Assembly (NCBI RefSeq): GCF_900187225.1 | Contig: NZ_LT906436.1 | Location: 2,729,501 to 2,793,500 of the forward strand | Source: Listeria monocytogenes | GTDB lineage: Bacteria; Bacillota; Bacilli; Lactobacillales; Listeriaceae | Direction: 5' to 3' | DNA: 64,000 bases | Part shown: one piece after another, positions 1-64,000 of the stretch | Numbering within the stretch: the stretch's first letter is position 1 | Layout of the letters: each line of letters opens with the position of its first letter | Made by a program: the position numbers and the translations under genes | Notes under the pieces: generated by a model | What the model was told of the DNA's origin: nothing | Seen by the model: the letters and a program-made list of their open reading frames with translations, nothing else | Databases searched by the model: none

Positions 1-1545
1 GCTCCGACAGTAAACGAATTTATGCACGTACTCGATTCTGAACAACAAGAAGATGAAAAAGTAGATTACAACCGGAAAATCGTTGCTATTACAGCATGTG
101 CAGCGGGTATCGCCCATACATATATGGCAGCGGAAGCCCTTGAACTAGCTGGTAAAGAACTTGGTATTGAAGTTATCGTCGAAAAACAAGGTGCGAATGG
201 TATTGAAGACCGCATTACTCCTGAAATTCTTAAAGGCGCAGAAGCAGTCATTTTTGCGACAGATATCACTGCAAAAGATAAAGAACGCTTCGCCGGAATG
301 CCTTTTATCCAAAGACGTGTTGCTGAGCCACTTCGTAGCGGTAAAGAAATGATTGAAACAGTATTGAGCAAACCAGATGGCTATGTAAAAGCTGATACAG
401 ATGGTTCGGAACAACAATTTGATAATAATAAGAGCAGTGTTTTCTCGCAAATTTATCGTGGGATTTTAACTGGTATTTCTTATATGTTACCTGTTATTGT
501 CGCAGGTGGTTTAATGATTGGTATTGGCCAACTTGGCGCAACTGCCTTTGGTCTTGAAAAAGTTATTGGTAATCCAGAGTATGCAACAAACTCTAACCAG
601 CTTATTGTTATCTTCCATTATCTCGGTTTATACGGAAATATGATTATGAAATTCATGTATCCTGTTTTCGGTGCCTTCCTTGCTTACTCAATTGCTGACC
701 GTCCTGGACTTGCTCCTGGGTTTATCGGTGGTGCTTTCGCAGCAGGGCTACATTACACCTTCTGGGGCGTAGATGGCGGTATACCATCTGGATTCTTCGG
801 TGTCCTAATTTTAGGTATCATTGCCGGATTTGTTGCTAAATTCTTAAACGAAAAAATTAAATTACACAAAAATTTACAAGCTATGAAACCAATGTTCCTG
901 ATTCCAGGGATTACCGTTTTAGTCTTGTTCTTCGTCAATTACTATGTGGTCGACCCGGTATTCGGGGGCTTAAACGCATGGTTACAAGAACTAATTATTC
1001 AAAATCAAGATGCAAGTGCTGTACTACTTTCGACAATTATTGCTTGTTTGACTGCATTTGACTTAGGTGGACCAGTCAATAAAGCAGCTGGAGCTATCGC
1101 AATCGGACTCGCAGCAGACGGAATCTTCCCGCTAACTGCTCGTGTTTTAGCAATCGTTATCCCGCCAATCGGACTTGGGCTTGCGACTGTATTAGATAAA
1201 TATGTTGTTAAACGTCGTGTTTTTGATGAAAACCTACGTGTTGCAGGTACAACCTCTATTTTCCTAGGGTTTATTGCCATAGGAGAGGGCGCGATACCGT
1301 TTATGCTACAAAATCCGCTTATCACGATTCCAATTAATATGATTGGTGCTTCTCTTGGTGCGGTTACTGCAGTATTACTTGGTGCAGTACAATGGCTTCC
1401 ACTTCCAGCAATTTGGGGTTGGCCGCTCGTTGAAAATTTCTGGGCCTATGCGATCGGTTTAATTGTAGGTATCGCCTTTATTACATTCGCGAATATCTTC
1501 GTACGCTACGGCTTAATCACACGTAAAGAAAATAAAATCAAATAA
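1..1545 (+). CDS. Fructose-family PTS EIIBC (3' part of an EIIABC), partial at window edge
   Basis: The reading frame is open from base 1, so the gene starts before the window and the ATG at 22 is internal; the last residues of an EIIA domain and a linker are visible first. The EIIB domain follows, with its phosphocysteine in TACAAGIAHTYMAAEA (Cys codon near base 97). From about base 430 comes a membrane EIIC domain with many hydrophobic segments and the fructose-family stretch LPVIVAGGLMIGIG. It imports and phosphorylates a sugar or glycoside. The downstream GH38 enzyme, GH13_18 phosphorylase and glycerate kinase suggest the substrate is mannosylglycerate, as for E. coli MngA, rather than fructose. 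Corresponds to lmo2733 from memory. Family is certain; substrate is inferred. Confidence 0.93.
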   Translation, partial: APTVNEFMHVLDSEQQEDEKVDYNRKIVAITACAAGIAHTYMAAEALELAGKELGIEVIVEKQGANGIEDRITPEILKGAEAVIFATDITAKDKERFAGMPFIQRRVAEPLRSGKEMIETVLSKPDGYVKADTDGSEQQFDNNKSSVFSQIYRGILTGISYMLPVIVAGGLMIGIGQLGATAFGLEKVIGNPEYATNSNQLIVIFHYLGLYGNMIMKFMYPVFGAFLAYSIADRPGLAPGFIGGAFAAGLHYTFWGVDGGIPSGFFGVLILGIIAGFVAKFLNEKIKLHKNLQAMKPMFLIPGITVLVLFFVNYYVVDPVFGGLNAWLQELIIQNQDASAVLLSTIIACLTAFDLGGPVNKAAGAIAIGLAADGIFPLTARVLAIVIPPIGLGLATVLDKYVVKRRVFDENLRVAGTTSIFLGFIAIGEGAIPFMLQNPLITIPINMIGASLGAVTAVLLGAVQWLPLPAIWGWPLVENFWAYAIGLIVGIAFITFANIFVRYGLITRKENKIK

Positions 1546-1555
1546 ATAAATAAGC

Positions 1556-1583
1556 TGACAGGTACTCTCGTTAGTACCTGTCA
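1556..1583 (+). terminator. Inverted repeat between PTS gene and GH38 gene
   Basis: TGACAGGTACT and AGTACCTGTCA form a perfect 11-bp stem with a 6-nt loop. Only a weak T-rich tail (cttaattt) follows, so it may be a partial terminator or an RNA-stability hairpin inside the operon rather than a full stop. Confidence 0.5.
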
Positions 1584-1605
1584 CTTAATTTGAGAGGTTT
1601 TTAAA

Positions 1606-4254
1606 ATGAAAAAAAATAAAATTGTACATGTTGTTGCACATTCCCACTGGGATCACGAATGGTATTTCACTATGGAAGATTCCAATATCTTATTAATTGA
1701 GAATTTAGACTATCTTTTAAACGTTTTAGAAACAAAAGATTCATTTGCTAGTTATTCCTTTGATGGTCAAATGTCTGTCATTGAGCGTTATTTAGACATT
1801 CGTCCGGAAAATAAAGCGCGCGTTCAAAAACTTATCCAAGATCGTCGTCTGTTCGTCGGTCCTTGGTATACACAAACCGATAGCTTGTTAGTTAAAACAG
1901 AAGCTGTGATTCGTAACTTACTTTATGGTTATAAAATGGGCGAAGAATTCGGTCATAGCATGAGTATCGGTTATTCCCCAGATATTTTTGGCCAGCATGC
2001 TTATCTGCCAGCTATTTATAAATCATTTAATATGGAACATAGCATTTTCCAGCGTGGTGTTTATAATGATCAAGTACAAGAGGACCTTAACTTCCACTGG
2101 ACTTCTCCAGACAACAAGTCCATCCCAACCAACAATATTTTCTTCGGTTATGGACCAGGTAAATTTTTAAGCAGTGAAAAAAGTTATGTAGAAACGCGTC
2201 TTCTGCCAATTTTAGATCGACTTGCTGAAATGAACACACATACAGATGTCCTTCTTTTACCAGCAGGCGGTGACCAAGTACTTGTGCGCGAAAACTTCCC
2301 AGAAATTGTCGCGGAATTAAATGAGATGGACTTAGGATATACCTTCATTCTGTCCGATTACGAAGCATTTATGAATGATGCTTGGACTTCTACTTTCCCG
2401 AACGAAATCACTGGCGAATTGCTTGCTTGCCAAAAATCACGAATCCACCACACATGTCGTTCAGAACGCTACGATATTAAACGTCTTAATTACTTAGTAG
2501 AAAATAGATTAGTCAACATTTTAGAACCACTTGCAACAATGGCCAATAAATTCGGAATCAAATATCCTAAACCTTGGTTAGATATTATTTGGAAAAAATT
2601 ATTTGATAGCCACGCTCATAACGGAATTGGTGCTTCGAATTCAGATGACGCGAACCACGATATCGTCGTTCGCCTAACAAGCGCACTTCGAATGACAGAT
2701 GGCTTAATTAACCTTTTGAAAAAACAAATCACGAAGGCCGTTAGTCAGGAAATGGGCGACGAAAATATTGCGCTACTATTCAATACTAACCCTGTACCAG
2801 AAGAAAGAACGGCAAAACTAACATTATTCACTCCTGAAAAATCATTCCAACTTTTCTCCGGTGATGCGGAAGTGACTTTCAGCGTTGTACATCAAGAAAA
2901 ATTAGACGGTGGACGGAAAGTAATTGTAACTGCAAAAGGCGAAAAAGAAGTCGCTGTTCCTGATTATTATCGTACAGAAATCTACCTAAAAAGTGGCCTA
3001 ATCCCTGCACTTGGTTACAAAACATTGCAAGTGAAAGCCGTTACTACAGAAATGGACCAATTAATCAGCATTTCCAAACAAACAATTGAAAATGAAAAAA
3101 TCATTGTTCAATTCGAAAACGGGAAAATCAATCTTTTAAATAAAGAACAACAAAGCATTATTAATGACCTAATTCGCTTCGAAAATGTGGCTGACGCTGG
3201 GGATTCCTTTGACTTCTCACCACTTGAAGGCGACCAAGCCATCTATATCGAATCAAGCGAATTACTAACCGTTGAAAAAAATCATCTATATAGCAAAATG
3301 ATGTTAAAACATACTGCTTTAGTTCCGAAAGATTTAGAAGCCCGTGCACAAAAAACAAATACAGAAACAGTTGAAATTTTAACAGAAATCGAACTTTTTG
3401 ACGGCGAAGAATTTGTTCGTGTTCGCCATACTATCGATAATAAAGTAAAAGACCACCGCATTAGAGCATTGATCAAAACAAATGTAGCAGAACCTAAATT
3501 TTCTTACGCAGACCAAGGTTATAGCCTCATGAAACGCAGCGTCATAAACCCTTACCTTGCAAATTGGCGCGAGGACAAATTCGTGGAAGCACCTGTGCCG
3601 ATTTTCCCAGTGGAAAATATCGTCGCTGTTTCTGAAGAAGACGCAACACTTGCCTTGTTAGTTGGCGGTATCAAAGAATATGAAATCTTACCGAAAACTG
3701 CTGAAATTGCTGTGACTCTTTTCAGAAGTAATGGTTTGCTTGGAAAAGATGATCTCATGTGGCGTCCAGGCCGCGCTTCCGGTATTAATAACAAAGTCGT
3801 TCCTACACCAGACGGCCAAATGCTTGAAGAAATGATTTTTGAATATGCTGTGTACGTACAACCTGAGAAACTAAATGAACAAACGCTCTACGCGCAATCT
3901 AACATTTTTGAAGGTCATACAGAAACCTATCACTTACAAAATCTAAATACATTTGAAGAGCGCCTAGAACGTTTTGAAGTAGATTATCCAATCGATCGTC
4001 TGCCAGCTCAAAATTCTATCTTTGAATTAGATAACCCGAACGTATTCATGAGCACTTGCAAAAAATCATGGGATGGCACTGGCACAATTATCCGCCTATT
4101 TAACCCATCAGACAAAGAAGAAACGGTTCGCTGGACAACTAACGCTTCCAGTTTTGAAGTTTCACTAGCGGAGGAAAAAATCGCAGAACTAAAAGAAAAC
4201 ACTATCTGTATTCCTAAAAAAGGATTTGCAACTATTTTGTTGGAAGGAGAATAA
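1606..4254 (+). CDS. GH38 alpha-mannosidase, MngB-like (probable mannosylglycerate hydrolase)
   Basis: 882 aa, cytoplasmic (no signal peptide). The N-terminus has the GH38 zinc motif AHSHWDHEWYFT (His12, His14, Asp16); GYSPDIFGQ carries the expected nucleophile Asp126; DSHAHNGIG, near residue 336, supplies a further metal ligand. Length and the N-terminal 130 residues resemble E. coli MngB (about 877 aa), which cleaves 6-phospho-mannosylglycerate to mannose-6-phosphate and glycerate. Start is the ATG after GAGAGG. It lies between the PTS gene and the phosphorylase gene, and a glycerate kinase at the operon end would consume the glycerate. Corresponds to lmo2734 from memory. GH38 membership is secure; substrate is inferred from context. 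Confidence 0.92.
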   Translation: MKKNKIVHVVAHSHWDHEWYFTMEDSNILLIENLDYLLNVLETKDSFASYSFDGQMSVIERYLDIRPENKARVQKLIQDRRLFVGPWYTQTDSLLVKTEAVIRNLLYGYKMGEEFGHSMSIGYSPDIFGQHAYLPAIYKSFNMEHSIFQRGVYNDQVQEDLNFHWTSPDNKSIPTNNIFFGYGPGKFLSSEKSYVETRLLPILDRLAEMNTHTDVLLLPAGGDQVLVRENFPEIVAELNEMDLGYTFILSDYEAFMNDAWTSTFPNEITGELLACQKSRIHHTCRSERYDIKRLNYLVENRLVNILEPLATMANKFGIKYPKPWLDIIWKKLFDSHAHNGIGASNSDDANHDIVVRLTSALRMTDGLINLLKKQITKAVSQEMGDENIALLFNTNPVPEERTAKLTLFTPEKSFQLFSGDAEVTFSVVHQEKLDGGRKVIVTAKGEKEVAVPDYYRTEIYLKSGLIPALGYKTLQVKAVTTEMDQLISISKQTIENEKIIVQFENGKINLLNKEQQSIINDLIRFENVADAGDSFDFSPLEGDQAIYIESSELLTVEKNHLYSKMMLKHTALVPKDLEARAQKTNTETVEILTEIELFDGEEFVRVRHTIDNKVKDHRIRALIKTNVAEPKFSYADQGYSLMKRSVINPYLANWREDKFVEAPVPIFPVENIVAVSEEDATLALLVGGIKEYEILPKTAEIAVTLFRSNGLLGKDDLMWRPGRASGINNKVVPTPDGQMLEEMIFEYAVYVQPEKLNEQTLYAQSNIFEGHTETYHLQNLNTFEERLERFEVDYPIDRLPAQNSIFELDNPNVFMSTCKKSWDGTGTIIRLFNPSDKEETVRWTTNASSFEVSLAEEKIAELKENTICIPKKGFATILLEGE

Positions 4255-4255
4255 T

Positions 4256-5938
4256 ATGCAAACCGAACTGGTTAATCAAATAGAAGTAAAACTAAGAAAA
4301 ATTTATCAAGCTGCATACCAACCCGTATACTTGGAAAAAATGCTCGCATGCGCTGAAAACTATTCTAATAATACGCGTGGTTCGATTGATACTATTTCCG
4401 AAAAAAACGTCTATCTTATTGCTTATGGCGACAGCATTTTCGAAAAAAACAAGCATCCGTTACAAACATTAAATGAGTTCCTACAAGAATATGCTCAAGA
4501 TGTTATTACAGATGTCCACTTGCTGCCGATTTTTCCTAGTACGTCAGATGATGGCTTCTCTGTCACAGACTACAAGCAAATTGACGAACAGCTTGGCGAC
4601 TGGGATGACGTTCAAAAAATGTCTGAGAACTTCCGAGTGATGCTTGATTTCGTAGCGAATCATATGTCGAAATCAAGTGATTGGTTCAAGCGATTCTCCG
4701 ATAACGAAGCGCCGTACAATCAATTTTTCATCGAGAAGGACAGCCAATTTGATTATAAAAACGTCACTCGTCCGCGAACTTCTCCGCTGTTCCACAAATA
4801 CGAAAACGACAAAGAACTTTGGACTACTTTTAGCGAAGATCAGTTAGACTTAAACGTCCGTAATATCGATTGCCTTGTAGCCTTAACAGATGTCCTGCTT
4901 TTCTATGCATCCAAGCAAGCTACAAGCATTCGTCTTGATGCCATTGGATTTTTATGGAAAACATCTGGCACGACTTGTATGCACCTACCAGAAACGCATG
5001 AAATCATTTCGCTTTGGCGTCTGCTGATTGATGAACTATATCCGAATCTGCAAATTATCACAGAAACCAACGTCCCTCATGAAGAAAACATTAGTTATTT
5101 TGGCGATGGCGAAAATGAAGCAAATATGGTTTATCAGTTCCCGCTTCCGCCACTTGTGCTCCATACCTTCACTTGCCATGATACAACGAAACTTTCGAAG
5201 TGGGCGAAATCCATTTCACAAGTTTCTAGTACAGCGACTTATTTTAACTTCTTAGCAAGTCATGACGGAATTGGTATGCGCCCTGCGACCGGAATTCTTT
5301 CCGACGAAGAAATCAATTCTCTCGTCCAAAAAGCGGTCCAAAACGGTGGCCAAGTCTCCTATAAAGACAACGCAGATGGCACGCAGTCGGTATACGAACT
5401 TAATATTAACTACGGTGAAGCCCTGCAAAACCCGGGCGAAGACACAACCGAAGAACTCGTAACGAAAAAAATTATCGCTGCCCATAGTATTTTGCTAACA
5501 CTTCAAGGCGTCCCAGCGATTTACTATCATTCCCTTCTAGGTTCTAAAAACGACCTTGTTGGTTACGAAGAATCCGGTATTAATCGCCGCATCAACCGTG
5601 AAAAACTGGAAAAAAATCAATTGGTTCATGAACTTGAAACAGACACTTATCGCCAAACCATTTTCACATCGCTGAAAAAATTGGTGCAAATCAGACGAAA
5701 CCACACCGCTTTTTCACCATTTGCAACCCAAGAAATTTTAGATTTAGGACCAGATGTTTTTGCGATTAAACGGGAATCTGAGAAAGAATGTATTTATGGA
5801 ATTATCAACGTCACTTCTCATAATATCCGCAAAACGCTCGCTTTCTCCGGCACGAATTTATTAACCAATCAACCCGTTGCGAGTGAACTTGATTTAACCG
5901 CGTATGAAGTTGTCTGGATTAAGAAGGCTGTCCAATGA
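4256..5938 (+). CDS. GH13_18 glycosyl phosphorylase (sucrose phosphorylase family, possibly glucosylglycerate phosphorylase)
   Basis: 560 aa from the ATG at 4256, which has a good site (GGAAGGAGA) and follows the GH38 stop by one base. GH13 catalytic residues are visible: nucleophile Asp228 in SIRLDAIGF, acid/base Glu270 in IITETN, and Asp337 in ASHDGIG. It would cleave an alpha-glucoside with phosphate, giving glucose-1-phosphate. Usually annotated as sucrose phosphorylase, but those enzymes are nearer 490-500 aa; about 560 aa fits the glucosylglycerate phosphorylase branch (YcjM-like). The glycerate kinase gene overlaps its stop by four bases, which supports glycerate as a product. Substrate is not provable from sequence. 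Corresponds to lmo2735 from memory. Confidence 0.88.
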   Translation: MQTELVNQIEVKLRKIYQAAYQPVYLEKMLACAENYSNNTRGSIDTISEKNVYLIAYGDSIFEKNKHPLQTLNEFLQEYAQDVITDVHLLPIFPSTSDDGFSVTDYKQIDEQLGDWDDVQKMSENFRVMLDFVANHMSKSSDWFKRFSDNEAPYNQFFIEKDSQFDYKNVTRPRTSPLFHKYENDKELWTTFSEDQLDLNVRNIDCLVALTDVLLFYASKQATSIRLDAIGFLWKTSGTTCMHLPETHEIISLWRLLIDELYPNLQIITETNVPHEENISYFGDGENEANMVYQFPLPPLVLHTFTCHDTTKLSKWAKSISQVSSTATYFNFLASHDGIGMRPATGILSDEEINSLVQKAVQNGGQVSYKDNADGTQSVYELNINYGEALQNPGEDTTEELVTKKIIAAHSILLTLQGVPAIYYHSLLGSKNDLVGYEESGINRRINREKLEKNQLVHELETDTYRQTIFTSLKKLVQIRRNHTAFSPFATQEILDLGPDVFAIKRESEKECIYGIINVTSHNIRKTLAFSGTNLLTNQPVASELDLTAYEVVWIKKAVQ

Positions 5939-7068
5939 AAATCGTCATCGCACCTGATTCATTCAAAGAGAGCGCCACTGCGGTGGAAGTAGCAACTGCC
6001 ATAAAAAAAGGCTGGACTAAAGCTCGTCCAGCCGATCAAATTAGCCTTGCCCCTGTTTCTGACGGGGGTGAGGGTTTTCTTACTGTTTTAAGTGAGTCTT
6101 CCGAGGTGGAATTGTTCCAAGCAGAAGTAACCAACCTAAACGGTCACAAAATAACGGCCCCCTACGGTATTCACACTAGCCAAGAAACTGCGATTATCGA
6201 GTCCGCCAACACGATTGGATTAGATTTAATCCCAGCGGCAGACCGCAATCCAGCTTACGCGAGCTCTAAAGGAGTCGGTGAACTAATTTTGGCGGCACTG
6301 AATCACAACGTCAAAAAAATCATTATCGGGCTAGGCGGAAGTGGTACAAACGATGGCGGCGCTGGGCTAATCCAAGCTTTGGGCGTTGCACTACTTGATA
6401 AAAACAAACAGCCTATTCCGCCCGGCGGTATTCATTTGCAAGAGCTAGCCTATATTGATGCCAGCAATCTTAACCCAAAGCTGAAAAACATTCAATTCCA
6501 AATAGCCTGTGACGTGACGAATCCACTTCTTGGAGAAAACGGTGCTACATTTGTTTTCGGTGCTCAAAAAGGGGCAAGTCCCGACATGCTCGTTAAACTA
6601 GAGAACGCCATGCAGAACTACGGAGCAAAACTCGACCAATTTTCTTCTCAAAAAATCACCACAAAAAAAGGAGCTGGAGCCGCTGGTGGTATCGCTGCTG
6701 GACTAATGACCTTCCTAAATGCAGACTTATTAAGCGGTTCAACTCTTGTTATGGAACTTTCTAATATGAAAGATAAAATGAAAGACGCCGATATTGTTAT
6801 TGTTGGTGAAGGACGAATGGACAAGCAATCGATGATGGGGAAAATTCCTGTTCAAATCGCTCAAGAAGCTAAAAAACAAGGTTGCTTCGTTCTGGCTATT
6901 GTCGGCAGCCTTGCACTCGAAAACAACCTAGCCCAACAGCACGGCATCGATGCTTTTTTCCCAAACATCCCTGAAATAACAGATTTACCCACTCTTTTTG
7001 AAAATACGACGAAAAACCTCGAACGTACGGCGGAAAACATCGCCAAACTAACTTTAATTGGCAAATAA
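5935..7068 (+). CDS. Glycerate kinase (GlxK/GarK family)
   Basis: 377 aa. Begins MKIVIAPDSFKESATA and contains the glycine-rich GLGGSGTNDGGAG, both typical of class II glycerate kinases, which phosphorylate D-glycerate to 2-phosphoglycerate (GlxK/GarK type). ATG overlaps the phosphorylase stop (ATGA), so translation is probably coupled. As the last gene of the operon it links cleavage of a glycosyl-glycerate to glycolysis. The LacI gene ends three bases downstream on the other strand. Corresponds to lmo2736 from memory. Confidence 0.92.
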   Translation: MKIVIAPDSFKESATAVEVATAIKKGWTKARPADQISLAPVSDGGEGFLTVLSESSEVELFQAEVTNLNGHKITAPYGIHTSQETAIIESANTIGLDLIPAADRNPAYASSKGVGELILAALNHNVKKIIIGLGGSGTNDGGAGLIQALGVALLDKNKQPIPPGGIHLQELAYIDASNLNPKLKNIQFQIACDVTNPLLGENGATFVFGAQKGASPDMLVKLENAMQNYGAKLDQFSSQKITTKKGAGAAGGIAAGLMTFLNADLLSGSTLVMELSNMKDKMKDADIVIVGEGRMDKQSMMGKIPVQIAQEAKKQGCFVLAIVGSLALENNLAQQHGIDAFFPNIPEITDLPTLFENTTKNLERTAENIAKLTLIGK

Positions 7069-7071
7069 TTT

Positions 7072-8028
7072 TTAGACTGTTTTTCTTCTAATCAACTCAT
7101 GCTCCACTTTAATTCTTTGCAATTTGCCTTGCTCAAAAATAGTAAAAGCATTTTCTCCCAATTTTTTTAGGTTATGATCAAGCGTTGTGATTTCTAAAAC
7201 CTTACCAATTGGGAGATTTTCTTGCCCTAAAATAGCGACATCTTCCGGAACACGCAGACCGAGTTTTTTCACGTGATACATAACCCCCGCTGCAACCTCA
7301 TCACCATTCGCATAAATCGCATCAGGCCAGTCTTTCCCCGCTGCAAAAAAATGCTCCCCAGCCTTCAAACCATCTTCAAGCGTATAACACTCACTTAAAA
7401 ACCGATTATCACCCACTGGACCAAAAACTTGCTCATAAGCATTAATTTTTCCATATGTACTCGTACTTTCACGCGATGCTCTCCCCGCTGTAAAAGCCAC
7501 TTTTTTATAACCTTCATCTTCCAAAAACTGAAATCCAGCCCGGTATGCTTTCACGCGGTCAATATAAGAGCACGATACTTCTTTTGATTCCACATACTCG
7601 CACGCAATAATCGGCCCATACGCAAGGTACGGCAAAATCACGTCCCAATTATTGGCACGAGAAGTAATAATCAGGCCATCCACCTGTTTCGTTTTAAGAC
7701 GCATCAAGTACTTTTCTTCTTCTTTCGGATCATATCCTGTTGGAAAAAGTGTTACCGAATAACGGTTTTTAAAAGCTACTTCCAAAATACCATTTACAAT
7801 TTTGTCAAACCACGGGTGATCATTATAAGGTATAATCACGCCAACCGTATTTGTTTTCCCACGCGCTAAATCCATGGCACTACGGTTAGGTGAATAATCT
7901 AATTCATCAATAACAGCTTTCACACGGGCTCTTTTCTCCTCCGCAACATACGGATGGTTATTGAGCACTCGTGACACTGTCGTCACTGAAACTCCCGCTA
8001 ATTTGGCTATTTCTTTAATATTGGGCAT
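7072..8028 (-). CDS. LacI-family transcriptional regulator
   Basis: 318 aa. The N-terminal helix-turn-helix (IKEIAKLAGVSVTTVSRVLN) with hinge-helix region is followed by a periplasmic-binding-protein-like effector domain. It is convergent with the putative mannosylglycerate operon and is the natural candidate for its regulator, with a sugar or phosphosugar as effector. The operator would lie upstream of the PTS gene, outside this window. Only 17 bases separate its ATG from the U-tract end of the upstream gene's terminator, so its own promoter must overlap that hairpin or it depends on read-through. Corresponds to lmo2737 from memory. Confidence 0.92.
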   Translation of the reverse strand: MPNIKEIAKLAGVSVTTVSRVLNNHPYVAEEKRARVKAVIDELDYSPNRSAMDLARGKTNTVGVIIPYNDHPWFDKIVNGILEVAFKNRYSVTLFPTGYDPKEEEKYLMRLKTKQVDGLIITSRANNWDVILPYLAYGPIIACEYVESKEVSCSYIDRVKAYRAGFQFLEDEGYKKVAFTAGRASRESTSTYGKINAYEQVFGPVGDNRFLSECYTLEDGLKAGEHFFAAGKDWPDAIYANGDEVAAGVMYHVKKLGLRVPEDVAILGQENLPIGKVLEITTLDHNLKKLGENAFTIFEQGKLQRIKVEHELIRRKTV

Positions 8029-8054
8029 TTTAAAAACCTCATTCCTAAGAAAAA

Positions 8055-8082
8055 AGTGCGGACAGATTTCTCATACCGCACT
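8055..8082 (-). terminator. Terminator of the CNNM/CBS gene
   Basis: AGTGCGG and CCGCACT form a hairpin followed on the minus strand by a run of T (plus 8045-8054). It lies between the CBS gene stop and the lacI start. Confidence 0.8.
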
Positions 8083-8095
8083 CCTATTTTTATCA

Positions 8096-9430
8096 TTAAG
8101 CCATCTGTTCAAGTTCGCTTGTTTGGATGTCTTTTTCGACACGAACCGAAACCAGTCTGGCATCATTCATTTCTTCTACTGTAAATCGAAGTGTACCGTA
8201 TTCTACTACTACTTTATCATCTTCTTCTGGAATTGTCCCAGTTAAAGTAAGCACAAATCCAGCCACAGTATCTACGCCACGTGATGGAAGTTCCACGTGA
8301 AACATTTCATTGAAATCATCAAGCGGCATGCGGCCTTCTACGATAAATGTCGTCTCATCAATTTTCTTCACTTCATCCGAAAACACATCATTTTCATCGT
8401 CAATCTCGCCAACAATTTCTTCTAATAAATCTTCTACAGTGACAATACCAGCAACACCACCGTATTCATCCATTAAAATAGCCATTTGATTTCGAGTTCT
8501 TTGCATGTTTTTAAGTAGATCGTCAATAAACATCGTCTCTTGCGCAAAATACGCGTCTTTAACGAGTCCTTTCACATCAATGTTTTCAAAACCTGACTTT
8601 CTTGCTTCCGCAAAAAAATCTTTCATATGCAGAATACCCAGCACGGAGTCCTGATCGCCTGTATAGACGGGAACCCTTGAAAAATTCTCACTTAATAATG
8701 CGTCACAAAGTTCTTCCGATTCTGTTTCGGCATCAATCATAAACGCATCTGTTCGTGGCACCATCACTTCACGTGCATATTTATTATCCATTTCAAATAC
8801 ACCACGAAGCATTTGTAATTCTTCTACCTCAATTACACCGTCACGTCGACCGGTTTCAATCAATAGCTGCATTTCCTCTCGCGTCATTTTTTCATTATCC
8901 GTATTTTTCTCCATTCTCGTTAATTTCACAAGAATATCAGTTGAAAAAGATAGGAATTTTACGAACGGACGAAGTACAACACCAACTGCCATGATTGGTC
9001 GTACAGAAACACGGGCAATTTTTTCTGATTTTTGAAGTGCTAAACGTTTTGGATAAAGTTCACCGAAAACTAACGTGATATATGATAACACAATAGTTAC
9101 GACGATAATGGATAACTCTTTCGCAAAACTACTTCCTCCAAAAACAGATTCAAGTCTAGTCGCAATACTAGTGGCGGCTGACGCACTGGAGAAGAATCCC
9201 GCAAGCGTAATACCAACTTGAATAGTAGCTAGAAATTTACTTGGATCATCTACGAGTTTAGCTAGCATAACCGCTTTTTTATCACCGGTTTCTGCCTGGC
9301 TTTTTACACGATTTTTGTTCAGTGATACAAGGGCCATCTCTGCTGAGGCAAAGAATGCGTTGAGCATCGTCAACACCACAATAAGAATTAACTGCAAGAT
9401 AATCTGCTGACTCTCGGGGTCAGGGTTCAT
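8096..9430 (-). CDS. CNNM/CBS-domain membrane protein (HlyC/CorC family)
   Basis: 444 aa from the ATG at 9430, preceded by AAGGAGTGGAGAG; upstream in-frame starts lack a site. An N-terminal DUF21/CNNM transmembrane domain (residues about 5-190, several hydrophobic helices) is followed by a CBS pair (about 210-340, including ILHMKDFF and GIVTVEDLLEEIVGEIDDE) and a C-terminal CorC_HlyC domain. Such proteins are implicated in Mg2+/Co2+ homeostasis; the old name hemolysin-like is not evidence of cytolytic activity. A parS-like site lies inside the gene at 8289-8304. Corresponds to lmo2738 from memory. Confidence 0.92.
   Translation of the reverse strand: MNPDPESQQIILQLILIVVLTMLNAFFASAEMALVSLNKNRVKSQAETGDKKAVMLAKLVDDPSKFLATIQVGITLAGFFSSASAATSIATRLESVFGGSSFAKELSIIVVTIVLSYITLVFGELYPKRLALQKSEKIARVSVRPIMAVGVVLRPFVKFLSFSTDILVKLTRMEKNTDNEKMTREEMQLLIETGRRDGVIEVEELQMLRGVFEMDNKYAREVMVPRTDAFMIDAETESEELCDALLSENFSRVPVYTGDQDSVLGILHMKDFFAEARKSGFENIDVKGLVKDAYFAQETMFIDDLLKNMQRTRNQMAILMDEYGGVAGIVTVEDLLEEIVGEIDDENDVFSDEVKKIDETTFIVEGRMPLDDFNEMFHVELPSRGVDTVAGFVLTLTGTIPEEDDKVVVEYGTLRFTVEEMNDARLVSVRVEKDIQTSELEQMA
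8289..8304. other. parS-like site (one mismatch, inside CBS gene)
   Basis: AGTTCCACGTGAAACA differs from the ParB consensus TGTTNCACGTGAAACA only at the first base. It lies within coding sequence, as do the sites at 29457 and 46963. Confidence 0.65.
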
Positions 9431-9547
9431 ATGGAACTCTCCACTCCTTATTTTCATCGAGAAAACGACCATGCATTTTCTCTAAATATTCCGGACAATT
9501 TGCCGGTTAAGAAAATTTTATCACGCCACCCCTATTACTGCAAGGTT

Positions 9548-10237
9548 TCAAATCTCCGCGAAAACTTTCACCGCGTCACTTTCCATCATTTCAAATGGAT
9601 AAGGAAGCGAAATTCGTTCTTTATTCACAGCAAAAATTCGTGCTTTTTTATTCCGATAATCCGTTAAATTACAAAACGGACTCACACGGAATGACGTTCC
9701 TACTATGACAATCAAATCCGCTTTCCTAATAGCAGTAAGTGATTGATCTATCGCACTTTCTGAAATTGCTTCTTCGTAAAGCACCACATCTGGCCGAATA
9801 ACCCCACCACAATCCGTATGAATATCCGATTTCAAATAATCCTTTGCGGTAACAGTCATTCCGCAGTTTTGACAATAACAATGATATAGACTGCCATGGA
9901 AATTCACTACTTTTTTCGAACCCGCTTTTTCATGAAGTCCATCAATATTTTGCGTAATAATCGTGACATCTTTTTTCGCTTCGATTTCAGCCATTTTTGT
10001 ATGAATCGCATTTGGCTCTGCATCCGGATAGTACATGTTCTCTGTAACAAATTGATAAAACTTCTCTGGTTCACGCACAAGACACGTATGACTCAACATA
10101 TATTCCGGGCTACTCATCCCAGCATATAAGCCGTTTTTCGAGCGATAATCCGGAATTCCAGAAGGGACAGAAACACCCGCCCCAGTTAGAAAAACGATGC
10201 GTTCAGCTTTTTTAAGTGCTTCATTCAACTTATTCAT
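9548..10237 (-). CDS. Sir2-family NAD-dependent protein deacylase
   Basis: 229 aa. Sirtuin motifs: GAGVSVPSGIPDYRS (NAD binding), TQNIDGLHEKAG, and the catalytic His114 in NFHGS. Expected to remove acyl groups from lysines using NAD+, giving O-acetyl-ADP-ribose. The zinc site is unusual: Cys122 and Cys125 are present and Cys143 begins CGG, but the position three before it, normally Cys, is His140 (HTDCGG). Its start overlaps the end of the next upstream gene by eight bases, indicating an operon. Corresponds to lmo2739 from memory. Confidence 0.92.
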   Translation of the reverse strand: MNKLNEALKKAERIVFLTGAGVSVPSGIPDYRSKNGLYAGMSSPEYMLSHTCLVREPEKFYQFVTENMYYPDAEPNAIHTKMAEIEAKKDVTIITQNIDGLHEKAGSKKVVNFHGSLYHCYCQNCGMTVTAKDYLKSDIHTDCGGVIRPDVVLYEEAISESAIDQSLTAIRKADLIVIVGTSFRVSPFCNLTDYRNKKARIFAVNKERISLPYPFEMMESDAVKVFAEI

Positions 10238-10520
10238 TCTTTAAATTCCTTTCATTTGTATGTTGTTTATCTTTCCAGTTCCACCATTTTCGCAAATCAA
10301 CATCTTGCTCCGCTTCATCCGTTTCCGCAACATAGACTGCGCAGCGATACGTATAAAGTACACACGGATCCATTCTCTCGCCTCGCTTATCGCAAGTATC
10401 CTCATATAACTCAAGCGGATTCTTCCCTCTTAAATCAGCAACCTCTTCAATCCCAATTTCATTTAACATTAACACCATTTTTTTACCTATTCCTGGTAAT
10501 TGTATTAGATTAGTTGGCAT
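10230..10520 (-). CDS. Small helix-hairpin-helix protein (Cdd1/pathogenicity-locus family)
   Basis: 96 aa. The N-terminus [20 protein letters not shown] is a helix-hairpin-helix type motif, followed by the [11 protein letters not shown] region typical of the short Cdd1-like proteins. This suggests nucleic-acid binding, but no function is established. It overlaps both neighbours, the MFS gene (11 bp) and the sirtuin gene (8 bp), so the three are translated from one transcript. Corresponds to lmo2740 from memory. Confidence 0.8.
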
Positions 10521-11718
10521 GATTCCCCTTCTCTCCGTGCATTTTTCGGTTGAAATAAAAACTGATTAGTACATTGATAAAAATAAAGCCAGCAACTACG
10601 AGGAAGACATCTCCGTAACCAAAATGAGCAGCAACACTTGACCCAACAAGCGGTCCGATGACATTCCCAATATATTGAAAAGATTGATTATAACCAAAAA
10701 TTCGACCTGCAACCTCACGCGGTGTATTTTTTGTAAGCAATGATTGAACCGCCGGAAGCAAGGCACCATCTGTAAGACCTAATAAGAAACGCAAAATACC
10801 AAGTTGTAGTGGGTTTTGTGCGAAAGCCATTGGGATTTGTAGTAACATTGAGCCGATGAGCGCACCTAACAATATCCGCTCCGAGCCAATTCGGTCACCC
10901 CACCTCCCAAGCCTTGGTGCCGCAATAAGAGCCGCAACTCCGGGAACCGATGCAATCATCCCACTAATAAAAGCAATATTTTGTGCATTTCCTGCCAAAT
11001 CACGTACATATAATGTCAAAATAGGATTAACTGAGTTGGACGCAATTTGAATCATCATCGTCGTAATGAACAAGGAAATAATTAAGCCCGGGTTTTTAAG
11101 CGATAAGAAAACTTCTTTCCCCGACCGCATTTCCTTTTTTTCTACTGGCGTAAATTTCTCTTTTACAAAGAAAAGTGTTAAGAAAAAACTACCTAAAAGA
11201 AGTACTCCTGTGATGTAAAATACTGGTCTAACACCAAATGTGTCCGACAACGCTCCACCAATTAACGGGCCAATTAGCACGCCCGAAACCGCTGCCGTTG
11301 ATAGTGCCCCAAGAGCCCAGCCACTACGATGACGAGGAACTTGTGTAGCGATTAGCGCATTGGCAGTCGAAATATATCCTGAAAAAATCCCCATTAATAA
11401 GCGCAAACCAACGAATTGGTATACATTGCTTACGAGTCCCATCAAAATCATCGCTATCGCCATTCCCAGTGCTGCTCGTAAAAGCATAATTCTCCGTCCT
11501 TTTTGATCCGCTAATTTACCCCAAATCGGCGACATAATAGCTGATACTAAAAAGGTCGAACTGAGCGCAATCCCTGACCACATACTTACTTGATCCGGAT
11601 TATGTACGCCTAATTCTTCAATATATAATGGTAAAAATGGCATGATTAAATTTAATCCGGTCCCGGTTAGAAAACACCCCACCCAGACAACATACAAATT
11701 CTTCTTCCAATTTTCCAT
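10510..11718 (-). CDS. MFS drug:proton antiporter
   Basis: 402 aa with about 12 hydrophobic helices. Motif A is present as [13 protein letters not shown] after TM2, and the TM5 region [14 protein letters not shown] resembles the antiporter motif C of DHA1 exporters. Probable multidrug efflux pump of the inner membrane; substrate not predictable. Start ATG follows AGGTGG. First gene of a three-gene overlapping operon with the HhH protein and the sirtuin. Corresponds to lmo2741 from memory. Confidence 0.9.
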
Positions 11719-11762
11719 AAATCCACCTAGATTCTTCTATCGTTATCCTTAATTATTCCACA

Positions 11763-11799
11763 AAAAAAGCGAAAGTAAAACTAAACCCTTCGCTTTTTT
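11763..11799 (-). terminator. Terminator of the SH3-domain gene
   Basis: AAAAAAGCGAA and TTCGCTTTTTT form the stem; T-runs lie on both sides, so it may act in both directions. A parS site follows at 11817. Confidence 0.75.
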
Positions 11800-11816
11800 G
11801 CTATATTTACTTAAAA

Positions 11817-11832
11817 TGTTCCACGTGAAACA
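11817..11832. other. parS site (exact consensus)
   Basis: TGTTCCACGTGAAACA matches the ParB/Spo0J site consensus TGTTNCACGTGAAACA. Intergenic, immediately downstream of the SH3 gene. Confidence 0.9.
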
Positions 11833-11834
11833 TT

Positions 11835-12182
11835 TTATACTTCTAAATTTTCTCGTGGTACCCAGCCAGCTTCATTTTCTTCTGTCACGCACCAAACCCA
11901 ACCATTAAGTTCACGATTACTTTCTAATTTATCGCCTGGTTTAACATTTAGTTCACGTGCAGAGTAATCTTCTGATACGGTCCCACTCTTTCCATCATTA
12001 CTTATTTGAATGATTTGTTTCGGAATCCAGCCTTCTTTTCCAGACGACTTCACTTTACAAAAAATCCAACCTGGATATTCTGTATCTTCTTCAAACACCC
12101 AAATAGACTCATTTTTATTTACAAAAAGCGGATTAGGGTATTGGCTAATGTGCTCTTTTTTCACGATAAATGTTTGATTCAT
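11835..12182 (-). CDS. Protein with two SH3-like domains
   Basis: 115 aa with two SH3-type repeats: residues about 10-55 (SIWVFEEDTEYPGWIFCKVK, then GKEGWIPKQII) and 60-115 (ELNVKPGDKLESNRELNGW, then EAGWVPRENLEV). There is no signal peptide, so it is probably cytoplasmic and not a wall-binding SH3b protein. Function unknown; a ligand-binding or scaffolding role is all that can be said. It lies 18 bases downstream of the transaldolase gene, probably co-transcribed. Corresponds to lmo2742 from memory. Confidence 0.82.
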   Translation of the reverse strand: MNQTFIVKKEHISQYPNPLFVNKNESIWVFEEDTEYPGWIFCKVKSSGKEGWIPKQIIQISNDGKSGTVSEDYSARELNVKPGDKLESNRELNGWVWCVTEENEAGWVPRENLEV

Positions 12183-12200
12183 AGTTTGAAACCTACCTCA

Positions 12201-12845
12201 TTATTTTTTTGCCGCTTCCCAATCTGCAAGAAATTTATCAATCCCGCTGTCAGTCAGAGGATGTTTTAACATTTGCTCGAATACTTTAAATGGCACGGTA
12301 GCAATGTCAGCACCGGCTTTGGCACATTCAATAACATGGATTGGGTGCCGTACGCTTGCTGAAATAATTTCTGTTGGAATCCCGTGAATCTCGAAAATAT
12401 CCGCAATGTCACGAATCAGAACCAAGCCATCGTCGCCTATATCGTCTAATCGTCCTAAAAATGGCGATACATAGGTCGCGCCAGCTCGTGCCGCAAGTAA
12501 GGCTTGTGTGGCAGAAAATACGAGTGTCACATTGGTTTTAATACCTTCTTCCGTCAACACTTTTACTGCTGCCAAGCCTTCCCCAGTCATTGGTATTTTC
12601 ACAACCATATTCGGATGGATTTTCGCAATAACTCGACCTTCTGCAATCATTTCATCTGCTTCTAAACTAACTACTTCGCCGCTAATTGGTCCGTCAACAA
12701 TGGATGTAATTTCTTGAATGACCTCATTAAAATCGCGACCTTCTTTTGCAACAAGTGATGGGTTTGTCGTAACCCCGGAAATAAATCCCATTCTGTTAGC
12801 CTTTTTAATCTCTTCTACGTTCGCTGTATCGATAAAAAATCTCAT
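12201..12845 (-). CDS. Transaldolase (TalC / fructose-6-phosphate aldolase type)
   Basis: 214 aa from the ATG at 12845, which follows AGGAGG by 8 nt. [16 protein letters not shown] and [13 protein letters not shown] are hallmark N-terminal sequences; [11 protein letters not shown] holds the Schiff-base lysine. Short TalC-type enzymes transfer dihydroxyacetone in the non-oxidative pentose phosphate pathway or cleave fructose-6-phosphate; sequence alone does not separate the two. A good cre site sits just upstream of the start, suggesting CcpA control. Corresponds to lmo2743 from memory. Confidence 0.92.
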
Positions 12846-12864
12846 TAAAACATCCTCCTTTTCT

Positions 12865-12879
12865 ATCAAGCGCTTTCAA
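12865..12879 (-). promoter_or_regulatory. Probable cre (CcpA) site upstream of transaldolase
   Basis: On the minus strand TTGAAAGCGCTTGAT matches WTGNAANCGNWNNCW at all but one position. It lies about 20 bp before the transaldolase ATG, a position that favours repression. Confidence 0.6.
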
Positions 12880-12945
12880 TTACAGAGCCATTATAACGCA
12901 AAAGCTTAAATAATGCTTTCGATGTGCTTTTTCGGCATAAAAAAA

Positions 12946-12963
12946 GAATGCCGTTTAGCATTC
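12946..12963 (-). terminator. Terminator of the Crp/Fnr gene
   Basis: GAATGC and GCATTC pair around a 6-nt loop, followed on the minus strand by seven or eight T. Confidence 0.7.
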
Positions 12964-12968
12964 CAAAA

Positions 12969-12984
12969 AGTTTCACGTGAAACA
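12969..12984. other. parS-like site (one mismatch)
   Basis: AGTTTCACGTGAAACA differs from the consensus only at the first base. It lies between the Crp/Fnr stop and its terminator. Confidence 0.7.
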
Positions 12985-12987
12985 AAA

Positions 12988-13677
12988 TTATAATCGAGTT
13001 TTATCCATCACTAAGAGAGGCTTTGGTCTATTTCTAATTATATCCTCTTTAATTAAATGCATGACTGTATGAGCCACATATTCGCGTGATGTATTTGTGT
13101 ATCTTGCAAGTACTTCTTGCGTAATTTCTCTTGGTAGCAATATCCCGTTATCAGAAAACGTTCCTAAAGTTTGAGCGCATTTGAGAATGGCTTTGCGGAT
13201 TCGTTCTTCCTTTTTTAAGAAGCTTAGTTTTGCAAATGTATGGGCTTCACGTAATTCTTCTGCCATCACTTTAATCATAAAAAAGTTATTCTCATCTTTT
13301 TTGTCAAAAATAGAGAACAAGAAATTGCTATCTACTTCCATAACTTCTCCGTGACCTAAGCTCTGCATCGAAACATGCGGGCTCCATTCATCGTAAAAAA
13401 GATGATATAGTCCAAAACTATCTCCTTTTTGCAAGAAACGAACAATGCATTCTTTACAGCTTTCTTCTTCCATTTCTGCATCTTCCTCTACAATCATCCC
13501 GTATATGCCGCTTAGAACAAAATATACTTTTGTTCCAGCCGGACTTAAACTTTCTAGAACCTCACCCTTCTTGGTGCTGATAACCGAGCAGTAGTCTTTG
13601 TAATTTGGATGTTCAAAGCACAACTCCATTAATTTGCTAACCGTTAGATTGGATTCAAGCTCTTTTAAGAATAGCAT
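12988..13677 (-). CDS. Crp/Fnr-family transcriptional regulator (PrfA-like superfamily)
   Basis: 229 aa. An N-terminal cyclic-nucleotide-binding-like beta-roll (about 20-130, KVYFVLSGIYGMIVEEDA and LQKGDSFGLYHL) is followed by a long helix and a winged helix near 170-215 (EITQEVLARYTNTSREYVAHTVMHL read in two halves). The beta-roll lacks an obvious cAMP-binding RxS cluster, in line with PrfA and the many Listeria Crp/Fnr paralogues. Targets unknown; a 329-bp gap separates it from the divergent ABC transporter, which is a candidate target. ATG follows AAAGGAGAG. Corresponds to lmo2744 from memory. Confidence 0.88.
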   Translation of the reverse strand: MLFLKELESNLTVSKLMELCFEHPNYKDYCSVISTKKGEVLESLSPAGTKVYFVLSGIYGMIVEEDAEMEEESCKECIVRFLQKGDSFGLYHLFYDEWSPHVSMQSLGHGEVMEVDSNFLFSIFDKKDENNFFMIKVMAEELREAHTFAKLSFLKKEERIRKAILKCAQTLGTFSDNGILLPREITQEVLARYTNTSREYVAHTVMHLIKEDIIRNRPKPLLVMDKTRL

Positions 13678-14006
13678 ATTCTCTCCTTTGCTATATTATA
13701 TTGAAGAAACTCTTCGTAATTATATCATAAAGGCCATATTCAAAATCCTATTCACAGTAAGTCATAAAAAGCCAAAAACCCAATTAAAGATAAATATATT
13801 ACAACTTTTTATAAAATACTTAATTTATATCTCGTTTCCAATTAACATTTTGACATAAATTCGAACTTTTTGTTACTTTTGTTAAATATTCAAATTCAGA
13901 TATTAATTCAATAATTACCACTTTAGACTGGTTTATTTTTAGGTAAATTGATTATACTTAAAAAGTAAGTAATTTATGGATGGGTAACTCAGGAAGGGTG
14001 AAATGA
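13678..14006. other. Divergent intergenic region without a gene
   Basis: 329 bp, very AT-rich, between the minus-strand Crp/Fnr gene and the plus-strand ABC gene. A TATACT (13953-13958) could be the -10 of the ABC gene, but I find no convincing -35 at 16-18 bp. No ORF with a ribosome binding site is seen. Confidence 0.5.
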
Positions 14007-15734
14007 ATGGATCAGAAAAAATATAGTTGGCGAAAATTTTTCCAGTTACTTATTAGCGCAAAACCCGCGAATTGGATAATTTTCTGCGCTTTATTTGCTA
14101 GTGTGATAACTACAGTTGCCGGCCTTGTTGTGCCGCTTTTTACAAAGAACTTAATTGATGGCTTTTCAATAGCTTCACTCGATGTAAAAATGATTGCTTT
14201 AATTGTGTTGGCATTTATCCTACAAGCAATAACGAATGGCTTCTCGATTTTCTTGCTTAACTACATGGGTCAGAAAGTCGTTGCAACGATTCGCGAACGT
14301 TTATGGAAGAAAATTGTGCACTTACCAGTTTCTTACTTCGATAATACAAAGACTGGGGAAATGGTAAGTCGTATGGTAAATGATACAGTAGTGGTTAAGG
14401 AGCTGATTGCCGATCATCTCCCACAATTTGTAACTGGGATAATTTCTGTTGTCGGTGCGATTATTATCTTGTTCTTCATGGACTGGAAAATGACACTCAT
14501 CATTTTAGTGGCCGTTCCAATTACTGCGCTAGTTGTCGCGCCACTTGGTCAGAAAATGTTTAAAATATCTAAAGGTCTTCAAAATGAAACGGCTAACTTC
14601 ACTGGTTCCATTAGCCAAACGCTATCAGAAGCTAGACTCGTAAAGGCTTCGAATGCGGAAACACTAGAAACCGAGGCTGGTCATCAAGGAATTAATCGCC
14701 TATTTGGCTTTGGTATTCGTGAGGCGAAAGTTGTTGCTGTGCTTGGACCGCTAATTTTCTTTGTTGTCATGGGGGTTATCGTTGGCATCATTGGTTACGG
14801 CGGGATTCGTGTTTCAGCTGGAACAATGACTACTGGTACGCTCATCGCCTTCTTGCTCTATCTGTTCCAAATTATCGTTCCTGTCACTTCTTTCGCAACA
14901 TTCTTCGCCCAACTTCAAAAAGCAAAAGGCGCAACGGAGAGAATTGCGGATATTTTAAATGAAACAGAAGAAGATTTCGACGCTGGTAAAAAAGTAGATG
15001 TGAGCGGAAAAACCATTCGCGCATCTGATATTTCCTTCTCCTATAATGAAGGTGAACCTATTCTAAAACATGTTTCTTTTGATACAAAACCCGGAGAAGT
15101 TATCGCATTCGCTGGCCCAAGTGGTGGAGGGAAATCAACCTTATTTGCGATTTTAGAACGTTTTTATCAACCGAAAACGGGAGAAATTTTAGTAGGCGAT
15201 ATTCCTCTTTCCGAGATTTCGATTAACTCATGGCGCACACAAATTGGTTATGTTTCCCAAGAAAGTGCGATGCTTTCTGGTACAATTCGCGATAATCTTT
15301 GTTATGGTTTGGACCGAGAAATTACGGAAGATGAGCTATGGAATGTAGCAAAACTAGCTTACGCTGACGGTTTTATTTCCGAACTTCCTGACAAAATGGC
15401 AACCGAAGTCGGCGAACGTGGCGTGAAGCTCTCAGGAGGTCAAAGACAGCGAATTGCCATTGCTCGAGCATTCTTGCGTAATCCTAATATCCTTATGTTA
15501 GACGAAGCTACAGCTAGTTTAGATAGCCAATCCGAGCAAATCGTTCAACAAGCATTGGCAAACTTAATGGAAGGTCGAACTACTTTTGTTATCGCTCATC
15601 GCCTTTCTACTATTGTCAATGCCGACCAAATCCTCTTTATCGAACATGGTGAAATAACCGGTCGTGGCACACATAGTGAATTAGTGGCTTCTCATCCACT
15701 TTACGCTTCCTTTGCAGAACAACAGTTAAAATAA
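14007..15734 (+). CDS. ABC exporter half-transporter (ATPase/permease fusion)
   Basis: 575 aa: an N-terminal type I exporter membrane domain (six hydrophobic segments, about residues 20-320) and a C-terminal ATPase with Walker A GPSGGGKST, signature LSGGQRQRIAIARAF, Walker B ILMLDEATASLD and H-loop IAHRLST. All catalytic elements are intact, so it can work as a homodimer. The family resembles BmrA/LmrA-type lipid or drug exporters; substrate unknown. ATG follows AGGAAGGGTGAA. Monocistronic, ending at a strong hairpin and a Noc-box-like site. Corresponds to lmo2745 from memory. Confidence 0.93.
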   Translation: MDQKKYSWRKFFQLLISAKPANWIIFCALFASVITTVAGLVVPLFTKNLIDGFSIASLDVKMIALIVLAFILQAITNGFSIFLLNYMGQKVVATIRERLWKKIVHLPVSYFDNTKTGEMVSRMVNDTVVVKELIADHLPQFVTGIISVVGAIIILFFMDWKMTLIILVAVPITALVVAPLGQKMFKISKGLQNETANFTGSISQTLSEARLVKASNAETLETEAGHQGINRLFGFGIREAKVVAVLGPLIFFVVMGVIVGIIGYGGIRVSAGTMTTGTLIAFLLYLFQIIVPVTSFATFFAQLQKAKGATERIADILNETEEDFDAGKKVDVSGKTIRASDISFSYNEGEPILKHVSFDTKPGEVIAFAGPSGGGKSTLFAILERFYQPKTGEILVGDIPLSEISINSWRTQIGYVSQESAMLSGTIRDNLCYGLDREITEDELWNVAKLAYADGFISELPDKMATEVGERGVKLSGGQRQRIAIARAFLRNPNILMLDEATASLDSQSEQIVQQALANLMEGRTTFVIAHRLSTIVNADQILFIEHGEITGRGTHSELVASHPLYASFAEQQLK

Positions 15735-15736
15735 CT

Positions 15737-15750
15737 ATTTCCCGGGAAAT
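15737..15750. other. Noc-box-like site
   Basis: ATTTCCCGGGAAAT, a perfect 14-bp palindrome identical to the Noc-binding consensus described for Bacillus subtilis. It directly follows the ABC gene stop. Presence of Noc in this organism is assumed, not seen here. Confidence 0.75.
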
Positions 15751-15788
15751 AAAAAAGTGACGATGCGTAAATGCATCGTCGCTTTTTC
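15751..15788. terminator. Bidirectional terminator between convergent genes
   Basis: GTGACGATGC and GCATCGTCGC pair around a short loop, with A-run before and T-run after, serving both the ABC gene (+) and the TfoX_C gene (-). Confidence 0.85.
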
Positions 15789-16039
15789 TATAAGGATTGA
15801 TGAAACTTTTTGAGTTCACTTTTCTTTGCTTCGTCTAAATCATGCCACCTGATACCTTGCACAGCTCCTTCAAGTGCACATAATTCACTTAGACAAACGC
15901 TTGAATCATTTTCCCAAATACGTAAAAAGGCTTCTTTGCTTCCAACATCTTTTAGCTCAGCTGGGGTTTTTATCCCGGCTTTTATTAAGTCTTGCTCCAG
16001 TACTTTGCCAATGTTTGGTAATTCGCTAAGGTTCGCCAT
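15788..16039 (-). CDS. TfoX C-terminal-domain-like small protein
   Basis: 83 aa from the ATG at 16039, which has GAAGAAGGA upstream; an ATG at 16057 would add six residues. LSELPNIGKVLEQDLIKAGI and LKDVGSKEAFLRIW match the C-terminal domain of TfoX-type proteins, a helical, helix-hairpin-helix-like fold also found as stand-alone proteins in Firmicutes. The regulatory N-terminal TfoX domain is absent, so a role in competence cannot be assumed. It begins 20 bases after the serS stop, probably in the same transcript. Corresponds to lmo2746 from memory. Confidence 0.8.
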   Translation of the reverse strand: MANLSELPNIGKVLEQDLIKAGIKTPAELKDVGSKEAFLRIWENDSSVCLSELCALEGAVQGIRWHDLDEAKKSELKKFHQSL

Positions 16040-16058
16040 TACAGTTCCTTCTTCCATA

Positions 16059-17342
16059 TTATTTTGGTAATTCTATTTTCTCGATACCGCCCATGTAACC
16101 TTGCAATACTTTTGGAATGCGTACAGAACCATCTGCATCTTGGTAATTTTCTAAAATGGCAGCCACTGTACGTCCTAGCGCTAAGCCAGAACCATTTAGT
16201 GTATGCACGTATTCTGGTTTGCTTCCTGGCTCACGACGGAAACGAATGTTAGCGCGTCTTGCTTGGAAGCTTTCAAAATTACTGCAAGAAGAAATCTCAC
16301 GATAAGAATTGTAGCTTGGAATCCAAACTTCTAAATCATATTTTTTAGCAGCAGTGAAGCCTAAATCAGCCGTACACATGCTTAGTACGCGGTATGGCAA
16401 TTCTAAGCGACGCAATACTTCTTCTGCGTTACCAGTTAATTTTTCTAGCGCCACGTAAGAATCTTCCGGTTTCACAAATTGAACTAATTCCACTTTGTTA
16501 AATTGATGTTGACGGATTAAACCACGCGTATCGCGACCAGCAGATCCCGCTTCAGAGCGGAAACATGCGCTAAACGCTGTATATTTTCTTGGTAAGTCTT
16601 CTGCTTTTAAAATGTCTTCGCGGTGGTAGTTTGTTACTGGTACTTCCGCTGTTGGAATAAGGAAATAATCTTCTGCTTCAATTAAGAAAGCATCTTCTTC
16701 AAATTTCGGCAATTGACCAGTTCCTGTCATGCTCGCACGGTTTACCATGTAAGGCGGTAACATTTCTTCGTAGCCATGTTCATTCGAATGCAAGTCCATC
16801 ATAAAGTTAATAAGCGCTCGTTCCAGTCTTGCACCTAATTTTTTATAAAAGACAAAACGGCTACCAGTTACTTTCGCAGCATTTTCAAAATCAAGGATAT
16901 CTAAGTCTGTTCCTAAATCCCAATGCGCTTTTGGTTCAAAATCAAATGCGCGTACTTCGCCCCATTTGCGGATTTCCACGTTATCGTCTTCCGATTCGCC
17001 AACCGGAGTAGATTCGTGTGGAATATTTGGAATCGACATTAAAATCATATCTAACTTCTCGTCAATTTCGCGTAGTTCGATATCTAATGTTTTAATACGA
17101 TCACCAACAACACGCATTTCTTCAATTTTAGCATCCGCGTCTTGTTTTTCACGTTTTAATTTAGCGATTTCTTGAGACACCTCATTACGCTGACTCTTCA
17201 GCGCTTCTGTCTCCACAATCAGAGTACGGCGGCGTTTATCTAACTCGCCAAATTTCTCGAATTCACCCAAGTCTTCCCCGCGATTTTGTAATTTCTGCTT
17301 TACTTCATCAAAATTATTACGTAACAATTTAACATCTAACAT
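16059..17342 (-). CDS. serS: Seryl-tRNA synthetase
   Basis: 427 aa from the ATG at 17342 (GGAGGAG upstream), the usual bacterial SerRS length. Longer upstream reading would run into the T-box leader and is rejected. An N-terminal antiparallel coiled-coil arm (about residues 27-100) binds tRNA-Ser; the class II core shows motif 2 in [17 protein letters not shown] and motif 3 in [18 protein letters not shown]. It charges tRNA-Ser with serine in the cytoplasm. Expression is evidently controlled by the serine T-box riboswitch just upstream. Corresponds to lmo2747 from memory. Confidence 0.97.
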
Positions 17343-17375
17343 GCTAACTCCTCCTTTATTTTTTTCCATATAAAA

Positions 17376-17620
17376 ACTCCCGTACTTTCCCGAATTAACA
17401 GGAAAGGGACGAGAGTTAACCGCGTTGCCACCCTTATTGGGATCTAAAAAAATCCCCAGCTTCATTTAGGTTTAACGGACCCAGCCGGAATGATTTACTC
17501 GCAAAACCATGCTTTCCACCACTCACTCCAAGATGGATTCATAAGGAAACTTCACCAGTTCACACCAACCACTGGCTCTCTTTAGAAACTCTACCTTATT
17601 ACTACTTCTTGTCTTCGCTT
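17376..17620 (-). promoter_or_regulatory. T-box riboswitch of serS (serine specifier UCC)
   Basis: Read on the minus strand, the leader contains the conserved T-box GGGTGGCAACGCGG (plus about 17419-17432), upstream GGTGTGAACTGG-type Stem I elements, and a specifier loop GAATCCATC whose UCC serine codon is at 17537-17535. Downstream, CTCTCGTCCCTTTCC pairs with GGGAAAGTACGGGAG to form the terminator (17376-17419) ending in T. Uncharged tRNA-Ser should stabilise the antiterminator and allow serS transcription. Confidence 0.92.
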
Positions 17621-17676
17621 TTCGTATTAATTTAAAGTTATTCTATCGCATATCTGCTTAAATTACAAGCAAATCT

Positions 17677-18096
17677 TTAACCGATTAAATCGAGCGTGTC
17701 TGGACCGTCATCATCAGAATTCAGTATTCTAATTTGTTCCGGAACAATTTTTATAACGACAAAGGATGGTGAATCTTCGCCTCGGAACCATTCTTTAGAA
17801 ATGTTTTCCCAAATACGTTCTTTGATTGATTCATCCTCTTCAAGAGACGCCAAACCATTAATTTCTAAAAATGCAGAACCAGGGCTTTCGTAACCAATTA
17901 AAACGGATACGTGTGGGTTTCTGCGAACTTCTTCTGTCTTCGGTAATTCTTTGCCAGATGGTGTGTAAAGCGTTAAGCCATCATGAAGAAATGTCATATA
18001 CCTAGCATGAGGATAGTCTCCTTGTACGGATGTTAATACACCCACTTGATGTTGTTCCAAAATGGCAAGAATCTTATCTTCTAGTTCATTTTTCAT
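17677..18096 (-). CDS. General stress protein 26-like, FMN-binding split-barrel protein
   Basis: 139 aa from the ATG at 18096, preceded by AAGGAAGG. The sequence (VGVLTSVQGDYPHARYMTF, LTLYTPSGKELPKTEEVRRNP) fits the pyridoxamine-5'-phosphate-oxidase-like GSP26 family, which binds flavin in a dimeric split barrel. Its reaction is unknown. A candidate sigma-B promoter lies upstream, in keeping with stress regulation reported for this family. Corresponds to lmo2748 from memory. Confidence 0.87.
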   Translation of the reverse strand: MKNELEDKILAILEQHQVGVLTSVQGDYPHARYMTFLHDGLTLYTPSGKELPKTEEVRRNPHVSVLIGYESPGSAFLEINGLASLEEDESIKERIWENISKEWFRGEDSPSFVVIKIVPEQIRILNSDDDGPDTLDLIG

Positions 18097-18128
18097 CTCA
18101 AACACCTTCCTTTGGTTATTTAGTGTAC

Positions 18129-18155
18129 CTTTCCACTCGGCTCCCGGCTTTAAAC
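18129..18155 (-). promoter_or_regulatory. Candidate sigma-B promoter of the GSP26-like gene
   Basis: On the minus strand GTTTAA (18150-18155) is followed after 15 bp by GGAAAG (18129-18134); the sigma-B consensus is GTTTAA then GGGTAT. The -35 is exact, the -10 is only partial. Confidence 0.4.
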
Positions 18156-18225
18156 ATTCGGGCTTGTTATCTCTCTAGCTATTTGCTATAAAAGAGTATA
18201 ACCGTTTTAACTAGGGGGATTTAAA

Positions 18226-18798
18226 GTGATTTTAATCATCGACCATAATGATTCATTTACATATAATTTATACCAATATTTTTTAGAGCTCCAAGAGGAG
18301 GTGCAGGTTGTCTCTGCTACCAGTTTTTCACTTGAAGCCTTTCAACAGATCGCTCCCGAAATGGTAGTTTTATCACCAGGACCAGGTTCCCCGGAAGACT
18401 TCCCTATTAGTTTAGCTCTACTAGATAAAATTCAAGTTCCTATTCTCGGGATTTGCCTTGGTCATCAAATGATTGGTCATTTTTTCGGGGCAAAAGTGGT
18501 GCCGGCAAACGTCCCAGTTCACGGAAAAACAAGTGTCATTTCGCATACTGGGGAAGGTTTGTTTGCAGACCTTGAACCTGCTTTCCAAGTAACGCGTTAC
18601 CATTCCTTAGTTATCGATCCTACAACAGTTCCAGTCAATTTGAAAGTAACCGCCGTGACTGAAGACGGCGTTATAATGGGGCTAGTTCATGCAACCAAAC
18701 CCATTCACAGCGTCCAGTTCCACCCAGAAGCAATCCTATCCGAAAATGGACATGCAATACTTAAAAACTTTGTACGATTAGGGAGAAATGTTAAATGA
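18226..18798 (+). CDS. pabA: Aminodeoxychorismate/anthranilate synthase glutamine amidotransferase
   Basis: 190 aa, starting at GTG 18226 after AGGGGG. Class I glutamine amidotransferase with nucleophile Cys77 in LGICLGHQMI, PGPGSPEDF, and the His-Glu pair in QFHPEAI. It releases ammonia from glutamine for the PabB subunit. The stop overlaps the pabB start by four bases, so the two subunits are translationally coupled. No trp genes are nearby, favouring a folate role. Corresponds to lmo2749 from memory. Confidence 0.93.
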   Translation: MILIIDHNDSFTYNLYQYFLELQEEVQVVSATSFSLEAFQQIAPEMVVLSPGPGSPEDFPISLALLDKIQVPILGICLGHQMIGHFFGAKVVPANVPVHGKTSVISHTGEGLFADLEPAFQVTRYHSLVIDPTTVPVNLKVTAVTEDGVIMGLVHATKPIHSVQFHPEAILSENGHAILKNFVRLGRNVK

Positions 18799-20501
18799 GC
18801 TTATTACGATTTGATTTTGAAGGCGACACAAAGATTTTTGAAAATCCACTGTATGAACTAGTTGCATATGATTTAGCAGAAGTTCTTCCTATAATGAAAG
18901 CTGCCGAAAACGCCCAAAAATCAGGAAAATACGTCGCTGGTTTTGTCAGTTATGAGGCCGCTCCTGCTTTTCGAAGTAATTTAAAAACAAAAAAACCGAG
19001 CGAAAGCATGCCACTCGTTTGGTTTGGCGTATACGATAATTTTACCGATACAGCTACCGAAACACCTGATTCCTCGCCGCTCTCTTTTAAAATGGATACT
19101 AGTTTCCCTGAATACACCGAGAAAATAGAGCAAATCAAAGCTGAAATTGCTGCTGGAAATACTTACCAAATTAACTACACCGTGCGACTTCAAAGTGATG
19201 TGCCAAACAACTTTTCTTCTCAAGCAACTTATGAAACGTTACAGCAGATTGGAAAGGCGAATTACACCGCCCTACTTTCAACAAGTGACTTTGAGATTAT
19301 CTCCGCCTCCCCCGAACTCTTTTTTAAATGGAAGGAAAATCTTCTAACGACTCGCCCGATGAAAGGCACTATTCGTCGCGGAATAACGGAGCAAGCGGAC
19401 TTAGAAGCACATGATTGGCTAAAAAACGATCCTAAAAACCGTGCAGAAAATGTGATGATTGTCGATTTATTACGAAATGACCTTGGGATGATTGCGGTTC
19501 CCGGAAGTGTCAAAGTTCCTCAGTTAATGACGCTGGAACCTTATCCAACTGTTTGGCAAATGACTTCAACTATTACTGCAGAAACACCTCCTGAGACTGA
19601 TTTAACAGCTGTTTTTAAAGCGCTCTTCCCGTGCGGCTCGATAACTGGCGCGCCTAAAGCACGAACAATGGAAATTATTTCAGAACTAGAAGATTCTCCT
19701 CGCGGTGTATACTGCGGAACAATTGGCTTTTTAGAACCTAACGGAAATGCGATTTTCAATGTACCGATTCGTACTATTGCTATCACAGACAATAAGGCAA
19801 CTTATGGCGTTGGTGGAGGTATCGTCTGGGATTCTGAAGCTGCTAGCGAATTTTCCGAAATCCACGCAAAATCAGCTATTTTAGAAAAGGCGACGAAATT
19901 TTCTTTAATTGAATGTTTGCGAATTGAAAACGGTGAGCTCTTCCGAACCGAATATCATTTAAAACGACTACAAACAAGCGCAGACTTTTTCGGCATTCCT
20001 TTTAATAGGGAAGAAACGGAGAAGCTATGGACCAAAACAGCGCAAAAAAATACGACCGGCACATACAAAATGCGCTTTTTATTACATCCTGAGGGCGCAC
20101 ATGATTTAGCACTAACAAAAATTGACACCAAAAACAAGCGAATAACAGCGCAACTTGCTGATAAACCAGTACTTTCGAATGATTTATTTCTCTATCATAA
20201 AACGACTCATCGAAAGATCTATGAAGACTTAAAAAATACTCAAACCGATGAAACCCTACTTTGGAATGAACAGGGTGAACTGACAGAATTTATTAACGGG
20301 AATATAGTTCTAGGTATAAATGGCTGTTTTTTCACGCCTCCAGTAACTTCAGGTCTTCTTTCAGGGACAATGAGAGCCGAACTATTAGCAAAAAATAAGA
20401 TTTCCGAGAAAACACTAGCAAAAAAAGACCTTTTAGAAGCGGACTATGTGTGGTTAATTAATAGCGTAAGAGGATTTGTAGAAGTAGAAATTAAACAATA
20501 A
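18795..20501 (+). CDS. pabB: PabB-PabC fusion: aminodeoxychorismate synthase component I plus 4-amino-4-deoxychorismate lyase
   Basis: 568 aa. Residues about 1-370 are a chorismate-binding domain: AGNTYQINYTVRL, ASPELFFKW, TRPMKGTIRRG, and PCGSITGAPKARTMEII. The Lys in PMKGT is the PabB signature; TrpE has Ala there. Residues about 375-568 are a class IV PLP-dependent lyase domain (SLIECLRIENGELFRTEYH; LTEFINGNIVLG). One protein can therefore carry out both steps from chorismate to p-aminobenzoate for folate. No stop or frameshift at the junction. Corresponds to lmo2750 from memory. Confidence 0.92.
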   Translation: MSLLRFDFEGDTKIFENPLYELVAYDLAEVLPIMKAAENAQKSGKYVAGFVSYEAAPAFRSNLKTKKPSESMPLVWFGVYDNFTDTATETPDSSPLSFKMDTSFPEYTEKIEQIKAEIAAGNTYQINYTVRLQSDVPNNFSSQATYETLQQIGKANYTALLSTSDFEIISASPELFFKWKENLLTTRPMKGTIRRGITEQADLEAHDWLKNDPKNRAENVMIVDLLRNDLGMIAVPGSVKVPQLMTLEPYPTVWQMTSTITAETPPETDLTAVFKALFPCGSITGAPKARTMEIISELEDSPRGVYCGTIGFLEPNGNAIFNVPIRTIAITDNKATYGVGGGIVWDSEAASEFSEIHAKSAILEKATKFSLIECLRIENGELFRTEYHLKRLQTSADFFGIPFNREETEKLWTKTAQKNTTGTYKMRFLLHPEGAHDLALTKIDTKNKRITAQLADKPVLSNDLFLYHKTTHRKIYEDLKNTQTDETLLWNEQGELTEFINGNIVLGINGCFFTPPVTSGLLSGTMRAELLAKNKISEKTLAKKDLLEADYVWLINSVRGFVEVEIKQ

Positions 20502-20572
20502 AACTATAGAAATTTCACAATTTAAAATGAAATCATTTGTCGGATTCGCCATATTTTCGCCATATTTACAAT

Positions 20573-20616
20573 TTGTGAAAATATTACTTGCAAATTTTCA
20601 CAATCTATATTAGAAT
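20573..20616 (+). promoter_or_regulatory. Promoter with overlapping inverted-repeat operator (ABC exporter operon)
   Basis: -35 TTGCAA (20588-20593), 17-bp spacer, -10 TAGAAT (20611-20616). TTGTGAAAAT (20573-20582) and ATTTTCACAA (20594-20603) are a perfect 10-bp inverted repeat with an 11-bp centre that covers the -35 and half the spacer, so a dimeric regulator binding here would probably repress. A further half site TTTCACAATTT lies near 20513. The regulator is not identified. Confidence 0.75.
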
Positions 20617-20661
20617 ATGTGTTCGCACGTTTTTATTTCCGTTTTCCAAGGGAGGAAAATC

Positions 20662-22383
20662 ATGAAAGTATTGTTTCACCATCTAAAAAAATACAAACTA
20701 CAAGCGACATTATCTACACTGTTTGTAGTAGTCATGGTTATCTCACAACTATGGCAACCAAAGTTACTTCAGCAAGTCCTAGACGCCATCATGAAAGACG
20801 ATATGGATGAAATCTCATCCATCGGCGCACTTTTAATCGGTATTGCCGCAGTCGGCCTTATCGCCGGGATCCTAAACACAATACTTTCAGCCAAAGTCGC
20901 TCAAGGCGTCGGCGCAGATATTCGTGAATCTAGTTTCCGTAAAATCCAAACATTTTCATTCAGCAACATCGAAAAACTTTCGACTGGTAATCTAGTTGTT
21001 CGACAAACAAACGACATTACCCAAGTACAAAACTTAGTGATGCTTTCACTACAATCGCTTACGAGAATTCCGATTATGTTTATCGGGGCTTTTATCTTAG
21101 CGATGTTTACTTTACCTGAATTATGGTGGGTAATTATTGTACTCGTTGTTCTTGTTGTTCTGATTGTTGTATTCACATTCGGGTCTATGGGTAAACACTT
21201 TGCCATTATTCAGAAGTTAATTGACCGAGTGAATTCTATTGCAAAAGAAAACCTTGCTGGCATGCGCGTAGTTAAATCTTTCGTGCAAGAAGATAATGAA
21301 ATTGGTCGCTTTACAACTGTCAGTGACAAATTAACTCGCCACACAATCATCGTTGGAACGCTTTTCTCCGTAATGATTCCTGCATTTATGCTCGTTTCTA
21401 ACTTAGCAATTGTTGTTTCTATTTTCTTTGTAGGCGATATGGCTGCAGATAATCCTGAAGTTATCGGAGCTATCGCATCGTTCATGAACTACTTAATGCA
21501 AATTATGATGGCAATTATTATCGGTGGTATGCTGATGATGATGGCTTCTCGTGCGCTTATTTCTTTGAAACGTATTACCGAAGTTCTGGAAACAGAACCA
21601 GATATTACTTACAATGAAAACGCACCAGAACAAGACCTAGAAGGTACAGTTGAATTCCGTAATGTTAGTTTTAAATACGACGGTGACGATACGCCTGCTC
21701 TGGAAGATATTTCATTCAAAGCAAGTGTTGGTGAGATGGTCGGTATTGTTGGTGCAACAGGTTCTGGTAAATCCACTCTTGCCCAACTAATCCCCCGACT
21801 TTACGACCCAACGGAAGGTGAAGTTATTATCGGCGGAACTAACCTAAAAGATATCAACAAGAAAACCCTTCGCAGCACTGTTTCCTTCGTGCTTCAACGC
21901 GCGATTCTTTTCTCTGGAACGATTGCAGACAATTTACGTCATGGTAAAAAAGACGCAACTGCCGAAGAAATGGAACACGCAAGTAAAATAGCACAAGCGA
22001 AAGAGTTTATAGATAAACAAGCAAAACTTTATGAAGCACCTGTTTCCGAGCGCGGAAACAACTTCTCCGGTGGACAAAAACAACGCCTTTCGATTACACG
22101 TGGCGTTATCGGTTCCCCGAAAGTACTAATTCTAGATGACAGCACAAGTGCGCTTGATGCAAAATCTGAGAAATTGGTTAAAGAAGCCCTGAATAAAGAG
22201 CTTGATGACACTACTACATTCATTATTGCACAAAAAATTTCTTCTGTTATTCAAGCAGATAAAATTCTCGTGCTAGATAAAGGTAAACTCGTTGGTGTGG
22301 GTTCCCATAAAGAACTTCTGAAAGAAAATGAAACTTACCGTGAAATTTACGACACTCAAAAAGGCAAGGAGGTAACCGCATAA
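20662..22383 (+). CDS. ABC exporter subunit 1 (heterodimer, degenerate-site partner)
   Basis: 573 aa from the ATG at 20662 (GGGAGG upstream). Type I exporter membrane domain (about 1-320) and ATPase domain: Walker [10 protein letters not shown], signature [13 protein letters not shown], Walker [13 protein letters not shown], and H-loop replaced (FIIAQKISS instead of IAHR). The catalytic Glu after Walker B is Asp (DDST) and the switch His is Gln, so this subunit probably carries the non-catalytic site of a BmrCD/TM287-288-type heterodimer. It overlaps the partner gene by one base (TAATG). Drug or peptide export is likely; substrate unknown. Corresponds to lmo2751 from memory. Confidence 0.92.
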
Positions 22384-24155
22384 TGAAAGAGTTCAAACAA
22401 ATTAGTCGCTTTTTCTGGCACTATCTGCGGGGTTATAAGCCTCAACTTTTTGTCATTTTAATTGCTGTAGTTTTTGCGACATACCTTCAAGTAAAAGCAC
22501 CACAATATATTGGTAACGCCGTTCAAGAGCTTGGAGATTACGTGGTTAATTTAATGCAAACGGGTGTTGATGACAAGAGTGACTTCATCCATATCATTTG
22601 GATGCTGATTCTCTGCTACGTACTGCTCGCTGCTGCCACTTTTATCCAAAGTATCATTATGACAGGGGTAGCTGGTAAATCAACGAACAGAATGCGTATA
22701 GGGCTTTTCCGCAAGATGGAAAAACTATCGATTCGTTTCTTCGATAGCCGCAATGATGGCGAAATGCTTAGCCGCTTCACTAGCGACTTAGATAATATTT
22801 CCAATACACTAAACCAAGCATTGATCCAAGTACTATCCAACGTCGCGCTAATGATTGGTGTTATCATCATGATGTTCCAACAAAACGTGGAACTAGCCTT
22901 CGTTACTCTAATATCTGCTCCATTTGCAATTATTATTGCGACAGTGATTATTCGAAAAGCACGTAAATTCGTTGATGTTCAACAAGATGAACTAGGCGTA
23001 CTTAACGGCTACATTGACGAAAAAATCTCTGGACAAAAAATCATTATCACAAATGGTTTAGAAGAAGAAACAATTGACGGCTTTGTTAAACAAAACAATA
23101 TCGTTAAAAACGCCACTTATAAAGGGCAAGTTTACTCCGGTTTACTTTTCCCAATGATGCAAGGTATTTCCCTATTAAATACAGCTATCGTTATCTTCTT
23201 CGGTGGATGGTTAGCTCTAAACGGCGACCTTGAACGCACAGCCGCTCTTGGTTTAATCGTTATGTTCGTTCAATATTCACAACAATTCTATATGCCACTT
23301 ACACAAATTTCGTCCCAGTACAGCTTGCTACAATTAGCAATCACTGGTGCGCGTCGTGTTAGCGAAGTATTTGCAGAGGAAGAAGAAGTGGAACGCGAGA
23401 ACTTACAAACAATTGATGGTATTAATAAAGGTGTCAAACTAGATCACGTAGATTTTGCTTATGACCCTGCAAAACCAGTTCTAAAAGACGTTTCGATTGA
23501 TGTAAGTAAAGGTAAAATGGTTGCTCTTGTCGGTCCAACTGGCTCTGGTAAAACAACTGTTATGAACCTTCTTAACCGTTTCTATAATGTCGATGGTGGC
23601 GCGATTCTCTTTGATGATATCGACATCCGCGACATTCGCCTTGATTCCCTTCGTAAACAAGTCGGTATCGTGCTACAAGATTCCGTACTATTTACAGGAA
23701 CCATTCGCGATAACATCGTTTTCGGTAAGCCGGAAGCAAGCGACGACGAAGTAATCAACGCTGCAAAACAAGCTAACATCCACGACTTCATTATGAACCT
23801 AGAAAAAGGTTATGAAACAGAAATCAGTGATGAAAACAATATTTTCAGCGTTGGTCAAAAGCAGCTTATGAGTATTGCGAGAACTATTATTACGAACCCT
23901 TCTCTTCTAATTCTAGATGAAGCGACAAGTAATGTAGACACCGTAACCGAAAGCCGCATCCAAAAAGCTATGGACAACGTAATCTCCGGCCGAACTAGCT
24001 TCGTCATCGCCCACCGTTTAAAAACCATCCTTGATGCCGACCATATCGTCGTGCTACATCAAGGTGAAGTGATTGAACAAGGTAACCATGATGAGTTGAT
24101 GAAGGCGGAAGGATTTTATTCTGAGCTTTATCATAATCAGTTTGTTATTGAATAA
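22383..24155 (+). CDS. ABC exporter subunit 2 (heterodimer partner)
   Basis: 590 aa. Membrane domain with six hydrophobic segments (about 1-330) then an ATPase with Walker [10 protein letters not shown], Walker [13 protein letters not shown] with catalytic Glu, and H-loop IAHRLKT. Its own signature motif is altered: [13 protein letters not shown] rather than LSGGQ. Combined with the altered Walker B and H-loop in subunit 1, this leaves one canonical and one degenerate nucleotide site, as in known heterodimeric exporters. Starts at the ATG overlapping the subunit 1 stop. Corresponds to lmo2752 from memory. Confidence 0.93.
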
Positions 24156-24180
24156 ATAGACATTTTCTCTACAGTCTGAA

Positions 24181-24222
24181 AAAAAGTGAGTTCTTACGAG
24201 ATTTTAGTAAGAACTCACTTTT
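24181..24222 (+). terminator. Terminator of the ABC exporter operon
   Basis: AAAGTGAGTTCTTAC and GTAAGAACTCACTTT form a perfect 15-bp stem followed by a T-rich tail. Confidence 0.88.
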
Positions 24223-24430
24223 ATTTTTCATTATATAATTGGATATAAACCCGTTATTGACATCTGCTACTATTAAGAATTCGATTGAAGTAAAGATTGT
24301 AAGATTAAAATAAATAGAAACTCTGTTTTTAAGAATTTTCCTAGCATACAAAGTCTCATTTTCATCGCAAAGATTTTATGTTAACATTATTTAGAATAGA
24401 AAGAAAATAAAAACAGAGGTGAACATACAT

Positions 24431-24658
24431 ATGCATTTTAATTTTTTTGTTAGAAGTGGTTTTATTGGCCTTATTTTACTTTTTGTTATCCAAGTATTAG
24501 GGATTATAAGGGGGTTATTGATTCAATCTGGCTTTATGGATGGAAGTATTGATCAGACTTTACTAGGGACAAAGCTTATTATAGTACCAATCATATTTTT
24601 TACTATTAGTGTTATTTTTTTCTTATTATGGTTTTATAAAGACTATCAAAAAAAATAA
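24431..24658 (+). CDS. Small membrane protein, function unknown
   Basis: 75 aa from the ATG at 24431 (AGGTGA upstream). Two strongly hydrophobic segments: residues about 8-30 (RSGFIGLILLFVIQVLG) and 46-70 (TKLIIVPIIFFTISVIFF), with a basic C-terminus (KDYQKK), suggesting a two-helix inner-membrane protein. A TAGAAT at 24392 may be its -10. It has its own terminator. I do not recognise a family; it may correspond to lmo2753. Confidence 0.7.
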   Translation: MHFNFFVRSGFIGLILLFVIQVLGIIRGLLIQSGFMDGSIDQTLLGTKLIIVPIIFFTISVIFFLLWFYKDYQKK

Positions 24659-24660
24659 AA

Positions 24661-24695
24661 AAGGTCGATTTCCTAATTAGGAAATCGACTTTTTC
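24661..24695. terminator. Bidirectional terminator between small membrane protein and dacA
   Basis: A 26-bp perfect palindrome with arms GTCGATTTCC and GGAAATCGAC, flanked by A-run and T-run, serving both convergent genes. Confidence 0.9.
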
Positions 24696-24698
24696 ATG

Positions 24699-26036
24699 TT
24701 AATTAAACCAACCTTTTACACCATCAGAAACGTAATTACCCATGCCTGTAAAGAAAGAACCTACTGCTTGGGTGGAAAGCATGAACCAGTTTGCCTTTTC
24801 AACGTCGCTGGCAGTTAGTACATCAATTGTTTCTGTTTGTTTTCCGTCAACATAGCCTAACTTGTCGCCATCTTTTAGAGATACTTCCATTTTACCAACT
24901 TCCGTGCCCTTTTTAACAGGTGCTTCTATTGTTTTTTCTTTCATTGTTACCTTTGTATTTAACTTAGGAGCATTGCCATTCTTCGGTACAACTAGCTTCA
25001 CTGCATCTTTTGTAACGAGTCCGACTGTATCTTCTTTTCCTTTATCTACTGCAATTGTAGAAGGATTTTTTACTTTTGATCCTGCTTTTTGTACTTCTTT
25101 TACTTTAAAATTATTAAAAGCATAATCGAGCATTTTGTTTGTTTCATCAAAACGAGCACTTGTATGCTCGCCAGGCGCTCCACCATTCGCATGGAGTACA
25201 ACTGTGATAACTCGCATTCCATCTTGTACAGCGGTTGCAGTCAAGCACATTCCAGCATAATCAGTTGTTCCTGTTTTCAAACCGTCTACACCTTTGCGCC
25301 CGTAAATCAAGCCCGGTAATAACCAGTTCCAGTTTGTCATATCAATTTGGTCTGATGTGCCTTTTCGGAACTCTTTCTTAGTTGTACTAGCAGTTTTAAG
25401 TACGTCTGGGTAATCATTTATTAAGTGTTTTGCTAACTTCGCCATGCCGCGAGCTGTCATTTTGTTCTCGTCTTTCGGTCCACCCACTTGCTGACCGCCT
25501 TTTAAGTCTTCGTTATTAAGACCCGTAGCGTTAACGAATTGGTGCTCCCCTAGATTAAGTTCGTCTGCTTTTTTATTCATAGCATCGACAAATTCTTTTT
25601 CAGAACCTGCAATTTTTTCGGAAATAGCAATTGCAGCTCCGTTTGCAGAGTAAATTGCCATTGCTTCATATAATTCTTGTACAGTGTATTCTTCGCCCAG
25701 TCTAAGTGGTACGTTCGATAGTGATGTGTCTTGTGAAACTTTGTAAGCATATTCAGAAATGGTTACTTTGTCGTCCCATTTTAATTTACCTTTATCAATT
25801 GCTTCTAGTAATAAATATTCATCCATCATTTTTGTCATGGATGCGATGCCCATTAGCTTGTCAGCATCTTTTGAATATAAAATTTTACCGGTACTTTCTT
25901 CAATTGCGATTGCTGCGTTTGCATTTACATTTGGTGCTTCTGCGGCTTGTGCTGCTTTCGGGCTTACTAAGAAGCCACTTACTGCAAGGGATGCTGCCAT
26001 GATTACAATCCCTGTTTTTTTAATTATGTTTTTCAC
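24699..26036 (-). CDS. dacA: D-alanyl-D-alanine carboxypeptidase (PBP5 type)
   Basis: 445 aa, GTG start after GAAGGAGA. Signal peptide: basic MKNIIKKTG, hydrophobic stretch, AQAAEA cleavage region near residue 31. Active-site motifs: SMTK (Ser66, Lys69), YSANG (SxN), and KTGTTDYAG. A C-terminal PBP5 beta domain ends in an amphipathic anchor (TGMGNYVSDGVKGWFN). It trims the terminal D-Ala from peptidoglycan stem peptides on the outer face of the membrane. Corresponds to lmo2754 from memory. Confidence 0.95.
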   Translation of the reverse strand: MKNIIKKTGIVIMAASLAVSGFLVSPKAAQAAEAPNVNANAAIAIEESTGKILYSKDADKLMGIASMTKMMDEYLLLEAIDKGKLKWDDKVTISEYAYKVSQDTSLSNVPLRLGEEYTVQELYEAMAIYSANGAAIAISEKIAGSEKEFVDAMNKKADELNLGEHQFVNATGLNNEDLKGGQQVGGPKDENKMTARGMAKLAKHLINDYPDVLKTASTTKKEFRKGTSDQIDMTNWNWLLPGLIYGRKGVDGLKTGTTDYAGMCLTATAVQDGMRVITVVLHANGGAPGEHTSARFDETNKMLDYAFNNFKVKEVQKAGSKVKNPSTIAVDKGKEDTVGLVTKDAVKLVVPKNGNAPKLNTKVTMKEKTIEAPVKKGTEVGKMEVSLKDGDKLGYVDGKQTETIDVLTASDVEKANWFMLSTQAVGSFFTGMGNYVSDGVKGWFN

Positions 26037-26214
26037 TGCAACTTCTCCTTCATTTGAGTAAATTATTAACTCATTTTATCTATATTTTAATAAAGAAACC
26101 TATCATAAAAATTCCCTTTTCGAATAAGTTTCATTTTTTTGACGGATACTTTCATATTTTACCATGATTTACTAGCGCCGTATATAAAACTTTTCGCCCA
26201 AAAGTCTGAGCTTT

Positions 26215-27882
26215 CTATCGAATAATTGGAAGGAGAATATGGGACGGGTATTCTGGGCTATGATAAATAGTCTGGTTGGCGATTTGGCTTTCAGTGGAAT
26301 TAATGAAACTATCACCTGTATTTGGGTTAGGATCAAACCTCGGAAAATTACTTGAAGATATTTCGATGCGGATTTGATGCCCTTTTTGGAAAAGATTACT
26401 TGTTGCCCAAAGATCGATAGTGTATTCATTGATGTTATTTTGCACATTAGCACCGTGTTGCTTGGCTGCCCGGATGATGCCATCTGCTAAGTTAAAAGCC
26501 GTTCCATCTGGAAACACATCTACTAATTTCGCTGTAAAATCTGTGTTAGGAGCATCTGTTTTCGCCCAAAGTTTCACTTGAATTGGTCCGGTAACTTCGA
26601 TTGCTTCTTTTAGTGGTTCTGTCGAGTAACAAAGGACGTCTTCGCGAAGTTCAATTTGTTGTTGATCATGAGGTCCATCTGCATGTAGCGCCTTATGCAA
26701 GGTTCCTCCACCATTTGATGGTACTGGATTTTCTGGATCATAGCTAAATTTTGCTTCTGAAGATGTTGCAGGCGGTGTGAATTCCGCGCTCACTTTTTCA
26801 TTTTTAAAATATAGTGGTGTCATATTTGCATTTTGCGGAGGCCAGTTTTCAGCTGTTTTCCAGTCGTTTAATCCCATCACAAAATAATTAACAGGCGCTG
26901 ATGCTGGTAAAGGCTCATTTTTCAGCCAATGATTGAACCATTCTATATGTCTAGCATGCATATTAGCCTCGCCCCATTTAGTGGCCGCCATTCCAAAATC
27001 ACGATCACCTATTATCTGAGTGAAATTAGCATGCGTCCATGGGCCAATGATGAGCTTATCTCCAAGACCGCGTAAGTGACCATTTTTAAAATTAGCGATT
27101 GTTTTATCTAAAAAGCAGTCATACAAGCCTGCTACATGGAGACCTGGTACATTAATTTTATCATAATTGCTTTTTGCATCGATTTTTCGCCAATGGTCAT
27201 GGGTTGGTTCATAATTTAATAGCTCAGAGAAATAAGGCATTTCATTTTGACCAATTGCTGGCCAGTCTTTATAAGGTTTAAATTGATACAGTGTATCTAA
27301 ATTATCTAGATTTTTCATTAATGTATTCGCTGCTTCTTCTAATTCATCGTGCGTTTTATAAGTACGGGCTAGCATATTTGGGAGCATAGACTCTAAATTC
27401 CAAGTTTCCCACATTCCAAGTTCTAAAGCGCCGTCATGATCATTGAAAACATCTGTCATACTATTTTGAGCCATAATTGGAGCAATGGCTTTCAAATGTT
27501 TGTTCCCGCTAATTGCTGCTAAAATTTGCGTATAGCCATAATAAGATAAACCAAACATGCCGACATCCCCGTTAGCATAAGGAAGGTTCGCAGCCCACTC
27601 AATCGTATCATATCCATCGTCAACTTCTGCTATGTATGGAACAAAATCTCCTTCTGACGTATATCTGCCACGAACATCTTGAACAATAACAACATACCCT
27701 TGCTCCGCCAAAATATTAGGACGAATAAAGTGAAGCCCGTATGATTTACTATAAGGTAATCTTGTAAGTAAAACTGGATATTCCCCCGCGTCTGCTGGAC
27801 GATATATATCTGCGTAAAGCGTTACACCATCGCGCATTTTAGCTGGGATATCTGTTTCAATAATTAATTGATTATGTTTCAC
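26215..27882 (-). CDS. CocE/NonD-family hydrolase (X-Pro dipeptidyl-peptidase-like)
   Basis: 555 aa from GTG 27882. The N-terminal alpha/beta-hydrolase domain begins DIPAKMRDGVTLYADIYRP; the nucleophile serine is in MFGLSYYGYTQ; a C-terminal beta-sandwich (X-Pro_dipeptidyl-peptidase C domain) follows from about residue 370. Probably an acyl or peptide hydrolase of unknown substrate, cytoplasmic (no signal). Start choice: AAAGGAG directly abuts the ATG at 27891 with no spacer, whereas it stands 9 nt before the GTG, so GTG is preferred. Both starts lie inside an exact parS site. Corresponds to lmo2755 from memory. Confidence 0.87.
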   Translation of the reverse strand: MKHNQLIIETDIPAKMRDGVTLYADIYRPADAGEYPVLLTRLPYSKSYGLHFIRPNILAEQGYVVIVQDVRGRYTSEGDFVPYIAEVDDGYDTIEWAANLPYANGDVGMFGLSYYGYTQILAAISGNKHLKAIAPIMAQNSMTDVFNDHDGALELGMWETWNLESMLPNMLARTYKTHDELEEAANTLMKNLDNLDTLYQFKPYKDWPAIGQNEMPYFSELLNYEPTHDHWRKIDAKSNYDKINVPGLHVAGLYDCFLDKTIANFKNGHLRGLGDKLIIGPWTHANFTQIIGDRDFGMAATKWGEANMHARHIEWFNHWLKNEPLPASAPVNYFVMGLNDWKTAENWPPQNANMTPLYFKNEKVSAEFTPPATSSEAKFSYDPENPVPSNGGGTLHKALHADGPHDQQQIELREDVLCYSTEPLKEAIEVTGPIQVKLWAKTDAPNTDFTAKLVDVFPDGTAFNLADGIIRAAKQHGANVQNNINEYTIDLWATSNLFQKGHQIRIEISSSNFPRFDPNPNTGDSFINSTESQIANQTIYHSPEYPSHILLPIIR

Positions 27883-27890
27883 GTGAAACA
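27875..27890. other. parS site (exact), overlapping a start codon
   Basis: TGTTTCACGTGAAACA, exact consensus. It spans the translation start of the CocE/NonD hydrolase, directly after that gene's ribosome binding site. Confidence 0.9.
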
Positions 27891-27950
27891 TCTCCTTTTC
27901 AGTATTGATTGCTCTTTTATTGTTTCGTATACGACAGACTATGTCAAACA

Positions 27951-27981
27951 AAGCGACCCACTCAATATGAGTGGGTCGCTT
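27951..27981 (-). terminator. Terminator of the topB-side operon
   Basis: AAGCGACCCACTCA and TGAGTGGGTCGCTT form a perfect 14-bp stem with a 3-nt loop; the minus-strand tail is moderately T-rich. Confidence 0.8.
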
Positions 27982-27990
27982 TGTCCATTC

Positions 27991-30144
27991 TTATTTATCT
28001 AGCTTTAATTTAGCAAGCGCTTCAGCCATTGGATTGTTAAATGGCTCATCTTCTTGTTTGTTTTGTTTTTTCATAAATTTAGCTACATCTGTTTTAGATA
28101 CGTTTTTGTTTTTCTGTTTGTCACGCCGCTGTTGGAAGGTAGATAGTTTCTCCCGGTGTCCACAAACACATACAAAAATTTGTTTATCACCTTCGCCGCG
28201 CATTTCCATTCGTTTATGGCAATTAGGGCAACGAGCATTCGTCGTTCTTGAAACAGATTCACGATGACCACATTCACGGTCCTGACAAACTAGCATCGTA
28301 CCACGTTTGCCTTTCACTTTTAGCATCGGCTTGCCGCAGTCTGGGCATTTTTGTGAAGTAATGTTATCGTGACGGAATTTTTTATCGTTTTGTTTAATTT
28401 CAGTTACTGCTTTTTTTGCATAGTCGCGCATTTCTGCAGTGAATTTACGATAATCTAGTTCGCCTTTTGCGATTTTAGATAATTTTTGTTCCCAACGCGC
28501 CGTTAGTTCTGGGGATTTCAAATCTTCGGGGACTAATTCTAGCAATTGGCGTCCTTTTGAAGTAATTTGAATGTCCTTGCCTTGTTTTTCTAAGGAGAAA
28601 CTATTGAAAAGTTTTTCGATGATGTCCGCACGAGTTGCGACTGTTCCAAGTCCACCTGTCTCACCTAGTGTTTTGGCCAATGCCTTGCTTGTTGTTTCCA
28701 TGTATTTAGACGGGTTTTCCATAGCCGAAAGTAAAGTCGCCTCATTGAATCTTGCTGGCGGTTTTGTTTTTCCTGTCTCTAAATTGATTCGTTTAACTGG
28801 GATAGTGTCGCCTTTTTTCATTTTAGTTAATTGATCTGGTTCGCGCGACTCTCCGTAAATACTTTTCCAACCCAGTGATTTGACAACTTTACCTTTTAAA
28901 GTAAATTCTTCTTGACCAATTTTGGCTTTAACAGAGGTTTCTTCATAAATATATGGGTCTGAAAGCACTGCTAAAAAGCGTTTGACAACAAGGTCATAAA
29001 TTTTCCTTTCTTTATCGCTTAAATCTCCGAGGGAAACGGGTTGCTCGGTCGGAATAATTGCGTGATGGTCGCTCACTTTGCTGTTATCTACAAATGATTT
29101 GTTCGCTTTGATTGGTTTTACGCTGATTTGACGAGCAGCTTTTGCATTTTCGCCCACACCGCAGGCCACTAAACGTTCTTTTAGTGTTGGGACAATGTCT
29201 GTTGAAATAAAGCGCGAATCTGTTCGTGGATACGTTAGTACTTTGTGGCGCTCGTATAATGTTTGCATAATATTCAGCGTTTCTTTCGCCGAAAAATCAT
29301 ATCTATTATTCGCATCGCGTTGTAACTCTGTTAAATCATATAAACCTGGTGAGAAAGTTTTCTTTTCTTTCATAGAAACGTCTGTGATTACCGCATTTTC
29401 CCCTTGTAAAGACTTTACTAGTTTTTCTGCTAAAGCTTTATCAAAAGTTTGCCCATTGTTCCACGTGAAACTTTCTTGTTCGGTTAGCGCGGTAATTCCA
29501 TAGTATTCACACGGTTTAAAATTACGAATTTCTTCCTCACGATGTTGAATCATTGCAAGCGTTGGCGTTTGCACTCGGCCACAGGAAAGTTGTGCGTTAT
29601 ATTTCGTTGTCAACGCACGCGTAGCATTGATTCCTACCACCCAGTCAGCTTCAGAACGAGCGACTGCAGAGTGATATAGATTTTCATAAGCTTTCCCTGG
29701 TTTTAAGTGTTCGAAGCCTTCACGTATCGCTTTATCCGTTACAGAGGAGATCCATAGTCTTTTTAGAGGCTTCTTGATTTTCGCATAATCAATAATCCAG
29801 CGAGCTACAAGTTCTCCTTCTCTACCTGCATCTGTTGCAATAACGATCGTGGTTATATCTGTACGGTTCATTAACTTCTTAACCGTTTCATATTGTTTTC
29901 TCGTTTGCTTGATTGGTTCTAGCTTCATTTTCTCTGGAAGCATTGGTAAATCTTCCATATTCCAGTTTTTATACTTCGAATCGTAGCGCTCAGGATCAGC
30001 TAGTGTTACAAGGTGTCCAAGCGCCCAAGTTACTACATATTTTCCACCTTCTAAATAGCCGTTCTTACCTTGTTTAGCCCCGAGTACCCGGCCGATATCC
30101 TTACCGACAGACGGTTTCTCTGCCAGTACTAATGTTTTTGTCAT
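27991..30144 (-). CDS. topB: DNA topoisomerase III
   Basis: 717 aa. TOPRIM domain at the N-terminus (LVLAEKPSVGKDIGRVLG), GREGELVARWI, and the catalytic tyrosine in TYPRTDSRFIS near residue 310. The C-terminus has two zinc-ribbon modules: CPDCGKPM with CQDRECGH, and CPNCHKRM with CVCGH. A type IA topoisomerase that decatenates single-stranded or nicked DNA, usually with RecQ, whose gene lies 23 bases upstream in the same orientation. A parS-like site is inside the gene. Corresponds to lmo2756 from memory. Confidence 0.95.
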   Translation of the reverse strand: MTKTLVLAEKPSVGKDIGRVLGAKQGKNGYLEGGKYVVTWALGHLVTLADPERYDSKYKNWNMEDLPMLPEKMKLEPIKQTRKQYETVKKLMNRTDITTIVIATDAGREGELVARWIIDYAKIKKPLKRLWISSVTDKAIREGFEHLKPGKAYENLYHSAVARSEADWVVGINATRALTTKYNAQLSCGRVQTPTLAMIQHREEEIRNFKPCEYYGITALTEQESFTWNNGQTFDKALAEKLVKSLQGENAVITDVSMKEKKTFSPGLYDLTELQRDANNRYDFSAKETLNIMQTLYERHKVLTYPRTDSRFISTDIVPTLKERLVACGVGENAKAARQISVKPIKANKSFVDNSKVSDHHAIIPTEQPVSLGDLSDKERKIYDLVVKRFLAVLSDPYIYEETSVKAKIGQEEFTLKGKVVKSLGWKSIYGESREPDQLTKMKKGDTIPVKRINLETGKTKPPARFNEATLLSAMENPSKYMETTSKALAKTLGETGGLGTVATRADIIEKLFNSFSLEKQGKDIQITSKGRQLLELVPEDLKSPELTARWEQKLSKIAKGELDYRKFTAEMRDYAKKAVTEIKQNDKKFRHDNITSQKCPDCGKPMLKVKGKRGTMLVCQDRECGHRESVSRTTNARCPNCHKRMEMRGEGDKQIFVCVCGHREKLSTFQQRRDKQKNKNVSKTDVAKFMKKQNKQEDEPFNNPMAEALAKLKLDK
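29457..29472. other. parS-like site (one mismatch, inside topB)
   Basis: TGTTCCACGTGAAACT differs from the consensus only at the last base. Confidence 0.65.
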
Positions 30145-30167
30145 CTGTCAAAACCCTCTCTTCTATT

Positions 30168-31940
30168 TTATTTCGATGCCTCTTGTTGCAGTACAGCCAA
30201 GAATTCTGCACCGTATTTATCGCGTTTCATCGCACCAATGCCTTTAACTTCAAGCAGTGCATCTTCCGTTTGTGGCATATATGCACACATTTCACGTAAC
30301 GTTTCATCTGAAAAAATGATATATGGCGGCACTTTGTGTTTTGCTGCCAGTTCCCGCCGCACTTCCCGCAATTTCTCGAAAAGGTCACTATTCACATCTA
30401 TTTTAACTTTTTCAGCTCGTTTCGCTTGTTTTCTTTCCACTTTTAGCTCGCCTCGTAAAACCGAAACGGCTCTATCCGTCAGTTTTAATGAAGGGAATTG
30501 ACTATCAGTTGGTTGTAAATATTTTTCTGCTGTAAGATAATCAATTAGTTGTAACACATCTTTTTGGGAAGCATCTTTCATCAATCCATAAGTACTGAGT
30601 TCATCAAAGCGCCAATCTTTCACTTTTTGGTCTGCGGAACCTGTCAAAACCTTGGCGATTAATACTTTTCCGAAACGCTCTCCCATTCTTTTTATACAGG
30701 AAAAAACTTGTTGTGCTAAAATCGTAATATCTGTGGCTTCTCTTGTATCTAAGCAATTACTACATTTTCCGCAGTTTGGCTCGTCGTCACCAAAATATTG
30801 GACGATATATTTCTGCAAACAAATTTCTGTATAACCATAACCCGTCATTTGGCGTAGCTTGGCGAATTCATTTTGTTTGCGCTCATCGTCCATTTCGGAT
30901 TGTTCAATTAAAAACTGCTGAATGCGGCTATCTTGCGGAGAAAATAGCAAAATACAATCACTTGGAACGCCGTCTCGACCAGCACGACCAGCTTCTTGAT
31001 AGTACGCTTCGATATTACGCGGAATATTATAATGAATAACAAAACGCACATTAGACTTATTAATCCCCATTCCAAAAGCATTCGTCGCCACAATCACTCG
31101 AATATCATCGTATAGAAACTTCTCTTGCCAGTCTTTCCGTGCTAAATCGGTCATTCCGCCATGATACATACCGGATTCAACACCTTTTTTTTGCAAAAAA
31201 CTGTGCAGACGCTCTACTTCTTTCCGAGTCGAAGCATAAATAATTCCGGATTCCGTTACATTTTTTGTTAAATAATCTATTAAATATTTATCTTTATCTT
31301 GCCCTTTCACTACTTGGAAAGCTAAATTATCTCTGGAAAATCCAGTTTTAACGACTGAATCAGCCCTTATTTTTAATAATCGGCAAATATCGTCTGAAAC
31401 TGCCTGCGTCGCTGTAGCAGTAAGCGCGATAACGAGCGGACGCCTGGTCATTTTATCCAAACTATCGCACAAGGTCAAATAGCTAGGCCGAAAGTCATGA
31501 CCCCACTGCGAAATACAGTGCGCTTCATCTATGGCAAATAATGAAATAGGCACCTGCTCAATTAAACGCTGAAAACCTGGCATTTCAATGCGTTCTGGGG
31601 CAATATATAGCATCTTTAACTCACCTGAAAATGCAGCATCCAGTCGAATATCTATTTCTCTATTAGTCAGTGTACTATTAATAAAAGTAGCTGCAATCCC
31701 TTCGGAGACTAGCGCATCTACTTGATCCTTCATAAGTGAAATTAGCGGAGAAACAACAATGGTTAAACCGTCAAAAAGAAGTGCTGGAATCTGGTAACAA
31801 AGCGACTTCCCGCCACCAGTCGGCATGATTGCTAGCGTGTCTTCTCCTGCGCAAAGTTTCGAAATAACGTCTACTTGTCCATTTCGAAAATCTTGATAAC
31901 CAAAATTTTGCTGTAAAATAGCTCTTGCTTGCTCTATCAT
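30168..31940 (-). CDS. recQ: ATP-dependent DNA helicase RecQ
   Basis: 590 aa. Helicase motifs: PTGGGKSLCYQIPALL (Walker A), DEAHCISQWGHDFRPSY, LTATATQAV, and GRAGRDGVPSDC. An RQC zinc cluster follows (CLQKYIVQYFG, then CGKCSNCLD), and an HRDC domain closes the protein (residues about 505-590). Unwinds DNA 3' to 5' in recombination repair; the adjacency to topB matches their known joint action. Corresponds to lmo2757 from memory. Confidence 0.95.
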   Translation of the reverse strand: MIEQARAILQQNFGYQDFRNGQVDVISKLCAGEDTLAIMPTGGGKSLCYQIPALLFDGLTIVVSPLISLMKDQVDALVSEGIAATFINSTLTNREIDIRLDAAFSGELKMLYIAPERIEMPGFQRLIEQVPISLFAIDEAHCISQWGHDFRPSYLTLCDSLDKMTRRPLVIALTATATQAVSDDICRLLKIRADSVVKTGFSRDNLAFQVVKGQDKDKYLIDYLTKNVTESGIIYASTRKEVERLHSFLQKKGVESGMYHGGMTDLARKDWQEKFLYDDIRVIVATNAFGMGINKSNVRFVIHYNIPRNIEAYYQEAGRAGRDGVPSDCILLFSPQDSRIQQFLIEQSEMDDERKQNEFAKLRQMTGYGYTEICLQKYIVQYFGDDEPNCGKCSNCLDTREATDITILAQQVFSCIKRMGERFGKVLIAKVLTGSADQKVKDWRFDELSTYGLMKDASQKDVLQLIDYLTAEKYLQPTDSQFPSLKLTDRAVSVLRGELKVERKQAKRAEKVKIDVNSDLFEKLREVRRELAAKHKVPPYIIFSDETLREMCAYMPQTEDALLEVKGIGAMKRDKYGAEFLAVLQQEASK

Positions 31941-32055
31941 TATCTTTTTTCACGCCTCCTCTATAGAAACAGTATAGCGGTTTTACGACCTTAATTGAAG
32001 TCTTTTGGGGAAATTCGTGTTTTCTCGCAGTTTTCTTATTTTTATAGTAGAAATT

Positions 32056-32095
32056 AAAAAGCAGAAACCTCTTTTAGAAGAGATTCCTGCTTTTT
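32056..32095 (-). terminator. guaB terminator
   Basis: AAAAAGCAG...CTCTT and AAGAG...CTGCTTTTT pair with two small internal mismatches; T-runs on both strands. It separates guaB from recQ. Confidence 0.85.
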
Positions 32096-32100
32096 CGACT

Positions 32101-33603
<1,503 letters not shown>

Positions 33604-33735
33604 TTATATAGAAAAAACGCATCATCTTATCCTTATTTTCATAAAGAAAAAATGGTGGAAAATATCCACATCATGCGACTTGTCTTCTATAATCATGCTG
33701 AAATAGCCAATGTATATTTTTAGTTATTGAATATG

Positions 33736-33764
33736 ATGTTACAAGAAGCTAGGAGCTATGTCAA
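33736..33764 (-). promoter_or_regulatory. Probable guaB promoter
   Basis: Minus strand: TTGACA (33759-33764), 17-bp spacer, TAACAT (33736-33741). It predicts a 5' leader of about 160 nt; I see no riboswitch fold in it. Confidence 0.65.
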
Positions 33765-33808
33765 GAAGGTTTTCCTTTGTTGTTTTATTCAGAAAATATA
33801 GTAAAAAA

Positions 33809-33824
33809 TGTTTCACGTGAAACA
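33809..33824. other. parS site (exact)
   Basis: TGTTTCACGTGAAACA, intergenic between guaB and the macrodomain gene, beside the latter's terminator. Confidence 0.9.
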
Positions 33825-33831
33825 TTTTAAA

Positions 33832-33863
33832 AAGTCGCCTAAGATTGTTATCTTAAACGACTT
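33832..33863 (-). terminator. Terminator of the macrodomain gene
   Basis: AAGTCG...CTAAGAT and ATCTTAA...CGACTT pair imperfectly; the stem begins inside the last codons and is followed by T on the minus strand. Confidence 0.7.
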
Positions 33864-34383
33864 CGCTATTTATTAATTTGTTATATAACTTCAAGTTTTC
33901 TTCATCGAAACAAACAAAGCGTATTTCTTTAATACTTGCATCATACTCTTCTTCTACCCATTTACGAACGGTATAAAGAGCTACCTCAGCTGCTAGTTTT
34001 TTAGGAAAGCCATACACACCAGTAGAAATATTAGGAAAAGCAATCGAAGTTAAGTCTTTTCCGGCCGCTAAGTCTAACGCTTTCCAATAACAAGATGCCA
34101 GTTTATTCGCTTCTTGATGCTCTCCATCTTTCCAAATCGGACCCACAGCATGGATAATGTAAGTTGCTTTTAAATCACCCGCAGACGTGATGACCGCCTC
34201 ACCTGCTGGACATGAGCCGATGCGATTAATAACCTCTTGACATTCTTTTAATAAATCCGGCCCCGCCGCTTGATGGATAGCCCCGTCCACTCCGCCGCCA
34301 CCTAACAGCCCGGAGTTAGCAGCATTTACAATGACGTCCACTTCTTGTTCCGTAATATCACCTTTTACAATTGTTATTTCCAT
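33853..34383 (-). CDS. Macrodomain protein (MacroD/YmdB type ADP-ribose hydrolase)
   Basis: 176 aa from the ATG at 34383, with AGAGGTGATGG upstream. Single macrodomain: [35 protein letters not shown], and [13 protein letters not shown] are the ADP-ribose-binding loops of the MacroD/YmdB group. Such enzymes remove ADP-ribose from proteins or deacetylate O-acetyl-ADP-ribose, the product of sirtuins; a sirtuin gene is in this window but not adjacent. Corresponds to lmo2759 from memory. Confidence 0.92.
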
Positions 34384-34440
34384 ACCATCACCTCTTTTCT
34401 TCATTCTAATTTATTTTGAAAGTGATTTCCAGCAAGTCGA

Positions 34441-36051
34441 TTATCTTCGCTTACTAGTTGCATAACTGTAATTGCCTTCATAAACGGTTAATTGTTTATT
34501 CTCCAGCCAAATGACTTTAGAGCATAGCTGATCAATAAAATAGCGATCGTGCGATACAGTGATAATTGTGCCGCTAAATGCCCGAAGTGCTTCTTCTAAA
34601 ATTTCACGCGAGGCGATATCTAAATGGTTAGTCGGCTCATCAAGTATCAGCGTATTCACTGGCATATTAATAAATTGCGCCAACCTAAGTCGCATACGTT
34701 CGCCGCCGCTAATATTCCCTACTTTTCGGAAAACCATCTCTCCATAAAACATGAAGCCTGCTAGCATTTGTCGTGCTTCTCCTTCTGTCACAGCAACCTT
34801 ATCCCGAAATGCATCCAGTACAGTCAGCGCTTCATTCAGCTCTTCCATTTGCTGAGAAAGCGACGCAATTTTCACACTCGCGCCAACCTTAATCATGCCA
34901 CCATCAGGAACAACTTTCCCTTCCATTATTTTAAGCAAAGTAGATTTGCCGGCGCCGTTTTCACCGATAATCGCTACTCGTTCTCCTTGCCTAATTTGCA
35001 AAGAAACATCTTGTACGATTGCTTTTTCGCTAAATGACTTGCTTAAGTTTTCCATAACCACAACTTCTTGTCCACTTCGACCAGCTTCATCGAATTGTAA
35101 TTGCATTTGTTTTTGCGTTAACACTGGACGCTTTACTTTTTCCATCCGTTCTAATGCCCGTTCCATGTTTTTCGCCCTTCGGAACATGGCATCGTTTGGC
35201 GGATTGGCTTGCATTGCCCACTGGCGCAATCGTTTGATGGCTTGCTGCATCTTTTTGATTTTCTTTTGTTGGTCTTTGTAATCTTGGAATTCCCGCAATA
35301 GCCGTTCTTCTCGTTCTTTCAAATATCCAGAAAAATTCGTATGATAAACTATTAATTCGCGGTTCTCAAGCTCCACCATTTTCTCGACTACTTCATCTAA
35401 AAAGTAGCGATCATGAGATACAACTAATACGGTTCCCGAATAATGTTGTAAAAACGCGGTCAACCATTCTACCGCCATCAAATCCAAGTGGTTCGTAGGT
35501 TCATCTAAGAGTAATAAATCTGTTTTCTGTAATAATAAATGCGCTAATGCAGCCTTCGTCTTCTCACCACCACTCAAGTCTCCCCATCGTTGCGACAGTA
35601 GCAATCCAATACCAAGCCCATTCACCACTTTATTCAAATTGGCATCCATCTCATATCCACCAAGCTCGCCAAATAATGCCATTTTATCCCCGTAACGGTT
35701 CATTAGTTTTTCGCTTGCATTCGTTGCCATTTCTGCTTCTAATGAACGCAATTCTTTTTCCATATCCTCTAACTCGCCAAAACTAGTCCGCAAATAATGT
35801 TCTACTATTATATTAGGATCCACGCTCGACAATTGCTCTAAAAGCCCAATTCTCGCTCCCTTTTTACTCGTTACAATCCCGCTATCAACTCCCTCAGTCC
35901 CTTTTAAAATTTTCAAAATGGTACTTTTCCCTTCGCCATTACGACCAATTAAACCGACGCGCTCGCCTTCTTCTAATTGAAGAGATACTTTCTCTAAAAT
36001 AATATCTCCGGTAAAACTTTTAACTACCTCATTCATTGCTACTATTGTCAT
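34441..36051 (-). CDS. ABC-F family ATPase (ribosome-associated type)
   Basis: 536 aa with two ABC domains and no membrane segment. Walker A GRNGEGKST and GENGAGKST; signatures LSGGEKTKAALA and ISGGERMRLRLA; Walker B LLLLDEPTNHLD and LILDEPTNHLD. Between them, residues about 240-310 form a basic helical linker (P-site tRNA interaction motif). ABC-F proteins act on the ribosome to relieve stalling or protect from antibiotics; this sequence alone does not show resistance. ATG after GGAGG. Corresponds to lmo2760 from memory. Confidence 0.92.
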   Translation of the reverse strand: MTIVAMNEVVKSFTGDIILEKVSLQLEEGERVGLIGRNGEGKSTILKILKGTEGVDSGIVTSKKGARIGLLEQLSSVDPNIIVEHYLRTSFGELEDMEKELRSLEAEMATNASEKLMNRYGDKMALFGELGGYEMDANLNKVVNGLGIGLLLSQRWGDLSGGEKTKAALAHLLLQKTDLLLLDEPTNHLDLMAVEWLTAFLQHYSGTVLVVSHDRYFLDEVVEKMVELENRELIVYHTNFSGYLKEREERLLREFQDYKDQQKKIKKMQQAIKRLRQWAMQANPPNDAMFRRAKNMERALERMEKVKRPVLTQKQMQLQFDEAGRSGQEVVVMENLSKSFSEKAIVQDVSLQIRQGERVAIIGENGAGKSTLLKIMEGKVVPDGGMIKVGASVKIASLSQQMEELNEALTVLDAFRDKVAVTEGEARQMLAGFMFYGEMVFRKVGNISGGERMRLRLAQFINMPVNTLILDEPTNHLDIASREILEEALRAFSGTIITVSHDRYFIDQLCSKVIWLENKQLTVYEGNYSYATSKRR

Positions 36052-36086
36052 TTTATCCTCCGTTTATCCAAGGAAGCATGGCAAAA

Positions 36087-36102
36087 TGTTTCACGTGAAA
36101 CA
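36087..36102. other. parS site (exact)
   Basis: TGTTTCACGTGAAACA, between the ABC-F gene start and the terminator of the small RNA unit. Confidence 0.9.
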
Positions 36103-36121
36103 TTTTTTCAGACAACAAAAA

Positions 36122-36145
36122 AGCGTCAGACAAGCGCCCGACGCC
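36122..36145 (-). terminator. Terminator of the small RNA unit
   Basis: GCGTC and GACGC close a GC-rich hairpin; the minus strand continues with TTTTTTGTTG. Confidence 0.75.
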
Positions 36146-36219
36146 AATTATAAGTATAATACTAATTTAGCACTATACAAATCGATTGCGTGACTCCATG
36201 CTTCTCTCATTTTTTCTAG

Positions 36220-36330
36220 TTATACAGTTTTTTGGGCAGACTTCGCCAATGTAACTGCAATAACGGAAAAAATTGCACGGACAATATACAAAAATTTAGC
36301 TATACTAGTTCGCGCATTCAAAAGAAACAT
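36220..36330 (-). CDS. 36-aa hydrophobic peptide encoded in the small RNA unit
   Basis: ATG at 36330 is preceded by AAAAGAGGTGAGATGAC, a strong site with good spacing. The product begins MFLLNARTSIAKFLYIV, continues RAIFSVIAVTLAK, and ends SAQKTV: a single hydrophobic helix (about residues 10-30) interrupted by Arg18, with basic residues at both ends. No cysteine or known processing site is seen. It could be a small membrane protein, a type I toxin-like peptide or a signal. I do not recognise a family, and translation is not proven. Confidence 0.55.
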   Translation of the reverse strand: MFLLNARTSIAKFLYIVRAIFSVIAVTLAKSAQKTV

Positions 36331-36360
36331 GTCATCTCACCTCTTTTCATTAATACATAT

Positions 36361-36389
36361 AGAATAAAGGATGCTGCCCCAAATGTCAA
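36361..36389 (-). promoter_or_regulatory. Promoter of the small RNA unit
   Basis: Minus strand: TTGACA (36384-36389), 17-bp spacer, TATTCT (36361-36366). Near-consensus sigma-A promoter. Confidence 0.8.
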
Positions 36390-36494
36390 TTGTTCTCCCA
36401 ATCACATGCACGAAACACAGCGTTTCAACTCAGAAACTTATACCATTGATATGAAACACGAACCCAAAGCACCAAAATCTATTTACCAATTAGT

Positions 36495-36508
36495 CGAAAC
36501 CGTTTACA
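36495..36508 (+). promoter_or_regulatory. Probable cre (CcpA) site upstream of bglA operon
   Basis: CGAAACCGTTTACA matches TGWAANCGNTNWCA at 13 of 14 positions and lies 60 bp before the bglA start. Confidence 0.65.
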
Positions 36509-36540
36509 TTAATAAGGCAAGCAAAACTAAAACAGACTAA

Positions 36541-38022
<1,482 letters not shown>

Positions 38023-38068
38023 GCCTTGTTCTCTCTCTGCTTCAACCATTTTGGGAGGGAAAATCTTA

Positions 38069-38371
38069 ATGAAAAAAATATTACTTGTATGTGCGGCCGG
38101 AATGTCGACAAGCTTACTAGTTACTAAAATGAAAGCGCACGCAACCTCTATCGGGGAAGAAATTGAAATTGAAGCATTGCCAGTATCTGAAGCTAGTAAC
38201 GTAGTAGATAAAATGGATATCGTTATGCTTGGACCTCAAGTCCGTTACCAAAAACCGCAAGTGGATGAACTTGTACAAGGTCGCATCCCTGTTGTTGTAA
38301 TTGATATGAAAGATTATGGTATGTTAAACGGGAAAGCCGTTCTTGAAAAAGCTTTCGCGGAAATTGGTTAA
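38069..38371 (+). CDS. PTS lactose/cellobiose-family EIIB
   Basis: 100 aa from the ATG at 38069, after GGGAGGG. The phosphocysteine is in ILLVCAAGMSTSLLV, followed by the family region VVDKMDIVMLGPQVRYQ. It passes phosphate from EIIA to the sugar bound to EIIC. The operon places EIIB, EIIC and EIIA as separate proteins, with the ROK kinase between EIIC and EIIA. Corresponds to lmo2762 from memory. Confidence 0.93.
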   Translation: MKKILLVCAAGMSTSLLVTKMKAHATSIGEEIEIEALPVSEASNVVDKMDIVMLGPQVRYQKPQVDELVQGRIPVVVIDMKDYGMLNGKAVLEKAFAEIG

Positions 38372-38403
38372 GGGAGTTTCATTTAAAATAGGGAGGTTTT
38401 AAA

Positions 38404-39756
38404 ATGAGTATGATGTCAAAATTTGAACACGGCATGGAACGTGTTTTAGTACCAGTTGCGAATAAATTGAACTCGCAGCGCCATATTGCAGCAATTCGTG
38501 ATGCATTTATTTTAGTTTTCCCATTAATTATGGCTGGTTCAATTATCACTTTGATTAACTTCGCAGTATTATCACCGGATGGCTTTATTGCAAAAATCTT
38601 ATTCCTAGGGAAAATTTTCCCTAATTTAGCAGATGCACAGGCTGTATTTTCGCCGGTAATGCAAGGTTCAACCAATATTATGGCGATTCTGATTGTATTC
38701 TTAGTCGCACGGAATCTCGCCATCTTCTTTAAACAGGATGATTTGCTCTGTGGACTTACCTCGATAGGTGCATTCTTTATCGTTTATACACCTTACACAG
38801 TGGTTGACAATGCATCTTACATGACAATCAAATTCTTAGGCGCACAAGGCCTTTTCGTTGCGATTATCGTAGCGATTATTACTGGGGAAGTATTTAGCCG
38901 TCTAGCTAGATCCCCTCGTTTAATGATTAAAATGCCTGACCAAGTACCACCAGCAGTTGCTCGTTCTTTTAAAGTATTAATTCCAGTTATCATCATCACT
39001 ATTCTTTTCTCTGTAATTAACTACTTAATCACTTTAGTCGCTCCAGAAGGTTTAAACGACCTTGTTTACACAGTTATTCAAGCGCCACTTAAAGACATGG
39101 GAACTAACGTATTCTCTGTTATCATCATTGGACTTGTTTCTAACTTACTTTGGGTTCTTGGTATTCACGGACCTAACACAGTTGCGGCTATTCGTGACAC
39201 CATCTTCACTGAACCAAACTTAGATAACTTATCTTACGTAGCACAACATGGTTCTGCTTGGGGCGCACCTTACCCAGCAACATGGGCTGGCCTAAATGAC
39301 GGATTCGCAAACTACGGCGGATCTGGTATGACTCTAGGTTTACTGATTGCTATCTTTATCGCATCCCGTCGTGCAGACTACCGCGATATCGCGAAACTTT
39401 CTCTTGCACCAGGGATTTTCAACATCAATGAACCAGTTATTTTCGGTTTACCAATCGTATTAAACCCAATTATGGTGATTCCTTTTATCATTACACCAGC
39501 AATCAATACATTAATTGGTTACTTCTTCATCTCAACAAAACTTATTCCACCTGTCGCCTATCAAGTGCCTTGGACAACTCCGGGACCACTGATTCCATTC
39601 CTTGGTACAGGAGGAAACTGGCTCGCGCTTCTGGTCGGCTTGCTCTGTCTAGCCGTCGCAACAGTTATTTATCTACCATTCGTACTTGTATCTAACAAAA
39701 TTGCCGCGAGTGATGCTGCAATGGACAAAAATGCAACAGCCTCAACGGAACAATAG
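38404..39756 (+). CDS. PTS lactose/cellobiose-family EIIC permease
   Basis: 450 aa integral membrane protein with about ten hydrophobic segments. Family features: QRHIAAIRDAFILVFPLIMAGS at the N-terminus (read as two parts), LWVLGIHGPNTV, and the conserved FNINEPVIFGLPIVLNP. Transports a beta-glucoside, probably a cellobiose-like disaccharide. ATG after GGGAGG. Corresponds to lmo2763 from memory. Confidence 0.94.
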   Translation: MSMMSKFEHGMERVLVPVANKLNSQRHIAAIRDAFILVFPLIMAGSIITLINFAVLSPDGFIAKILFLGKIFPNLADAQAVFSPVMQGSTNIMAILIVFLVARNLAIFFKQDDLLCGLTSIGAFFIVYTPYTVVDNASYMTIKFLGAQGLFVAIIVAIITGEVFSRLARSPRLMIKMPDQVPPAVARSFKVLIPVIIITILFSVINYLITLVAPEGLNDLVYTVIQAPLKDMGTNVFSVIIIGLVSNLLWVLGIHGPNTVAAIRDTIFTEPNLDNLSYVAQHGSAWGAPYPATWAGLNDGFANYGGSGMTLGLLIAIFIASRRADYRDIAKLSLAPGIFNINEPVIFGLPIVLNPIMVIPFIITPAINTLIGYFFISTKLIPPVAYQVPWTTPGPLIPFLGTGGNWLALLVGLLCLAVATVIYLPFVLVSNKIAASDAAMDKNATASTEQ

Positions 39757-39767
39757 GATGTGACAAA

Positions 39768-40652
39768 ATGAAAATTGCAGCTTTTGATATCGGTGGAACG
39801 GCCCTTAAAATGGGGGTCGTTTTGCCGCATGGTGAAATTATTTTAACAAAATCAGCCGAAATCAGCGGTAGCGACGGCGACCAAATTTTAGCAGAAATGA
39901 AATTGTTTCTTGTTGAAAATACTGACGTGACCGGCATTGCAGTCAGCGCACCGGGCTACGTGAATCCGAAAACCGGGCTTATCACAATGGGCGGCGCTAT
40001 TCGTAGATTTGATAACTTTAATTTGAAAGAATGGCTCGAAGCGGAAACCGGACTTCCTGTTGCCATCGAAAATGACGCCAATTGTGCCCTACTCGCTGAA
40101 AAATGGCTTGGTAAAGGGCAAGATTTGGATGATTTTCTTTGTTTAACGATCGGAACTGGGATTGGTGGCGGTATTTTTTCCAATGGTGAATTAGTTCGCG
40201 GCGGTCGTTTCCGGGCTGGCGAGTTTGGTTATATGTTTAGCGAACGTCCTGGTGCTTTCCGTCCTGGCAAATATACGCTAAATGAGACCACAACCATGCT
40301 CGTTCTTCGTAGACAATACGCGGAACTTACTGGGCGCCCTTTGGAAGAGATTACTGGTGAAGAAATTTTTGCTAATTATGATGCGCATGATGCCGTTTCG
40401 GAACGACTTATTACTGAGTTTTATACCGGGATTTGTACGGGGCTTTATAATTTAATTTACCTGTTCGATCCAACGCACATTTTTATCGGTGGTGGAATTA
40501 CAAGCCGCCCTACTTTTATCGCGGAGCTAAAGCATCATATGGAGAGCTTTGGACTGCGTGACACAATTATTGAAACAGCAACACATAAAAACCAAGCTGG
40601 CCTACTCGGCGCAGTGTATCACTTTTTACAGGAGGAAAATAGACATGAATGA
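39768..40652 (+). CDS. ROK-family sugar kinase
   Basis: 294 aa. N-terminal phosphate loop IAAFDIGGTALKMGVV, catalytic region AIENDANCALLAE, and LTIGTGIGGGIF. The usual ROK zinc motif CxCGxxGC, expected after the GGGIF region, is missing; the stretch GRFRAGEFGYMFSERPG has no cysteines. It belongs to the ROK subgroup without zinc, which includes beta-glucoside kinases and kinases linked to PTS operons. It probably phosphorylates the free glucose or glycoside released by BglA. Corresponds to lmo2764 from memory. Confidence 0.9.
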   Translation: MKIAAFDIGGTALKMGVVLPHGEIILTKSAEISGSDGDQILAEMKLFLVENTDVTGIAVSAPGYVNPKTGLITMGGAIRRFDNFNLKEWLEAETGLPVAIENDANCALLAEKWLGKGQDLDDFLCLTIGTGIGGGIFSNGELVRGGRFRAGEFGYMFSERPGAFRPGKYTLNETTTMLVLRRQYAELTGRPLEEITGEEIFANYDAHDAVSERLITEFYTGICTGLYNLIYLFDPTHIFIGGGITSRPTFIAELKHHMESFGLRDTIIETATHKNQAGLLGAVYHFLQEENRHE

Positions 40653-40953
40653 AATGGAAACAGTTATTTTTGGCATGATTAGCCAAGTTGGTTCTGCGAG
40701 AAGCAGTTACTTAGAAGGACTTCGTGCGGCTCGTGAAGGCAATTTCGAGGAAGCAGAAGCAAAACTAAAAGAAGGCGGCGAAACACTCGCAAACGGGCAC
40801 CACGAGCATCATAAGCTAATCCAAAAAGAAGCTTCCGGTGAAAAAGTGGAAATTCAATTACTTTTAATCCATGCGGAAGACTTACTCATCACAACCGAAA
40901 CATTAAGAGAAGTTGTCACTGAGTTCGTGCATGTATATAAGAAAATCAACTAA
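40645..40953 (+). CDS. PTS lactose/cellobiose-family EIIA
   Basis: 102 aa from the ATG at 40645, which follows AGGAGG and overlaps the ROK stop by eight bases; the longer reading frame upstream has no support. Three-helix EIIA with VGSARSSYLEGLRAAREGN and the phosphohistidine region LLLIHAEDLL. Last gene of the operon. Corresponds to lmo2765 from memory. Confidence 0.92.
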   Translation: MNEMETVIFGMISQVGSARSSYLEGLRAAREGNFEEAEAKLKEGGETLANGHHEHHKLIQKEASGEKVEIQLLLIHAEDLLITTETLREVVTEFVHVYKKIN

Positions 40954-40955
40954 TA

Positions 40956-40991
40956 AAAAAGCGTGTAGGCCTCAAAACCTACACGCTTTTT
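40956..40991. terminator. Bidirectional terminator between EIIA and rpiR-type gene
   Basis: AGCGTGTAGG and CCTACACGCT pair around an 8-nt loop, with A-run and T-run on either side. Confidence 0.9.
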
Positions 40992-40992
40992 A

Positions 40993-41727
40993 TTATTCTT
41001 CTTGTTCTTGATTATAATTTTTCTTCGCCATCGCTTCCAGTAAAAACAGCACCGGAATTTGTGTCGTAATATTCGTCTTATCAACCATTTCTTGCGTTAC
41101 ATAATACGGAATATTAACATCAGATAAGCCCGCAAGCGTGTTGTGGCTCGTATTGGTTATACTAATAATCCGACTGCCATATTGTTGCATATTTTGCGCC
41201 TGTTCAAGCACCTGGTCCGTCTCGCCTGACACAGAAAGTATAATCATCACTGCTTTATTTTTAAATTGCTCTCCCGGGTTGGGATAAAATGGATCTTTAA
41301 TATAAAACGTCCGCTTTTTCATATTGGAGAAAAAACGACTGCCGTACTCTGCTAAAATCCCTGAAGTCCCGATTCCGAAAAACACGACTAAATCAGCTTC
41401 ATTGATAATTTCCGCCGCCGCATCTAACACATGATCATAATCACGATTCATTGTCCGTTCAAAGAATTCCTCTAAAACTTCTACTGTATCCGCCGTTTTT
41501 TTCTTCACTTCACGTGTCGCTTCTTGTTTTAGCTTCACTTTAAATTCAGAAAAACCTTCACAGCCTAATTTTCTTGTAAATCGAACAATCGAAGCCGGCG
41601 AAACGTGCGTCACTTCCGAAAGCTCGCGCACTCTCATAAACATAACTTTGTCCCGATTGTCCATTATGTACCGGTATAAATGATGCTCTGTCTCTGTAAA
41701 TTGCCTAATCACTTCATACGAAAACAT
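40993..41727 (-). CDS. RpiR-family transcriptional regulator
   Basis: 244 aa from the ATG at 41727, with GAGGTG nine bases upstream; a GTG at 41739 falls in that site. N-terminal HTH_6 domain (VRELSEVTHVSPASIVRFTRK) and C-terminal SIS phosphosugar-binding domain (FFGIGTSGILAEYGSRF, ILSVSGETDQVL). Convergent with the bglA operon and the likeliest regulator of it, with a phosphorylated sugar as ligand. Corresponds to lmo2766 from memory. Confidence 0.9.
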   Translation of the reverse strand: MFSYEVIRQFTETEHHLYRYIMDNRDKVMFMRVRELSEVTHVSPASIVRFTRKLGCEGFSEFKVKLKQEATREVKKKTADTVEVLEEFFERTMNRDYDHVLDAAAEIINEADLVVFFGIGTSGILAEYGSRFFSNMKKRTFYIKDPFYPNPGEQFKNKAVMIILSVSGETDQVLEQAQNMQQYGSRIISITNTSHNTLAGLSDVNIPYYVTQEMVDKTNITTQIPVLFLLEAMAKKNYNQEQEE

Positions 41728-41754
41728 AAGTTTATTCACCTCATCTGTATCAGT

Positions 41755-41768
41755 ATTTCCCGGGAAAT
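41755..41768. other. Noc-box-like site
   Basis: ATTTCCCGGGAAAT, identical to the site at 15737, intergenic beside a terminator. Confidence 0.75.
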
Positions 41769-41772
41769 AAAA

Positions 41773-41812
41773 ACAGGCGACCGCTTCGCATTATGCAATC
41801 TAGGTCACCTGT
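41773..41812 (-). terminator. Terminator of the DUF1129 gene
   Basis: ACAGGCGACC and GGTCACCTGT pair with one mismatch; the minus strand continues TTTTTATTT. Confidence 0.75.
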
Positions 41813-41826
41813 CCGTGTCCATCTTC

Positions 41827-42489
41827 TTATAAGGATGGAATATTTTTCTTTTTCTTCACATAGAAACGTAGGGCAATAATAATTGCACCACCAACTGTGT
41901 TAACAATCGGACTTAACGCTACATTAATATTTGGAGGAATTGTCACTTGTACAATCGTCATTACAAACATCCATACCGCAATGACTCCGACCGCTACTAG
42001 TAAGTATTTTATTGTTCCACCTTTTTGACCAGCGCGCATGTTAGAAGCGTATTTACGCAAGATAAGCATTGCGAAGCCACCAACAACTGCAGTGATTAAT
42101 AACACGATAATTCCTAAAGTCTGTGCATTTTTTTGGAAATAAGCACTAATTCCTGAAATCAGCATCATCGCTCCAAGTACAAGGAGTCCACCGTCAAGTA
42201 CTAGCCACCATTTATCCGTGTTTTGCTCCACTGTAGCAGCTTTCACATCTAAAGAAACAACATATTCTGTTGGTGTTAAATTAAATAATTTTCTCGCTGT
42301 GATGCCTTTTTTCTGTTCGGCTAAAATCTTTTCACTCATTTCATAAACAATAATTTCTTGTTGTTCTTCGCCGTAATGAGTTTCTCGCAAATGCTTTTCG
42401 ACTTCCATAACATATTGCAAGTTCCGCTTCGTTAAATTAGCTTTCAATTCAGCTAATTGCGGTTTAATCGTTTCTGTTTCTGTCGTCAA
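41827..42489 (-). CDS. DUF1129-family membrane protein
   Basis: 220 aa from TTG 42489, which follows GGGAGG by nine bases; no ATG has comparable support. Cytoplasmic helical N-terminal part (about 1-80, LTKRNLQYVMEVEKHL) then four hydrophobic segments (about 92-210) and a basic tail (YVKKKKN). Matches the DUF1129 pattern, which has no known function. Corresponds to lmo2767 from memory. Confidence 0.82.
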   Translation of the reverse strand: MTTETETIKPQLAELKANLTKRNLQYVMEVEKHLRETHYGEEQQEIIVYEMSEKILAEQKKGITARKLFNLTPTEYVVSLDVKAATVEQNTDKWWLVLDGGLLVLGAMMLISGISAYFQKNAQTLGIIVLLITAVVGGFAMLILRKYASNMRAGQKGGTIKYLLVAVGVIAVWMFVMTIVQVTIPPNINVALSPIVNTVGGAIIIALRFYVKKKKNIPSL

Positions 42490-42559
42490 TGCTAAATCCT
42501 CCCTCGCTCATTCTATCCTCTATTATACCGGACTTGCCTACTATAAAAAAGCTATTTTT

Positions 42560-43690
42560 TTAATTCGTTTTAGACAATTGGAAAAGCCCACGCATTTTGT
42601 TTAAAATGTAGAGTGCCAAAATGAAACTACCAATCGTCGCTCCTATTCCCCAAGCTAAATAGCCAACGAAACCAAGCTCTGTATCTGTCACTGCCAAATT
42701 AGCCGCAGTCATCCCAACAAATAACGAAAATAACACTAAAAACGGCCATTTAACCCAAGAAAATGCAAATAAATAACCACTTCGTTCAATGTGCTGCTTC
42801 TTATATAAGATTAAAATAGCAACGACCATGAGTACACTTAATATTACGCTAAAAATCACAGCCCCAAACGATGCGGACTCAAACGAAAACGGAGAAAACA
42901 CATTCACATAATCCTCAAATCGTAGCAGTTTAGACATCCCTTTATCTCCACCATGCGGCCAAATAAAGTTATACATATTATCTAAAGTAGGATTTAACAC
43001 GTTCGGCAGTAACATCACCCCAAATGCCACAAAAGCCGCGGCAATTGGCGAACCTATCAATAAACCAATTAAAATAGCTACTAAAAATATAAGGATATAA
43101 GTAAATAATCCACCAACTATATCCACCCAAAATTTTGGTGCATCTAGTTGAATATATTCTTTCGGAACATGCGACATGAAGTATGTCAACCCAATTCCCA
43201 TTGAGATAAGATAACTCAGTCCAATGGTCGCTATTCCCATAATCATTTTAACCCCAACTATGTGCGTCCGTTTATATGGTAATGATGCAGTAAAACGATT
43301 TGCTCTTGTGTAGCGCTCGAAAATAACGGCCAAAACCCCTAAAATAAAAACACTCACTTTAATCAACGTAAAAAACATTTCTACTTGAAAATAAAACATA
43401 AATGGCATGTAATCTACAAACTCGTCTTGAACAAAATTTGTATACATTGGAACCGTTAAATACGCCACTGTCAAACTAGCTTTCATTTCCTCATCAGAAG
43501 TTTTAAATTCAGGATTTTCTTTCTGTTGCTTTAAAAACTCACTTGATTCGTAGTACTCTTTTTGACTATTCCATCTATCTGCGTCTGACATTAGTCCCAA
43601 GGTAATTCCTAAGAAAAATAGTATCACAACACCCAAAAGCATCCATCTCATATTACGCCATTCCCGGTACCATAACCCTCGATTAAACAT
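42560..43690 (-). CDS. ABC transporter permease (ABC-2 like)
   Basis: 376 aa. Begins MFNRGLWYREWRNMRW, has a first helix at about 15-33, a long extracellular stretch (about 35-110), then further helices to the end. The layout resembles the YtrC/D-type permeases paired with a separate ATPase, whose gene ends 26 bases upstream. Substrate unknown; cell-envelope stress or antibiotic response is usual for this group. Corresponds to lmo2768 from memory. Confidence 0.85.
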   Translation of the reverse strand: MFNRGLWYREWRNMRWMLLGVVILFFLGITLGLMSDADRWNSQKEYYESSEFLKQQKENPEFKTSDEEMKASLTVAYLTVPMYTNFVQDEFVDYMPFMFYFQVEMFFTLIKVSVFILGVLAVIFERYTRANRFTASLPYKRTHIVGVKMIMGIATIGLSYLISMGIGLTYFMSHVPKEYIQLDAPKFWVDIVGGLFTYILIFLVAILIGLLIGSPIAAAFVAFGVMLLPNVLNPTLDNMYNFIWPHGGDKGMSKLLRFEDYVNVFSPFSFESASFGAVIFSVILSVLMVVAILILYKKQHIERSGYLFAFSWVKWPFLVLFSLFVGMTAANLAVTDTELGFVGYLAWGIGATIGSFILALYILNKMRGLFQLSKTN

Positions 43691-43716
43691 TATTAGCCTT
43701 GTCCCTCCCGTCTGTT

Positions 43717-44604
43717 TTAAATCTCGTAATAATCTATTTTATCATTTGCTAAATGCACCGTGAAAATGTCTTCTATCGAAATAGACATCTCTTCCAGCAA
43801 AACCGGCTCTTCTAAACGTAATTCAGCAAGAAAACTGCTGGCATTTTCAGTCACCAGAAGCGTGTAAATCCGCCCATTACGATACAATAATTGCGCGTTA
43901 TTTTTCACAAAACCAGGTATTTTTTTCGTTTTAAATGCAACTTGTATTTTCACTGCATCGGTCCGCATATCTTCTAAATAATAATCTAGTTCCACGCTCG
44001 CACCCTTTAGAACAATCACTCGATCCGCAATTGCCTCGAGTTCTTCCAAACGATGAGATGCAATCACTACACTTGTTCCTCGTTTTTTCACCGTGTCCTT
44101 TATCGTTGCTAAAATCTGCTTTTTAATAATGATATCTAGCCCGTCCAACGGTTCATCTAGCAGCAAGAATCGAACATTGAGTGAAAAAGCTAAAATAATA
44201 AAAAATAAGGCTTTTCGTCCTTTTGAAAAAGACATTAGCTTAGCCTTCATCGGCAGTTCAAATTGCTGCATTAATTCATTAAAAAAAGCCTCATCAAAAG
44301 TCGTATAAATTTGCCGATATATCTTAACAACTGTCTGTACACTGTATGTATTAAAATGGTTCATATTATCTTCCAAGAAAAACAGCTGTTGCTTCACTTC
44401 CGGGTGTTTAAAAATACTCTCTTCATCTAAGAAAACATCGCCCTCATCAGGCAAATAAATTCCCGTCATCGTTGAAAATAGAGTTGTCTTCCCAACGCCA
44501 TTTCGACCAATTAACGCGGTAATCTCCCCCGCTTTTAAATCAAATGAAACATCCTTCAAAACCAAGTTATCGTCCATCTTTTTAGTTAAGTTCCGAATTT
44601 TCAT
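43717..44604 (-). CDS. ABC transporter ATP-binding protein
   Basis: 295 aa from the ATG at 44604 (GAAAGAGGTG upstream). Walker A GRNGVGKTT, Walker B FLLLDEPLDGLD, H-loop IASHRLEELE. The signature is atypical: MSFSKGRKALFFIILAF in place of LSGGQ, as in YtrB/EcsA-like ATPases. A C-terminal extension (about 225-295) follows. It partners the permease downstream. Usually a GntR regulator is in such operons; none is seen here. Corresponds to lmo2769 from memory. Confidence 0.89.
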   Translation of the reverse strand: MKIRNLTKKMDDNLVLKDVSFDLKAGEITALIGRNGVGKTTLFSTMTGIYLPDEGDVFLDEESIFKHPEVKQQLFFLEDNMNHFNTYSVQTVVKIYRQIYTTFDEAFFNELMQQFELPMKAKLMSFSKGRKALFFIILAFSLNVRFLLLDEPLDGLDIIIKKQILATIKDTVKKRGTSVVIASHRLEELEAIADRVIVLKGASVELDYYLEDMRTDAVKIQVAFKTKKIPGFVKNNAQLLYRNGRIYTLLVTENASSFLAELRLEEPVLLEEMSISIEDIFTVHLANDKIDYYEI

Positions 44605-44773
44605 TATTCCACCTCTTTCACTCATTATATAAGCTCTGGAATATTTTTTCTACATTTTTAAAAATTTTCTACCAATTCGCTATAAAAAGTTACAAACCAA
44701 TCATTATACTAATTTCACATATTGCGGTAAAATATCCCTATATGAACTTATTTAAAACCCCTGAGGTGAAAAC

Positions 44774-47104
44774 ATGATAAAACTTGATATGACCATGCTT
44801 GATTCTTTTAAAGAAGACCCTAATCTCCGGAAGCTTTTATTTTCTGGACATTTTGGTTTAGAAAAAGAAAATATTCGCGTAACTTTTGATGGAAAATTGG
44901 CCCTTACGCCACATCCAGCTATTTTTGGTCCAAAAGAGGATAACCCATATATTAAAACCGATTTTTCGGAAAGTCAGATTGAAATGATTACCCCAGTGAC
45001 GGACTCGATTGACTCTGTATATGAATGGCTTGAAAATCTTCATAATATCGTTTCGTTACGCTCCGAAAACGAACTACTTTGGCCATCTAGCAATCCGCCC
45101 ATTTTACCAGCGGAAGAAGATATTCCAATTGCTGAATATAAAACACCCGATAGTCCGGACAGAAAATACCGCGAACATTTAGCAAAAGGCTACGGTAAAA
45201 AAATCCAATTATTATCTGGCATTCATTATAATTTCTCATTCCCGGAAGCTTTAATTGACGGATTATATGCCAATATTAGCCTCCCAGAAGAATCGAAGCA
45301 AGATTTTAAAAATCGTCTATATTTAAAAGTTGCAAAATACTTTATGAAAAATCGCTGGTTGCTTATTTATTTAACTGGCGCAAGTCCGGTTTACCTTGCT
45401 GATTTCTCGAAAACGAAGCACGAAGAATCCCTTCCAGACGGTAGTAGCGCGCTTCGTGATGGAATTTCTCTTCGAAATAGTAATGCTGGGTATAAAAACA
45501 AAGAAGCTCTTTTCGTTGATTACAATTCATTCGACGCTTATATTTCTAGCATCTCTAACTATATCGAAGCAGGCAAAATCGAGAGTATGCGCGAATTTTA
45601 TAACCCAATTCGTTTGAAAAATGCGCATACCGACCAAACAGTCGAAAGTTTAGCGGAGCACGGCGTGGAATATTTAGAGATTCGCTCTATTGACCTAAAT
45701 CCACTTGAACCAAATGGCATTTCTAAAGACGAGCTTGATTTTATTCACCTATTTTTAATCAAAGGTTTGCTTTCAGAAGATCGTGAGTTGTGCGCAAATA
45801 ATCAACAATTGGCCGATGAAAATGAAAATAATATTGCCCTAAATGGCCTCGCGCAGCCCTCAATAAAAAATTGCGATAATGAAGACATACCACTCGCAGA
45901 TGCTGGGCTTTTAGAACTCGACAAGATGAGCGACTTCATCAAAAGTCTGCGACCAGAAGACACCAAACTCCGAGCAATCATCGAAAAACAAAAAGAACGT
46001 CTGCTACACCCTGAAAAAACGATTGCTGCACAAGTGAAACAACAAGTAACAAAAGAAGGCTACGTGGACTTCCATTTAAACCAAGCCAAAACTTATATGG
46101 AAGAAACCGAAGCTCTAGCCTACAAATTGATTGGCGCAGAAGATATGGAGCTTTCCACCCAAATCATATGGAAAGACGCCATTGCGCGTGGCATCAAAGT
46201 CGACGTATTAGACCGAGCTGAAAACTTCCTTCGCTTCCAAAAAGGCGACCACATTGAATATGTAAAACAAGCGAGCAAAACGTCCAAAGATAATTACGTT
46301 TCCGTTTTAATGATGGAAAACAAAGTCGTTACAAAGCTTGTACTTGCAGAACACGATATCCGAGTGCCCTTTGGCGATAGTTTTAGTGACCAAGCTCTTG
46401 CTCTTGAAGCATTCTCCCTATTTGAGGATAAACAAATCGTCGTTAAACCAAAATCCACCAACTATGGTTGGGGAATTAGTATTTTCAAAAACAAATTTAC
46501 GCTAGAAGATTACCAAGAAGCTTTAAATATCGCATTCAGTTATGATAGCTCTGTCATTATTGAGGAGTTCATTCCTGGCGACGAGTTCCGCTTCTTAGTT
46601 ATTAACGACAAAGTTGAAGCTGTACTAAAACGTGTCCCCGCTAACGTAACCGGCGACGGAATTCATACAGTGCGCGAGCTGGTCGAAGAAAAAAACACAG
46701 ATCCTTTGCGCGGAACAGATCATTTGAAACCACTTGAAAAAATCCGTACTGGTCCAGAAGAAACTCTAATGCTTTCCATGCAAAACCTTTCTTGGGATAG
46801 CATTCCTAAAGCAGAAGAAATCATCTACCTTCGCGAAAACTCCAACGTCAGCACAGGTGGCGATAGCATTGACTATACTGAAGAGATGGACGATTACTTC
46901 AAAGAGATAGCTATTCGCGCTACACAAGTACTTGACGCCAAAATTTGCGGCGTAGACATAATTGTTCCACGTGAAACAATTGATCGCGATAAACATGCTA
47001 TCATTGAGCTAAACTTCAACCCAGCGATGCACATGCACTGCTTCCCTTATCAAGGAGAGCAGAAAAAAATTGGTGATAAGATTTTAGATTTCTTATTTGA
47101 CTAA
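44774..47104 (+). CDS. gshF: Bifunctional glutamate-cysteine ligase / glutathione synthetase
   Basis: 776 aa. The N-terminal half (about 1-450) is a GshA-type glutamate-cysteine ligase (FGLEKENIRVT, LLSGIHYNFSFPE, EYLEIRSIDLNP); the C-terminal part (about 490-776) is an ATP-grasp domain (VVKPKSTNYGWGISIF, IIEEFIPGDEFRFLVI, IIELNFNPAMHMH). One protein makes glutathione from Glu, Cys and Gly. In L. monocytogenes glutathione is the activating cofactor of PrfA, so this gene bears on virulence. An exact parS site lies inside it. ATG after GAGGTG. Corresponds to lmo2770 from memory. Confidence 0.96.
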   Translation: MIKLDMTMLDSFKEDPNLRKLLFSGHFGLEKENIRVTFDGKLALTPHPAIFGPKEDNPYIKTDFSESQIEMITPVTDSIDSVYEWLENLHNIVSLRSENELLWPSSNPPILPAEEDIPIAEYKTPDSPDRKYREHLAKGYGKKIQLLSGIHYNFSFPEALIDGLYANISLPEESKQDFKNRLYLKVAKYFMKNRWLLIYLTGASPVYLADFSKTKHEESLPDGSSALRDGISLRNSNAGYKNKEALFVDYNSFDAYISSISNYIEAGKIESMREFYNPIRLKNAHTDQTVESLAEHGVEYLEIRSIDLNPLEPNGISKDELDFIHLFLIKGLLSEDRELCANNQQLADENENNIALNGLAQPSIKNCDNEDIPLADAGLLELDKMSDFIKSLRPEDTKLRAIIEKQKERLLHPEKTIAAQVKQQVTKEGYVDFHLNQAKTYMEETEALAYKLIGAEDMELSTQIIWKDAIARGIKVDVLDRAENFLRFQKGDHIEYVKQASKTSKDNYVSVLMMENKVVTKLVLAEHDIRVPFGDSFSDQALALEAFSLFEDKQIVVKPKSTNYGWGISIFKNKFTLEDYQEALNIAFSYDSSVIIEEFIPGDEFRFLVINDKVEAVLKRVPANVTGDGIHTVRELVEEKNTDPLRGTDHLKPLEKIRTGPEETLMLSMQNLSWDSIPKAEEIIYLRENSNVSTGGDSIDYTEEMDDYFKEIAIRATQVLDAKICGVDIIVPRETIDRDKHAIIELNFNPAMHMHCFPYQGEQKKIGDKILDFLFD
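46963..46978. other. parS site (exact, inside gshF)
   Basis: TGTTCCACGTGAAACA, exact consensus, encoding part of IVPRETI in the ATP-grasp domain. Confidence 0.88.
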
Positions 47105-47106
47105 AA

Positions 47107-47139
47107 AAACCCAGCTACAGTTTAGTAGCTGGGATTTTT
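47107..47139. terminator. Bidirectional terminator between gshF and GH1 gene
   Basis: CCCAGCTAC and GTAGCTGGG form the stem, with A-run and T-run on the two sides. Confidence 0.88.
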
Positions 47140-47141
47140 GA

Positions 47142-50436
<3,295 letters not shown>

Positions 50437-50463
50437 GCTAATCCTCCTAAATATAATAGAAAA

Positions 50464-50506
50464 ACCTGAATGAAATGCACCTAAAAAAGCATACAATCAT
50501 CCAGGT
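50464..50506 (-). terminator. Conditional terminator before EIIBCA
   Basis: ACCTGAATGA and TCATCCAGGT pair with one mismatch; the minus strand ends in a T-run. Its upstream arm overlaps the RAT by three bases, so antiterminator binding excludes it. Confidence 0.85.
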
Positions 50507-50533
50507 ATTGCCCGCAAATCGCGGTAACAAGCC
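50504..50533 (-). promoter_or_regulatory. RAT site 1 (antiterminator target)
   Basis: Minus strand GGCTTGTTACC...GGGCAATACC, the ribonucleic antiterminator motif bound by BglG/LicT proteins. It begins at the antiterminator stop codon. Confidence 0.88.
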
Positions 50534-51372
50534 TATTGGTTATTTTTTCTTTTTAAAAGCCGTTCAATATGAAGTGCGAGATAAAACTGTTCCGAATGAC
50601 TCATCGTAAATTGATAATTCTTTTCCAAAAACACGCCAATTTTATCAATACAGTCGAAAATAACGCCTCTACTTTTCTTCACCGTTTGATAAAGAAATTC
50701 ATCCATTTCGTCAATTGTCTCGCCAATAATTACGCGTTGACAGAAAAACTTCAGATGGGTCATAAAACGATAATAATTCGTACTTTCTTCATCAAATTCG
50801 ATGTTAAAATGATATTTAATAATAGAGATAATTTCTTGAATTAACTGCATAATGTGTGTGACGTCGTTCATATCACTATCTACTTCCGCATTAACAAAAT
50901 GTAGCGCTATATTAGAAATTTCAGCATCGGGCAGCTCTATTTCAAGCTTACTTTCCACCATTTTAGCAGCCTCTTTGGCCACTGCATATTCTTCCTGATA
51001 AAAGCGTTTCACTTCCCACGAGAGTGGATTTTCGATAACCACATTTTCTTGCAATCGTTGCGTGGCAAAGTACAGATGATCCGAAAGAGAAATATAGATG
51101 ACATCACTAATATCTTTCGCTGTTTTCATTTTGAATAACTTCACAATATCATCAGTTACTTCTAAAAATTGTATTGGAATTTCATTTACAATCATTTTAA
51201 ACTTATCCATTGTATCATCTTTCAACTCAAAAACTTTTTCGATTTTCGATTCATTAATTGGATCACCAACTTTAGAATTAAAGCCAAGCCCCTTTCCCAA
51301 AATCAGCAACTCCTGCGCATCCTCGCTAATCGCACTCACAATATTATTATTTAAAATCCTCTCAATTCTCAA
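50533..51372 (-). CDS. BglG/LicT-family transcriptional antiterminator
   Basis: 279 aa from TTG 51372 (start read as MRIERILNNNIVSAI), the length of LicT; GTG codons at 51381-51384 fall within the ribosome binding site AGGTGGTGA. RNA-binding CAT domain (1-58), then PRD1 (about 65-170) and PRD2 (about 172-279), with the regulatory histidines in SLSDHLYFATQRL, NIALHFVNAE and YLALHIERLL. It binds the two RAT sites to allow transcription of itself and of the PTS-GH1 genes when beta-glucoside is present. Corresponds to lmo2773 from memory. Confidence 0.92.
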   Translation of the reverse strand: MRIERILNNNIVSAISEDAQELLILGKGLGFNSKVGDPINESKIEKVFELKDDTMDKFKMIVNEIPIQFLEVTDDIVKLFKMKTAKDISDVIYISLSDHLYFATQRLQENVVIENPLSWEVKRFYQEEYAVAKEAAKMVESKLEIELPDAEISNIALHFVNAEVDSDMNDVTHIMQLIQEIISIIKYHFNIEFDEESTNYYRFMTHLKFFCQRVIIGETIDEMDEFLYQTVKKSRGVIFDCIDKIGVFLEKNYQFTMSHSEQFYLALHIERLLKRKNNQ

Positions 51373-51407
51373 ACAAATCACCACCTATTTGAAGCAAAAT
51401 AAAAAGA

Positions 51408-51451
51408 GCAATACCACACATATCAGCCAAAAAACTAATATCTGGTATTGC
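51408..51451 (-). terminator. Conditional terminator before antiterminator gene
   Basis: GCAATACC (51408-51415) and GGTATTGC (51444-51451) pair; the minus strand continues TCTTTTTATTTT. The upstream arm overlaps RAT site 2. Confidence 0.88.
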
Positions 51452-51472
51452 CCGCATTACCGGTAACAAGCC
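51444..51472 (-). promoter_or_regulatory. RAT site 2 (antiterminator target)
   Basis: Minus strand GGCTTGTTACCGG...GCGGGCAATACC, almost identical to RAT site 1; gives autoregulation of the antiterminator gene. Confidence 0.88.
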
Positions 51473-51480
51473 TCATGGAT

Positions 51481-51509
51481 ATAGTACCACCATATGAAAT
51501 CGCTGTCAA
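51481..51509 (-). promoter_or_regulatory. Promoter of the beta-glucoside operon with overlapping cre-like site
   Basis: Minus strand: TTGACA (51504-51509), 17-bp spacer, TACTAT (51481-51486). TTGACAGCGATTTCA (51495-51509) matches the cre consensus with one mismatch and overlaps the -35, predicting CcpA repression. Confidence 0.75.
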
Positions 51510-51549
51510 TGGGTTTTGTTAAAACCATTCTAACCTTAACTATTTTCGA

Positions 51550-51738
51550 TTATTTCCCCTTAGGTAACAGTATCTTATTTGTAATTAAATTTAAAATAAA
51601 ATAGATTAAAACAAAGGAGCCCCAATAGATAAACAAGTTTTCATATCCAAGCAATAAAACTCTAAAGAAAATTTTATGAATAAGCACCACTAAGAGTATT
51701 AATAGGCTATTTACTAAAGAAATACTAACAATTTTCAT
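51550..51738 (-). CDS. 62-aa membrane peptide, possible gene remnant
   Basis: Two hydrophobic segments (residues about 4-28, SISLVNSLLILLVVL, and 33-53, YWGSFVLIYFILNLI) and a basic C-terminus. Its ATG overlaps the stop of the 32-codon ORF upstream (ATGA), so if expressed the two are coupled. No family recognised. The short length and the ATPase-like tail next to it raise the possibility of a decayed bacteriocin/ABC locus; EGD-e has, from memory, the lmo2774-2776 bacteriocin genes in this interval. Confidence 0.45.
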   Translation of the reverse strand: MKIVSISLVNSLLILLVVLIHKIFFRVLLLGYENLFIYWGSFVLIYFILNLITNKILLPKGK

Positions 51739-51833
51739 CCTATTTCGCCGCCTTCAATGTAAATGATTCGATCTGCTTTTAATAGAGGTTTTTTTCCTGT
51801 TGTTGTCTCAGAAAAAATCACTTTTTTCTTCAT
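51735..51833 (-). CDS. 32-aa ORF with an ABC-ATPase-like tail
   Basis: ATG at 51833 follows GAGGAGGAG, a very strong site. The product begins MKKKVIFSETTTGKKP and ends LLKADRIIYIEGGEIG. The second half resembles the strand after the H-loop of ABC ATPases (ADRIIxLExGEI), so the ORF may be an in-frame deletion product of an ATPase gene that kept its start and tail. It could also be a genuine small protein. No other family resemblance. Confidence 0.45.
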   Translation of the reverse strand: MKKKVIFSETTTGKKPLLKADRIIYIEGGEIG

Positions 51834-52085
51834 TGTATTCTCCTCCTCTTTCCAATTAATATTTATATTGCATAACCAAATAAATAGGTTAGAATATATC
51901 CTCCCTATGAAACCTCCAAATTTTTACTTTTATAATATTCTAACTATTCCTAATGTAACACAAAAAAGTAACGTATAACCAAAAATGTAATGAACGACTC
52001 AATTCTTATCCTAAACGGCTAAAGTTATAGTGTCTTAGTGCATTTTCTACACATATCGTGTTACAAAAACTTCATTTTCAGAATA

Positions 52086-52107
52086 AAAAAAGAGCTAGAC
52101 AGCTCTT
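52086..52107 (-). terminator. Minus-strand terminator with no intact gene upstream
   Basis: AAAGAGCT and AGCTCTTT form an 8-bp stem with a 4-nt loop; the minus strand continues with a run of seven T. Confidence 0.7.
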
Positions 52108-52119
52108 TATACATGTTTC

Positions 52120-52212
52120 TATTCAGCATCAAGCTTGATAGTCACAAAAGTTTCATATACTAGCTTAACTTTAACTACATTTATTTGAACTTGTTCACTT
52201 AAATGCTGAAAT
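52120..52212 (-). pseudogene. Possible 3' remnant of a lost gene
   Basis: An open stretch of 30 codons ending in TAG, with no start codon and an in-frame TGA just before it. The tail reads VVKVKLVYETFVTIKLDAE, protein-like with alternating hydrophobics, and it stops 13 bases before a terminator. A 30-codon open stretch can arise by chance, so this is tentative. Confidence 0.25.
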
Positions 52213-52273
52213 CATGTAAATATCATTGTATACTTATTCAATCGTCCACCAACACTTTATCTTTCCGCCCATA

Positions 52274-52279
52274 TATACT
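52274..52279 (+). promoter_or_regulatory. Candidate -10 of the leader-MFS transcript
   Basis: TATACT, but the matching -35 region is poor (CCAACA or CAACAC). If real, the transcript starts near 52286. Confidence 0.35.
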
Positions 52280-52339
52280 ACAATAAACTTTAACGAAAAA
52301 ACGGAACCCTCTCCGTTTAAAATAGAAAGGGGTGACTAC

Positions 52340-52411
52340 ATGAATTTTTACGAGCGTATAAAAATCATGGTCCCACCATTTCCCTGTGAAGGATGTTTTT
52401 TTCCCAGATAA
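52340..52411 (+). CDS. 23-aa leader peptide ORF upstream of MFS exporter
   Basis: ATG at 52340 follows GAAAGGGGTGA. Reads MNFYERIKIM, VPPFPCEGCFF, then PR and stop, 24 bases before the exporter ATG. The Pro-Pro-Phe-Pro stretch and two Cys near the end are of the kind found in stalling or sensing leader peptides. Around it, AAACGGA and TCCGTTT form a hairpin (52299-52318) whose loop and arm include CTCTCC, complementary to the exporter's GGAGAG site. Attenuation control of the exporter is plausible; no experiment known to me. Confidence 0.55.
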   Translation: MNFYERIKIMVPPFPCEGCFFPR

Positions 52412-52435
52412 ATAAATTATTCAGGAGAGTTTTTT

Positions 52436-53626
52436 ATGGAAAAAAACATCGAAACAAAGAAAATCAATTTGGCATTACTTGTTTGCCTTGTGGGATTTCC
52501 ACAAATTAGTGAAACTATTTATACACCTTCTTTAACCGAAATTGCTAAGGGCTATGGGGTATCGTTAAACCTGGCTCAAATGACTTTAAGCATTTACTTT
52601 CTTGCTTTTGCAGTTGGTGTCTTCTTTTGGGGCGTTAGTTCCGATTTTTTAGGTCGACGAAAAGCGATGAACTTTGGGATATTCATCTATATTCTTGGTT
52701 GCTTCGTCTGCCTTTTTTCAAATAATATTACAATGCTTTTTATCGGACGGTTTGTTCAAGCATTCGGCGCAAGTACAGGTTCTGTTACAACACAGACCAT
52801 TTTGCGTGACAACTATCACGGAAATGATCGCCACCATTTATTTTCAAAAATATCTGCCGCTTTGGCATTTTCACCAGCAATCGGGCCATTAATTGGTGGG
52901 TTTATCGGACAATATTACGGCTTTCGCGTGGTATTTTTATTTTTAGTAGTTATGGGAATGATATTGCTGTTCTGGAGTTTAAAACGACTACCAGAAACAA
53001 AAACAGTGAACGCTACCTCCTTTAGTGTGCAGAAAATCGTCGTAACTGGTAAAAAAATGATATTTGACCGCTATACAATTGCTTTTGGAGCGCTAATTGG
53101 TATTTTTAATGGAATATTGTTTAGTTACTACTCTGAAGCTCCTACTATTTTTATTGAGAGGTTTCATTTTAATCAGAGTCAGTATGGCTTCATGGGGTGC
53201 GCAGTGGCTACGGCAACTATTTTAGGAGCTTGGCTATCGAACTGGCGCTTAAAGCAGAATTCACCTCATAAAATCATTAAAGAAGGTATTTTATTAGCCA
53301 TTATCGGCACATTAGCTCTTAGCGTGGTCGCGATTTTTCCGCTAACGAACCAAGTTATATTGTATATTCTTTTCATCTCTATTATCTTGGCAGGAATCGG
53401 CATGGCTTTACCAAATTGCTTAAGTCTAGCACTAGTGAAATTTCAAGAAGTTGCCGGTACAGCTGGTGCCTTTTTAAGCTTAGGTTATTATGTAATTGTC
53501 AGTCTTTGTACTTTCTTCATTGGCGTTTTGCATTCGGGATCAATGCTTGTATTTCCCTCATTCTGCCTAGTATTACTTCTAATTGCCTTGCTTTGTATAA
53601 AAATAGCTACTAGAAATAATCGCTAA
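52436..53626 (+). CDS. MFS exporter, Bcr/CflA-type
   Basis: 396 aa with about 12 hydrophobic segments. Motif A after TM2 is WGVSSDFLGRRKAMNFG, TM4-5 carries FVQAFGASTGSVTTQTILRD and FSPAIGPLIGG, typical of Bcr/CflA drug resistance transporters of the DHA1 family. Probable proton-driven efflux of a toxic compound; substrate unknown. Start ATG follows CAGGAGAG. Preceded by a 23-codon leader ORF that may control it. Confidence 0.88.
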   Translation: MEKNIETKKINLALLVCLVGFPQISETIYTPSLTEIAKGYGVSLNLAQMTLSIYFLAFAVGVFFWGVSSDFLGRRKAMNFGIFIYILGCFVCLFSNNITMLFIGRFVQAFGASTGSVTTQTILRDNYHGNDRHHLFSKISAALAFSPAIGPLIGGFIGQYYGFRVVFLFLVVMGMILLFWSLKRLPETKTVNATSFSVQKIVVTGKKMIFDRYTIAFGALIGIFNGILFSYYSEAPTIFIERFHFNQSQYGFMGCAVATATILGAWLSNWRLKQNSPHKIIKEGILLAIIGTLALSVVAIFPLTNQVILYILFISIILAGIGMALPNCLSLALVKFQEVAGTAGAFLSLGYYVIVSLCTFFIGVLHSGSMLVFPSFCLVLLLIALLCIKIATRNNR

Positions 53627-53630
53627 CAAA

Positions 53631-53668
53631 AAATTGGCACCTTTTCTATCTTGAAAAGGTGCCAATTT
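53631..53668 (+). terminator. Terminator of the MFS exporter
   Basis: AAATTGGCACCTTTTC and GAAAAGGTGCCAATTT form a perfect 16-bp stem with a 6-nt loop, followed by T-rich sequence. Confidence 0.9.
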
Positions 53669-53731
53669 TATTTAAATGTCATCACAATATAAAGATACTA
53701 TATATTTTATATAACTTGACCTACGATTTAT

Positions 53732-53745
53732 ATTTCCCGGGGAAT
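53732..53745. other. Noc-box-like site (one mismatch)
   Basis: ATTTCCCGGGGAAT differs at one base from ATTTCCCGGGAAAT. Intergenic beside a terminator, like the other two copies. Confidence 0.55.
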
Positions 53746-53749
53746 AAAA

Positions 53750-53779
53750 AAGTATTAAACTCCTAAAAGTCTAATACTT
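53750..53779 (-). terminator. Terminator of the 169-aa membrane protein
   Basis: AAGTATTA and TAATACTT pair around a 14-nt loop; the minus strand continues TTTTTATTCC. Confidence 0.65.
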
Positions 53780-53785
53780 CTCTGA

Positions 53786-54295
53786 TTAAGCTAATTGTTC
53801 GTTCATACTTTCCATTTGAGCAAGGAAGGCTTTTTGCCATTTCTTTTCATTAAGGAATTCAACTGGAAACTGAGGATCAATTGTGGTTAGGATTTTAGCC
53901 CATGCATCTGTACGTAATGAAGATGCTTGGCGAATCGCTATTACAAACATTATTATTGTTCCGGCAATTAAAAATAAAGTTAAAATAATACCTACAATAA
54001 TTGTAGCTGTGATATTTCGGTTTATTCCAAAAAAGTACGTTAGATAACCTAAAATAAAGGCGATTACAAAAAACCCGCCAATAAAAATAAAGGTTTTCTT
54101 ACGGCTACCTCTATAAGTAGAAATACCTAGTGCTACTTCCAATAATGCCATTTGACGAACCGGATTATTCTTCTTTGCAACTTGAATACCATATTTATCA
54201 ATTAATAAATGCGCTGCTTTTCTTTCCTCTTTGTTATTCTTTGGCATAATTACTAGAAGAACAACAAAAAATGCTATAACCATTAACTGTATCAA
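53786..54295 (-). CDS. 169-aa membrane protein of unknown function
   Basis: Start TTG 54295 (after AGGAGTG with 8-nt spacing); the ATG four codons later is too far from that site. Hydrophobic segments at about 2-18, 66-86 and 93-118, separated by a basic region (KNNKEERKAAHLLIDKYGIQ) and followed by a soluble tail (WAKILTTIDPQFPVEFL). No family recognised. Its promoter carries one of three TTGTGAA boxes shared with the ABC exporter promoter at 20573. Confidence 0.75.
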   Translation of the reverse strand: MIQLMVIAFFVVLLVIMPKNNKEERKAAHLLIDKYGIQVAKKNNPVRQMALLEVALGISTYRGSRKKTFIFIGGFFVIAFILGYLTYFFGINRNITATIIVGIILTLFLIAGTIIMFVIAIRQASSLRTDAWAKILTTIDPQFPVEFLNEKKWQKAFLAQMESMNEQLA

Positions 54296-54363
54296 AAAAA
54301 CACTCCTATAATAAAATTTATAGTTAATTATAGCATTATTCTACTCTACACAAATTGTATATT

Positions 54364-54508
54364 TTGTGAATTAATTAGCGCGTAGAATCTAAACAATCCT
54401 GTATATATATTGACAAAATCGCTTCACTTAGTATATTCACAATTTAAATCCGTTCAAACACTAGCTTGATACTATTTTGAAGTATATCATTAATGCAGAT
54501 TTTGTGAA
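54364..54508 (-). promoter_or_regulatory. Promoter with three TTGTGAA boxes
   Basis: Minus-strand promoter TTGAAC (54452-54457), 16-bp spacer, TATACT (54430-54435). Boxes TTGTGAA or its complement lie at 54364-54370, 54436-54442 (in the spacer, touching the -10) and 54502-54508. The middle box is in TTTAAATTGTGAA, a 13-mer also present on the minus strand near 20513-20525. Confidence 0.55.
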
Positions 54509-54520
54509 TCAACTAAAAAA

Positions 54521-54560
54521 AAACAATCTTTTGACACACTTACTCGTCAAAAGATTGTTT
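54521..54560 (-). terminator. ychF terminator
   Basis: AAACAATCTTTTGAC and GTCAAAAGATTGTTT form a perfect 15-bp stem, followed by T-run on the minus strand. The distal arm shares bases with a parS site. Confidence 0.9.
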
Positions 54561-54571
54561 CACGTGAAACA
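54556..54571. other. parS site (exact)
   Basis: TGTTTCACGTGAAACA, overlapping the ychF terminator arm and lying three bases from the ychF stop. Confidence 0.9.
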
Positions 54572-54573
54572 TA

Positions 54574-55674
54574 TTAAACGTTAAAGCGGAAATGAACAAC
54601 ATCTCCATCTTTCATTTCGTATTCTTTACCTTCCAAGCGTACTTTACCTGCTTCTTTTGCTGCTTGCTCTGAGCCATATTCAAGTAAGGCATCATATGCA
54701 ACAACTTCAGCACGAATGAATCCACGTTCGAAATCAGTATGAATGATTCCGGCACATTGTGGAGCTTTCATTCCTTTGATGAAAGTCCAAGCACGAACTT
54801 CTTGAACGCCTGCTGTGAAGTAAGTCGCTAAGCCAAGCAATGTATACGCAGAACGAATCAATTGGTCTAAACCAGATTCTTCAATTCCTAGCGCTTCTAA
54901 AAACTCTAGCTTATCTTCGTCTTCAAGTTCAGCAATTTCTTCCTCAGCGCGAGCACATACTACGATAACTTCAGAGTTCTCACTCGCAGCGAATTCGCGT
55001 ACTTGTTGTACATATTTGTTATCGTCCGGACTAGAAACATCTTCTTCACTTACATTTGCTACATATAAAACTGGTTTTCTTGTAAGTAAGAAAAGGTTGC
55101 GAACGATTTTCTCTTCTTCTTCGTTAAATTCAATCGCACGAGCTGGTTTGTCATTTTCGAATGCTTCACGTAGTTTAACTAAAACGTTATATTCAGCCAC
55201 AGCATCTTTATCTTTTTGTTTAGACAGCTTCTCAACGCGCCCAATACGCTTCTCTACTGTTTCTAAATCCGCTAAGATAAGTTCTAAGTTAATTGTAGAA
55301 ATATCGTCTAGTGGGTCTACTCGGCCTTCTACATGGGTAATGTTTTCGTCGTCAAAACAACGAGTTACATGACAAATCGCATCCACTTGACGAATATGGG
55401 ATAAGAATTTGTTTCCAAGTCCTTCCCCTTTACTAGCACCTTTTACAATTCCGGCGATATCTGTAAATTCAAAAGTAGTTGGAACAGTTTTTTTCGGTTT
55501 AACAAGTTCCGTTAGTTTGTTTAGTCTGTGGTCAGGAACTTCAACAATTCCTACGTTCGGGTCAATCGTCGCAAACGGATAATTCGCAGCCTCTGCTCCT
55601 GCTTTTGTGATTGCATTAAAAAGTGTCGATTTCCCAACATTAGGAAGCCCGACAATACCAGCTGTAAGTGCCAT
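54574..55674 (-). CDS. ychF: Redox-regulated ATPase/GTPase YchF (Obg family)
   Basis: 366 aa from the ATG at 55674 (AAGGAG upstream), the usual length. G1 GLPNVGKSTLFNAI, G3 DIAGIVKGASKGEGLGNKFL (Obg-type), then the A/TGS domain at the C-terminus (FTAGVQEVRAWTF, MKDGDVVHFRFNV). YchF prefers ATP to GTP, binds the ribosome and affects stress responses. Corresponds to lmo2779 from memory. Confidence 0.95.
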   Translation of the reverse strand: MALTAGIVGLPNVGKSTLFNAITKAGAEAANYPFATIDPNVGIVEVPDHRLNKLTELVKPKKTVPTTFEFTDIAGIVKGASKGEGLGNKFLSHIRQVDAICHVTRCFDDENITHVEGRVDPLDDISTINLELILADLETVEKRIGRVEKLSKQKDKDAVAEYNVLVKLREAFENDKPARAIEFNEEEEKIVRNLFLLTRKPVLYVANVSEEDVSSPDDNKYVQQVREFAASENSEVIVVCARAEEEIAELEDEDKLEFLEALGIEESGLDQLIRSAYTLLGLATYFTAGVQEVRAWTFIKGMKAPQCAGIIHTDFERGFIRAEVVAYDALLEYGSEQAAKEAGKVRLEGKEYEMKDGDVVHFRFNV

Positions 55675-55785
55675 TATATATAAACTCCTTTTCGTTAACT
55701 TCATTTTGAAAATGCCCATCAAATAGACATTTTTTCACTAACGTATATTATAAAGGTTTTTCAAACAAAAAGCCACCCACCAAAA

Positions 55786-55821
55786 AACGAAAACCCTTTA
55801 ATCAGCAAAGGATTTCCGTTT
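55786..55821 (-). terminator. Terminator of the third beta-glucoside operon
   Basis: AACGAAAACCCTTT and AAAGGATTTCCGTT pair with small mismatches; T-run on the minus strand. Confidence 0.75.
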
Positions 55822-55825
55822 TTAA

Positions 55826-56134
55826 TTATTTCATTTCTTTCCAAATAGCAATCATCTCATAAGCTACATCGCGTAATGTATATGTTGTCATAAATTGATC
55901 TTCCGCGTGCATGAAGAGGATAGAAATTTGTACGTCTCCACCATCTGCCTCTTTTTGAATTAGCTGCACATGATTTTTATGACCTTCGCTAAGAAATTCA
56001 TTAGCCTCATCAATTTTTTTATATGCTTCTGTGAAATCTCTTTGTCTTCCCAATTTCATCGCCTCAATAATGCAACTTCTTGCGGCGCCAACAGAACTAA
56101 TTATTTGAAATGATGCGAGTTCCATTCCTTCCAT
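55826..56134 (-). CDS. PTS lactose/cellobiose-family EIIA
   Basis: 102 aa. QIISSVGAARSCIIEAMKLG at the N-terminus and the phosphohistidine region ILFMHAEDQFMTT. Related to the EIIA at 40645 but clearly diverged. ATG after GGAGGCTAGCGAAA. It begins five bases after the GH3 stop, last gene of the operon. Corresponds to lmo2780 from memory. Confidence 0.92.
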   Translation of the reverse strand: MEGMELASFQIISSVGAARSCIIEAMKLGRQRDFTEAYKKIDEANEFLSEGHKNHVQLIQKEADGGDVQISILFMHAEDQFMTTYTLRDVAYEMIAIWKEMK

Positions 56135-56139
56135 TTTCG

Positions 56140-58410
56140 CTAGCCTCCTATGATTGAAACTCGCCCTGTTAATTTAGTATCAGAACTCCCACCAACGAAA
56201 ATTTCTATACCACCGGGCTCCACCTCATATTTATTGTTAATTGACCATATTTCAAAACTTGATTTATCTAACTTAAATGTCACTGTAGTTGTTTGATTCG
56301 CTGCAATACGAACCTTTTTAAACGCTTTTAATTCTTTTTTTCTTCTAGTAATGCTTGCTTCCATATCATGAATATAAAGTTGCACGACTTCTTCACCAGC
56401 TACATTAGAGATGTTTTTCACGTTTACTGTCACCTCTACAGATTGCCCGCCAAGAAGTTCTGCTATTTTTATAGATTCTTGTTTTATCTGTAAATCTTGA
56501 TATTCAAAAGCGCTATAACTCAAACCATAACCAAATGGATAGAGCGGCTTACCAGTTAAATCAAAGTAGTCTTCTTTATACTCCACTGCCTTTTGATTAT
56601 AGTAAATAGGAATTTGCCCGGAGGATCTTGGTATGCTGACTGGTAATTTACCTGAAGGATTGTAATGACCGAAAAGAACCTCAGCAATCGCAGTTCCACC
56701 AACACTTCCTGGATACCAAGCTGTAAGAATTGCATCTGCTGCCAAACTGATTTCAGGAATAGCGATTGGTCTGCCTTGAATCATTACAACAATTACTGGC
56801 TTTCCGGTACGTTTCATTGCATAAAATAAATCTAGTTGCGGTTGTGGAAGGGTGATATCAGAAACATCGACATTTTCACCTGCATCCATGTTCGGGCCTT
56901 TAGAGCTTACCGCGCCATTATTTAAAAATTCCATGTCAAAATTCCGCGCGCTTGAACCGCCGAGCACCATAACAATGGCATCTGCCTCTTTAGCAACCAC
57001 TTCTGCTCTTTGAATACCGTCCGGAAGCTCTTCACGAATTTCAGTACCTTTTTCAGAAAGGACTTCCCAATTTTTAGGGAGCAGATTTTTTATCCCTTCT
57101 AAAACAGTGACACATTCTGATTCATTTTGCGGAGCCGTGTAGTCTCCAAGCTGATTATAAAGCGAATCTATGCTAGGACCTACAACAGCTATTTTTTTTG
57201 GTTCGCCCACTAAAGGTAATGTTTCGAAGTCGTTTTTCAAAAGACAAATACCCTCTCTAGCAGCTTGTAAATTTAGTTGTCTCCAATCAGACTTCGGTTC
57301 TTGAATGTCTTCTTCCACAAATGGTTGTTCAAATAGACCTAATTGGAATTTCACTTGGAGCACTCGACTTACAGCGTCATCAACAATCTTTTCATCAAGG
57401 ATTCCTTTTTCCACGCTTTCTTCAAGAAATGGAAACACTTCATCCCACAAACTCAAATCCACACCGGCTTCAAGAGCCATTTTCGCGGCTTTTTTGGGAT
57501 CAGGATTTAGTTTTAATAATCTGTCAAGGGCACAGCCATCTGCCATGACAATCCCGGAAAAACCCATTTCTTCTCGCAAAATAGTTGTTAAAAGCTCTTT
57601 GTTCGCGTGACATGGAACCCCGTCAATCTCATTGTAAGCTGCCATAACGCCAAGAGCGCCACTTCTAATTCCAGCACGCATTGGATCCAAGAAAATCTCT
57701 CTAAGTTCCCTTACACCAATAGAAACTGGTCCAGAATTATGCCCACCAATCGGCTCGCCTTGTGCTGCAAAATGTTTTAAAATAACAGCAATTTTCCCGC
57801 TCGCTTGAAAACCTTCCGTAATCGCCGCTGTTAATTCCGCTGCAAGATATGGATCTTCACCGTAACACTCTTCAGCGCGCCCCCATCTCGGGTCTCGAAG
57901 TATATCTAATGCTGAAGCAAGTGCTAGATGAATTCCCTTTTCGGAAATTTCTTCTGTAATCGCACTTGCGACCTGTTTTTGCAACTCTGGATGAAAAGAA
58001 GCAGCACGAGCTAAATTCACAGGATAAGATTCGCTATCTAACGCTTGGTGACCGTGCGGAACTTCCTCAGCTAATAATACAGGAATCCCTAGGCGCGTAT
58101 TTTCTATCACATAGCGTTGAATTTTATTAGCAACTTTGCCGGCATTTTTCCGACTTACACCTGTGTCCTTATTCATTTTAGACCATGGATCAGCGCGGAA
58201 CAGACCGTATAAAGCGCCTATACCTTCAAAACGAGCTACTTCATCTTTAAACTTTTCCGTGAGTTGAAATGTTTCCTCTTCGCGCAAGAAAGCTTCCCAG
58301 CCGTACATGCGCTGGTTTAATTGACCACATTTTTCCGCCAGAGTCATTTTGGAAAGCAAGTCTTCTACGCGCTCTGAAACAGATTTAGTCTTATCCAAAT
58401 AAATCGCCAT
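56140..58410 (-). CDS. GH3 beta-glucosidase
   Basis: 756 aa, cytoplasmic. N-terminal GH3 barrel (ALDILRDPRWGRAEECYGEDP, KHFAAQGEPIGGHNSGPV), the nucleophile Asp in GIVMADGCALDRL, a C-terminal alpha/beta sandwich (IVVMIQGRPIAIP, ILTAWYPGSVGGTAIAEVLFG) and an FnIII-like end domain. The residue after the nucleophile is Gly where most GH3 beta-glucosidases have Trp (SDW). It lies in a PTS operon, so the natural substrate may be a phosphorylated or PTS-delivered glucoside. ATG after AAGGAGGAG. Corresponds to lmo2781 from memory. Confidence 0.92.
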   Translation of the reverse strand: MAIYLDKTKSVSERVEDLLSKMTLAEKCGQLNQRMYGWEAFLREEETFQLTEKFKDEVARFEGIGALYGLFRADPWSKMNKDTGVSRKNAGKVANKIQRYVIENTRLGIPVLLAEEVPHGHQALDSESYPVNLARAASFHPELQKQVASAITEEISEKGIHLALASALDILRDPRWGRAEECYGEDPYLAAELTAAITEGFQASGKIAVILKHFAAQGEPIGGHNSGPVSIGVRELREIFLDPMRAGIRSGALGVMAAYNEIDGVPCHANKELLTTILREEMGFSGIVMADGCALDRLLKLNPDPKKAAKMALEAGVDLSLWDEVFPFLEESVEKGILDEKIVDDAVSRVLQVKFQLGLFEQPFVEEDIQEPKSDWRQLNLQAAREGICLLKNDFETLPLVGEPKKIAVVGPSIDSLYNQLGDYTAPQNESECVTVLEGIKNLLPKNWEVLSEKGTEIREELPDGIQRAEVVAKEADAIVMVLGGSSARNFDMEFLNNGAVSSKGPNMDAGENVDVSDITLPQPQLDLFYAMKRTGKPVIVVMIQGRPIAIPEISLAADAILTAWYPGSVGGTAIAEVLFGHYNPSGKLPVSIPRSSGQIPIYYNQKAVEYKEDYFDLTGKPLYPFGYGLSYSAFEYQDLQIKQESIKIAELLGGQSVEVTVNVKNISNVAGEEVVQLYIHDMEASITRRKKELKAFKKVRIAANQTTTVTFKLDKSSFEIWSINNKYEVEPGGIEIFVGGSSDTKLTGRVSIIGG

Positions 58411-58442
58411 TTTTTCTCCTCCTTGCTAAAAAACTAGGATTT

Positions 58443-58742
58443 TTATAGTAAACTAATTGCTAAATCTAATACTTTTTCACCATTCATACGGCCATAATCA
58501 ACGATATCAATAACTGCCACCGATACATTATCACCAACTGTGTCTATTACTTTATCTTTCATATAATTTACTTGCGGTCCAAGTAAAATCGCATCAGCTT
58601 TACGCCAATTTTTTTCGAAATCCGTTTCTGAAATAGCCCAGATAGTCAATTCTAAATTACGTTCTTCTACAACACGTTCCATTTTCCTTACTAAAACACT
58701 TGTAGACATTCCCGCATTACACATCAACATAATATTTTTCAT
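58443..58742 (-). CDS. PTS lactose/cellobiose-family EIIB
   Basis: 99 aa from the ATG at 58742, after GGAGG. Phosphocysteine in IMLMCNAGMSTSVLV, then ADAILLGPQVNYM. Follows the EIIC gene by 15 bases. Corresponds to lmo2782 from memory. Confidence 0.92.
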   Translation of the reverse strand: MKNIMLMCNAGMSTSVLVRKMERVVEERNLELTIWAISETDFEKNWRKADAILLGPQVNYMKDKVIDTVGDNVSVAVIDIVDYGRMNGEKVLDLAISLL

Positions 58743-58757
58743 AAAAAATTCCTCCAA

Positions 58758-60053
58758 TTAGGCTTTAATTCGGTCATTGGCTTTTAAGAATGGTAGGTAA
58801 AGAAGTACGCAGACGCCAATCAAGAAAATTTGGAATACTGCAGCGCGCCAGTCCCCACCTGTTGCAAGGAAGCCGGAAGCAACAACTGGTGTCGTCCACG
58901 GAACCATTACGACTACCTCTGAAATCATATGCAGTTTCGTCGCAAAGTATGCTAAACATAAACAAAGCGGAGTTGAAATAATGAACGGAATCATTAAACT
59001 CAAGTTATAAACAATCGGAAGCCCAAATACTACTGGTTCATTAATGTTAAATAGACCAGGAGCTGCCGATAAAGTAGCTATTTCGCGATAATCTTTTCGT
59101 TTTGACCAAATAAATATTGCTAATAATAACGCAATGGTATTTCCGCCACCACCCATAACGCCAAAAACATCACGGAAAGTAGTATTAATAATATGTGGAA
59201 TCTCTGTATGATTCGCAAATGCTGTCATATTTTCTTGCATATTTGCCAAAAGAACTGGGTCCATAATTGGCCCTAAAATCCCACTTCCAGCAATACCAAT
59301 AGAATAAAGCATTTGTGAAATCGTCATTAACGTTAGGAAACCTGGAACGCTTGTAACTAGGAACGTTAATGGCTCCTGAATAATCGCGCTAATTAAGGAA
59401 TACAAATTCAAGCTGAATAATGTCACTACTAAGAATGAAATAAATGCAAAAATAAGTATTGTTAACATTGTCGGAATAAGCACATTGAACGATTTAATTA
59501 CTGCTGGAGGTACGCTATCCCCAGAAATATGAATCTTCATTTTCTCACTCTTAGAAAGACGAATGAACACTTCCGTTGCAAGTAGTGCTGTTACAATCCC
59601 AACGAACATTCCCGCTGAACCCATCAAGGCTATTGGCAATACTCCAGCAACTTCCACAGATTTCTCTGCACCAATCGGCACAATTTCTGTCACAGCTGGG
59701 ATAAAAATAACAATCAGTGCAATGGTCATTAATGCCGGTGCAAACGGATTTTCAAACTTCCGATTTTGTGCTAAAAAGTAAGCAACCGATGCCCCAATTA
59801 AAATAGTAATAATCCCTAAAGTCCCGTTTACAATACTGTTACCTAGCCCTTGCCAAGTCGTAAGTGTTTCGGAACTGATAATCGCCGACATAAAACCATC
59901 CGGCTTAATAATAACGTTATTAATTAAAACCATGAATCCTGCTAACATAATAAAAGGTAAAATAGTAGCAAATGCATCACGCATAGACTTTAAATGAATT
60001 TGATTTCCAAGCTTCTGCGATAACCAACTTAATTTCTCGATGAACTTTTTCAA
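58758..60053 (-). CDS. PTS lactose/cellobiose-family EIIC permease
   Basis: 431 aa from TTG 60053, which follows AAAGGAGG by nine bases. About ten membrane segments; family motifs HLKSMRDAFATILPFIMLAG, GGGGNTIALLLAIF and FNINEPVVFGLPIVYN. Transports a beta-glucoside for the GH3 enzyme. First structural gene after the regulator. Corresponds to lmo2783 from memory. Confidence 0.92.
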   Translation of the reverse strand: MKKFIEKLSWLSQKLGNQIHLKSMRDAFATILPFIMLAGFMVLINNVIIKPDGFMSAIISSETLTTWQGLGNSIVNGTLGIITILIGASVAYFLAQNRKFENPFAPALMTIALIVIFIPAVTEIVPIGAEKSVEVAGVLPIALMGSAGMFVGIVTALLATEVFIRLSKSEKMKIHISGDSVPPAVIKSFNVLIPTMLTILIFAFISFLVVTLFSLNLYSLISAIIQEPLTFLVTSVPGFLTLMTISQMLYSIGIAGSGILGPIMDPVLLANMQENMTAFANHTEIPHIINTTFRDVFGVMGGGGNTIALLLAIFIWSKRKDYREIATLSAAPGLFNINEPVVFGLPIVYNLSLMIPFIISTPLCLCLAYFATKLHMISEVVVMVPWTTPVVASGFLATGGDWRAAVFQIFLIGVCVLLYLPFLKANDRIKA

Positions 60054-60152
60054 TTTTTTATACCTCCTTTGATATTACAATAAGTGTAGCGCTTTCTTTT
60101 TGTTAAATAAATCTAGTCTTTTTCCGCATCTGTATTTTACATGCGGAAATAA

Positions 60153-60199
60153 AAAAAGGCCCGTTAACTTTTCTCTCTAAAAAAGTCTAACGAACCTTT
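60153..60199 (-). terminator. Terminator of the PRD regulator gene
   Basis: CGTTAACTTTT and AAAAGTCTAACG pair imperfectly; the minus strand continues with seven T. Confidence 0.7.
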
Positions 60200-60202
60200 T
60201 AG

Positions 60203-62119
60203 TTATAACGTTTGTAGCACACGCATAAATTCTTCAAAACTTGTCACACGTTTTAGCTCTCCCATTGCTTTTGGACTTTCTACTAAATTGCTAATAAGCT
60301 CATACACCGTCGCAAGCTGCTGTTGTTGCTTGTTTTTTACCGCTAACATGAAAATTACTTGCGCCTGATCTTCCTCATTCCATTTTACCCCTCCGCCAAC
60401 ACAAATACATACTCCAATAGCTGTTTCCTGGACGTTTGCCTCAATTGGGTGCGGTGCCGCAAGTCCATTACCTAAATAAGTCGGTACAATTTCTTCGCGC
60501 TCAAAAAGTGACGGTAAATAGTCCTCGCCAACAATATTATTTTCCAGCAAAAGACTCGCTAAATTTACGAGAACTTGCTCTTTATCCTTTTTATCACTAA
60601 TTAAGAATAACGATTCCTTAAAAACCTTGTCCACTTCAAATTGGTTCTTCGTCTCATCTTGCTTCATCAAAGCAGTAATATTACGAATATCCGCCTTTGT
60701 CAAAAATGGTGACACTTGAATAAATGGGTGCAATTTCATTCGCAGTGGTACTGTAGAGATAACAAAATCACACATCGTTCCACTCTGCTCATATTCTTTA
60801 AATGAGTACACTCCGACTATTTCAAGCGTATTCTCAAACTCTTTTCGTACTTTAGATTCCAAAAGTTGTGACGTCCCTAAACCAGAAGCGCAAACAATTA
60901 ACACTTTTTGCTTCTCAGACTCTATTTCTTTATCTAAACCATATAAAAAGTGAATAGCCAAATACCCTACTTCCGCTTCGTCCACATTTGTTTTTAACTC
61001 CTGCTCAAGGACTTCTTTAGCAACCAACCCTAATTCAAAAGCTAGTGGATAATTAGCTTTTAGATTTTTTAAATACGGGTTTTGTATATTCATATTAAAT
61101 TTAATTCTGTTAATAGCTGGCTTTAAATGCAATGCGATATTTGAAATCATTTTCTGATCCTGCTTAAAATCATAACCATACAGCTCTTTAATCTTCGCTA
61201 ACATCTTATCCACGATGATATATTCTCGGTAATTATTAAAGTCACTTTTTCTGTTTTTCGAACTAAGGTGTAGCAGCAGATAGGCAGTCTCACTTTCCGG
61301 GAAACGAATTCCTTCTGAAAGATCTATTTCTTTTATAATACCTTGAGCCGCCCTTAGTTCCGGCATACTAAATTCAATATCCTCCAAATCTGTTGCAGGT
61401 ACATAACAATTATCTTTTACACGACATACAGCAATTGCGATATGAATAATCAAATTTTTAACTGAAATGTCCGTCATGTGAATATTATATTTCGCTATAT
61501 TAGAAACGACAATCTGCTCCATCATTTCCAAATTAACTTCTCCAAAAAAATTTATTTCCGTTTCTGTAATAAGCGGGCTTGTAGATTCCACTAACAAATA
61601 CCTTGAAAAGCAAAATCGGATAGCAAGTTCTGCGCCAGTAATTCTAATTCCATAGCCAGCTCGTTTTTCCACTTTCAACTCATTTTCTTTGAGTTTTCGT
61701 TTCACTTCTAAAATATCCAAGTTTATCGTAGACTTACTAACAAAAAGCTCTTCTGACAACGTCTCCAGCTTTACATAGTCATTTTTAAGTAATAAATATC
61801 GAATAATATAATCTGCTCTATCCTCTGCAAACATCGGCACGATATTCATATTAGCTCTTCCCACCGAATCATCCAAAAGAGCTTCACGCAGCGCTTTTTC
61901 ATCACCAATGACCAGACGATATCCTACACCAGGAAGTGATTCGATTCTGTTTCCGCCTATCGTCAGTATTTGATTAATTACTTTAATATCATTTCTAATT
62001 GTCCGAGGGTTAACAGCTAAAGCTTCCCCTAATTCTCCACCACTAATAAACTCCATCTTTAAATAAAGCATATGAACTATTTGTTTCCATCTAGGTAATG
62101 ATAATTTTGAAGCACTCAC
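60203..62119 (-). CDS. PRD-containing transcriptional activator (BglG/MtlR type, HTH-PRD2-EIIB-EIIA)
   Basis: 638 aa from GTG 62119. Domains in order: two N-terminal HTH units (about 5-170, SGGELGEALAVNPRTIRNDIK and LSEELFVSKSTINLDI), PRD1 and PRD2 (about 180-395), an EIIB-Gat-like domain (VLIVCASGLGTSQLLE), and an EIIA-2 domain with histidine in GNGLAAPHPIEANV. Acts as a DNA-binding activator controlled by PTS phosphorylation and presumably drives the IIC-IIB-GH3-IIA genes 150 bases downstream. Corresponds to lmo2784 from memory. Confidence 0.92.
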   Translation of the reverse strand: MSASKLSLPRWKQIVHMLYLKMEFISGGELGEALAVNPRTIRNDIKVINQILTIGGNRIESLPGVGYRLVIGDEKALREALLDDSVGRANMNIVPMFAEDRADYIIRYLLLKNDYVKLETLSEELFVSKSTINLDILEVKRKLKENELKVEKRAGYGIRITGAELAIRFCFSRYLLVESTSPLITETEINFFGEVNLEMMEQIVVSNIAKYNIHMTDISVKNLIIHIAIAVCRVKDNCYVPATDLEDIEFSMPELRAAQGIIKEIDLSEGIRFPESETAYLLLHLSSKNRKSDFNNYREYIIVDKMLAKIKELYGYDFKQDQKMISNIALHLKPAINRIKFNMNIQNPYLKNLKANYPLAFELGLVAKEVLEQELKTNVDEAEVGYLAIHFLYGLDKEIESEKQKVLIVCASGLGTSQLLESKVRKEFENTLEIVGVYSFKEYEQSGTMCDFVISTVPLRMKLHPFIQVSPFLTKADIRNITALMKQDETKNQFEVDKVFKESLFLISDKKDKEQVLVNLASLLLENNIVGEDYLPSLFEREEIVPTYLGNGLAAPHPIEANVQETAIGVCICVGGGVKWNEEDQAQVIFMLAVKNKQQQQLATVYELISNLVESPKAMGELKRVTSFEEFMRVLQTL

Positions 62120-62274
62120 GCAGCTCCACTCCTCACGACAATTAATTTAAGCTATTTCATCTTGATTATAAGCCTATCACCTGATAACGACAAGTCTTCC
62201 AGAAATAGTAGCAAGTATTTCGATAAAAAGCAATATCGTTAAAAATGCCTTTACTCCAACCTTCTAGCCCAAAA

Positions 62275-62290
62275 AGTTTCACGTGAAACA
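62275..62290. other. parS-like site (one mismatch)
   Basis: AGTTTCACGTGAAACA, same variant as at 12969, intergenic next to the kat terminator. Confidence 0.7.
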
Positions 62291-62296
62291 TAAAAA

Positions 62297-62325
62297 AGCG
62301 AAAACCCTAAAAAGGATTTTCGCTT
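62297..62325 (-). terminator. kat terminator
   Basis: AAGCGAAAACCCT and AGGATTTTCGCTT pair; T-run on the minus strand. Confidence 0.8.
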
Positions 62326-62329
62326 TCAC

Positions 62330-63796
62330 TTATTTTAAATCAGTTACATGTTCTTCAAGATTAATACCAGTTCCCGCAGCCACTCGACTAGCGAATTCCG
62401 GATCTACTTGATAGAAATTACGTAAGTTGCGGATTTTAATATCCTCACGTACTTGTGACCAATCATCGACAATGTTTTTCACGAGTGCAGCACGTTCTGC
62501 ATCTGAATAACGATCCCATACTTCTTTTGCATGGCCAAAGTTATTTGGTTTTTCAGCAATCAGGCGCCCAGAAATATCACCACGGATTTCTTGCTCTGGT
62601 TCGATAAACGCTGGATTTTCTTTTGGTTCCGTATCATAACTATTTGGCTCATAATTAATCGAACTTGTTTGTTGTTTAAACGGCATATGACCGTCACGTT
62701 GGTTGTTCGCGACAGGCGCTTTCGGGCTGTTAATTGGGAGTTGTAAGTAGTTCGGCCCTACACGATGTCTTTGCGTATCTGAGTAAGAGAATAAACGACC
62801 TTGCAACAAACGGTCTTCAGAAGGAAGCATCCCACGTACAAGTACCCCAGGATTAAAACCAACCGATTCTGTCTCCGCAAAAATATTATCTGGGTTGCGG
62901 TCAAGCGTCATTGTTCCTACGTGTTCATAAGGGAATACATCTTCAAACCAATCTTTTGTAGCATCTAATGGATTGAAATCAAAGCTATCTAAGTCTTTCG
63001 GATCCAACACTTGCACATATAAATCCCATTCAGGATAGTCTCCATTTTCAATTGCTTCGTACAAATCACGACTTGCATGGTTAAATTCTTTTGCTTGAAT
63101 TTGAGAAGCTTGCTCCGTCGAAAGGTTCACTATTCCTGCTTTTGGAACCCAGCGCAATTTTACATAAACTGTTTTGCCTTCTTCGTTAATCCATTTGAAC
63201 GCATGAACACTAGAGCCCCGGATTTCGCGGTAAGAAGCCGGCGTTCCTTCATCACTGAATAAGTACATAATCATCGTCGTAGCTTCCGGTGTAAGGCTAA
63301 AGAAATCCCAGTAACGATTGCCATCTTGAATATTTGTGCGCGGGTCAGGCTTCAAGGAATGAATAACATCTGGAAACTTAATCGCATCACGAATGAAGAA
63401 TACTGGCAAATTATTTCCGACAAAGTCATAATTTCCCTCTTCCGTATAAAACTTAACGGAGAAACCGCGTGGATCACGTAATGTTTCTGGAGAATGTTGC
63501 CCATGAATTACTGTTGAAAAACGAGCAAAAACCTCAGTTTCCGTTCCTTCTTCTTGCAAAAATTTAGCCATTGTATATTTTTTCATGCTTTTTTTAGTAA
63601 CAAATTTCCCGTGCGCACCAGCACCACGAGCATGTACAACCCTCTCAGGAACTCGTTCTCTATCAAAATGCGCCAATTTCTCAATAAGCACATAATCTTC
63701 TATCAAAGTAGGTCCTTTACGTCCCGCTGTCATTGAATTTTGGTTATCACCAACTGGCACACCTTGATTCGTCGTTAAATTTTTTCTATCTGTCAT
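62330..63796 (-). CDS. kat: Catalase (monofunctional, haem)
   Basis: 488 aa from the ATG at 63796 (GGAGG nine bases upstream). Small-subunit clade haem catalase: catalytic His55 in RVVHARGAGAHG, Asn in FVGNNLPVFF, and the haem-ligand tyrosine in LFSYSDTQRHR. Converts hydrogen peroxide to water and oxygen in the cytoplasm. A PerR-like box lies upstream, matching the known peroxide regulation of Listeria kat. Corresponds to lmo2785 from memory. Confidence 0.97.
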   Translation of the reverse strand: MTDRKNLTTNQGVPVGDNQNSMTAGRKGPTLIEDYVLIEKLAHFDRERVPERVVHARGAGAHGKFVTKKSMKKYTMAKFLQEEGTETEVFARFSTVIHGQHSPETLRDPRGFSVKFYTEEGNYDFVGNNLPVFFIRDAIKFPDVIHSLKPDPRTNIQDGNRYWDFFSLTPEATTMIMYLFSDEGTPASYREIRGSSVHAFKWINEEGKTVYVKLRWVPKAGIVNLSTEQASQIQAKEFNHASRDLYEAIENGDYPEWDLYVQVLDPKDLDSFDFNPLDATKDWFEDVFPYEHVGTMTLDRNPDNIFAETESVGFNPGVLVRGMLPSEDRLLQGRLFSYSDTQRHRVGPNYLQLPINSPKAPVANNQRDGHMPFKQQTSSINYEPNSYDTEPKENPAFIEPEQEIRGDISGRLIAEKPNNFGHAKEVWDRYSDAERAALVKNIVDDWSQVREDIKIRNLRNFYQVDPEFASRVAAGTGINLEEHVTDLK

Positions 63797-63834
63797 ATGT
63801 ATATACCTCCATAACAATTCTATATCATTTTTAT

Positions 63835-63849
63835 TTATAATAATTATTA
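63835..63849. promoter_or_regulatory. PerR-like box upstream of kat
   Basis: TTATAATAATTATTA matches TTATAATNATTATAA at 14 of 15 positions and lies 39 bp before the kat start. Confidence 0.75.
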
Positions 63850-63906
63850 AATGATACTATTTATATTTTAAAGAAGGGAGAGACAAACTTCAACTAAAAG
63901 GCTTAT

Positions 63907-63937
63907 AAAAAGCAATCTCTTAGGAGAGATTGCTTTT
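63907..63937. terminator. Terminator hairpin at window end
   Basis: AAAAGCAATCTCT and AGAGATTGCTTTT form a near-perfect stem with T on both strands. It probably ends the gene beyond the window (bvrC in EGD-e, from memory). Confidence 0.8.
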
Positions 63938-64000
63938 TATCATTTAAAGAACATGTATATATAAATCTTCACTAACTTGCGTGAGATTAATGTTATTTAC

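Follow-up and report, generated by a model that had tools for sequence, protein, structure and literature searches.

Whether RliI, a well-known sRNA of Listeria, is noncoding throughout or carries a small gene, and what such a gene would serve for, is the question raised by the locus described here. In the window, by which we mean the whole analysed stretch of 64,000 nucleotides of Listeria monocytogenes DNA, a preliminary description had placed a promoter, a Shine-Dalgarno (SD) sequence, an ATG, a 36-codon frame and a terminator at an RliI-like RNA, and had proposed a translated membrane peptide or a dual-function RNA. All of these signals are present (Table 1), and the identity of the RNA is confirmed by a full-length match to Rfam rliI (282.6 bits, gathering cut-off 45). 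Overlooked at that stage was the gene which follows on the minus strand: the intrinsic terminator, ending about 65 nt upstream of it, sits between the short frame and the SD sequence and start of a ribosomal protection-like ABC-F gene, which is lmo2760 by the literature. The reading to which the comparisons below lead us, and which we consider very probable, is that RliI is the leader of this ABC-F gene and that the frame encodes the leader peptide of a ribosome-mediated transcription attenuator. The anatomy alone does not prove a gene, because promoter-like and terminator-like sites occur in the region at chance level (6 versus 6.2 and 2 versus 2.4 in shuffles, respectively) and short ORFs are common, 48 of at least 20 aa overlapping the 3.5 kb around RliI.

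Table 1. Features of the RliI locus (positions are those of the window)
Feature	Position	Strand	Support or remark
Promoter TTGACA-17-TATTCT	36361..36389	minus	predicted start consistent with that of Rfam rliI at 36355
RliI RNA (Rfam RF01487), read as attenuated leader transcript	36117..36355	minus	282.6 bits
SD sequence GAGGTGAG of leader ORF	36336..36343	minus	GGTGA inside it invariant in the 21-sequence alignment
36-codon leader ORF MFLLNARTSIAKFLYIVRAIFSVIAVTLAKSAQKTV	36220..36330	minus	intact in 24/24 loci; RAxF-45 match 7.9e-6
Codons 14-22, LYIVRAIFS, conserved peptide core	36265..36291	minus	VRA codons also candidate antiterminator strand
Helix P0, 5' strand: start codon and first codons	36322..36330	minus	paired in 98.4% of cells
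Helix P0, 3' strand, directly 3' of leader stop codon; predicted to mask leader start	36198..36206	minus	
Helix P1, 5' strand	36253..36258	minus	2 pairs with both-side changes
Helix P1, 3' strand	36224..36229	minus	
Decayed copy of GGGANNNGTNTGYCC element, GGCGAAGTCTGCCC, then A6 instead of T6	36234..36247	minus	
RliI intrinsic terminator	36122..36145, to 36116 with U-tract	minus	both-side changes at 2 pairs
parS-like palindrome TGTTTCACGTGAAACA, ABC-F 5' region	36087..36102		outside the proposed mechanism
SD sequence GGAGGA of ABC-F gene	36056..36061	minus	sequence
ABC-F gene, proposed leader target	34441..36051	minus	NF000355, 468 bits versus cut-off 380

The divergent neighbour of RliI (36568-38022, plus strand) is glucosidase-like as read from its sequence. 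The exact palindrome TGTTTCACGTGAAACA, which we take to be the parS consensus, occurs 13 times in the genome, 12 of these occurrences falling within its last ~110 kb; besides the copy downstream of the RliI terminator and ahead of the ABC-F start, the window contains others at 27875, 33809 and 54556. A T-box leader lies at 17402-17624 on the minus strand (135.6 bits).

Conservation of the frame in other Listeria and its dN/dS had been suggested as checks, and both speak for a coding sequence. Matches to rliI at E <= 0.001 occur in 24 of 25 Listeria genomes, 22 of them above the gathering score, and at all 24 loci the leader frame is intact, at the same place, with an ATG start and 36-50 codons; among them are nine loci where the RNA itself scores only 44-70 bits. 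The one genome without a match, G021, is also the smallest of the set (2.1 Mb). Six residues of the peptide (L14, Y15, V17, R18, A19 and S22) are invariant in the 24 loci, with synonymous codon changes at L14, Y15, V17 and A19, so that an ORF arising by chance is ruled out by the intact frames together with the codon changes that leave these residues untouched. The ratio pN/pS is 0.40 in 15 close relatives and, over the first 24 codons of 23 sequences, 0.45, as compared with 0.87 and 0.73 in the other two frames of the latter set. In the close relatives frame +2 reaches 0.27, and these sequences alone would not decide on coding; it is therefore the deep set together with the wider family that settles the coding status. 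As judged from these alignments, the leader ORF is real and under coding constraint, and RliI is not purely noncoding.

These changes also bear on the view that RliI acts solely as a trans-acting sRNA, the ORF being conserved through RNA structure. Binding of RliI to lmo1035-1036 and to Rli51 is published, as passages of the literature on this RNA state, the RNA folds better than 200 of 200 shuffles (z -5.8), and the CGT (R18) and TCC (S22) codons never vary, as a constraint on the RNA would give. We nevertheless give this view almost no credence, in the light of amino acids unchanged in 24 sequences through synonymous changes at L14, Y15, V17 and A19, of frames that stay intact even where the rliI score falls to 44-70 bits, and of homologous ORFs found far beyond Listeria. 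The published trans activity is compatible with RliI being a leader, since a terminated leader can double as an sRNA, and a dual function is possible in this sense, which is another one than that proposed initially.

A Pfam scan of the 36-aa peptide gave no match. Against the NCBIfam model RAxF-45 (NF041642), the peptide scores 25.5 bits (E 7.9e-6), which is below the curated cut-off of 27, and the syntenic ORF of the Listeria genome G009 scores 46 bits; by sequence similarity, the RliI peptide is thus a diverged relative of RAxF-45 under the cut-off for members. RAxF-45 was found in 111 of 398 Bacilli genomes (42 of 146 genera), and 96 loci, G009 included, were examined, the roughly 22 weakest matches below the cut-off being left out. 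At all 62 loci with at least 27 bits an ABC-F-like gene lies downstream on the same strand (61 of these matches at E <= 1e-70, that of L100 at 1e-9), and the same holds for 32 of the 34 loci below 27 bits, the exceptions being L051 and L138. Between the leader ORF and the ABC-F gene, an intrinsic terminator was detected in 82 of 91 loci, compared with 0.7% of shuffled gaps, while nine relatives lack one by the rule used; this count comprises those of 95 rows that have a usable gap of 20-500 nt, L125 having been dropped as it is without a start. Based on the downstream ABC-F gene and on the terminator in the gap, the RAxF-45 'proteins', which NCBIfam lists as a protein family, are best read as ABC-F leader peptides, with RliI, sharing both the homologous peptide and the gene order, as their Listeria version. 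No paper naming RAxF-45 was retrieved in our literature search.

The wider family further allows to weigh the proposal that the ORF gives rise to a stable small membrane protein with a function of its own, RliI being an mRNA or a dual-function RNA and the position of the ABC-F gene secondary. Small membrane proteins are exemplified by Prli42, and a mean hydropathy of 1.6 over 19 residues is the threshold for a transmembrane helix. The initial description of a hydrophobic stretch is correct, the 19-residue Kyte-Doolittle maximum of the RliI peptide being 2.0, and together with the coding constraint this would suit a membrane protein. In the family, however, only 7 of 94 peptides, RliI among them, reach 1.6 (median 0.78), so that a conserved transmembrane helix, the kind of criterion that applies to Prli42, was not found among these peptides; some homologues end directly after RAIFHGMAF (26 aa), 94 of the 96 family loci lie upstream of an ABC-F gene, and the C-terminal half coincides with a nucleotide element which in some genomes is out of frame or follows the stop. 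What the homologous leader ORFs before ABC-F genes of other Bacilli retain is the position, the SD sequence, the terminator and the nucleotide element, but not the hydrophobic helix. Of the initial proposal, the coding part accordingly stands, whereas a membrane function, and with it a stable membrane peptide as the main product, was rejected on the hydropathy of the family; we consider it very unlikely, and the ORF most likely encodes a leader peptide.

How such a leader could work is suggested by its predicted fold. The RNAalifold consensus of 21 Listeria sequences comprises a helix P0 between the leader start codon and the segment that follows the leader stop, another helix joining codons 6-7 to the RA codons, helix P1, a small helix P2 at the nucleotide element, and the terminator. 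Within the consensus helices 96.1% of the cells are paired, and the covariation score is 0.186; neither value was reached by any of 500 shuffles or by any slid control, while the number of pairs with changes on both sides, five, was reached by 18 of the 500 shuffles and matched by the slid controls at -2 and -3. P0 hardly varies and shows no both-side changes, hence carries little covariation information, and its start-masking complementarity exceeds that of shuffles at 21 of 24 Listeria loci, as opposed to only 20 of 90 other leaders. As a partner of the 5' arm of the terminator, the VRA codons of the peptide core came out best in 7 of 16 sequences; chosen after that result and examined again on a mostly overlapping set of related sequences, they are among the best 5% of upstream partners at 18 of 24 loci, including the distant L020 and L022-L024, are missing as partner in L015, L017, L019 and L021, and fall just outside the top 5% in L016 and L018. 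On this modelling, we regard them as a candidate antiterminator strand.

According to the mechanism proposed here, transcription would start at about 36355 and, in unstressed cells, RNA polymerase would usually stop at the terminator (36145-36116), yielding the ~240-nt RNA catalogued as RliI, which probably is the prematurely terminated product of an attenuator, like those of rli80/hflXr and vmlR. In the resting fold, P0 would mask the leader start codon and the VRA codons would pair with codons 6-7. A ribosome translating the leader and jammed early in the ORF, the putative stall site, by a drug or another stress would open both helices, and the freed VRA codons could then pair with the 5' arm of the terminator, allowing polymerase to read through and the ABC-F ribosome-protection factor to be made. 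Part of this picture has been reported before: according to a section of the review PMC8079631, term-seq identified RliI as a putative conditional terminator acting on lmo2760, and RliI is more abundant in stationary phase. The Lmo2760 protein is listed, in a portion of PMC8407217, as newly made only during infection. The passages on RliI in open-access papers mention no RliI peptide. As far as the literature search shows, the coding leader within RliI, the assignment of RAxF-45 to ABC-F leader peptides and the element shared by these leaders are new.

This element, GGGANNNGTNTGYCC followed by T's, lies inside or just after the leader ORF of RAxF leaders. At least 9 of its 11 fixed positions are matched in all 92 non-Listeria RAxF leader windows (69 of them at 11), as compared with 4 and 7 of 92 in control windows placed in downstream genes. 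The corresponding regular expression matched at 97 of 116 loci; the 11 misses outside Listeria score 9-10 of 11, and the eight within Listeria are seven close relatives with GGTGAAGTCTGCCC and L023 with GAGGATAAGTCTGCCC. Usually the element is translated as NGI(R/S)(M/L)(P/S)FF, and a peptide motif was considered and rejected: since its codons are nearly fixed, most Listeria carry it in a shifted frame, and in the genera g114 and g89 the stop codon of the leader lies directly ahead of it, it acts as DNA or RNA. The exact pattern occurs in 143 of 398 Bacilli genomes (66 genera) and the reversed pattern, counted from the table, in 11. The L. monocytogenes genome is without an exact copy, and its 13 hits with two mismatches are at control level (15). 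An Rfam scan of 20 element loci returned no family at the element, and nothing on a shared element before resistance genes was retrieved in the literature search. A copy with two mismatches, GGGATTCGTATGTTCATTTC, stands in the leader of another resistance-type ABC-F (L375, G000:C1:936600-937200), where the ABC-F match, lmo0919 by inference, begins at 937027 and a small ATG-AAA-TTC-TAA ORF lies upstream.

In the proposed mechanism, the element would be a pause signal for RNA polymerase, giving the ribosome time to start on the short ORF. For the elemental pause, an extract of the review PMC12288461 gives the consensus G-10, Y-1 and G+1; for the NusG pause, it describes a TTNTTT motif spanning -11 to -6 and a hairpin that lies 11-12 nt before the 3' end. 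Positions G2, T11 and G12 of the element, each conserved in 92 of 92 windows, fit the former if the RNA end is at element position 11, and a T-tract at 16-21 would place a NusG pause at about 26, which is 11 nt after a possible hairpin of G1-3 with Y13-C15. It speaks against this reading that TTNTTT follows only 43 of 81 anchored copies outside Listeria; among anchored Listeria copies it follows 3 of 16. In favour of it, two copies lie 19 and ~43 nt downstream of FMN riboswitch aptamers, ahead of ribD-type genes, and for the ribD leader of B. subtilis a NusG-dependent pause is reported in the same review extract. These three points, the invariant letters, the T-tract at NusG distance in many copies and the ribD leaders, argue against the view that the element, instead of being a pause signal, binds a protein or small molecule or folds into an RNA structure that forms part of the attenuator. 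Such a role is possible, though we tend to doubt it: more positions are conserved than the pause consensus calls for (A4, G8, C14 and C15), a mini-hairpin of G1-G3 with Y13-C15 may form, and all ten examined tlrB-type leaders that encode MIIQFIRYR do without the element, though the one of B. subtilis has a proven pause. As to RliI itself, Listeria sensu stricto retains only a decayed copy; in the window the letters of this copy still fit the elemental consensus, but AAAAAAC follows in place of TTNTTT, and at most the elemental part of a pause would remain, the T-tract being replaced by A's.

Copies of the element recur before Erm, Cfr, FexA-, Mef-, Msr-, RlmA- and Mph-like genes and in the two FMN-riboswitch leaders. 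Among 30 automatically drawn sites, 13 precede ABC-F, one Cfr, one RlmA-like, four other MFS, two RibD and one GcvT genes, the rest being two of a cluster without NCBIfam match, three other and three without ORF. A second sample of 61 chosen sites in 60 loci, mostly extra copies, gave 28 ABC-F, three Cfr, three FexA-like, two Mef-like, two RlmA-like and two Erm, besides three RidA, one GcvT, 12 other and five without ORF. A longer exact form was found in at least 119 stretches over the named genomes, and the 80 classified of these comprise 30 ABC-F, 14 RlmA-like, nine Erm, nine Mef-like, three Mph-like, two CatB/Vat-like and two other MFS genes, one phosphotransferase-like fragment and 10 without ORF. 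In all these counts, a cluster is named after one searched representative: the Erm, Cfr, FexA and ABC-F models passed their cut-offs, the RlmA, Mef, Msr, Mph and CatB representatives are strong matches below theirs, and RibD, GcvT, RidA, the phosphotransferase fragment and some of the 'other MFS' were assigned by reading the sequence. Glycine-riboswitch hits at L158 and L182 were set aside, as they look like ordinary GGACAG..CTGTCC terminators. At L180, L181 and L183, the element stands beside a gene that reads as RidA-like; a 21-aa peptide, for example MKKRAIRFLSMGIGFSTAVFF, is encoded upstream and represents another type of leader. The Bacillus sRNA ncr1575 of Rfam lies within ~1.7 kb of the element at two Cfr-type loci (L198:1895-2111 and L175:806-1013).

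Upstream of the element, a short R-x-R peptide was found at 55 of 79 longer-form sites among those classified, and the distance from its stop to the element is in most cases exactly 45 nt (35 of 55). At L311 and L293, the leader peptide MTHSMRLRFPTLNQ ends at this distance and an Erm gene follows; it matches leaders of the erm(K)/erm(D) type that are listed in part of PMC4335068. In such erm(K)/erm(D) attenuators the RLR peptide ends before the element, whereas most RAxF leaders run through it. According to a passage of the same paper, the leaders of mef(E) and erm(K) share no recognisable homology apart from the peptide, and universality of the element is disfavoured by this statement.

Taken further, AMGGGANNNGTNTGYCC with its T-tract could be a common clock of inducible ribosome-drug resistance in Bacilli, a proposal in which our belief and our doubt are about equal. 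It would be a pause signal, ops-like at position 11 and, where a T-tract is present, NusG-type some 15 nt later, set between a drug-sensing leader peptide and a masking or terminating fold, and employed again upstream of ABC-F, Msr, Erm, Cfr, FexA, Mef, RlmA(II), Mph and Cat genes as well as at some FMN riboswitches; RAxF-45 would be leader peptides written across this module, and RliI a decayed copy. One shared signal before many inducible classes of resistance to ribosome drugs would make the timing of leader translation relative to transcription directly testable, and would help to spot cryptic inducible resistance genes by sequence. For RliI, a well-known Listeria sRNA is recast as a probable ABC-F attenuator with a conserved leader peptide, its earlier reported effects may partly be effects in cis, and a curated 'protein' family, RAxF-45, is given a putative function.

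With regard to known systems, the element resembles ops of E. coli, a sequence of 12 letters. At ops, the paused RNA ends in U11 and G12 is the next nucleotide, which is what one would expect from the element, while ops recruits RfaH, and the sections of PMC11001881 that deal with it draw no link to resistance-gene leaders. The tlrB/yxjB leader likewise combines a leader peptide with an RNAP pause which buys time for leader translation, as described in an excerpt of PMC6851288; its peptide is of 9 aa with RYR, and the ten examined leaders with that peptide lack GGGANNNGTNTGYCC. A precedent in Listeria is rli80-hflXr of L. monocytogenes, for which uORF attenuation of hflXr is described in part of PMC6310831: like RliI, it is a catalogued sRNA that represents a prematurely terminated leader with a short ORF and a ribosome-acting resistance factor downstream. 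For rli80, the 14-aa peptide carries an RLR motif and a response to lincomycin and erythromycin has been demonstrated (PMC6310831, same part), whereas the 36-aa peptide of RliI is without RLR, precedes an ABC-F gene, and its drug response is a proposal. The vmlR leader of B. subtilis shares with RliI the order of uORF, terminator and ABC-F gene, as given in passages of PMC9226507; its uORF has three codons (MIN) and no RAxF-type peptide, and RNAP pausing is reported there, as is a stall at the uORF start which frees the antiterminator, the switch that we infer for RliI.
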